Shown piece by piece: positions 1-34,259 of a DNA stretch of 34,259 nucleotides. The position numbers and the translations under genes were made by a program. Within the stretch, counting starts at the first letter, position 1. Each line of letters starts with the position of its first letter. This stretch comes from Pseudomonadota bacterium. Its GTDB lineage: Bacteria; Pseudomonadota; Gammaproteobacteria; Burkholderiales; Sulfuriferulaceae. Below the pieces are notes generated by a model that was given only the letters and a program-made list of their open reading frames with translations, was not told the origin of the DNA and made no database searches. Location: assembly GCA_021795395.1 (NCBI GenBank), contig JAJYPN010000031.1:1-34259 (forward strand). The letters run 5' to 3'.

Positions 1-519
1 GATCTGAAATTTCACGATATTCCTACTACCGTCAATCTGGCCTGCCGGGCAGCAACCGATCTGGGCGTCTGGATGATGAATGTCCACGCATTGGGCGGCA
101 GCGCGATGCTGGCGGCGGCTCGGGCGGCTACCGGCGATGCGGCGGACAGGCCGCTGCTGACGGCGGTCACTTTGCTGACCAGCATGGGCGAGAGTGAAAT
201 GCACGAACTCGGCCTGAACGGCACGCCGCAGGAAGCGGTAATGCGACTGGCGAGGCTGGCGCAGGACAACGGTCTGGATGGCGTGGTCTGTTCGGCGCAG
301 GAAGCCGCACAGATCAAAAACGATCTGGGGACATCGTTTCGTCTGGTCACTCCCGGTATACGTCCGGCATCGTCGGCTGCGGACGATCAGCACCGGATCA
401 TGACACCCGCTGCCGCGCGCGATGCCGGTGCGGATTTTCTGGTCATCGGCAGGCCGATCACCCATGCCGCCGATCCGATGCAGGCATTGCTGGCGATACG
501 CCAGGAATTATCGATTTAA
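1..519 (+). CDS. pyrF: Orotidine 5'-phosphate decarboxylase, 3' part
   Basis: This cytosolic enzyme converts OMP to UMP, the last step of pyrimidine synthesis. The window opens inside the gene. The first codons read [11 protein letters not shown], the family signature carrying the catalytic Asp-x-Lys-x-x-Asp residues. The last 172 residues follow, including the VTPGIRP phosphate-binding loop and the [12 protein letters not shown] strand near the C-terminus. About 60 N-terminal residues are missing, so the start codon lies upstream of the window. The TAA stop falls 30 bases before ugd. The family assignment is secure; only the 5' end is unseen. Confidence 0.95.
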
Positions 520-549
520 TCAAGCGTCACGAATCCGTAGGAGAGAGTT

Positions 550-1872
550 ATGAAAATTACCGTGGTAGGCACGGGATATGTCGGGCTGGTAAGCGGCGCA
601 TGCCTGGCGGAAGTGGGCAATAATGTGATGTGTCTGGACCTCGACAGTCAAAAGATCGCTACGTTGAATCAGGGCGGCATTCCGATTTATGAACCGGGCC
701 TGGAAGATATGGTGAAACGAAATGTTGCCGCCGGACGCCTGCAGTTCACCACCGATATCGAAGCCGCGGTCACGCACGGTAAAATCCAGTTCATCGCCGT
801 TGGCACGCCGCCGGACGAAGACGGATCGGCCGATTTGCAATACGTCGTCGCCGCTGCGCGTAATATCGGCAAATACATGACCGAGTACACGCTGGTGGTC
901 AATAAATCCACCGTGCCGGTGGGTACTGCCGATAAAGTCGGCGCAGCCTTGCAGGAGGAACTGGATAAACGCGGTGTGGCGCTGGAATTCAATGTGGCGT
1001 CCAACCCGGAATTCCTGAAAGAAGGAGCGGCGGTCGAAGATTTCATGCGCCCGGACCGCATCATCGTCGGCAGCGACGATGAGCGCGCGACCGTCCTCAT
1101 GCGCAAACTGTATGCGCCGTTCCAGCGTAACCACGAACGGCTGATCACGATGGACGTACGCTCCGCCGAATTGACCAAATACGCCGCCAACGCGATGCTG
1201 GCGACGCGCATATCGTTTATGAACGAGCTTGCCATACTCGCCGAAAAGCTCGGTGCCGACATCGAGAACATACGCCACGGCATCGGTTCCGATTCGCGTA
1301 TCGGCTATCATTTTCTTTATTCGGGTTGCGGTTACGGCGGCTCGTGTTTTCCCAAGGATGTGCAGGCCTTGCGGCGCACGGCGGCGGAAAACGGCGTGCC
1401 CATGCGCGTCATCGACGCGGTGGAAGCCGCCAACGAAGCGCAGAAGCATTTGTTGCTGTCGAAGATCATCTCCCGCTTTGGCGCGGATCTGTCGGGAATG
1501 CGGTTTGCGTTGTGGGGACTGGCGTTCAAACCGAATACCGACGATATGCGCGAAGCGCCGAGCCGCGTGCTGATGGAAGGTTTGTGGCAGCGCGGCGCGC
1601 ATGTCGTCGCCTTCGATCCGGTTGCGAGGCATGAGACACGGCGGATTTACGGCGATCATCCCCAATTGACGCTGGTGACTAGCCCCGAAGCCGCCCTGGC
1701 TGGCGCGGACGCGCTGGCGATCGTGACGGAATGGAAAGTATTCCGCAGCCCCGATTTTAGCGTCATCTATTCCGCATTGAAACAACCCGTCATTTTCGAC
1801 GGCCGTAATCTGTACGAGCCGCAGCAAATGCGCGAACTCGGCTTCGAATATTTCGGCATAGGCCGTAAATGA
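550..1872 (+). CDS. ugd: UDP-glucose 6-dehydrogenase
   Basis: The enzyme oxidises UDP-glucose to UDP-glucuronate with two NAD+, feeding surface polysaccharide synthesis. At 440 residues it has normal family length. It starts with the Rossmann motif [11 protein letters not shown] at residues 5-15. The active-site cysteine is C266 in GGSCFPKD, followed by the C-terminal UDP-binding domain with [26 protein letters not shown]-like ribosome site at 540-547 precedes the ATG. The stop overlaps the next start as ATGA, which suggests translational coupling with the heptose kinase and a cell-envelope operon. A 435-codon frame on the opposite strand is only a shadow of this gene. Confidence 0.96.
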
Positions 1873-2825
1873 ACAAGGTGCCGCCGTCGATTCCGCAACG
1901 TTTGTCGGCCGCCCGGATTCTGGTCGTAGGCGACGTCATGCTCGACCGATACTGGTTCGGCGATGTGGCGCGCATCTCGCCCGAAGCGCCGGTACCGGTG
2001 GTCAAGATCCATCGCCAGGAAGAGCGCTTGGGCGGAGCCGCCAACGTGGCGCGCAATACCGCCGCGCTGGGCGTTACCACTGCGCTGCTGTCGGTGGTGG
2101 GTCCCGACGAAGCGGGCAGCGCGGTGCAGCGCTTGCTGGAGAAATCCAGCATCGATGCGTATCTGCACAAAGACGCCGCATTGGACACCATCATCAAATT
2201 GCGCGTGATCGGACGGCAGCAGCAACTGTTGCGCATCGATTTCGAAGCGCCGCCGAGCGATAATGTGCTGACCGACAAGTTGATGCAATACCACAGTCTG
2301 CTGCCTGCTTACGATCTGGTCATACTGTCGGATTACGGCAAGGGCAGCCTGATCCATATCGAAGCCATGATCGCAGCGGCGAACGCACAACGCATCCCGG
2401 TACTGGTCGATCCCAAGGGCGACGATTACGCGCGCTATCGTCATGCCAGTGTCCTCACTCCCAATCTGGCTGAATTTCGCGCTGTCGCCGGCAGCTGGAA
2501 AACCGAAGAGGAACTCTGCGCGAAAGCGCAGGCCCTGCGCGCCAGCCTGGATTTGCAAGCCCTGTTGATCACCCGCAGCGAAGCCGGCATGACCTTGTTC
2601 AGCGAAACCGGCGTGCTGCATCAGCCGACTGTTGCACGCGAAGTGTACGACGTAAGCGGAGCAGGCGATACCGTCATCGCCACGCTGGGTGCGATGATGG
2701 CGACAAGCGAAAGCCTGGAAGCGGCCGTATCGTGGGCGAACCGCGCCGCAGGCATCGTCGTCGCCAAGCTCGGCACGGCCGTCGTATTGCCGGAGGAACT
2801 GTTTACGGAAGCGGTGAAGGGTTGA
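1869..2825 (+). CDS. hldA: D-glycero-beta-D-manno-heptose-7-phosphate kinase (stand-alone HldA)
   Basis: This PfkB/ribokinase-family kinase makes heptose 1,7-bisphosphate for the LPS inner core. The 318 residues cover only the kinase half of the two-domain HldE/RfaE. The adenylyltransferase half is absent, so a separate hldC (rfaE2) is expected elsewhere, as is known for other betaproteobacteria. Visible motifs are [12 protein letters not shown] near residues 19-30, the glycine-rich GGAANVARN, and the catalytic DVSGAGDT with D267. The start overlaps the ugd stop by four bases. No clear terminator follows; an inverted repeat AACGGT/ACCGTT near 2862-2876 is too weak to call. Confidence 0.93.
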
Positions 2826-2918
2826 ATCGCTAGTCAACAATTCCATTGCATCGATAAATAACGGTTGGACCGTTGGAGCATATCATCATTGACCAGATGA
2901 ATCGGACTCGATAGATTT

Positions 2919-3383
2919 TTAATTCAACAATTTTTTAAGTATTAAATCGAGTTCGGAATCATTCATGATTGGCCCATCGTGGGATGCAATAAAGCCAGGA
3001 TAATTTGCATAATAACGACGTTCTTCCGGAGCGCTGATAATTGGCTTCCATGGGCCATCCGGTATGCCATGCATAGGAATGAGTTTAGCATGTACGTGAT
3101 CAATTCCATACCCCTCAAGAATCAATCCAACGCGAGCAACTGGTAACTTTTCTCTTAAAAGAACACTTACCTTACGAGCAACAGACATTAAATCGAACAA
3201 TTGCTGGTCATCAAGTTGTAATCCGTCACTCGGAATATGTTTCCGTGGAAATAGAACAGTAAAGCCACTGGTGTTGGGATATGGGGAGAGAACAGCAACG
3301 TAATTGGAGTCTTGCCATACGATATGGGATGAAATGCGAGCAAATGCAATGTCGCAAAATATACATGTCTGGGATTCATGCAT
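2919..3383 (-). CDS. HIT-family (histidine triad) protein
   Basis: HIT proteins are small nucleotide-binding hydrolases or transferases acting on dinucleoside polyphosphates and nucleoside phosphoramidates. The 154 residues begin MHESQTCIFCDIAFARISSH, the typical CxFC-DI opening, and carry PNTSGFTVLFPRKHIPS. The triad region is HVHAKLIPMH (H96, H98, K100, H105), so the usual third histidine is a lysine; I recall this HxHxK form from one HIT subfamily. The gene is more AT-rich than its neighbours and lies convergent to hldA. A decayed homologue lies at 8085-8258. The substrate cannot be predicted. Confidence 0.87.
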   Translation of the reverse strand: MHESQTCIFCDIAFARISSHIVWQDSNYVAVLSPYPNTSGFTVLFPRKHIPSDGLQLDDQQLFDLMSVARKVSVLLREKLPVARVGLILEGYGIDHVHAKLIPMHGIPDGPWKPIISAPEERRYYANYPGFIASHDGPIMNDSELDLILKKLLN

Positions 3384-3403
3384 GATAGTTCAAACGGTTG
3401 CTA

Positions 3404-3616
3404 TTAATTTTGCGAGGTTTTAGCAATTTCCATTAGATCGTAATAGATTGCTGATAATAGTGCAAGCGCGGTATTACGTAGAATATGGCAATAATATGAT
3501 GCGTAGGTACGATTGGTTTGTGCGGTTATCTCGAGTCTGTAAAAAATTTTGTGTAAATGCTCCGTAGAACCAAAAAGATGCTTAATCTTGACAGGATAGT
3601 TACTTATAGGCGACAT
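3404..3616 (-). CDS. Small hypothetical protein upstream of the HIT gene
   Basis: This 70-codon frame ends 20 bases before the HIT start and could be co-transcribed with it. The product is basic and aromatic-rich, mostly predicted helix, with no signal peptide or recognisable domain. An AGGA sits only a base or two upstream of the ATG, too close for a standard ribosome site. The region is AT-rich. It could be a real small accessory protein or a chance frame; I do not recognise it. Confidence 0.35.
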   Translation of the reverse strand: MSPISNYPVKIKHLFGSTEHLHKIFYRLEITAQTNRTYASYYCHILRNTALALLSAIYYDLMEIAKTSQN

Positions 3617-3662
3617 TCCTGTTTCTGGAATATATTTTTATTACGTTAGGCCACACAACAGA

Positions 3663-4052
3663 ATGCACTCTATGCCCCGAGAAATCGAAAGCCGGTTACA
3701 CATTGCCGAGGAGCGCCTGCGGTGTGCCATGCTTGCGTCGGACCTGCAAATACTGGATGAACTGATTTCTCCGGAACTTTTGTTCACGAATCATTTTGGT
3801 CAAATACTAGGCAAACAGGACGATCTTGCTTTGCACCAATCGGGAATGCTTAAATTTCACACTCTTGAACCTTCGGAAAGCCAGACGAAGATCCGTGAGA
3901 ATATGGCTATCGTTTCAGTGCGCATGAAAATATCCGGGCTCTACGATGGCAAGCCTTTTGCAGGGCATCTTCGATATACTCGCGTTTGGTGTCGATCGAA
4001 AAACAACGCTTTGCAAGTCGTGGCCGGACATAGCTCCGCGATTCAGGAATAG
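3663..4052 (+). CDS. NTF2/SnoaL-like (DUF4440) protein
   Basis: The 129 residues fit the cone-shaped alpha+beta NTF2-like fold. An N-terminal amphipathic helix (REIESRLHIAEERLRCAML) leads into LDELISPELLFTNHFGQ, then beta strands ending in GHLRYTRVWCR and LQVVAGHSS. This matches small DUF4440 proteins of about 120-130 residues. Members are ligand-binding or isomerase-like, and no function can be assigned here. The start may be ATG 3663 or ATG 3672. A second, divergent protein of the same fold follows 17 bases downstream, so the two may form a heteromer. Confidence 0.75.
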   Translation: MHSMPREIESRLHIAEERLRCAMLASDLQILDELISPELLFTNHFGQILGKQDDLALHQSGMLKFHTLEPSESQTKIRENMAIVSVRMKISGLYDGKPFAGHLRYTRVWCRSKNNALQVVAGHSSAIQE

Positions 4053-4069
4053 CGGCAGTATGAATCATC

Positions 4070-4504
4070 ATGGAATCGAAGCGTAAAACAATCGAGGGTT
4101 TGCTGGCTGTGCAGGAAGAACTTATTCGGCGTGAATTTCTCCTTCATCGGCCAGAGCATGCCACAACTCGCGAAGTATTCGAGTCGATGACTGCTGATGA
4201 TTTCTGGGAAACTGGCGCCTCGGGCAGACGGTATAGCCGAGACATCATAATCGATACAGTGATGAGACGCTACTCCGAGGAGGAGGCGGATTTATGGCGT
4301 GCAGAAGATTTTTACTGTCAAATGATTGCCCCCAGTCATTATCTGCTTACCTACACGTTGCACCAGGGAGAACGCATAACAAGGCGCGCGACTTTGTGGC
4401 GAGAAAAAAACGATCACTGGCTTGCTGTTTATCATCAAGGAACACTGGTGGAAAGGCCCGATGATAATGCAATGCCTAATTCACCATCCAACTGGGACGC
4501 ATAA
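4070..4504 (+). CDS. Second NTF2/SnoaL-like protein
   Basis: The 144-residue product again has an N-terminal helix (LLAVQEELIRREFLLH). A segment follows with FESMTADDFWETGASGRRYSRDIIIDTVMRRY, then beta strands containing YLLTYTLHQGERITRRATLWREKNDHWLAVYHQGT. The TADDFWE-x-GxSGRRYSR pattern is typical of DUF4440-like NTF2-fold proteins. It lies on the same strand just after the first copy and probably shares its transcript. Function is unknown. It is followed by a 165-base gap holding the promoter of the TacA/TacT-like pair. Confidence 0.72.
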   Translation: MESKRKTIEGLLAVQEELIRREFLLHRPEHATTREVFESMTADDFWETGASGRRYSRDIIIDTVMRRYSEEEADLWRAEDFYCQMIAPSHYLLTYTLHQGERITRRATLWREKNDHWLAVYHQGTLVERPDDNAMPNSPSNWDA

Positions 4505-4601
4505 TGGAAATGACCCAAAAATTAGTATCATTTAGCAAAGGGTAGCTTCTCTTTTTGTTATTGGGCGGTCTTGGTAATGGATCAATTTTTGTTCTGGTAT
4601 A

Positions 4602-4636
4602 GGTGTATTGACATTTGCTACACACCCGTCTAGAGT
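4602..4636 (+). promoter_or_regulatory. Promoter and candidate operator of the tacA/tacT-like operon
   Basis: A near-consensus sigma-70 promoter reads TTGACA at 4608-4613, a 17-base spacer, then TAGAGT at 4631-4636. The -35 is embedded in an inverted repeat GTGTA (4603-4607) and TACAC (4619-4623). A further GTGTA copy lies at 4650-4654. DUF1778 ribbon-helix-helix antitoxins autoregulate, so these repeats are plausible operator half-sites. That role is inference. Confidence 0.6.
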
Positions 4637-4669
4637 TTCGATCTCTGTTGTGTATTTAGGGGAATTCCC

Positions 4670-4939
4670 ATGCGCGATGCCGCCATCAATCTTCGGGCGA
4701 TGCCCGAACAACGAGACCTAATCGATCAGGCCGCGCAACTGCTCGGCAAGAGTCGCTCGGATTTCATGCTGGAAGCGGCCTGCGACAAGGCGCAGGCAGT
4801 GCTGCTCGATCAAGTCTTCTTCAACCTCGACGAGGCCAAGTTTCGCGAATTCACGGTCTTGCTGGATACGCCGCCCACGTCCAATCCGGGACTTGACCGC
4901 CTGATGGCTGTCAAGGCGCCGTGGCAGGCAGATGCATGA
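4670..4939 (+). CDS. DUF1778 antitoxin (TacA-like)
   Basis: This is an 89-residue antitoxin of the ribbon-helix-helix DUF1778 family, which neutralises a GNAT toxin and represses its own promoter. The N-terminal DNA-binding part AAINLRAMPEQRDLIDQAAQLLGKSRSDFMLEAA (split here by eye into strand, helix, turn, helix) is followed by a C-terminal toxin-wrapping tail with LDEAKFREFTVLLDTPP. An AGGGG ribosome site at 4658-4662 fixes the start. The stop overlaps the toxin start as ATGA. Confidence 0.88.
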   Translation: MRDAAINLRAMPEQRDLIDQAAQLLGKSRSDFMLEAACDKAQAVLLDQVFFNLDEAKFREFTVLLDTPPTSNPGLDRLMAVKAPWQADA

Positions 4940-5424
4940 ATCTGCAACCACCCGCGCCGCTTACCCAGCATCACAAGCTTGACACCTTCTACTGCGGAGA
5001 GCCCGTTCTCGATGATTGGCTCAAGCGCCGCGCATTGGCCAATCAGGTGAGCGGAGCCACCCGGACCTTCGTGGTGGCAAACAGCCAGCACACCGTGCAG
5101 GGCTATTATGCCCTGGCAGCCGGGGCTGTTGCTCATCAGGCCGCAACTCGCGCGATCCGCCACAATATGCCAGATCCGGTGCCGGTAATGGTGCTCGCGC
5201 GCTTGGCGGTTGATAAACGGGCGCAAGGCATCAAGCTGGGGGCCGCACTGCTTCAGGATGCGGTCGGACGCGCTGTGACCGTGTCGCAGAACGCCAGGGT
5301 GCGAGCCTTGCTGGTGCACGCCCTGAACGACCGTGCCCGACAGTTCTACGAACACTACGGTTTCCAGGCATCTCCCGCCCATCCGATGACTCTGATGCTG
5401 CGCTTGGCCGGCACGCGGTCCTGA
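4936..5424 (+). CDS. GNAT-family toxin (TacT-like aminoacyl-tRNA acetyltransferase)
   Basis: TacT toxins acetylate the amino group of charged tRNAs and block translation. I place the start at ATG 4936, inside the antitoxin stop, rather than the in-frame GTG 4921, because the product then begins MNLQPPAPLTQHHKLDTFYCGEP as in the family. Features seen are F-x-CGEPVLDDWLKRRA, ATRTFVVA, the acetyl-CoA loop (VLARLAVDKRAQGIKLGAAL around residues 90-109), and the C-terminal FYEHYGFQASP with the probable catalytic tyrosine. The 162-residue length is typical. The adjacent DUF1778 gene supports the toxin call. Confidence 0.88.
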   Translation: MNLQPPAPLTQHHKLDTFYCGEPVLDDWLKRRALANQVSGATRTFVVANSQHTVQGYYALAAGAVAHQAATRAIRHNMPDPVPVMVLARLAVDKRAQGIKLGAALLQDAVGRAVTVSQNARVRALLVHALNDRARQFYEHYGFQASPAHPMTLMLRLAGTRS

Positions 5425-5708
5425 TACCACAATGACTATCATCACCGTTCGCCAGCCATTCTGTCCAGTATTTGAGTCGATCTCGCTTCTGTTCAATTGC
5501 TATCGCCAGTTAGCCGCCAAGGAGAAAAAACAATAATGGATGTTGTGCTTGCGTTGTTTATCGCGGTTGGTGGTAACGAAATCGGGGTCTCACATTCCTG
5601 CAAATAGAAAACCCAATATTATTTTGCGTAATTGGATGGTTAACGACAGTTGCACTTTTGCCCTGGATACGTCTATATTTAAAACATTGATACCGAGCAA
5701 GGAAACCT
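5425..5708. other. Intergenic stretch after the tacT-like gene
   Basis: This 284-base stretch has no clear gene. One tiny frame, ATG 5536 to TAG 5607 (23 codons, starting MDVVLALFIAVGG), follows an AAGGAG at 5519-5524 but is too short to trust. A 66-codon frame starting at TTG 5540 lacks features of a real gene. No strong terminator hairpin was seen. The AAGGAA near 5699 is the ribosome site of the following gene. Confidence 0.4.
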
Positions 5709-6413
5709 ATGAGTCACGCAACCCGGTTGTTGCTAAATGATGCGGTATTGCTGGCAATATTTTTGCTGGCAGTTGATCCCGTGTTGGCGCAAGGTTCAAA
5801 TTCGGGAGAGGTGTCGGCTCAACAACGCGAGGCCATGCAGCAAGCGCAGTCCAGCGATGCAATGGATCAGCAATATCAGATCGATCAGCAATTGTTGCAA
5901 TTGGATAGGCAGAAATTGCGCGACGGAAAAGCCCAGGGCGCTGATGCGCAAACGCTGCATGCTCTCCAGCAAACAGTAGATGCCGCACAAGCGAAATTGA
6001 ATACCGACTTCGATCGGGTATCGAATTTGCATCAGAGTTCGCAATTCATGCAGCAGGAAGTGCTCGGATATCATTTGCTGCATGCGGCGGATCGGCGCAA
6101 GCGCTTGCAGCAGGAGCAAGCACAGCGTTTGGCGCAGGAAAAAGAGCATAAGGAAACGTTGCGCGAGCGTGAAGCGCAGAAACTTCAACAGCAAGCTTTA
6201 TTGGTGCAGCAACAACAGTTGCTGATTGCGCAGCAACAGAATTTGCTGGCGGCAGAGCAGCAAAATCAAAATCAGACCTATCTGAATGGCGGCTATTTGT
6301 ATTCGGATTTTAGCGGTTGGCCGATGGATGCGCCAGGATGGTGGCGCAGGCGTGGACATCCACGCATTTCTTCAGGCAAAAAGCCGTTGCCTAATCGGCC
6401 GAGCGCCAGATAG
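5709..6413 (+). CDS. Secreted Gln-rich coiled-coil protein
   Basis: The 234-residue protein has a hydrophobic signal segment (LLLNDAVLLAIFLLAVDPVLA, residues 7-27) with a likely cleavage after ALA-like VLA, so it should be periplasmic. Residues 35-200 are almost entirely helical and Gln/Ala/Leu/Glu-rich with heptad-like repeats (LQQEQAQRLAQEKEH, LLVQQQQLLIAQQQ). They are followed by a Tyr/Trp/Gly-rich tail and a basic C-terminus. AAGGAA precedes the ATG. I do not recognise a family; low-complexity composition makes homology calls unreliable. It might be a structural or envelope-associated protein. Confidence 0.7.
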   Translation: MSHATRLLLNDAVLLAIFLLAVDPVLAQGSNSGEVSAQQREAMQQAQSSDAMDQQYQIDQQLLQLDRQKLRDGKAQGADAQTLHALQQTVDAAQAKLNTDFDRVSNLHQSSQFMQQEVLGYHLLHAADRRKRLQQEQAQRLAQEKEHKETLREREAQKLQQQALLVQQQQLLIAQQQNLLAAEQQNQNQTYLNGGYLYSDFSGWPMDAPGWWRRRGHPRISSGKKPLPNRPSAR

Positions 6414-6535
6414 CAAAAAAAACATAACCGATTATGGCAAATCGGAAGAATAAGAAGGCATTACGATTTTTATAACGATCTGACGTCAGCAATCAACGAT
6501 GACACAAGCCTGATAAATCATATAGACTGGTTGAT

Positions 6536-7297
6536 ATGATAACGCATGCTTCTCTGTCCTATGCCACCCTGATACAGAATCCTTTGCTCTGGGGCATCGC
6601 CGGCGGCATCACTCTGGCAGCCTTTTATGTCCGTGCGGTGATCGGCTTTGGTTCGGGACTAATTTCGGTGGCTTTGCTGACGCTTGTTTTCCCCATAAAA
6701 GAAGTGGTACCCGTGGTGCTGCTGCTGGACTTGCTCGGTTCCATGCTACTGGGCGCTTACGATTTCAAGGAAATACGCTGGCCGGAATTGCGCTGGCTGG
6801 TTCCCAGCGTCGTGATCGGGCTGGCCATCGGCGCCTTTATTCTCGCGGATATCAATGATCAGAAGCTCACCCGTTTTCTTGGCGTGTTCATTCTCGCTTA
6901 CGTGGGTTACCAGCTAGCAATGAAACCCGAACGATTACCCCAGGCCGGATTGCCATGGGGCGTGCCGCTGGGGATTTTTGGTGGCCTGGTGGGCAGCTTA
7001 TATGGCGGAGGAGGGCCGCCTATCGTCGCTTACCTGCAAATGCGCCATCTCGACAAACGCGCTTTCCGCGCCACGTTTCAGGGTATTTCCCTTGCCGAGA
7101 GCCTTCTCCGGGCGTTTATGTATATAGCGCTCGCCCTGCTGACCCGGAAACTGATGGTGGTATTCCTCATGCTGATTCCGCCGCTGCTGCTTGGTCTGTG
7201 GACAGGTAATCGCTTGCATATGCGCATTAATCAACGAGCTTTTCTCATGGGGACCATCGCGGTCCTCGCCATGGTTGGCCTGAAATACCTTATCTGA
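6536..7297 (+). CDS. TSUP (TauE/SafE) family membrane permease
   Basis: This family moves sulfite, sulfonates or related organic anions across the inner membrane. The 253-residue protein is strongly hydrophobic with about seven to eight predicted membrane segments in two repeated halves. Each half has the family-type glycine-rich loop: FYVRAVIGFGSGLISVALL near residues 26-44 and GGLVGSLYGGGGPPIVAYLQM near residues 149-169. The second is the classic TSUP signature. It stands alone between unrelated genes, so the substrate cannot be inferred. No good ribosome site is seen before ATG 6536. Confidence 0.88.
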   Translation: MITHASLSYATLIQNPLLWGIAGGITLAAFYVRAVIGFGSGLISVALLTLVFPIKEVVPVVLLLDLLGSMLLGAYDFKEIRWPELRWLVPSVVIGLAIGAFILADINDQKLTRFLGVFILAYVGYQLAMKPERLPQAGLPWGVPLGIFGGLVGSLYGGGGPPIVAYLQMRHLDKRAFRATFQGISLAESLLRAFMYIALALLTRKLMVVFLMLIPPLLLGLWTGNRLHMRINQRAFLMGTIAVLAMVGLKYLI

Positions 7298-7467
7298 ACG
7301 AGGGGTTTGCCCCATGCAGGCCATGACCACCCTTTATAAAACCGATTGGGCAAACGTTTCCGCAACCGCTTCGGGTTCGGGGTAAGCACCTAAAATGATT
7401 ATCGGAGCCATGATACGTAAACTCGTTCATGTCGCTCATGGGTTCTCAAAACGGGGCTTAAAACATC

Positions 7468-7503
7468 TTGTTTCGACTTCCCAATTCATTTAATATTGTA
7501 CAA
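7468..7503 (+). promoter_or_regulatory. yefM-yoeB promoter with TGTACA operator
   Basis: A sigma-70-like promoter reads TTGTTT at 7468-7473, 17 bases, then TAATAT at 7491-7496. The perfect palindrome TTGTACAA lies at 7496-7503, touching the -10 box and the expected transcription start. TGTACA is the known core of YefM-YoeB operators, so autorepression by the antitoxin complex is the expected control. Only one core is obvious. The promoter lies inside the longest open frame and shows that translation does not begin at TTG 7468. Confidence 0.7.
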
Positions 7504-7524
7504 CTTATTGATCAGGTTAAAGCT

Positions 7525-7782
7525 ATGAAAGTCGTTACCTATAGTCATGCGCGTAATTCGCTAAAGTCCGTTCTGGATGATGTCGTTCAAGACGCGGACG
7601 TGACTATTATCAGTCGCCGCGATGCGGAAGGAGATGCCGTAGTGATGTCTCTGGATAGCTATAACAGCATCATGGAAACGCTGTATTTGACCAGTAGCCC
7701 GGCGAATGCTGCCGCCTTGGCCCGGGCGATTGCACAAGATAAAGCAGGGCTTGCTCAAGAACGTCAATTGTTAAACGATTAG
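7525..7782 (+). CDS. yefM: YefM/Phd-family antitoxin
   Basis: The 85-residue product begins [20 protein letters not shown], the classic N-terminal DNA-binding part of YefM, followed by [40 protein letters not shown]. That is a near-textbook antitoxin. The C-terminal tail ([19 protein letters not shown]) would wrap the toxin. I chose ATG 7525 because the 19 upstream in-frame codons cover the promoter and operator. It binds and neutralises the YoeB RNase made from the next gene and represses the operon. Confidence 0.93.
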
Positions 7783-7789
7783 CCAAACG

Positions 7790-8062
7790 ATGAGGAGTAT
7801 TCGATTTGTGCCCGATGCATGGGATGCTTATCTGTATTGGTACGGGCAGGATAAGAAAACGCTTAAGCGGATTAATATCCTGATTACCTCCGCAGCGCGT
7901 GATCCGTACTCGGGTATCGGCAAGCCGGAACCGCTGCGCGGCGATTTATCCGGTTACTGGTCTCGACGGATAGACGATGAAAATCGTTTGGTGTACCGCG
8001 CAACCGAATCTGAGTTAGTGATTATTGCTTGCCGTTTTCATTATGATAGTGGTTCCTATTGA
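7790..8062 (+). CDS. yoeB: YoeB toxin, ribosome-dependent mRNA endonuclease
   Basis: The 90-residue toxin cleaves mRNA in the ribosomal A site. It matches E. coli YoeB closely, with AWDAYLYW near residues 10-17, [26 protein letters not shown] and ENRLVYR. All expected catalytic residues are present at +1 offset: E47, R66, H84 and Y85 (E46, R65, H83, Y84 in E. coli). It starts seven bases after the yefM stop with a GAGGAGT-like site overlapping the ATG region. The toxin looks intact and is paired with a complete antitoxin. Confidence 0.94.
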
Positions 8063-8084
8063 AAATCCGGATTGATATGATAGT

Positions 8085-8258
8085 CATCCAATTGCAATCC
8101 GTCGCTCGGTATAAGCGTTCTTGGAAAAACTACAGTCAAGCCGGCAGTGTTTGGATAAGGCGTGAAAACAGCTAATACTCATAGTCTTGGCAAACAATGC
8201 GGGAGGAGATTTTCGCGGTTGCGATGTCGTAAAATATGTAATTATCCGATTCATGTAT
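8085..8258 (-). pseudogene. Decayed HIT-family gene fragment
   Basis: Reading the minus strand from 8258 gives xHESDNYIFYDIATAKISS, RIVCQDYEY, a TAG stop, and after a frame change AVFTPYPNTAGLTVVF and PRTLIPSDGLQLDD. This lines up residue by residue with the first 58 residues of the intact HIT protein at 2919-3383. Lesions are an ATA in place of the start ATG, C-to-Y in the FCDI motif, an in-frame stop, a frameshift, and loss of everything after the LDD segment, including the His triad. It sits just downstream of the frameshifted GNAT gene on the same strand. Confidence 0.85.
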
Positions 8259-8297
8259 CCTGTTCTCCTGGTAATCAAGAATTTTATTACGAAGAAA

Positions 8298-8835
8298 TCA
8301 TTTAGCCGGTCCATTAGTATCAAGAGACATAAGCGAAACCTCGTAGCGTATTTCCTTCAATTGCGTATCGCCAATAGTGATAAATTTCATCATCGCATCG
8401 TTGGCAATGAACCCGCAGGAAGTATAGAAACTCAGGGCTCTCCTGTTTTCCGATAATACCCATAAAGTTAAACGTTCGAATCCGCGAGATGTTAGTCTTT
8501 TTTTTGGCGGTATCGAGCAAGCCTTTTCCAAAACCGCAGGACCAATATTCTGCTGTTACATAAACAGCTTCTATTTCTCCCACCACAGACGATGCATCGT
8601 CGTCGCGCGATGGGCCGAAAGCAATCCAGCCAATAATTAATCCATTGTGTTCAGCCACCCAGATTTCCGGCGTGCCCAATTTAATTGCGTTTTCCCATGT
8701 CTGCCTCGAAGTATCGACCGATAATCCGGCAAGATATTTCTCCGGCAAAATATTTTTGTAAGCTATACGCCATGTTTCGACATGAATTTCAGCAATTTTT
8801 AGAGTGTTTATGAAATTGGCTGGTCTGATATTCAT
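8298..8835 (-). pseudogene. GNAT-family N-acetyltransferase, frameshifted at an A8 tract
   Basis: The first part, starting MNIRPANFINTLKIAEIHVE, carries a GNAT fold through EIWVAEHNGLIIGWIAFG, EIEAVYV and the acetyl-CoA loop CGFGKGLLDTA. After eight consecutive A residues (T8 at 8498-8505 on the plus strand) the frame is lost. The homologous continuation, RLTSRGFERLTLWVLSENRRA then LSFYTSCGF, runs in another frame to 8298. Removing one A restores a normal 178-residue protein. It may be a true pseudogene, a phase-variable gene, a slippage-rescued gene or a sequencing error. No good ribosome site is seen before ATG 8835; an upstream in-frame ATG at 8883 is possible. Confidence 0.8.
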
Positions 8836-9023
8836 GTGAAATATTAAATCGTTACTTGTTCTTGAAAAAAGAATTTTCAGCATTTGAAAGACGATAACAG
8901 CTTTTTGTTACCGTCCTATTTTGTTTGGATATTATGGCGTTGCAATATTGATCCCTGGTTGTCCGTATCAAGAAAAGCAAGGCTTTTATTGCTTTGTTCC
9001 GCCGTTAACGCCATGCCGACTTC

Positions 9024-9031
9024 GCCGATAA
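9024..9031 (+). promoter_or_regulatory. Candidate sigma-28 (FliA) -10 element upstream of flhB
   Basis: GCCGATAA at 9024-9031 matches the sigma-28 -10 consensus at all eight positions. A weak -35 candidate, TTAA at 9005-9008, lies 15 bases upstream where TAAA is expected. The box is 52 bases before the flhB ATG, and fliA lies in the operon it would drive, so positive feedback is possible. The poor -35 keeps this tentative. Confidence 0.42.
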
Positions 9032-9083
9032 TGAAACTCATGAATCCGTCTTGGATGGGTTGGTTTAACGGGGTGACGGAGCG

Positions 9084-10256
9084 ATGGCTGAAGACAGCGA
9101 TCTTGAAAAAACGGAACAGGCGTCGCTGCAGCGACTGGAGAAAGCCCGCGAGGAAGGCGATGTGCCGCGTTCGCGCGAGTTGGCTACTTTTACGGGCTTG
9201 TTGGCGGCAGGGAGTGCGATCTGGATTTCGGGCGACCGGCTGATTCGTCAACTGGAAGCGAATTTGACTTCGGGTATGAATTTCGATCGTGCGCGGGCGT
9301 TCGATTTTACCTTGCTATATTCCTATCTGGAGCGCGATTTGCGCGATTTGCTGCTGGCTTTCGCGCCGGTGGCGGGCGTTTTGATTCTGGTTGCTGTATT
9401 TTCACCCGCGCTGATCGGCGGCTGGCTATTCAGCGCCAAAGCGCTGACGCCGAATTTTTCCCGTATCAATCCTTTGACCGGTATCGGCAATCTGTTTTCC
9501 ACGCAATCGATCGTGGAACTGGTCAAGGCGATCGCCAAGGCGACGCTGGTCGGCGTCGTCGCCTGGCTGGTGATCATGAAGCAGAAAGAAGCCGTATTGG
9601 GCCTCGGACTGGAGCCCTTGCACGCCGGAGTCGCGCATATGGCGAATCTGCTGTGGATCGCGTATATCTCGATGACCGGGGCATTGGGTTTGATCGTCAT
9701 GATGGACGTGCCTTATCAATTGTGGCATTACTCGAACAAGCTCAAGATGACGCGGCAGGAGTTGCGTCAGGAAGCCAAGGAATCCGACGGCGATCCGCAG
9801 ATCAAGGCCAAGATACGCGCTCAGCAGCGCGAAATGGCCCGGCGGCGGATGATGTCGTCGATTCCGACTGCCGATGTGGTCGTCACCAATCCTACGCATT
9901 ATGCCGTGGCGCTCAAATATGCAGACGGCGCGATGCGTGCGCCTGTCGTCGTCGCCAAGGGTGCAGACGAAGTCGCGGCCAAAATCCGCGAGCTGGCGCT
10001 CGAACACGCCATCCCAATTCTGGAAGCGCCACCGCTGGCGCGGGCCTTGTACCAGCACACGGAACTCGAACACGAAATCCCCGAAGCGCTGTATACCGCC
10101 GTCGCCGAAGTGCTGGCGTATGTATTTCAGTTGCGCATTTACCGCGAGCAAGGCGGCGTCGCGCCGGTTACGCCTGATGAAATCGCTGTGCCGCCCGAGC
10201 TCGATCCTCTGCAGGCAGCGACCGTACTGCAACCCCTTGCCGGAGACCTGGCATGA
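9084..10256 (+). CDS. flhB: Flagellar type III export protein FlhB
   Basis: FlhB is the export-gate switch that changes substrate class from rod/hook to filament. The 390 residues start MAEDSDLEKTEQASLQRLEK. They have four membrane segments up to about residue 210 and the cytoplasmic autocleavage motif N269-P270-T271-H272, exactly the Salmonella position. GGGGTGA about eight bases before the ATG is a good ribosome site. The last four bases ATGA overlap the flhA start. A 119-codon frame at 8884-9243 that overlaps the start is a shadow. The C-terminal tail after FlhBC is longer than in Salmonella. Confidence 0.97.
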   Translation: MAEDSDLEKTEQASLQRLEKAREEGDVPRSRELATFTGLLAAGSAIWISGDRLIRQLEANLTSGMNFDRARAFDFTLLYSYLERDLRDLLLAFAPVAGVLILVAVFSPALIGGWLFSAKALTPNFSRINPLTGIGNLFSTQSIVELVKAIAKATLVGVVAWLVIMKQKEAVLGLGLEPLHAGVAHMANLLWIAYISMTGALGLIVMMDVPYQLWHYSNKLKMTRQELRQEAKESDGDPQIKAKIRAQQREMARRRMMSSIPTADVVVTNPTHYAVALKYADGAMRAPVVVAKGADEVAAKIRELALEHAIPILEAPPLARALYQHTELEHEIPEALYTAVAEVLAYVFQLRIYREQGGVAPVTPDEIAVPPELDPLQAATVLQPLAGDLA

Positions 10257-12331
10257 ACGGATTTAAATTGCCGGCCTGGCTGTCGGTGCCGAATGGCGCC
10301 ATTTTAGTCGCACCGTTTATCATCATCGTCATGCTGTCGATGATGGTGCTGCCTTTGCCGCCGTTTATTCTCGATATTTTCTTCAGTTTCAATATCGCCT
10401 TGGCGATCATCGTTCTGCTGACCAGCCTGTATACCGTCAAGCCGCTGGATTTCATTGCTTTCCCTACCGTATTGCTGGTGAGCACGATGCTGCGCCTGTC
10501 GCTCAACGTCGCCTCGACCCGGGTAGTGCTGACTGAAGGCCACACCGGTCCCGATGCGGCGGGCAAGGTGATCGAGGCGTTCGGGCACTTTCTGATCGGC
10601 GGTAATTACGCTGTCGGTATCGTGGTGTTTATCATATTGACTATCATCAATTTCATGGTGGTCACCAAAGGCGCCGGCCGGATCGCCGAAGTCGGCGCAC
10701 GGTTTACCCTCGATGCGATGCCGGGCAAACAGATGGCGATCGACGCCGATCTGAATGCCGGGCTGATCGGCGAACAGGAAGCGCGGCTGCGGCGTACCGA
10801 GGTCGCGCAGGAAGCCGAATTTTACGGCGCGATGGACGGCGCGAGCAAGTACGTGCGGGGCGATGCGGTCGCGGGCATCATGGTCACGATCATCAATATC
10901 GTCGGCGGCCTGATCGTCGGCATGGCGCAGCACGATCTCAGCTTCAATGTCGCGATCAAGGATTACACGCTGCTGGCCATCGGCGACGGTCTGGTGGCGC
11001 AAATCCCTTCGCTGATCATTTCCACCGCGGCCGGTATCGTGGTGTCGCGCGTAGCCAGCGAGCAGGATATCGGCGCTCAATTGCTCAATCAGTTGTTCGC
11101 CAAGCCGGGGGTATTGTATATCGCTGCCGGTATCGTCGGCGGCATGGGCATCATTCCGGGCATGCCGCATACAGCGTTCGGCATACTGGCTGCCGTTCTG
11201 GCAGGAGGCGCTTTTGTGCTGACGCAGAAAGCGAAACTGGCTGCGACTGCGCCTTTACCGGCACCTGCGGCCGCGCCGGCGGAAGAAGAGGCCAGCTGGC
11301 GCGATATCATTCCGGTCGATACGCTGGGACTGGAAGTGGGATATCGGCTCATACCGCTGGTCGATAAGGCGCAAAGCGGCGATCTGTTGAAGCGGATCAA
11401 GGGGATACGCAAGAAATTCGCGCAGGAAATCGGGTTTTTGCCGCCCTCGGTGCACATCCGCGACAATCTGGAGCTCAAGCCTTCCGGTTACCGCATCACC
11501 TTGAAAGATGTGGAAATCGGCAGCGGCGAAGCGCATTTCGGTCAGTTTCTCGCTATCAACCCTGGCGTGGTCAGCGGCACTTTGCCCGGTATCGCTACGA
11601 CCGATCCCGCGTTCGGCCTGCCTGCCGTGTGGATCGATGCCAGCCTGCGCGACCAGGCGCAGACGATGGGTTACACGGTAGTGGATTCCAGTACCGTGAT
11701 CGCTACTCATCTCAATCATCTGATTACCGAACATGCCGCCGAACTACTGGGCCGGGTCGAAGTGCAGCAGTTGCTCGATCATCTGGCGACCGAATCGCCC
11801 AAGCTGGTCGAAGATCTGGTGCCCAAGGTCATGACTCTGTCGGCCTTGCAAAAGGTATTGCAGAATTTATTGAGCGAGGGCGTGCATATCCGCGATATGC
11901 GCACCGTGATCGAAACCCTGTCGGAACACGCGCCGCGGATTCAGGATACCAACGAATTGACGGCACTGGTGCGGATTGCGCTGGGTCGCGCCATCGTGCA
12001 GCAAATCTATCCGGGTGCTACAGAATTATCGGTGATGGCGCTGGATAACAAACTGGAGCGCCTGCTGCTGCAAGCCATCCAGGCGAGCGGACCGGATCAG
12101 GCAGGAATGGAGCCCGGCTTGGCCGATGCGCTGGCGACCCAGGCCGACGCAGCGACGCGGCAGCAGGAAAAAATGGGTTTGCCGCCGGTATTGCTGGTGC
12201 CGCATTCCTTGCGCGTATTGCTGGCACGGTTTTTACATCGCGCAATTCCGCAATTAAAAGTATTGTCGCATTCGGAAATCCCGGATTCCAAAACGATCAG
12301 GGTGACTAATTTGGTAGGGGGACAGGCATGA
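10253..12331 (+). CDS. flhA: Flagellar type III export protein FlhA
   Basis: FlhA is the proton-driven ring of the flagellar export gate. The protein has the normal length of 692 residues. Membrane segments fill residues 15-310, interrupted by the conserved FHIPEP cytoplasmic loop (RIAEVGARFTLDAMPGKQ and MAIDADL, residues 143-166). A variable Ala/Pro linker near residues 325-345 leads to the soluble C-terminal domain that docks export substrates. The gene overlaps both flhB and flhF by four bases, giving a tightly coupled operon. Confidence 0.97.
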   Translation: MNGFKLPAWLSVPNGAILVAPFIIIVMLSMMVLPLPPFILDIFFSFNIALAIIVLLTSLYTVKPLDFIAFPTVLLVSTMLRLSLNVASTRVVLTEGHTGPDAAGKVIEAFGHFLIGGNYAVGIVVFIILTIINFMVVTKGAGRIAEVGARFTLDAMPGKQMAIDADLNAGLIGEQEARLRRTEVAQEAEFYGAMDGASKYVRGDAVAGIMVTIINIVGGLIVGMAQHDLSFNVAIKDYTLLAIGDGLVAQIPSLIISTAAGIVVSRVASEQDIGAQLLNQLFAKPGVLYIAAGIVGGMGIIPGMPHTAFGILAAVLAGGAFVLTQKAKLAATAPLPAPAAAPAEEEASWRDIIPVDTLGLEVGYRLIPLVDKAQSGDLLKRIKGIRKKFAQEIGFLPPSVHIRDNLELKPSGYRITLKDVEIGSGEAHFGQFLAINPGVVSGTLPGIATTDPAFGLPAVWIDASLRDQAQTMGYTVVDSSTVIATHLNHLITEHAAELLGRVEVQQLLDHLATESPKLVEDLVPKVMTLSALQKVLQNLLSEGVHIRDMRTVIETLSEHAPRIQDTNELTALVRIALGRAIVQQIYPGATELSVMALDNKLERLLLQAIQASGPDQAGMEPGLADALATQADAATRQQEKMGLPPVLLVPHSLRVLLARFLHRAIPQLKVLSHSEIPDSKTIRVTNLVGGQA

Positions 12332-13626
12332 ACGTACAAAAATTTATAGCGAACAGCGCACGCGAAGCATTACGGCAAGTGCGCGATACATTGGGGGCGG
12401 ATGCAGTGATTTTATCCAATCGCAGCGTCCCAGGCGGAGTGGAAATCGTCGCGCTGGCGAGCGAAGATATTGCCTCGCTGGTCAGCCCTGCAGCAGTAAG
12501 GGAAGCCGAACCGCTGCCCGACTTGATGGCGTTTGCGCCGTCGGCGCCCGGCAGGGCGGCCAAACGGCGCAATCAGGCAGCCGATCTCGCCGAAGTGGTG
12601 CAGACGGCGGCTCCGGCTCAGATTCCTGCCGCATCGAGTGCCCCGCAAGCTGCGGCCGAACTGACCGATGTCATGCAGGAAATCCGCGACATGCGTAACA
12701 TGCTGGAAATGCAGTTGAGCGAAATCGCCTGGGGTGCAACACAGAACCGGCAACCGCATCGTTCAGCCATCATGCGCGAACTGCTTTCTGCCGGATTCAC
12801 TCCCAGTCTGTCGCGGCATCTGACCGAGAATCTGCCCGAGGTCAAAACTCTGCAAGAAGGTGTGTCCTGGGTGAAAACCGTGCTGTCGCGCAACCTGCTC
12901 GTCAAGGACAACGAAAACGAAATTCTGGAAAAGGGCGGCGTCTTTGCGCTGGTCGGGCCGACCGGCGTCGGCAAGACCACAACTACGGCAAAACTGGCCG
13001 CGCGCTGTGTGATGCGGCACGGCGCCAGCAAGCTGGCTCTGATCACGACTGACGGCTATCGTATCGGCGGCCATGAACAACTGCGCATCTACGGTAAAAT
13101 TCTGGGAGTGATGGTGCATTCGGTGAAAGACGAAAGCGATTTGCGCATCGCGCTGGAAGAACTGAAAAACAAGCATACCGTGCTTATCGATACGGTCGGG
13201 ATGAACCAGCGCGATCAAATGGTGGCGGAGCAGGTGGCGATGCTGTCGGGGGCGGGCACACCGGTCAAACGCCTGTTATGCCTGAATGCGACGTCTACCG
13301 GCGAGACCCTGACCGAAGTGGTGCGTGCCTATCAGGGGGCAGGGCTTGCCGGATGCATCATCACCAAGCTCGACGAAGCCGCGACCATGGGCAATGTGAT
13401 CGACGTGATCATCCGCCACAAACTGGCTCTGTATTATGCCGCCAACGGTCAGCGGGTTCCGGAAGACCTGCATTTGATGAATCGAGAGTTGCTGATCGAT
13501 CGCGCTTTCCGGCAGAAACGCGAAACACCGGGATTCCAGCTGCAGGACGACGAGCTGGCGCTGGTGGTGTCGGGTGCAGCACGCGTATCCAGGGACTATA
13601 CTTTGCGTGAGGTGAATTTTGGCTAA
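12328..13626 (+). CDS. flhF: Flagellar placement GTPase FlhF
   Basis: FlhF is an SRP-type GTPase that sets the site of polar flagellum assembly. It begins MNVQKFIANSAREALRQVRD, the usual B domain. A variable Ala-rich linker follows (residues 55-110), then an N domain and the G domain with the P-loop GPTGVGKTTTT at residues 210-220. Also present are TTDGYRIGGHEQLRIYG, the G3 segment LIDTVGMNQRD, and TKLDEA as the G4 motif. At 432 residues it has family length. Pairing with flhG suggests a polar flagellum with number control. Confidence 0.96.
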   Translation: MNVQKFIANSAREALRQVRDTLGADAVILSNRSVPGGVEIVALASEDIASLVSPAAVREAEPLPDLMAFAPSAPGRAAKRRNQAADLAEVVQTAAPAQIPAASSAPQAAAELTDVMQEIRDMRNMLEMQLSEIAWGATQNRQPHRSAIMRELLSAGFTPSLSRHLTENLPEVKTLQEGVSWVKTVLSRNLLVKDNENEILEKGGVFALVGPTGVGKTTTTAKLAARCVMRHGASKLALITTDGYRIGGHEQLRIYGKILGVMVHSVKDESDLRIALEELKNKHTVLIDTVGMNQRDQMVAEQVAMLSGAGTPVKRLLCLNATSTGETLTEVVRAYQGAGLAGCIITKLDEAATMGNVIDVIIRHKLALYYAANGQRVPEDLHLMNRELLIDRAFRQKRETPGFQLQDDELALVVSGAARVSRDYTLREVNFG

Positions 13627-14419
13627 CTTCAGTCTGGATCAGGCGGAAGGCTTGCGGCGCATGCTGTCGGAGCCCAAACCGCGCGTAGTGACCGTATTGT
13701 CTACGCAGGGCGCGGCCGAAAAAAATGCCATGCTGACGAATTTGACCGCTACGCTGGTGCAAATGGGCAGCGATACGGTGCTGGTCGATGGCCGCCGTAC
13801 GAATGGCGTCGGCGTGCATTTGAAAATGCAGCGCAAACAGGGGTTGCTGGAAGTCGCCCGCCATCAATGTGCGCTGAACGACGTCGTCCAGACTTTGCCG
13901 CAAGGCTACAGTGTCGTCGCGATGAGCGGCGAGCGGACGGCCAGCGTACGCGACGACGAAACGGAAAATCAGCGTTTATCCAGAGTTTTTTCGGTATTGG
14001 CGCAGCAATACGGCATGATGCTGGTGGACGGCGAACTGGACAACGAAGACCGGCTGGCGGCGTCTGCGCTGGATGATGGGGCAATCATTATCCATCTGAC
14101 GGCAGGCGCGGAATCGATCAAGAGCGCGTATTGTCTGATCAAGCGTCTTGGCGGCGTATTGGGGCGTCGCTCGTTCGGAATTCTGGTAACGCAGTGCCAG
14201 GAGGCGCAAGGAAGGCTGGTTTATGCTAATCTTGCGCAAACGGCAAACCGGTATCTGGCGGTTTCATTGCATTTCATGGGGTCTATTCCTGCCGATGATC
14301 ATTTGAGCCGTGCGGCAAGACTCGGCCGTTCGGTAATTGAAGCATTTCCCCTGGCGCTGGCATCGGCGGCATTCAGGCGAATTGCAGGACAACTGGACCA
14401 AGGGCTCGTTAATGAATAA
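13619..14419 (+). CDS. flhG: Flagellar number regulator FlhG (MinD-like), degenerate P-loop
   Basis: FlhG/FleN is normally a MinD-type ATPase that limits flagellar number and activates FlhF. I use TTG 13619 as start because it keeps the N-terminal SLDQAEGLRR helix, the family's FlhF-activating element; it overlaps flhF by eight bases. The P-loop, usually SGKGGVGKT, reads STQGAAEKN at residues 28-36. The signature lysine and most glycines are lost, but the main lysine K35 remains. The VLVDGR and MMLVDGEL strands keep an aspartate each. ATP use is therefore doubtful. The final codons and stop (GLVNE-TAA) are supplied by the inverted-repeat element that follows. Confidence 0.87.
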   Translation: MANFSLDQAEGLRRMLSEPKPRVVTVLSTQGAAEKNAMLTNLTATLVQMGSDTVLVDGRRTNGVGVHLKMQRKQGLLEVARHQCALNDVVQTLPQGYSVVAMSGERTASVRDDETENQRLSRVFSVLAQQYGMMLVDGELDNEDRLAASALDDGAIIIHLTAGAESIKSAYCLIKRLGGVLGRRSFGILVTQCQEAQGRLVYANLAQTANRYLAVSLHFMGSIPADDHLSRAARLGRSVIEAFPLALASAAFRRIAGQLDQGLVNE

Positions 14420-14667
14420 CTTGAACAAACGTTACTGCGTCGTCGCGATGGATGCAAGGCGTGAAGCGCAGCGAATGGTTATTCCATTCGCAAGCTTTGC
14501 AACGCCGCAGACGCGCGACGACGCAGTAACCCTCCGGGCTGGGGTTGTTTTGGGCGCATACCGGGGTTGCAAGCCGCTTGTTGTGAATGACCACCGCGCG
14601 TCCTGCGCCTTGGTCTGCACCCAAATCAACCCTAGCGTATGTTCATGTTATTTATTAGCGAGCCCTT
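14400..14667. repeat. 268-bp terminal-inverted-repeat element (MITE-like, forked fold)
   Basis: The ends 14400-14427 and 14640-14667 are inverted repeats of each other, identical at 25 of 28 positions, and begin AAGGGCTCG. Inside lie two side-by-side hairpins. One is a perfect 17-bp stem (14431-14447 with 14514-14530) whose tip has a second 8-bp stem (14471-14478 with 14484-14491). The other is a 20-bp stem with 17 matches (14539-14558 with 14616-14635). The whole element can fold as a three-way fork. It encodes no transposase. A 92-codon frame (14412-14690) crossing it is probably incidental. No clear target duplication was seen. Confidence 0.75.
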
Positions 14668-14676
14668 ATCCTAGAC

Positions 14677-15408
14677 ATGTACACGGTTAACGGAAAATCT
14701 GACAAAAATCAATTGCTAACTGAGCATGCGCCGCTCGTGAAACGTCTGGCGTACCAGCTCAAGGCGAAACTGCCTCCCAGCGTGGAAGTCGACGATTTGA
14801 TCCAGGCCGGCATGATAGGTTTGCTGGATGCCGTTAACCGTTACGAAGATACCCATGGTGCGCAATTCGAAACCTATGCCATACAACGGATACGCGGCTC
14901 CATGCTCGACGAATTGCGCACTACCGATTGGCTGCCGCGCAATCTGCGGCAGAACATGCGCAGGATCGAGGCCGCCATTTCGGCATTGCAGCAAAGTCTG
15001 GGACGTATGCCGAATGAAACCGAGATAGCGCGCTCGCTGAAAATTTCCCTGGAGGAATATCAGGACATGCTCACCGAAGGCAGCGGTCATCAATTGGTAT
15101 ATTATGAAGATTATCACGACGATGACGATCACGATAACTTTCTCGATCGATATTGCTCGGATATTTCGGGCGATCCGCTGGCGGGTTTGTTGGATGAAGG
15201 ATTCAAATCCGCCTTGATCGGGGCGATAGAGGACTTGCCCGAACGCGAAAAAATCCTGATGGGCTTGTATTACGAACAGGAAATGAATCTCAAGGAGATC
15301 GGCGCCGTCATGGGCGTTTCCGAATCACGCGTTTGCCAGTTGCATAGCCAGGCCATAGCACGCGTCCGGGCCAATTTGAGGGGCCAATTGTGGACTGGAG
15401 CAGCCTGA
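14677..15408 (+). CDS. fliA: Flagellar sigma factor sigma-28 (FliA)
   Basis: FliA directs RNA polymerase to late flagellar genes. The 243 residues begin MYTVNGKSDKNQLLTEHAPL as in relatives. They show sigma region 2 (VEVDDLIQAGMIGLLDAVNR), region 3 (NETEIARSLKISLEEYQDML) and the region 4 helix-turn-helix (LKEIGAVMGVSESRVCQL). An acidic EDYHDDDDHDNF stretch links regions 3 and 4. The ATG lies ten bases after the inverted-repeat element and has no clear Shine-Dalgarno sequence. The 3' end overlaps motC by 19 bases. Confidence 0.96.
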   Translation: MYTVNGKSDKNQLLTEHAPLVKRLAYQLKAKLPPSVEVDDLIQAGMIGLLDAVNRYEDTHGAQFETYAIQRIRGSMLDELRTTDWLPRNLRQNMRRIEAAISALQQSLGRMPNETEIARSLKISLEEYQDMLTEGSGHQLVYYEDYHDDDDHDNFLDRYCSDISGDPLAGLLDEGFKSALIGAIEDLPEREKILMGLYYEQEMNLKEIGAVMGVSESRVCQLHSQAIARVRANLRGQLWTGAA

Positions 15409-16130
15409 TCGGCCTGGTGCTGGCGTTTGCCGGCATCCTCACCGCAGACAAACTGGACGGCGGACGTTTGAGTTCCCTGTTCCAGCCGGCGGCATTTGTA
15501 ATCGTAATGGTCGGTACTCTGGGCGCGGTACTGCTGCAAACGCATACGCCGGTATTCCTGCGCGGCGTCAGGATGTTGCGCTGGGTATTCCAGCCGCCGC
15601 AGGATAAACGCCGCGGCGTCATTCAGGACGTCATGACGTGGAGCCTGAGCGCCCGGCGCGAAGGGCTGCTGAGCCTGGAACCGCACATGCGCGCAAGTCG
15701 GGACACCTTTACGGTAAAAGGCTTGCGGCTGATCATCGACGGGATTGAGCTGGTGAAGCTGCGGGAAATCCTCGACGCGGAAATCAATGCCTACGAGGCC
15801 GAGCAGCGTCAGGCGCTTAAAATCTGGGAAGCGGCTGGCGGATATTCGCCTACCATCGGTATCCTGGGCGCGGTACTCGGCTTGATACAAGTGATGGAGC
15901 ATTTGTCCGATCCGACCAAACTAGGCGGCGGCATAGCTGTCGCTTTCGTCGCGACGATCTACGGTGTGGGCTTCGCCAACCTGATTTTTCTGCCGATTTC
16001 GAACCGGCTCAAAATGATCGTCGCCCAGTTGGTGAACCAGCATGAAATGATGGCGGAAGGTTTGCTGGCCATCGCCAGCGGCGAAAATTCGCGCATCATC
16101 GAAGAACGCCTGACGGCCTATCTGAGATAA
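15390..16130 (+). CDS. motC: Flagellar stator protein of the MotA/MotC family
   Basis: This inner-membrane stator subunit forms the ion channel with MotD and drives flagellar rotation. The 246 residues contain four membrane segments (near 5-20, 30-50, 145-170 and 180-200). They also hold the cytoplasmic loop with EGLLSLEPHMRASRDTFTVK and the conserved GGYSPTIGILGAVLGLIQVM. The start is GTG 15390, inside fliA, giving MDWSSLIGLVLAFAGILTAD. The gene context after fliA and before an OmpA-domain gene fits the MotC/MotD naming used in betaproteobacteria and pseudomonads. Confidence 0.93.
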   Translation: MDWSSLIGLVLAFAGILTADKLDGGRLSSLFQPAAFVIVMVGTLGAVLLQTHTPVFLRGVRMLRWVFQPPQDKRRGVIQDVMTWSLSARREGLLSLEPHMRASRDTFTVKGLRLIIDGIELVKLREILDAEINAYEAEQRQALKIWEAAGGYSPTIGILGAVLGLIQVMEHLSDPTKLGGGIAVAFVATIYGVGFANLIFLPISNRLKMIVAQLVNQHEMMAEGLLAIASGENSRIIEERLTAYLR

Positions 16131-16135
16131 CGATC

Positions 16136-16885
16136 TTGGCTCGCAAACCTTATGTCGAAGAACACGATAATCCCGATCGCTGGCTGGTGTCGTACGCCGA
16201 CTTCATAACGCTGCTGTTCGCATTTTTTGTCGTGATGTACGCAATCTCGGCGGTGAACGAAGGCAAATATAAAGTGCTGTCCAACGCCTTGGGCAACGCC
16301 TTTGGCCATTCCGCAGTAGTGCCGAATAAAATCAGGGAAAATCGCAGTATTTCCGTGTCGCCCAAGACCAGCGTGGTCGGCGTGATACGCCAGGAGCATA
16401 CGCAGATGACCCAGATCGCCAAAACACTGCTGCAAATTCTCGCCCCGCTGGTCAATACGGGCGAGGTGCGGGTCACGCAAACGTCGCGCGGCGTCAATGT
16501 TGAAATCAACGCCAGCCTGCTGTTTGCAACCGGCGACGCTCAACTGACCGACGTTTCCGTCAAGGCATTGCACGCCATTGCGCTCGTACTCAAAGACCAG
16601 CGCAACAACCTGGAAATCGACGGCTATACCGATAACGTCCCGATCAATACACCGCAATTCCCTTCCAACTGGGAGTTATCGGCAGACCGAGCCAGCAGCG
16701 TCGCCCGCCAGTTCGTCGCCGACGGCATAGCCGGCGACCGCTTGAAAGTGGTCGGCTACGGTTCCAATAAACCCATTCTTCCTAACGATACCGCCGCCGG
16801 TCGCGCCAGAAACCGGCGGGTGGAACTGGTGATACTGTCCAACCTCCCACAGCCGGAAAAAAATATTGCTTTTTCCGGGAATTAG
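16136..16885 (+). CDS. motD: Flagellar stator protein of the MotB/MotD family
   Basis: MotD anchors the stator to peptidoglycan. The 249 residues start with a basic segment, then one membrane helix (YADFITLLFAFFVVMYAIS) carrying the proton-binding aspartate D22. A linker follows, then an OmpA-type peptidoglycan domain with IDGYTDNVPI, NWELSADRA and GYGSNKPI. I use TTG 16136, five bases after the motC stop, because it gives the normal MARKPYVEEHDNPDRWLVSY opening; no ATG lies before the helix. The last codons contain a 9-bp palindrome (16853-16861 with 16870-16878, CCGGAAAAA/TTTTTCCGG) that might act as a weak terminator. Confidence 0.93.
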   Translation: MARKPYVEEHDNPDRWLVSYADFITLLFAFFVVMYAISAVNEGKYKVLSNALGNAFGHSAVVPNKIRENRSISVSPKTSVVGVIRQEHTQMTQIAKTLLQILAPLVNTGEVRVTQTSRGVNVEINASLLFATGDAQLTDVSVKALHAIALVLKDQRNNLEIDGYTDNVPINTPQFPSNWELSADRASSVARQFVADGIAGDRLKVVGYGSNKPILPNDTAAGRARNRRVELVILSNLPQPEKNIAFSGN

Positions 16886-17034
16886 TTTGGTTGCAACCGG
16901 ATTTTCAGCCGGCGGTTGCGCTGTTTCCGGGTCTGGGTCTTGGTAGATGACAATCGACATTGAGCCTATTTAAAACGATAGCTGTTGATAATAAAAATTT
17001 TTGGTTATTCAAAATTTCAACGGGGACCGGTCCC

Positions 17035-17778
17035 ATGAATAAAATCTGGCTACAAAAATGGACGACGTGGTATGAGCAATTTGCACAACGTTCGGCTTAT
17101 CCCGTATTTCGGCAATGGCTGCTGTGGATCAGGGATATCGGCTTGGTGCTGGTCGGCGTCTCTTGCATGGGGATTGCATTATTCGCCAGTCCTACTGTGC
17201 TGCGCGATCATTTGCTGCTGTATTGGTATGTGGAGTTCATGGGACGGTATTTCGCTGCAATACAGCGATTATCGGTCGGGGCGCTGTATCCACAGATCTC
17301 GCAATTGGTTTTTGCCGTGGGTTGGGGAATGGCGATCATACCGTTCACGGCTTCGTTACTGAACTCGGTCATTTATTTGCTGATCCTCGCTTATCAGGAG
17401 ACCAAGTCGCGGATGACGAAAGCTTACGAAGAAAAAACGGTCTCCCGCGGCCGTTTGATAGAAATAATAGCTATTCCAATAATCGTTTTCTTCTATGGCC
17501 TGATTGCATTAGGTGATTTGGGGATCATCAAGATTCCGATAGGCTGGGTTAATGGCGACATGATGACCAGGGACGCGACAAGTAAACTTCATCTATATCG
17601 TCATGGCTGGGCGAGTTTGGTAATTCCGCATCTTTATACATCGCGCTGGGGCCTGGGCATCATGGCACCCGGAATCATTATCGGGGGTACGCTATTGTAT
17701 TCGAGTGTCTGGGTCTTCCTCGTATTCAATGGACAAGACTGGTTGCATAGGCGTTTGCATCGACAAACAGCCTGTTAA
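17035..17778 (+). CDS. Polytopic membrane protein of unknown function
   Basis: The 247-residue product has four to five probable membrane helices (IGLVLVGVSCMGIALF, LVFAVGWGMAIIPFTASLL, SVIYLLILAYQE, IIAIPIIVFFYGLIALG, IMAPGIIIGGTLLYSSVWVF). There is a basic loop after the third and a His/Arg-rich end. I prefer ATG 17035, with GGGGA nine bases upstream, over the in-frame alternative at 16960. It follows the stator genes but shows no flagellar motif. I do not recognise the family. Confidence 0.7.
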   Translation: MNKIWLQKWTTWYEQFAQRSAYPVFRQWLLWIRDIGLVLVGVSCMGIALFASPTVLRDHLLLYWYVEFMGRYFAAIQRLSVGALYPQISQLVFAVGWGMAIIPFTASLLNSVIYLLILAYQETKSRMTKAYEEKTVSRGRLIEIIAIPIIVFFYGLIALGDLGIIKIPIGWVNGDMMTRDATSKLHLYRHGWASLVIPHLYTSRWGLGIMAPGIIIGGTLLYSSVWVFLVFNGQDWLHRRLHRQTAC

Positions 17779-17884
17779 AAAAGAAGTAATGAGCGACACG
17801 GTAACTAGTCTTGCTGTTTAACCGTCTGCAACGCTAGCATAGTCCCGGTCAGTTTGTTACGATTCAGCTTTTTGTAGGCGTTTT

Positions 17885-19471
17885 ATGCAAAGCGATCTGA
17901 AGGTATTGGAGTTTGACGGCATACGGCGGATACTGGAGCGCTTGACTTTTTCCCCTTACGGCGCCGACGCGGCGCGGCATCTGGAACCGGCTCCCAACCT
18001 CACTGTAGCGCGCAGCATGCAGGCGGCGGTGACGGCGGCACGGCAGATCGTCGATGCCTATCTGCTGCCGCGCGTGCAGAATGTGCCCGATGTACGGGCC
18101 GCTTTGAGGCAAGCCAATCAGGCGGGTGCGGCCTTGCCTGCCAGCGCTTTGCACAATCTGCGCACCTTGATGCAGATCGGGCTGACTTATCGCCAGCTGG
18201 TGGCCGATTATCCCGCATTGTACGGTCAGATACAGAGCCTGAAAGCGCCGGCGCCGCTGGTCGAGGCGCTGGACGGCGCGATCAATCCGGCGGGGCGTTT
18301 GCGCGACGATGCTACGCCTGAGCTCGCCGATCTGCACCAGCAATATCAGCAGGTGCAAACGACTATCGAAGCGCAACTGAAAGCCTTGATGGCGGCACCC
18401 GAATACGCCGGGTTTTTCGACGAGCGCAGCCGCGTGCAGTGGCACGGCATGCGTGCGGTGCTGGCCGTCAAAACCGTGCATGCCGACAAGCTCAAGGGCG
18501 TGCGTCGCGGCACCAGCGGCGGCGGGCGCGATACGTTGATCGAGCCGGTCGAGACGGTCGGTCACAATAACCGGCTGGAAGCCCTGAACAGCAAGATCGA
18601 AGCGCAGAACCAGATCGTGTTGCGCGCCGTTACCGATACGGTACGCGCGCATCTGGACGATCTGGACCGGCTGGTCGACGCGCTGACCTGGATCGATCTG
18701 GCCCTGGCCGCCGGGCAATTCTCCGCTGCGATCAATGCTTCGCCGCCGCAACTGACGGATGAGGCGAGCTTGTCGCTGCAAGGCGCCTATCACCCGCAAT
18801 TGCTGCTGCAATTCCAGGAAAAAACCATTTCGCGCCTCGTTCCGCTCAGCATCGATTTATCCGAGCGGGAAGCGATGCTGGTCATTACCGGACCGAATAC
18901 CGGCGGCAAGACGGTCGTGCTGAAAACGGTGGGGCTGCTGGTGACGATGGCGCACTGCGGCCTGCATTTGCCGGCGGAAGGGCCGTGCATAGTCGGCAAT
19001 TTCGACCGCGTGATCGTCGATGTCGGCGACAAGCAGAGTTTGTATAATCACTTGTCCACCTTTGCCGGGCATGTCGAAGTGCTGAAACGTTTGCTCGAAC
19101 AGGCCGACGCCCGGACGCTGGTGCTGATGGACGAGCTGGGTACCGGCACCGACCCGGAGGAGGGCGCATCGCTGGCGATGGCGGTGCTCGACGAGCTGGC
19201 GACGCGCAAGGTGCACGGCATCGTGACCACCCATCTGACGCCCCTGAAAGCGTTTGCCGATCAGCACCCTTATCTGAGCAATGCTTCCATGCGCTTCGAT
19301 TATGCGACGCTGACGCCGACGTACCAGCTGGAATTCGGTCTGGCGGGCAAATCGCTGGGTTTGATCATTGCCGAAAAAAACGGCCTGCCTGCGCCACTGG
19401 TGGACGAGGCGAGAACGTATTTGCAGAAGATCCAGAGCGGGAATTTCGGCGACGATGCTGCGGTGTCCTGA
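17885..19471 (+). CDS. MutS2-like ATPase lacking the Smr nuclease domain
   Basis: MutS2 proteins process branched DNA or collided ribosomes. This 528-residue protein has the MutS core helices (residues 1-280). The ATPase domain has Walker A GPNTGGKT at 336-343, Walker B TLVLMDELGTGTDPEEG around 411-427, and the switch histidine in VTTHLTPLK. Full MutS2 is near 780 residues with a KOW linker and C-terminal Smr domain; here the protein ends soon after the ATPase domain (AGKSLGLIIAEKNGLP). The stop is clean and no Smr sequence follows, so this is a naturally short subfamily or an old truncation. Confidence 0.85.
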   Translation: MQSDLKVLEFDGIRRILERLTFSPYGADAARHLEPAPNLTVARSMQAAVTAARQIVDAYLLPRVQNVPDVRAALRQANQAGAALPASALHNLRTLMQIGLTYRQLVADYPALYGQIQSLKAPAPLVEALDGAINPAGRLRDDATPELADLHQQYQQVQTTIEAQLKALMAAPEYAGFFDERSRVQWHGMRAVLAVKTVHADKLKGVRRGTSGGGRDTLIEPVETVGHNNRLEALNSKIEAQNQIVLRAVTDTVRAHLDDLDRLVDALTWIDLALAAGQFSAAINASPPQLTDEASLSLQGAYHPQLLLQFQEKTISRLVPLSIDLSEREAMLVITGPNTGGKTVVLKTVGLLVTMAHCGLHLPAEGPCIVGNFDRVIVDVGDKQSLYNHLSTFAGHVEVLKRLLEQADARTLVLMDELGTGTDPEEGASLAMAVLDELATRKVHGIVTTHLTPLKAFADQHPYLSNASMRFDYATLTPTYQLEFGLAGKSLGLIIAEKNGLPAPLVDEARTYLQKIQSGNFGDDAAVS

Positions 19472-19558
19472 TTCTGGTATTTTGCCCGCGGCCTACTGCT
19501 GCGGGTGCATTTCGCCGGGCTACGATGATTTCATTCCGGCATTCCCGGTTACCATGAC

Positions 19559-19584
19559 ACCACTCCGGCTTTCGCCGGAGTGGT
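19559..19584. terminator. Strong hairpin between convergent mutS2-like gene and dapD
   Basis: ACCACTCCGGC (19559-19569) pairs perfectly with GCCGGAGTGGT (19574-19584) around a TTTC loop, giving an 11-bp stem. It lies between two convergent genes and could end transcripts from both sides. No T-run follows on either strand, so it may also be a short REP-like palindrome. Confidence 0.55.
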
Positions 19585-19603
19585 GAATCAATAACGCGGG
19601 CGA

Positions 19604-20425
19604 TCAGATGCCGCGCAGCAGTTCGTTGATGCCGACCTTGCTGCGGGTTTTTTCGTCGACTTTTTTGACGATGACCGCGCAATACAGGCTGTATGTGCCG
19701 TCCTTGGAAGGGAGGTTGCCGCTGACCACGACCGAGCCGGCGGGGACGCGGCCGTAAGTGACTTCGCCGGTTTCGCGGTCGTAAATTTTGGTCGATTGCC
19801 CGATGTAGACGCCCATCGAGATGACGGCGTTGTCTTCGACGATCACGCCTTCGACGATTTCGGAGCGCGCGCCGATGAAACAGTTGTCGCCGATGATGGT
19901 CGGATTGGCCTGCACCGGCTCCAGTACGCCGCCTATGCCGACGCCGCCGGAGAGATGGACGTTTTTGCCGATCTGCGCGCAGGAACCGACCGTCGCCCAG
20001 GTATCGACCATCGTTCCTTCGTCTACATACGCGCCAATGTTGACATACGAGGGCATCAGCACTACATTTTTACCGATAAACGCGCCGCGCCGGGCAGCGG
20101 CGGGGGGTACTACGCGAAAGCCGCCGTCGCGGAAATCGCGGCTGTTATAGTCGGCGAATTTGGACGGTACCTTGTCATAATAATTGGTGAAGCCACCCTT
20201 GATGAAAAAATTGTCTTCGAGACGGAAGGACAGCAGCACCGCCTTTTTTAACCACTGATGCGTGACCCAGACGCCGTTTTCCTTGCTGGCGACACGCAGC
20301 CGGCCTTTGTCCAGATCTTCGATGACGTGGGCGACGGCGTCCTTGAGTTCGCGATCGGCATTATGCGGAGTGATGTCGGCACGCCGTTCGAAAGCGGCTT
20401 CGATGAGTTGCTGGATGTCTGTCAT
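19604..20425 (-). CDS. dapD: 2,3,4,5-tetrahydropyridine-2,6-dicarboxylate N-succinyltransferase
   Basis: DapD succinylates tetrahydrodipicolinate in lysine and meso-diaminopimelate synthesis, using succinyl-CoA in the cytosol. The 273 residues match the family length. They begin [20 protein letters not shown] and contain a left-handed beta-helix of hexapeptide repeats ([36 protein letters not shown]). The substrate segment [20 protein letters not shown] precedes the helix. It lies 40 bases after dapC on the same strand, so consecutive pathway steps are probably co-transcribed. Confidence 0.97.
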
Positions 20426-20465
20426 GAGTAGTTCCCTGGTTGAAAAATCGGTTTATGAGGAAGGA

Positions 20466-21662
20466 TTAATACTGCGCGATCTGGCTGACGATGCGATGAG
20501 CGGCCTCCGTGCAATCGGCGAGCGGCGCGACGAGCGCGATGCGGACAAAACCGCGGCCCGGGTTCGTGCCGGCGTAGTCGCGCGCGAGGTACGAGCCTGG
20601 CAAAATGGTGACGTGATAATCATGATAGAGACGGCGGGCAAAATCGATGTCATCGCCGCCCGGTACCGCCAGCCACAGATAAAAGGCGGCGTCGGGCATC
20701 GTTGCTGCGATAGCAGGTTTGAGTATGTCCAGTACCGCCGCAAATTTTTCGGTGTACAAGCGGCGATTTTCAACGACGTGCGTTTCGTCGTTCCACGCCG
20801 CGGTACTCGCCATCTGTATACTGGGCGACATGGCCGAGCCGTGATATGTGCGATAGAGCAGAAACTTGGCGATCAGTTCGGCGTCGCCGGCGACGAAACC
20901 GGAGCGCATGCCGGGCACATTGGAACGCTTGGACAGACTGGAAAACATGAGCAGGTTTTTGTAATCGCCGCGTCCCAGTTGCTGCGCCGCCTGCAATGCG
21001 CCCAACGGCGGCCGGGATTCGTCGAAATAAATCTCGGAATAGCATTCGTCTGCCGCTATGGCGAAGCCGTAGCGGTCGGACAAATCGAACACAGTGCGCC
21101 ACTCGTCCAGATCCATCACGTGTCCTGTCGGATTGTCGGGAGAACAGACGTAGACCAGTTGCGTGCGTTTCAGGACGGCTTCGGGCACGTTGCCGAAGTT
21201 CATACGATAGCCGTTTTCCGCCTGTGTAGGCAGATAATGCGGCTGGGCGCCGGCCAAGAGCGCCGCGCCTTCGTAGATCTGGTAAAACGGATTGGGCGAA
21301 ATGACGACGGGTTCGCCCAGACAGGGATCGACAACGGTCTGGGCAAACGCGAACAGGGCTTCGCGGCTGCCGTTGACGGGCAATATTCGGCTGTCGTGAT
21401 CCGGTCTTTCGATCTCGTAGCGGCGAGCGATCCAGTCGGCGATGGCGATACGCAGTTGCGGTATGCCGGCGGTAAGCGGATAGCTGGCGAGGCCGTCGAG
21501 GTGGTCGATCAGCGCCCGTTTGATGAAATCCGGCGTGGCGTGTTTGGGTTCACCTATCGATAAATTGATCGGCCGAAATTGCGTAGCAGGAACGATGTCG
21601 GCAAACAGTTCGCGCAATTTCTGGAACGGATACGCCTGTAAACGGTTAAGATAGGGATTCAT
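20466..21662 (-). CDS. dapC: Succinyldiaminopimelate transaminase
   Basis: DapC is a class I/II PLP aminotransferase that makes N-succinyl-LL-diaminopimelate from the keto acid, the step after DapD. The 398 residues start MNPYLNRLQAYPFQKLRELF. They contain the fold-type I landmarks LSIGEPKHATP, the cofactor-contact segment CSPDNPTGHVMD (residues 173-184), ADECYSEIYFDE, and the Schiff-base lysine K245 in SSLSKRSNVPGMRSGF. The dapD neighbour separates it from generic aminotransferases. A 433-codon plus-strand frame across both dap genes is a shadow. Confidence 0.93.
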   Translation of the reverse strand: MNPYLNRLQAYPFQKLRELFADIVPATQFRPINLSIGEPKHATPDFIKRALIDHLDGLASYPLTAGIPQLRIAIADWIARRYEIERPDHDSRILPVNGSREALFAFAQTVVDPCLGEPVVISPNPFYQIYEGAALLAGAQPHYLPTQAENGYRMNFGNVPEAVLKRTQLVYVCSPDNPTGHVMDLDEWRTVFDLSDRYGFAIAADECYSEIYFDESRPPLGALQAAQQLGRGDYKNLLMFSSLSKRSNVPGMRSGFVAGDAELIAKFLLYRTYHGSAMSPSIQMASTAAWNDETHVVENRRLYTEKFAAVLDILKPAIAATMPDAAFYLWLAVPGGDDIDFARRLYHDYHVTILPGSYLARDYAGTNPGRGFVRIALVAPLADCTEAAHRIVSQIAQY

Positions 21663-21818
21663 GACCCACGGGTTCGGAAAAAGCCCTTATTATAAGCTGT
21701 AAGCGCGCGCGTAGCGCATGCGAATTTGATCAATCGATGCATTGGAATAAAAGTTGATGAGTCCACCATGGAATGGCAGATTGTTTGTTGACGGAATTGC
21801 AGAGCCGGGCCAAAAACG

Positions 21819-22718
21819 ATGACGGAGGTGCGGTCCGATAGCAAGCGCGGCGGTTTGCCGGTACTGGCGCTATTGATGAGCGCAAGCTTATGGGGAATGA
21901 TCTGGTTCCCCTATCGCTGGCTCAGTCACATGGGCGTGTCGGGACTGATGTCGACATTCGTGACGTATGTGGCCGCGCTCATGATAGGGCTGCCGTTCTA
22001 TCGCGGCCGCTGGGCAGACGTGATGACAGCCAGACGCTGGTGGCTGGCAATCGCCTTCTTTTCGGGATGGACCAATACCGCTTATGTGCTGGCGGTGATT
22101 CACGGTGAAGTGATGCGGGTGTCACTGCTGTTTTATCTCGCTCCGCTGTGGACTGTCCTGTTTTCCAGGATTTTGCTCGCCGAGCGTTTGAGTCGTACCG
22201 GATATTACATCGTGCTGCTTTCCCTGGGTGGAGCCTTGGTGATGTTGTGGCGTCCGCACGGCCGCCTGCCGATTCCGGCTAATGCCGCGGAATGGGCAGG
22301 GTTGTCCGCGGGCGTCAGTTTTGCCCTGACCAACGTCCTGTCCAAGCGCGCTGGCATGCTCAGTATCGAAGCCAAATCCGTCGCGATCGGCATCGGCGGC
22401 GCATTGATGCCCTTGCCGCTGCTCTTGCTGCAACCGGCGGCTTTCGCTGCATGGGGAAAGTATACGCCGATGACCTGGAGCGTATTATTCATGCTGGCGG
22501 TCAGCATGCTGATCATTACCGTGGTATTGCAGTATGGCTTGTTACACGTGGCGGCGAACCGCGCTATCGTTATTTTGCTGTTCGAGTTGATCGTATCGGC
22601 GCTGTCTGCGTATTTTCTGGCGGGAGAATCGCTGGTCGGCAAAGAATGGCTGGGTGCCGCCATGATCATGGTCGCCAGTCTGTTTTCGGGACGGCTCGAC
22701 AGGGAGGCTGGATCATGA
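21819..22718 (+). CDS. EamA/DMT-family transporter
   Basis: The 299-residue protein has about ten membrane helices in two repeated EamA halves, as in drug/metabolite exporters. The first half opens LALLMSASLWGMIWFPYRWL and includes FFSGWTNTAYVLAVIHGEV. The second opens WAGLSAGVSFALTNVLSKRA and ends with LFELIVSALSAYFLAGESL. Substrates range from amino acids to metabolites and cannot be told from sequence. It lies divergent to dapC. Its TGA overlaps the start of the VOC gene, so the two are coupled. Confidence 0.88.
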   Translation: MTEVRSDSKRGGLPVLALLMSASLWGMIWFPYRWLSHMGVSGLMSTFVTYVAALMIGLPFYRGRWADVMTARRWWLAIAFFSGWTNTAYVLAVIHGEVMRVSLLFYLAPLWTVLFSRILLAERLSRTGYYIVLLSLGGALVMLWRPHGRLPIPANAAEWAGLSAGVSFALTNVLSKRAGMLSIEAKSVAIGIGGALMPLPLLLLQPAAFAAWGKYTPMTWSVLFMLAVSMLIITVVLQYGLLHVAANRAIVILLFELIVSALSAYFLAGESLVGKEWLGAAMIMVASLFSGRLDREAGS

Positions 22719-23092
22719 ATCTGGTTATCGGCATGCATCATGCGTCCGTCGTAGTGGAAGATCTGTCGCGTGCGCGTGGATTTTATGAAGGCATACTCGG
22801 CTTCTCGCCCTCTACTGATCGGCCGGCGCTGTCGTTCGACGGCGTCTGGTACGATATCGGAGCATCGCAGATCCATCTACTTTGCGTACCGAATCCGGAA
22901 GCAGGGCTGATACGCCCTTCACACGTCGGACGCGACCGGCATCTAGCCCTGACGGTGACAAACCTCGACGAACTTCGCGAGCGGCTGGATCGAGCTCGAA
23001 TCGCCTATACGCAAAGCCGTTCGGGGCGAAACGCCCTGTTTTGCCGCGACCCCGACGACAACGGCCTGGAATTTATCGCCGTCACTGTCTGA
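22715..23092 (+). CDS. VOC-superfamily (glyoxalase/dioxygenase-like) protein
   Basis: The 125-residue protein has two beta-alpha-beta-beta-beta modules typical of vicinal oxygen chelate proteins. It starts GMHHASVVVEDLSRARGFYE with a metal-ligand histidine. RHLALTVTNLDEL has a second histidine, and NGLEFIAV ends with the metal-ligand glutamate. The ATG (22715) overlaps the transporter stop as ATGA. Such proteins include glyoxalases, resistance proteins and dioxygenases; no substrate is evident. Coupling to an exporter might hint at a detoxification or export role, but that is a guess. Confidence 0.85.
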   Translation: MNLVIGMHHASVVVEDLSRARGFYEGILGFSPSTDRPALSFDGVWYDIGASQIHLLCVPNPEAGLIRPSHVGRDRHLALTVTNLDELRERLDRARIAYTQSRSGRNALFCRDPDDNGLEFIAVTV

Positions 23093-23151
23093 CTAGCTTT
23101 CAAATAACCCTGTGCGTAAAACATTGTTGGAAGTAACTTCATTGAAAAACT

Positions 23152-24954
23152 TCAGTGCGTGATCATGGCGTACAGCAGCGGCAGTTTGGCCGGCAACTCC
23201 GAAGCTTTGCGGATGATGATGAAATTGTTTTTGCCAAAAATATGCGGCAGATAGTCGCGCGCTTCCTGGTCGATGGTGACGCAAAACGGTCGCAAGCCTT
23301 GCTGCCTCGCAGCGCTGATCGCCTTGCGCGTATCTTCGATACCGAATCGGCCTTCGTAGTGGTCGGTATCGTTGGGTTTGCCGTCGGTAAGCAGCAACAG
23401 CAGACGTTCGCGCGAGCGTTGCCGTTCCAGGATTTCCGCGGCGCGCCGGACCGCGGCACCCATGCGCGTGTAGTAGGCCGGCTTGATGCTCAGGATGCGG
23501 CTGCGTATCTTGCCGTCGTAAGGCTCGTCGAACGATTTCAAATCGTAGAACCGAACGTCGTTACGCTCGTGCGAATTGAAGCCGTACAGGGCGAAGCGGT
23601 CGCGCGTGACGCTCAGCGCTTCGGAGAACAGCACCAAGCTGTCGCGGATGACGTCGATGACGCTGCGCTCCGGTCCTATCCAGGCTTCGGTCGATAAAGA
23701 CAGGTCGGCGAGCAGCAGACACGCGAGATCGCGGTCGCGTTTGCGCATATCCGTAAAAAACCTTCCCTCGCCGCCGTCGGCCAGATGCCGGATATACGGA
23801 TCGATATCGATATCGCTGCCGTCGGGTTGCGACTTGAGCCGGATGCGGGCAGGCGCCAGCGCTTCGAATTGACGTTTCAGCCGCTGCTGGTCGCGCTTGA
23901 GACGGGCTGGCAATACGCCTGCTATCGTCTGCGCCGGCTGTATCGGCGTAATCTGGCATTGCGCCGGTCTCAGCAAGCGGGCCCGGTAATCCCATTCCGG
24001 CAGCATCCGCACGCCGTCGAGCGGCGTTTGGTCGAGGGCTGCCGCAGGCAGGTCGAGTTCCATGCGCAATTTTTTTGCGACTTGCCTGCCGTCGCGGGCG
24101 ATGCTGATGACATCCAGATCGTCTGCCGCCTGCGCGAGATCTTCGTCGTCGTTGTCGTCGATGCTGTGTTCGACTTTTGCGTATTCGCTCCAACTGAAGA
24201 TGGTTTCGGGGCGGAACAGCAACATCCCGCCTTGGCGCTCGGGTAATTCCGCCTGTTCGGCGCTGCAGCGTTTTTTGTCGGGTTGCGCGACGTTCGCAGC
24301 TGTGGCGAACGGTTGCGTTTTACCGGCGGCAATACCGATGGGCGCGGGCGCATCGGGACGCAGCCAGAGCATCACCGGATACGGCGATCTGCCGGCGGCG
24401 GGCCATGACGTGACGCTGCCCGGATATTGCAATGCTGCACGGATGGCCTGTTCCTGCAGCGCTTCGGCGGCGGGCAGCTTGTGCGGCTCGGGGCGGCGTG
24501 CGATTTCGGCGTCCACCAGGCGGAAATACCGCGCTCTTAATCCGGGATAATTGCGGATTACCGCCGCCGTTGCGGTCTGGTTTCTGGCCGCCCACGGCAA
24601 ATCCGGCGCACGGTCGCACGCGCATAACGCCGCCAGCCAGAAATATGCATCGCGGTTCAGGCGTTGCTCCGGATAAACGTCGATCCGCGACGGCAGCCGC
24701 AATGCTTCGCTGTCCGCCCACGCGAGACCGGCTTTGCGTTCGCTGCCCGCCAACCGCTGCAGCATGGAGCGGCGCGCGCCGTGCAGCGTTTGCGCGCCGG
24801 CCTGTAGGGTCGCGCCCGGGTCGCCGCCCAGAGCGCGATACAGCAATGCCGCGCTACGGGCGACGTCGGTGAGTTCGACGGCCATTTGCGGGAAACGCCG
24901 GGCGGCGAGTTTATTTATCCAGCGATGCCACAGTATGCCGACTTGCTCTTCCAT
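23152..24954 (-). CDS. norD: Nitric oxide reductase activation protein NorD
   Basis: NorD is the von Willebrand A protein that works with the MoxR-type ATPase NorQ to mature NorCB, probably in FeB insertion. The 600 residues have a helical N-terminal part and an acidic stretch (IDDNDDEDLAQAADDLD near 265-281). The C-terminal vWA domain has MIDAS motif D417-L-S-L-S421 and LLLLLTDGKPNDTDHYEGRF. It is the last gene of the nor operon, 12 bases after norQ, and converges on the VOC gene. Confidence 0.93.
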   Translation of the reverse strand: MEEQVGILWHRWINKLAARRFPQMAVELTDVARSAALLYRALGGDPGATLQAGAQTLHGARRSMLQRLAGSERKAGLAWADSEALRLPSRIDVYPEQRLNRDAYFWLAALCACDRAPDLPWAARNQTATAAVIRNYPGLRARYFRLVDAEIARRPEPHKLPAAEALQEQAIRAALQYPGSVTSWPAAGRSPYPVMLWLRPDAPAPIGIAAGKTQPFATAANVAQPDKKRCSAEQAELPERQGGMLLFRPETIFSWSEYAKVEHSIDDNDDEDLAQAADDLDVISIARDGRQVAKKLRMELDLPAAALDQTPLDGVRMLPEWDYRARLLRPAQCQITPIQPAQTIAGVLPARLKRDQQRLKRQFEALAPARIRLKSQPDGSDIDIDPYIRHLADGGEGRFFTDMRKRDRDLACLLLADLSLSTEAWIGPERSVIDVIRDSLVLFSEALSVTRDRFALYGFNSHERNDVRFYDLKSFDEPYDGKIRSRILSIKPAYYTRMGAAVRRAAEILERQRSRERLLLLLTDGKPNDTDHYEGRFGIEDTRKAISAARQQGLRPFCVTIDQEARDYLPHIFGKNNFIIIRKASELPAKLPLLYAMITH

Positions 24955-24966
24955 GCCGCCTCCGGT

Positions 24967-25785
24967 TCAGTCGCCGAAAATGGCGTCGACCACTTCCATC
25001 AGCGCCGTTACGGTTTCCGGTTCGTCGGAGAGGCATTCGATCACGGCGACGCGACAGGCTGCGCGCGCATCGTGACCGCTGGCGATCAGTCTGGCGGCAC
25101 AGACGATCAGCCGCGTGCCGGGCGCCGCTTCCAGATCGTGTTCCGCCGTGCTGCGCAAAGCCTGAACCAGGGTAACCAGACGTTTGGCGGTGTCGCGCTC
25201 GACCCCGGATTCGGTGACTACTATGTCGATTTCGCGGGCGGTTTGCGGGAAATCGAAAGCGAGCGAGACGAAACGTTGACGGGTGCTGGGTTTGAGCCCT
25301 TTCGAGAAGTTCTGGTAACCCGGATTGTAGGATACGACCAGCATGAACTCGGGCGGCGCTTCCAGGATTTCGCCGGTACGGTCTACCGGCAGTATCCGTC
25401 GGTCGTCGGACAGCGCGTGCAGCACGACCGTCGTATCCTTGCGCGCTTCGACGATTTCGTCCAGATAGCAGATGCCGCCGTGCCGTATCGCCTGGGTGAG
25501 CGGCCCGTCGGCCCAGTAGGTTCCATTTGCGCCGATCAGATGGCGTCCGACCAGATCGGCGGCGGACAGATCGTCGTGGCACGAGACCGTATAAAGCGGT
25601 CGGCCCAGTTTGGCGGCCATATGTTCGATGAATCGGGTCTTACCGCAACCGGTAGGGCCCTTGATCAGCAGCGGCAACCGATTGCGGTAGGCGGATTCGA
25701 AAATATCGGTCTCGTTGCCGATAGGTGTGTAAAAAGGGATGTGGTTGGGCTGATTTGTGCCCCGCGACAGAGGAGTGACTGACAT
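24967..25785 (-). CDS. norQ: MoxR-type AAA+ ATPase NorQ
   Basis: NorQ is an AAA+ ATPase partnering NorD in assembly of active nitric oxide reductase. The 272 residues carry Walker A GPTGCGKT at 43-50, then DLVGRHLIGANGTYWADGPL, Walker B ICYLDEIVEA near 105-114, and a sensor region VVSYNPGYQNFSKGLKPSTRQRF (given in parts: NPGYQ, KPSTRQRF). That is the NirQ/NorQ/CbbQ pattern. Its place between the small membrane gene and norD makes NorQ the right member of the family. Confidence 0.94.
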   Translation of the reverse strand: MSVTPLSRGTNQPNHIPFYTPIGNETDIFESAYRNRLPLLIKGPTGCGKTRFIEHMAAKLGRPLYTVSCHDDLSAADLVGRHLIGANGTYWADGPLTQAIRHGGICYLDEIVEARKDTTVVLHALSDDRRILPVDRTGEILEAPPEFMLVVSYNPGYQNFSKGLKPSTRQRFVSLAFDFPQTAREIDIVVTESGVERDTAKRLVTLVQALRSTAEHDLEAAPGTRLIVCAARLIASGHDARAACRVAVIECLSDEPETVTALMEVVDAIFGD

Positions 25786-25795
25786 GAGGGTTCCT

Positions 25796-26065
25796 TTAAC
25801 GGATGAGATAGGCGACGCCGATGAGCGTGCCGACGGCGATCAGGTAGACGCTCATGGTCACGCGCCACACGGGACGCGCATGACGCAGCCCCATGAAATG
25901 ATCGACCACGAGTTGCCCCTTGAGCAGGGTCAGCACGAGCACGAGCAGCATGAGTATCCGGCCCGGTTTGTCGTACGCCAGCTGAAAAGAGATCGCCGCC
26001 AGCGCGAGCAATGACAGCCATGCTCCGGTGCACGGTTTTATCGCATGCAAGTAACTGTTTTTCAT
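25796..26065 (-). CDS. norF: NorF-like small membrane protein (COX4_pro type)
   Basis: The 89-residue protein has three membrane helices (AWLSLLALAAISFQLAY, ILMLLVLVLTLLKGQLVVDHF, VYLIAVGTLIGVAYLIR). It includes the KGQLVVDHFMGLRHA segment typical of prokaryotic cytochrome oxidase subunit IV and NorF proteins. It lies 12 bases after norE. NorF and NorE are not part of purified NorCB but are reported to support full activity in denitrifiers. The gene name follows context and length. Confidence 0.78.
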   Translation of the reverse strand: MKNSYLHAIKPCTGAWLSLLALAAISFQLAYDKPGRILMLLVLVLTLLKGQLVVDHFMGLRHARPVWRVTMSVYLIAVGTLIGVAYLIR

Positions 26066-26077
26066 TAATTTCTCCTT

Positions 26078-26674
26078 TTAGTGTATGACGTAAACCAGCG
26101 CAAACAGGAGGATCCATACCAGATCGACCATATGCCAGTAAGAACCGCCGGTTTCCACGCCGGTATGCCGGTCGGCGGTGTAACGACCGGCATAGGCTTT
26201 GACGGCGACCACCGCAAGGATGATCATGCCCATCGCCACGTGCATGAAGTGAAAAAAGGTGAGGGAAAGATAGAACATGTAAAACAGATTGGCGGACAGC
26301 GTGATGCCGCGAGCGAAATCCTGATGAAACTCGATCAGCTTGAGCAGCAGGAACAGTGCGCCCAGTCCGAGCGCGCCGGCTAGCCAGTTGCCACAAGCCT
26401 TGTTGCGACCGGTTTTGATGGCTCGCAGAGCGCGGGCGACGAAATAGCTGCTGGTCAACAGCAGCAGCGTATTGGCAAAACCGTAAGCGCGATTGAGCGT
26501 GAGTTGGGAAGCATTGAACAGATCGACATGTGCGCTGCGGGTAAATGCATACGCGGCGAACAGCACGCCGAAAACCGTGAGCTCGGCGAAAATGAATACC
26601 CAGATCGCAAAATCTCCGGGTAGTGGTTGCCCACGGGATTGCTGCAACGGATCGGCGGTAAGTGCGTTGTGCAT
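26078..26674 (-). CDS. norE: NorE, cytochrome c oxidase subunit III-like protein
   Basis: The 198-residue integral membrane protein has the five-helix subunit III fold, with GDFAIWVFIFAELTVFGVLFAAY (split as GDFAIWVFIFAELTVF), LLLLTSSYFVARAL, FYMFYLSLTFFHFMHVAMG and the C-terminal YWHMVDLVWILLFALVYVIH. Subunit III-like genes inside nor operons are called norE. It probably supports NO reductase assembly or stability and contains no redox centre. It is 45 bases downstream of norB. Confidence 0.88.
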   Translation of the reverse strand: MHNALTADPLQQSRGQPLPGDFAIWVFIFAELTVFGVLFAAYAFTRSAHVDLFNASQLTLNRAYGFANTLLLLTSSYFVARALRAIKTGRNKACGNWLAGALGLGALFLLLKLIEFHQDFARGITLSANLFYMFYLSLTFFHFMHVAMGMIILAVVAVKAYAGRYTADRHTGVETGGSYWHMVDLVWILLFALVYVIH

Positions 26675-26719
26675 GATGAAGTGTCCGAAGTGGGCGGGAC
26701 AACGTCCCGCCGTTTTACC

Positions 26720-28159
<1,440 letters not shown>

Positions 28160-28585
28160 TCAACCCTCAATGTTTGGCGGCCAATGATTGGTATCGACGT
28201 TGGATAGCCATTGCAGATAGGCGACGATGTCGTCGATCTGCGCGGGGGTGAAATTGAAATGCGGCATTTGTCTTCTGCCGGCTACGCCGGAAGGCTGTGC
28301 CGGAATCCACAACTTGATGAATTCCGGACCGCGGCGTTTGTAGACGTTGTCGAGCTCGGGCGCGTAATAAGATCCTTCGCCGTTAATGGTGTGGCAGCCG
28401 ATGCAGTCGTTGGTGTCGACCAGATACTTGCCGCGTATCACCGATGCAGTTATTTTGTCAGCGTGATCCCGTACCGGTATCTGCTGCCAGGTGTCGTAAG
28501 TAAGCGCCAGATAAATGATCAGAAAAAAAACAGCGCTTCCGAGAAATATGTTGCGTGCCATTGATTTGGTAAAAACTTCTTGCAT
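28160..28585 (-). CDS. norC: Nitric oxide reductase cytochrome c subunit NorC
   Basis: NorC is the membrane-anchored c-type cytochrome that passes electrons to NorB. The 141 residues have one N-terminal membrane helix (NIFLGSAVFFLIIYLAL), the haem motif C61-I-G-C64-H65 and the axial methionine M107 in RRQMPHF. I choose ATG 28585 because AAGGAG lies about seven bases upstream; the in-frame ATG at 28645 falls in the promoter. It is the first gene of the nor operon and lies 39 bases before norB. Confidence 0.96.
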   Translation of the reverse strand: MQEVFTKSMARNIFLGSAVFFLIIYLALTYDTWQQIPVRDHADKITASVIRGKYLVDTNDCIGCHTINGEGSYYAPELDNVYKRRGPEFIKLWIPAQPSGVAGRRQMPHFNFTPAQIDDIVAYLQWLSNVDTNHWPPNIEG

Positions 28586-28620
28586 GGTTAGCTCCTTTGT
28601 AAAGGCGTGGGACGGCGTAC

Positions 28621-28669
28621 GTTTAAAGTTATACTTTAAATACATCTTTATAGCCTTGACTTAAATCAA
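28621..28669 (-). promoter_or_regulatory. norC promoter with FNR/NnrR-type box and NsrR-like palindrome
   Basis: On the minus strand TTGATTTAAGTCAA (28669-28656) fits the Crp/FNR-family nitrogen-oxide regulators (NnrR, DNR) or FNR. A TATAAC -10 box (28633-28628) puts the expected start near 28621, so the box is centred at -41.5, the class II activator position. An 11-1-11 palindrome at 28626-28648 covers the -10 box. One half matches the NsrR half-site AAGATGCATTT at 10 of 11 positions and the other at 7 of 11. Activation by an FNR-type protein with NO-relieved NsrR repression is inferred. Confidence 0.65.
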
Positions 28670-28854
28670 GCGAATGAAAATTTACGCCGTTGTTTATTGA
28701 ATATGGACAAGTTTATGCGTGGAGAGGGAGGATAGCCCGCGTCTATCGATCGAAGACCGTTTACGGTGAGCCGCATCCGTTCAAACTGAAATGGAAGGCG
28801 TTAATGCAACGAAAAATAAAATTTAAAAAAATTAAAATTTTTATAAAAAATAGT

Positions 28855-28913
28855 TTGCATTAGTATTATTCCTGTGATAACTTATATGTACGTATTAGGA
28901 CTATCATAATACG
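28855..28913 (+). promoter_or_regulatory. Promoter and inverted repeat upstream of the CDGSH gene
   Basis: TTGCAT (28855-28860), a 17-base spacer and TAACTT (28878-28883) form a plausible promoter in an AT-rich tract. Just after the expected start lies CGTATTA (28891-28897) and TAATACG (28907-28913), a perfect 7-bp inverted repeat with a nine-base centre. Its position suits a repressor operator for the CDGSH-YceI genes. The regulator is unknown. The rest of 28670-28850 shows no gene. Confidence 0.45.
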
Positions 28914-28960
28914 AACCGAAAATACGCTCCGCCGCGAGCATTTTTTAAAGGAGAAATATC

Positions 28961-29182
28961 ATGCAAAAAGTTCCGTTCGTTGTAGAGCTGGATCCAGGCA
29001 CCTATTATTTTTGCGCCTGCGGTCAATCCGGAAATCTGCCTTATTGCGATGGCACGCATAAAGGCAGCAGTCATCAGCCTTACCAGGTTGAGTTACAGGA
29101 ACGCCAGACGGTCGCGGTGTGCGGCTGCCGCCAATCTGCCACGCGTCCGTTTTGCGACGGTACGCATTTGACACTGGCCTGA
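28961..29182 (+). CDS. Double CDGSH-type iron-sulfur protein
   Basis: CDGSH proteins bind a redox-active 2Fe-2S cluster through three cysteines and one histidine. The 73 residues contain two such sites: CACGQSGNLPYCDGTH near residues 18-33 and CGCRQSATRPFCDGTH near residues 53-68. Each has the C-x-C-x8-9-CDGTH ligand pattern. There is no signal peptide, so it is cytosolic. AAAGGAGA before the ATG is a strong ribosome site. It stands first in a plus-strand cluster divergent from the nor operon, consistent with a redox or nitrosative-stress role, which is inference. Confidence 0.92.
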   Translation: MQKVPFVVELDPGTYYFCACGQSGNLPYCDGTHKGSSHQPYQVELQERQTVAVCGCRQSATRPFCDGTHLTLA

Positions 29183-29210
29183 CTATATTTTATTTAAAGG
29201 AGAGATGATC

Positions 29211-29846
29211 ATGAAAAATGCAAACACCCCTACACGTTTCACTCGTTCGATGACCGGTCTGGCTTTGCTGGCAGCGCTGGCCTTCCCGGCATTGCCTGCC
29301 GCCGCAGCTGATGCCTATCATATCCAGACCGGTAACCCCGCCGGTAATTATCAAATCGATCCGGTGCATTCGATGGTGACATTTACCGTCGGGCATCTGG
29401 GTGTAAGTGAGCTGGTGGGGCGTTTTGACACGATCAGCGGCAGTTTCAGTCTGGATTCGGCCAATTCCGATCAGGCACGGGTATCAGTACAAATCCCGAT
29501 AGACAGCCTGGACACTAATTTTGCCCAGCGCAACAAGGATCTGCTGGGGCCGGATTATTTCAATGCAACACAATTCCCTACCATGTCGTTCACCAGCACG
29601 AAGGTGCAATGGCAAAGCAGGAACGCCGGTCAGCTGACCGGCAATCTGACCTTGCACGGCGTGACCCGTCCGGTCACTTTCAATATCCGTCGCATCGGCG
29701 CAGGGCCTGATCCATGGGGCGGTTACCGGTCGGGATATGTTGCAACCACGACGATCAAACGCAGCGACTTCGGTATGAACTATATGCTCAACGGTATCAG
29801 CGATTCGATTCTGGTGCAATTGAACATCGAAGGCAAGCGTCAGTAA
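29211..29846 (+). CDS. YceI-family periplasmic lipocalin-like protein
   Basis: YceI proteins have a beta-barrel that binds isoprenoid lipids in the periplasm. The 211-residue protein starts at ATG 29211, eight bases from GGAG; ATG 29205 is too close to that site. A signal peptide (SMTGLALLAALAFPALPAAAA) is followed by the barrel with YQIDPVHSMVTFTVGHLGVS, GRFDTISGSFSLD, LTGNLTLHGVTRPVTFNI and KRSDFGMNYML. Ubiquinone or polyprenoid binding is the family idea, and the exact ligand here is unknown. Confidence 0.93.
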   Translation: MKNANTPTRFTRSMTGLALLAALAFPALPAAAADAYHIQTGNPAGNYQIDPVHSMVTFTVGHLGVSELVGRFDTISGSFSLDSANSDQARVSVQIPIDSLDTNFAQRNKDLLGPDYFNATQFPTMSFTSTKVQWQSRNAGQLTGNLTLHGVTRPVTFNIRRIGAGPDPWGGYRSGYVATTTIKRSDFGMNYMLNGISDSILVQLNIEGKRQ

Positions 29847-29853
29847 TCCTTCC

Positions 29854-29880
29854 GACAGGCAGCATGGCTGCCTGTCTTTA
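29854..29880 (+). terminator. Hairpin after the YceI gene
   Basis: GACAGGCAGC (29854-29863) and GCTGCCTGTC (29867-29876) form a perfect 10-bp stem with a three-base loop, followed by TTTA and a T-rich stretch. It starts eight bases after the stop codon and looks like an intrinsic terminator or an attenuator limiting read-through into the next gene. Confidence 0.7.
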
Positions 29881-29901
29881 CCTTGAGTTTGGAGAACTAT
29901 C

Positions 29902-30789
29902 ATGAATCTCTTTCCTTCTGCGGTCATGACCAGCCTGTTGCTTCAAACCGTGGCTTGGCCGATGCTGGTAGTAATGAGCGGTTTGGCGATGGGGCTGGGA
30001 ATTCTGCGCCGTATGGCGTCTCCCGGAACGTTGCCGTTGATAAGTGCGTTGACGATATGCGCGGCGATGCTGACCGCGTATCATTTGATTTACGGGAAAT
30101 TTACCCTGCCGCCGCTCCAGGCGCTGGACTGGATGCCTTTGCTGATCGCCGCAGCGTTGCCGGTGTATGCCATGGACGATTTGTTCGATTTTGGCGCAGC
30201 GACGCGTTTTGTCCTGATGGCGGCGACCGTCGTGCTTGCCGCCGTGCTCTTGTTGCGACCCGTATTGGGTCAGTTGCCGCTAATGCATGCAGCCTGGGTG
30301 CTTACTGCGGTGAGCGGCTTGTGGTTGGCGGCATGGGTTTATTTCGATCGGCACGCGCTGCACAATGCAAATTCGGGCATGACCTTGCTCGTCGTATCGG
30401 CCGGTACGGCCATCGTTTCGGTATTGACGGGCAGCACGCTGTTGGGGCAACTCGGAGGTGCCCTGGCGGCGGTGCTCGGAGCGTGGCTGTTGTGGAACTG
30501 GCCGCGGCCCCATGCCCTGCTGGGGCATTCCGGTACGGCTGTCGCGGTTCTGGCATTGGGCTGCGTCATGCTGGTCGGGCGTTTTTATTCCGCGACCCCA
30601 TTGCGTATCAATGCCTTGCTTCTGGTCGCATTGGCCGCCAACGTGCCGGTGACGTATCTGCTGCGGCGGAGTGGCCGGAATCCGGACGGCCCGCTGGCGG
30701 TGGTGTTGACCGGCGCGGCGGCGCTCGTGCCAGTCGCTCTGGCGGTGGTGCTTACGGTGATGTTTTATATGCCTCAGGGCGATGAATGA
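29902..30789 (+). CDS. Polytopic membrane protein of unknown function
   Basis: The 295-residue protein has about eight to nine hydrophobic helices, few charges, and paired motifs such as WPMLVVMSGLAMGLGIL, LLIAAALPVYAMDDLFDFGA and LLVALAANVPVTYLLRR. GGAGA about eight bases before the ATG supports the start. A conserved-looking DDLFDF acidic patch sits at the edge of a membrane helix. It resembles uncharacterised membrane proteins near respiratory genes but I cannot name a family. A parallel 300-codon frame is a shadow. Confidence 0.75.
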   Translation: MNLFPSAVMTSLLLQTVAWPMLVVMSGLAMGLGILRRMASPGTLPLISALTICAAMLTAYHLIYGKFTLPPLQALDWMPLLIAAALPVYAMDDLFDFGAATRFVLMAATVVLAAVLLLRPVLGQLPLMHAAWVLTAVSGLWLAAWVYFDRHALHNANSGMTLLVVSAGTAIVSVLTGSTLLGQLGGALAAVLGAWLLWNWPRPHALLGHSGTAVAVLALGCVMLVGRFYSATPLRINALLLVALAANVPVTYLLRRSGRNPDGPLAVVLTGAAALVPVALAVVLTVMFYMPQGDE

Positions 30790-30813
30790 ACAAAGCTGTA
30801 CAGGAGAAACAGC

Positions 30814-31257
30814 ATGTGCATACGCGGCATCAATCATATTACCTTGAAAGTGCGCGATCTTGAGGCTTCCGACCGGTTTTACCGGGAAATTCTGGGCTTG
30901 GAGCAGGTAGGGGAGCGTTCGGGAATGCGGTTTTATTCGACCGGTGCGCATCATCATGACCTTGCCCTGCTTCAGGTAGGAAAGGACGCCTTACCGCCCG
31001 CTGCCGAGCAGACCGGTCTCGCGCATTTCTGCCTGAATGTGGTGGACGAAGCCGCATTGTGTCTGCTGTATCGAAAATGCCGCGACGCCGATATTATACT
31101 TTCTGAAGGTGTGAACCATCTGGTCATGCATGCCTTTTATGCGTTGGATCCGGATGGTCATCTGGTTGAACTGGGAGTGGACATGCCGCCCGAGACCTGG
31201 ATCGATATACGGAATCCCTACGCGAAAGATCTTCCGTATCCTGATGTTTCGGACTAA
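30814..31257 (+). CDS. VOC-superfamily protein, extradiol-dioxygenase-like
   Basis: The 147 residues show the paired VOC fold. INHITLKVRDLEASDRFYRE supplies the first metal-ligand histidine, GLAHFCLNVVDEA the second, and DGHLVELGVDMPP the glutamate. AGGAG lies upstream of ATG 30814. It is similar in type to catechol dioxygenase-like and fosfomycin-resistance-like proteins, but the substrate is unknown. It is separated by 24 bases from the membrane gene and could be co-transcribed with it. Confidence 0.88.
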   Translation: MCIRGINHITLKVRDLEASDRFYREILGLEQVGERSGMRFYSTGAHHHDLALLQVGKDALPPAAEQTGLAHFCLNVVDEAALCLLYRKCRDADIILSEGVNHLVMHAFYALDPDGHLVELGVDMPPETWIDIRNPYAKDLPYPDVSD

Positions 31258-31322
31258 GAAGATTCGTGTTTTTATGGATTAAACGGCCGATTGTAATGGA
31301 ATGATAGAAAACGGAGATCAAC

Positions 31323-32090
31323 ATGCTTCCAGCCAATGAGATTCAAATGTCGCCGGCCCAGGCCATACGCGATTTGCGTTCAGCCCTGGATTTTCTTGAA
31401 TCCTGTCCGGGCCAATTACTCACCACCAAAAAAGCAGTCGATCCAAACGGGGAATTGGCCGGGATTTATCGCAGGATAGGGGCCGGTACGCCGGTCGCGC
31501 CGCCGACTCGCATCGGACCGGCCATGGTATTCGAAAACGTCACAGGTTACGACATGCGGGTGGCGGTAGGACTGCTTGCCAGCAGAGAACGAACGGCATT
31601 GCTATTGAACAGCAGTATCGAACGCCTGCCGTTCACGTTGCTCGATGCGCTCAATCATCCCATCGCTCCCGTGACGGTTCCCGCATCGCAGGCGCCTTGT
31701 CAAGAAAACATCCATCGCGCTCCCCTTCGTTTGGGATGGCTGGCGCAGAACGAAGTCGTTCGTATCCGGCGATTGTTATTGAAAACCGGTATTCCTTGCC
31801 TTGTTCCCGATCTCGAAGTAGAGCGGTATCTCACTTTGATGGGGCTGGACAAGAAACTCGAGGATGGGAAGATTCGCTTTGTGCTGCTCAAACGGATAGG
31901 GGAAGCCAGCGTCGTTTCCGACATTCCTGAGCGAAGCTTGAAAGCTATTTTAAGCGAAGCCGTTAATTCGCCGTTTTTTCTGTCAAATGCGGCGGAAACC
32001 CGACAGGTAAATCCGGTTTCAACTTCAGGATTCCGATTCATGCCTGAATTGCTACCGGGACCGTCGATCAAAAATGAGCGAATAGCTTAA
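31323..32090 (+). CDS. Chimeric protein: UbiD N-terminal domain joined to AroB C-terminal segment
   Basis: Residues 12-132 read like the N-terminal domain of UbiD-family prenylated-FMN decarboxylases (AIRDLRSALDFLE, RIGPAMVFENVTGYDMRVAV, LLASRERTALLL, HPIAPVTV, SQAPCQENIH). From about residue 135 the text turns into the C-terminal part of 3-dehydroquinate synthase (LRLGWLAQNEVVRIRRLLLK, RYLTLMGLDKKLEDGKIRFV, LLKRIGEASVVSDIPE). The UbiD catalytic Glu/Arg residues and the AroB NAD- and metal-binding parts are both absent. The frame is open through the join near 31716-31725, and GGAG precedes the ATG. It could be a pseudogene by deletion fusion or a kept novel protein. The 3' end overlaps ctaB on the other strand by 23 bases. 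Confidence 0.75.
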   Translation: MLPANEIQMSPAQAIRDLRSALDFLESCPGQLLTTKKAVDPNGELAGIYRRIGAGTPVAPPTRIGPAMVFENVTGYDMRVAVGLLASRERTALLLNSSIERLPFTLLDALNHPIAPVTVPASQAPCQENIHRAPLRLGWLAQNEVVRIRRLLLKTGIPCLVPDLEVERYLTLMGLDKKLEDGKIRFVLLKRIGEASVVSDIPERSLKAILSEAVNSPFFLSNAAETRQVNPVSTSGFRFMPELLPGPSIKNERIA

Positions 32091-33030
32091 CCGGCCTGTC
32101 TTTAACTGGAAGTGGGGTGACAGGAGTGGAAAAATCCATGGACATCGTCAAGCTCAAGGCTACGACCATCGCGATGGAATAACCGATGGATTTGCGCGCC
32201 CAGCGGCGGCTGTCGGCTTCGTTGCGGTCGCGCCAGACAACGCGCATCCAGTCCAGCCCCAAAAAAAGTATTGCAGCAAAATAAATCGCGCCTGTATTAT
32301 GGGTAAAAAACAGCAAAAGCGCGCATAGCGTAAATAGACCTATATAAACCGGCATGGCTCTTTTCGTCCAGTTTATCCCGCGGACGACAGGGAGTACCGG
32401 GATCGAGGCTCGGGCATAGTCGGTTTTGTGCAGCACGGCGATGGCGTAGGCGTGCGGCAGCTGCCATAAAACGTAGATGGCGAATAAAATGATTCCTGCA
32501 GTATCCAATTGTTGACTGGCTGCGCAATATGCAGCAAGCGGCGGCGCCGCGCCTGATATGCTGCCCACCCAGGTTCCGTAGCGACTGCGTTTCAGCCACA
32601 GGCTATACACGCCGACGTATACGGCGAATCCGATACCGGTAATCGCAACCGCCAATCCATCCGTATAATGAAACAATAAAAACAGACCGAGCAAAGCCAG
32701 CGTCCAGCCCAGTAGATAAGCGTGTATCAAGGGGATCCGCTTTTTGACCAGAGGGCGATTACGGGTGCGTTGCATGAGTGCATCGATATCGCGGTCGATC
32801 CCGTTGTTGAGGGTGCAAGCGCCGCCGATGACGAGAGCAATGCCGCAGAGCGTTGCCGCCAGCAGTTGAAAATCGGGATATCCGCGGCTGCCCAAAAAGA
32901 AACCGCCTGCTGCCGATATCAGATTGCCGAGTATGATGCCCGGCTTGGTCAGGGATAGATAATCCTTGAAAGCGACCGTATTGAATGGTTTATGAGCCGG
33001 AATGTATACGTTTCTGTCTATGGACTTCAC
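32068..33030 (-). CDS. ctaB: Protoheme IX farnesyltransferase (haem O synthase)
   Basis: This UbiA-family prenyltransferase makes haem O for the bo3-type oxidase encoded next to it. The 320 residues have eight to nine membrane helices. The family motifs LTKPGIILGNLISAAGGFFL and the Asp-rich NNGIDRDIDALMQRTRNRPLV, which binds farnesyl diphosphate via Mg2+, are visible. It is also named cyoE when it follows cyoABCD, as here. It is 47 bases downstream of cyoD. Confidence 0.95.
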   Translation of the reverse strand: MKSIDRNVYIPAHKPFNTVAFKDYLSLTKPGIILGNLISAAGGFFLGSRGYPDFQLLAATLCGIALVIGGACTLNNGIDRDIDALMQRTRNRPLVKKRIPLIHAYLLGWTLALLGLFLLFHYTDGLAVAITGIGFAVYVGVYSLWLKRSRYGTWVGSISGAAPPLAAYCAASQQLDTAGIILFAIYVLWQLPHAYAIAVLHKTDYARASIPVLPVVRGINWTKRAMPVYIGLFTLCALLLFFTHNTGAIYFAAILFLGLDWMRVVWRDRNEADSRRWARKSIGYSIAMVVALSLTMSMDFSTPVTPLPVKDRPVKLFAHF

Positions 33031-33077
33031 CGAACTTTCTCAAGGATAAGGAGATCTTTGCTATCCTGTGCGCCTAG

Positions 33078-33389
33078 TCACATCATGCGCATATTCTCAT
33101 TGAACACGACCCAGAGCATACCGCCGACCAGCAGCGCGATAATGAGACTGGAAAACAGGATGAGCTGCAAGTCGTCGCGATGCGATTTATCCAGATCTAT
33201 GTGCAGGAAATAGCGAAAATGCACCAACAGCTGGAGGATCGCGCAGGTGCAGATTACGATGAATCGAGTCCTTACCGGCCACTGAGTCCATAGCGTCAAT
33301 CCAAACGCCGTACCGGTAAGAATGAGCGCCAGCACCATGCCGGTCGCATAATCGCGCAGTTCGCGGCCTAAACTCATATCGGCTTCCAT
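33078..33389 (-). CDS. cyoD: Cytochrome o ubiquinol oxidase subunit IV
   Basis: CyoD is a small accessory subunit that helps assemble the CuB-haem site. The 103 residues hold three membrane helices (GMVLALILTGTAFGLTLW, FIVICTCAILQLLVHFRYFL, LILFSSLIIALLVGGMLWVV). They include the QLLVHFRYFLHID segment characteristic of the subunit. Its start overlaps the cyoC stop by one base, showing tight coupling. Confidence 0.93.
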   Translation of the reverse strand: MEADMSLGRELRDYATGMVLALILTGTAFGLTLWTQWPVRTRFIVICTCAILQLLVHFRYFLHIDLDKSHRDDLQLILFSSLIIALLVGGMLWVVFNENMRMM

Positions 33390-34024
33390 CAGAGTATCCC
33401 CAGCAAGTAAACGAAAGTGAAGATAAATATCCAGACAATATCGAGAAAATGCCAGAATATGCCCAGACGCAGCAAGCGGGTTTTGACGGTTTCATCCAAA
33501 CCGAAAACGCTGAGCTGTATCACCATCACGACTATCCAGATACATCCGCTCAGTACATGGAGAAAATGAGTCGAAACCAATACATAAAAAGCCGAAAGGA
33601 AACCGCTGGTTTGCGGGACGGCGCCCTGTCGCGCCAACTTCGCGAAATCGCCGATTTCAAAACCCAGAAAGGTCAGGCCCAATATTAGAGTGACGATCAA
33701 GACGATTTGTAGCAATCGGATATGCCGTTTGAATTTCATGATCAGCGATGCCATGCCGAACGTGAAACTGCTGGTCAGCAATACCAGGGTTTCGATGAGA
33801 GTAGGTTTCAAATGAAATAGCTGTGCTGCGATCGGACCGTCGGCCGTGCTGCCGGTCATGGTCTCATAGACTGCGAACAGCAATGCGAACAGCACGGCAT
33901 CGCTCATCAGAAACACCCAGAAGCCGAACACCAATTCCTCAGCGGCTTTATGAGTCTCAGGATCGGTGTGCCCCAGATTCATGCCCGGATAAAGCCGCGG
34001 TTGCGGTACAGTAGTATGAGTCAT
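33389..34024 (-). CDS. cyoC: Cytochrome o ubiquinol oxidase subunit III
   Basis: CyoC is the five-helix subunit III of the quinol oxidase. I start at ATG 34024 (MTHTTVPQPRLYPGMNLGHT), which overlaps the cyoB stop as ATGA, giving 211 residues. Visible segments are LVFGFWVFLMSDAVLFALLF, TLIETLVLLTSSFTFGMASL, ALYxLVSTHFLHVLSGC-like FYVLVSTHFLHVLSGC and IFWHFLDIVWIFIFTFVYLL. These match the family. A longer in-frame start at 34111 would overlap cyoB heavily and is rejected. Confidence 0.95.
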   Translation of the reverse strand: MTHTTVPQPRLYPGMNLGHTDPETHKAAEELVFGFWVFLMSDAVLFALLFAVYETMTGSTADGPIAAQLFHLKPTLIETLVLLTSSFTFGMASLIMKFKRHIRLLQIVLIVTLILGLTFLGFEIGDFAKLARQGAVPQTSGFLSAFYVLVSTHFLHVLSGCIWIVVMVIQLSVFGLDETVKTRLLRLGIFWHFLDIVWIFIFTFVYLLGIL

Positions 34025-34259
34025 GACATGCTCTCTGCAAGTCCGGCATTGGCCGGCGAATTTTCCTGATCGCGCGATACCGGAATGGCAGCATTCAGCA
34101 CGGCATGCCACCGTGCTTCAGTACGTTCGATTTCTTCGACCGGGATGACGCGCATCGTATCCCGTTTAAAACTTCGTGCGATGACAGCTGCGATCGTGAC
34201 TACCAGCCCGGCGACGGCAAGCCACCAGATATACCACACCAGACCGAAGCCCAGCGCGG
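34021..34259 (-). CDS. cyoB: Cytochrome o ubiquinol oxidase subunit I, 3' end
   Basis: Only the last 79 codons of the catalytic haem-copper subunit are in the window. They hold the end of a membrane helix (FGLVWYIWWLAVAGLVVTIA, then AVIARSF) and a short hydrophilic tail ending AESMS. The helix-tail pattern and the cyoC-cyoD-ctaB genes that follow identify it. The haem ligands lie beyond the window edge. Confidence 0.88.
   Translation of the reverse strand, partial: ALGFGLVWYIWWLAVAGLVVTIAAVIARSFKRDTMRVIPVEEIERTEARWHAVLNAAIPVSRDQENSPANAGLAESMS

Follow-up and report, generated by a model that had tools for sequence, protein, structure and literature searches.

An in-frame chimera of UbiD-type decarboxylase and 3-dehydroquinate synthase fragments, probably a scar of deletion or recombination

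How did one open reading frame come to carry parts of two unrelated enzyme families, and could its product still have a function? This question is raised by a 255-codon frame (31323-32090, plus strand, 255 aa) near the end of the window, by which we mean the whole stretch of 34,259 nucleotides analysed here. The frame runs from an ATG at 31323 to a TAA at 32090 without internal stop and has a ribosome-site-like sequence before it (Table 1), as the initial annotation had stated. It contains about 120 residues of a UbiD-type N-terminus, the last ~80 residues of 3-dehydroquinate synthase (AroB) and an unmatched tail of ~42 codons. When the two parts were scanned separately, residues 1-132 fell into the UbiD family and the first ~80 positions of residues 133-255 into AroB, so the chimera proposed from the sequence alone was confirmed, with both matches far beyond chance. 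A single known full-length family spanning both halves is close to impossible, since Pfam and NCBIfam put the halves in separate families; no PDB sequence was common to the match lists of the two halves. No Pfam family matched residues about 215-255 (43 residues scanned), a part that the initial annotation had passed over. Gene content and kinship suggest a betaproteobacterium-like host for the window and a gammaproteobacterial class for family f125, with which it is compared below.

Table 1. Features of the window and of the three f125 loci compared with it (positions of the f125 loci are their own).
Feature	Position	Strand	Basis or remark
YceI-like protein	29205..29846	+	45-49% identical to the YceI-like coding sequence in L079, L080 and L081
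Membrane-protein-like frame	29902..30789	+	weakly similar (37-39% over 82-110 aa) to proteins of L080 and L081
VOC/glyoxalase-fold protein, upstream of the chimera	30814..31257	+	FosA-type glutathione transferase and extradiol dioxygenase models, all below cut-off
Ribosome-site-like GGAG	31313-31316	+	6 nt 5' of the ATG, read directly in the sequence
N-terminal fragment of a UbiD-type (AroY/VdcC-like) decarboxylase: UbiD_N and ~20 residues of the next domain	31323..31724	+	profiles, PDB, intact relatives
Join, where both parental matches overlap over 9 bases	31725..31733	+	intact UbiD and AroB queries
3-dehydroquinate synthase, C-terminal end only: counterpart of residues 280-359 in an AroB of 362 residues	31725..31964	+	profile, PDB, AroB query
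Tail, 42 codons including the stop	31965..32090	+	no family match; base composition not coding-like; last 23 bp shared with the 3' end of the facing gene
Prenyltransferase of the UbiA family, convergent with the chimera (CyoE-like by reading)	32068..33030	-	family assignment; overlaps the tail by 23 bases
L081 (G782:C51): TIM-barrel (AP_endonuc_2), DAHP synthase, AroB, UbiD/VdcC-type	7666-12397		all four core genes, in this locus only
L080: shorter DAHP-synthase frame, AroB, UbiD	7908-11783		DAHP-synthase profile 9-173 of 270; no TIM-barrel gene by eye
L079: AroB, UbiD	5896-8305		stretch ends near AroB

The first half had been placed at residues 12-132. The UbiD_N domain (PF20695 in Pfam) scored 53.3 bits against a cut-off of 24.3 (E 1.1e-14 to 3e-14), residues 14-130 aligned with the N-terminal part of the 3,4-dihydroxybenzoate decarboxylase AroY (PDB 5o3n, E 1.6e-32; also 5ny5 and 5o3m), and the VdcC model of NCBIfam covered residues 16-133 at E 1.4e-19 to 3.6e-19, a score far under its whole-protein cut-off. 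With the intact 494-aa UbiD of genome G779 as query, its residues 11-133 corresponded to 31365-31733 at 72% identity, and the identity of this half to full-length proteins in family f125 was 58-72%. The intact relative in L081 carries UbiD_N at 19-102, a Rift-related domain (PF01977) at 112-318 and UbiD_C (PF20696) at 325-459, whereas in the chimera a single UbiD domain is kept, followed by some twenty residues of the second; neither PF01977 nor PF20696 had a Pfam match in it, so that nearly all of the Rift-related domain, which we take to be the prFMN-binding one, and all of UbiD_C are absent. All 22 columns that are invariant among 13 relatives are unchanged in this half, and in a tree of 14 rows the chimera belonged to no well-supported set. 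A prFMN-binding domain is named for UbiD enzymes in the accessible part of one report, where the catalytic residues E282, R173, E277 and L439 of Fdc1 are described as conserved in VdcC (PMC8379154). By reading, the fragment appears to end before the equivalents of these residues.

The second half had been assigned, at residues 135-212, to the end of AroB, and residues 136-207 indeed matched profile positions 268-340 of 344 of TIGR01357 (E 7e-9 to 2.4e-8), as well as PDB 5eks when the C-terminal half was used as query (E 4.5e-11). The chimera reached 33.6 bits against the whole-protein threshold of 305 bits of TIGR01357. The Pfam model DHQS_C gave E 0.01-0.023, under cut-off, the match being to the last 43 of the 144 positions of this C-terminal-domain profile and continuing into the sequence after it. 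The intact 362-aa AroB of genome G045, with which the limits in Table 1 were obtained, was 58% identical over this part. The last ~80 residues are thus common to AroB and the chimera, including the MGLDKK...RFVLL segment; the conserved DKK motif kept there is, as we assume, part of the AroB active site. The N-terminal domain of AroB (PF01761) had no Pfam match, and AroB residues 1-279 are without counterpart. Against 32 of the 51 available AroBs, 5 of 25 near-invariant columns were altered in the chimera, the most in any of the 33 rows; the 32 others had 0-4 of 25-27 altered.

The AroB piece is 48-49% identical to the aroB of its own genome versus 58% to the G045 AroB, whose gene adjoins aroK-like and dgt-like genes (names by eye). 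Recent descent from the genome's own aroB was rejected, the identity being only 48-49%; the corresponding tree grouping was not formally rejected (p-AU 0.12), and neither was a grouping with the AroBs of the genus (p-AU 0.14). Identity to AroBs of its own order rises to 58%, as against 29-42% to those of the f125 clusters, and tree tests did not separate the two sources (p-AU 0.066).

The tail shows another composition than the parts before it. The GC content at codon positions 1/2/3 was 0.63/0.49/0.60 for the UbiD part and 0.60/0.35/0.55 for the AroB part, against 0.52/0.48/0.41 for the tail, taken over 44 codons from 31959. Other AroBs stop close to the position at which the tail starts, and the tail is probably a read-through beyond a lost aroB stop. 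Such an accidental extension is unremarkable because an open run of 40 codons has a probability of ~0.11 at the base composition of the tail. A terminator-like match at 31954-31971, at the expected AroB end, was discarded, the scan having given 4 matches versus 4.5 expected by chance. In both halves the wobble base differs from that of relatives far more than codon positions 1 and 2, and saturation is nearly reached there, the fraction of wobble positions that differ between chimera and relatives being 0.55-0.72. This pattern points to past selection on working parent genes, and the time since the fusion is not datable from it; nor can the fusion be dated as fresh, since no orthologue of it was found. 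No direct repeat of at least 14 bases occurs at the join, so a repeat-mediated deletion was set aside, although this test is weak because lost breakpoints are invisible. The AlphaFold2 model of the chimera, from a shallow alignment of nine sequences, had a mean pLDDT of 40 and was uninformative.

Upstream of the chimera, the membrane-protein, VOC and chimera genes may form a transcription unit apart from the YceI-like gene. The VOC protein had no match at E 1e-10 in any of the other 17 same-genus genomes. The facing UbiA-family protein has an 83% identical N-terminal part in the same-genus genome G009. A 10-pair terminator-like hairpin lies at 29854-29876, 3' of the YceI-like gene, and the total number of matches in that scan was not above chance.

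If the fusion had been kept as a gene, the same architecture might be expected in related genomes, a search that the initial annotation had proposed. No second species with the fusion was found in 60 related genomes or in the further samples. Among 61 genomes (its own, 17 of the same genus, including G009, which is only 64% complete, and 43 of the same order), both halves occurred in one frame in its own genome only; the other matches in this set were of the AroB type, with four weak ones of the UbiD type (E 3e-4 to 8e-4), and two of the 61 genomes were without match. The UbiD half was matched in 2/368 genomes of the class (E 1e-8), 2/398 of the order (E 1e-10) and 4/397 of the phylum (E 1e-12), samples that overlap in part, all eight matches being part of 496-526-aa frames. 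Six of the 20 genomes of family f125 had a match to the UbiD half, in frames of 490-521 aa. The plasmid search matched 64 of 72,556 records and the phage search 5 of 50,697, and none of these (0/64 and 0/5) covered 80% of the query. The genome-contig search gave eight loci, none with a match beyond residue 128; in 97 other loci no match linked the UbiD half across the join, and four AroB matches strayed over it by 20-37 residues. One viral-contig match (L078, residues 106-160, across the join) was rejected as chance, being inside an unrelated 318-aa frame whose matched part had no Pfam match; by eye this frame encodes a sulfotransfer/PAPS-reductase-like protein. The chimera is therefore a singleton in the genomes (E. 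coli excepted), plasmids, phages and viral contigs searched, a scope that does not extend to metagenome contigs. In the literature accessible to us, with subscription journals mostly outside its scope, a query on dehydroquinate synthase-UbiD fusion proteins brought up no such fusion and only CoQ10 engineering, and one on chimeric genes, deletion and pseudogenes only work on Staphylococcus competence. Papers on dehydroshikimate dehydratase, PCA decarboxylase and DAHP synthase were, to judge by their titles, mostly reviews or metabolic engineering.

The missing parts of the two parent genes were likewise not found in the genome's own assembly, which consists of 57 contigs and is 92.8% complete. 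Besides the chimera there were only two weak UbiD-like matches, one of 28% identity on contig C5 (query residues 233-437) and one of 36% on contig C1 (query residues 6-112), and both are too distant to be the missing UbiD part. The C1 piece (G000:C1:34488-34790) is a UbiD N-terminal part near a contig end and the C5 piece (G000:C5:93920-94510) a C-terminal part in a 253-aa frame, possibly a single housekeeping ubiD split by the assembly. The only other AroB match was a full-length frame on contig C48, an ordinary housekeeping-type aroB that is 73% identical to the G045 AroB.

UbiD and AroB genes do occur together, unfused, in family f125. Three of its genomes (loci L079, L080 and L081; Table 1) carry an intact AroB gene followed by a UbiD gene. 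The neighbourhood is fullest in G782, is reduced to a partial DAHP-synthase frame, AroB and UbiD in G773 and, near a contig end, to AroB and UbiD in G771. Genes for YceI, a membrane protein, a LigB extradiol dioxygenase and a GST lie near the AroB-UbiD pair. The window resembles these loci in its nearby YceI coding sequence, in a membrane protein weakly similar to that of two of the loci and in having UbiD and AroB sequence together, and it looks like the remains of a cluster related to the f125 type. It differs in that the f125 genes are unfused, with aroB upstream of ubiD, in that LigB dioxygenase and GST genes take the place of the VOC protein, and in the low identity of the cluster AroBs to the chimera's AroB piece given above. 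The reverse order, an intact ubiD upstream of aroB, was not found in the f125, class-sample or order-sample neighbourhoods.

In our estimation, with a probability of roughly three in four, the chimera was left behind by an illegitimate deletion or recombination that affected an aromatic-acid gene cluster or the DNA beside it, and it probably has no enzymatic function. We infer such an event because the searches gave no second copy, the missing halves were not found, the AroB part has drifted, and the non-coding-like tail enters the facing gene. A ubiD-type decarboxylase gene would have been broken ~134 codons from its start and fused to an aroB-like gene near codon 280 of the latter, the frame being kept by a chance of roughly one in three. 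If both genes were on the same stretch and as long as their relatives, the loss would amount to at least ~1.9 kb (361 ubiD codons and 279 aroB codons). With the stop of aroB lost as well, the frame would continue for ~42 codons through what had been non-coding DNA and over the end of the convergent UbiA-family gene, and the message may still be translated. As nearly all of the middle domain of UbiD, its C-terminal domain and most of AroB are missing, the product should be without either parental activity; given the role that we assume for the middle domain, it is not expected to bind prFMN in the manner of UbiD, nor to work as AroB. The aroB-ubiD order of the f125 loci is the wrong one for a single deletion and counts against it, and the AroB piece is nearer to AroBs of its own order; an unseen parent order or another recombination partner therefore has to be supposed. 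The intact frame, the ribosome site and the 22 unchanged UbiD columns also count against reading the locus as a scar.

These last features are what speaks for a retained fusion, in which the UbiD_N domain and the helical end of AroB would bind an aromatic acid or associate with a full-length UbiD or AroB, a reading that we consider unlikely. The initial annotation had left the choice between a fresh deletion fusion and a retained protein; the chimera is real, the singleton state, the AroB drift and the tail favour deletion or recombination, and positive evidence for retention goes no further than the features just named. Small partner proteins of UbiD enzymes do exist, namely VdcD (PMC8379154) and LpdD (PMC10865409), according to the accessible parts of these reports. 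VdcD is described there as a zinc ribbon protein (PMC8379154) and LpdD as being without sequence homology to UbiX or UbiD (PMC10865409), and for these reasons neither is a precedent for a UbiD fragment. Further against retention, no orthologue of the fusion turned up in the searches, no intact AroY-type UbiD was found in the own assembly as a partner, and both the changes at near-invariant AroB columns and the entry of the tail into the facing gene look like decay. It is very unlikely that the UbiD_N domain, released from its enzyme and with an AroB end as cap, has been maintained as a small protein that binds aromatic acids or partners an enzyme, and thus as a gene newly made by fusion; if retained, it would represent the birth of a protein out of two pathway fragments. 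An assembly artefact, with two loci of one or two organisms misjoined near 31725-31733, is quite unlikely, even though the assembly is fragmented, the halves have different nearest kin and the join was found in no other genome. A simple misassembly of two loci is disfavoured because the remainders of both genes were not found on the other contigs, the missing 7% being where they could still lie; moreover, the parental matches overlap by just 9 bases, and a misjoin would be in frame with a one-in-three chance. Taken as a recombination scar, the locus is one more deletion-type gene fusion, real but ordinary. Family-based annotation could nevertheless label it a UbiD-family protein, though no decarboxylase is expected.

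The f125 AroB-UbiD neighbourhood is a more useful by-product of the comparison than the chimera itself. From its context, the TIM-barrel (AP_endonuc_2) protein is probably dehydroshikimate dehydratase-like, and by analogy the set of TIM-barrel protein, DAHP synthase, AroB and UbiD could channel carbon of the first shikimate steps to protocatechuate and catechol. A second f125 type (L035, L082 and L083) has a UbiD gene followed by a TIM-barrel gene, and its UbiD is the closest to that of the chimera (71-72%); AroB had no match in these three stretches, that of L083 being only 4 kb. In L082 (8333-17794) and L035 (975-10252) the UbiD-type decarboxylase and TIM-barrel genes are followed by three proteins of ~720 aa; the one scanned had FG-GAP repeats and UnbV/ASPIC, and a gene judged LysR-like by eye is close to them. 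In L036 (3-4668, G269:C246), a UbiD-type decarboxylase gene lies with genes for a TrpF-like PRA isomerase, for tryptophan synthase alpha-like and transglutaminase-like proteins and for a UbiX-like flavoprotein, which is an unusual aromatic cluster.
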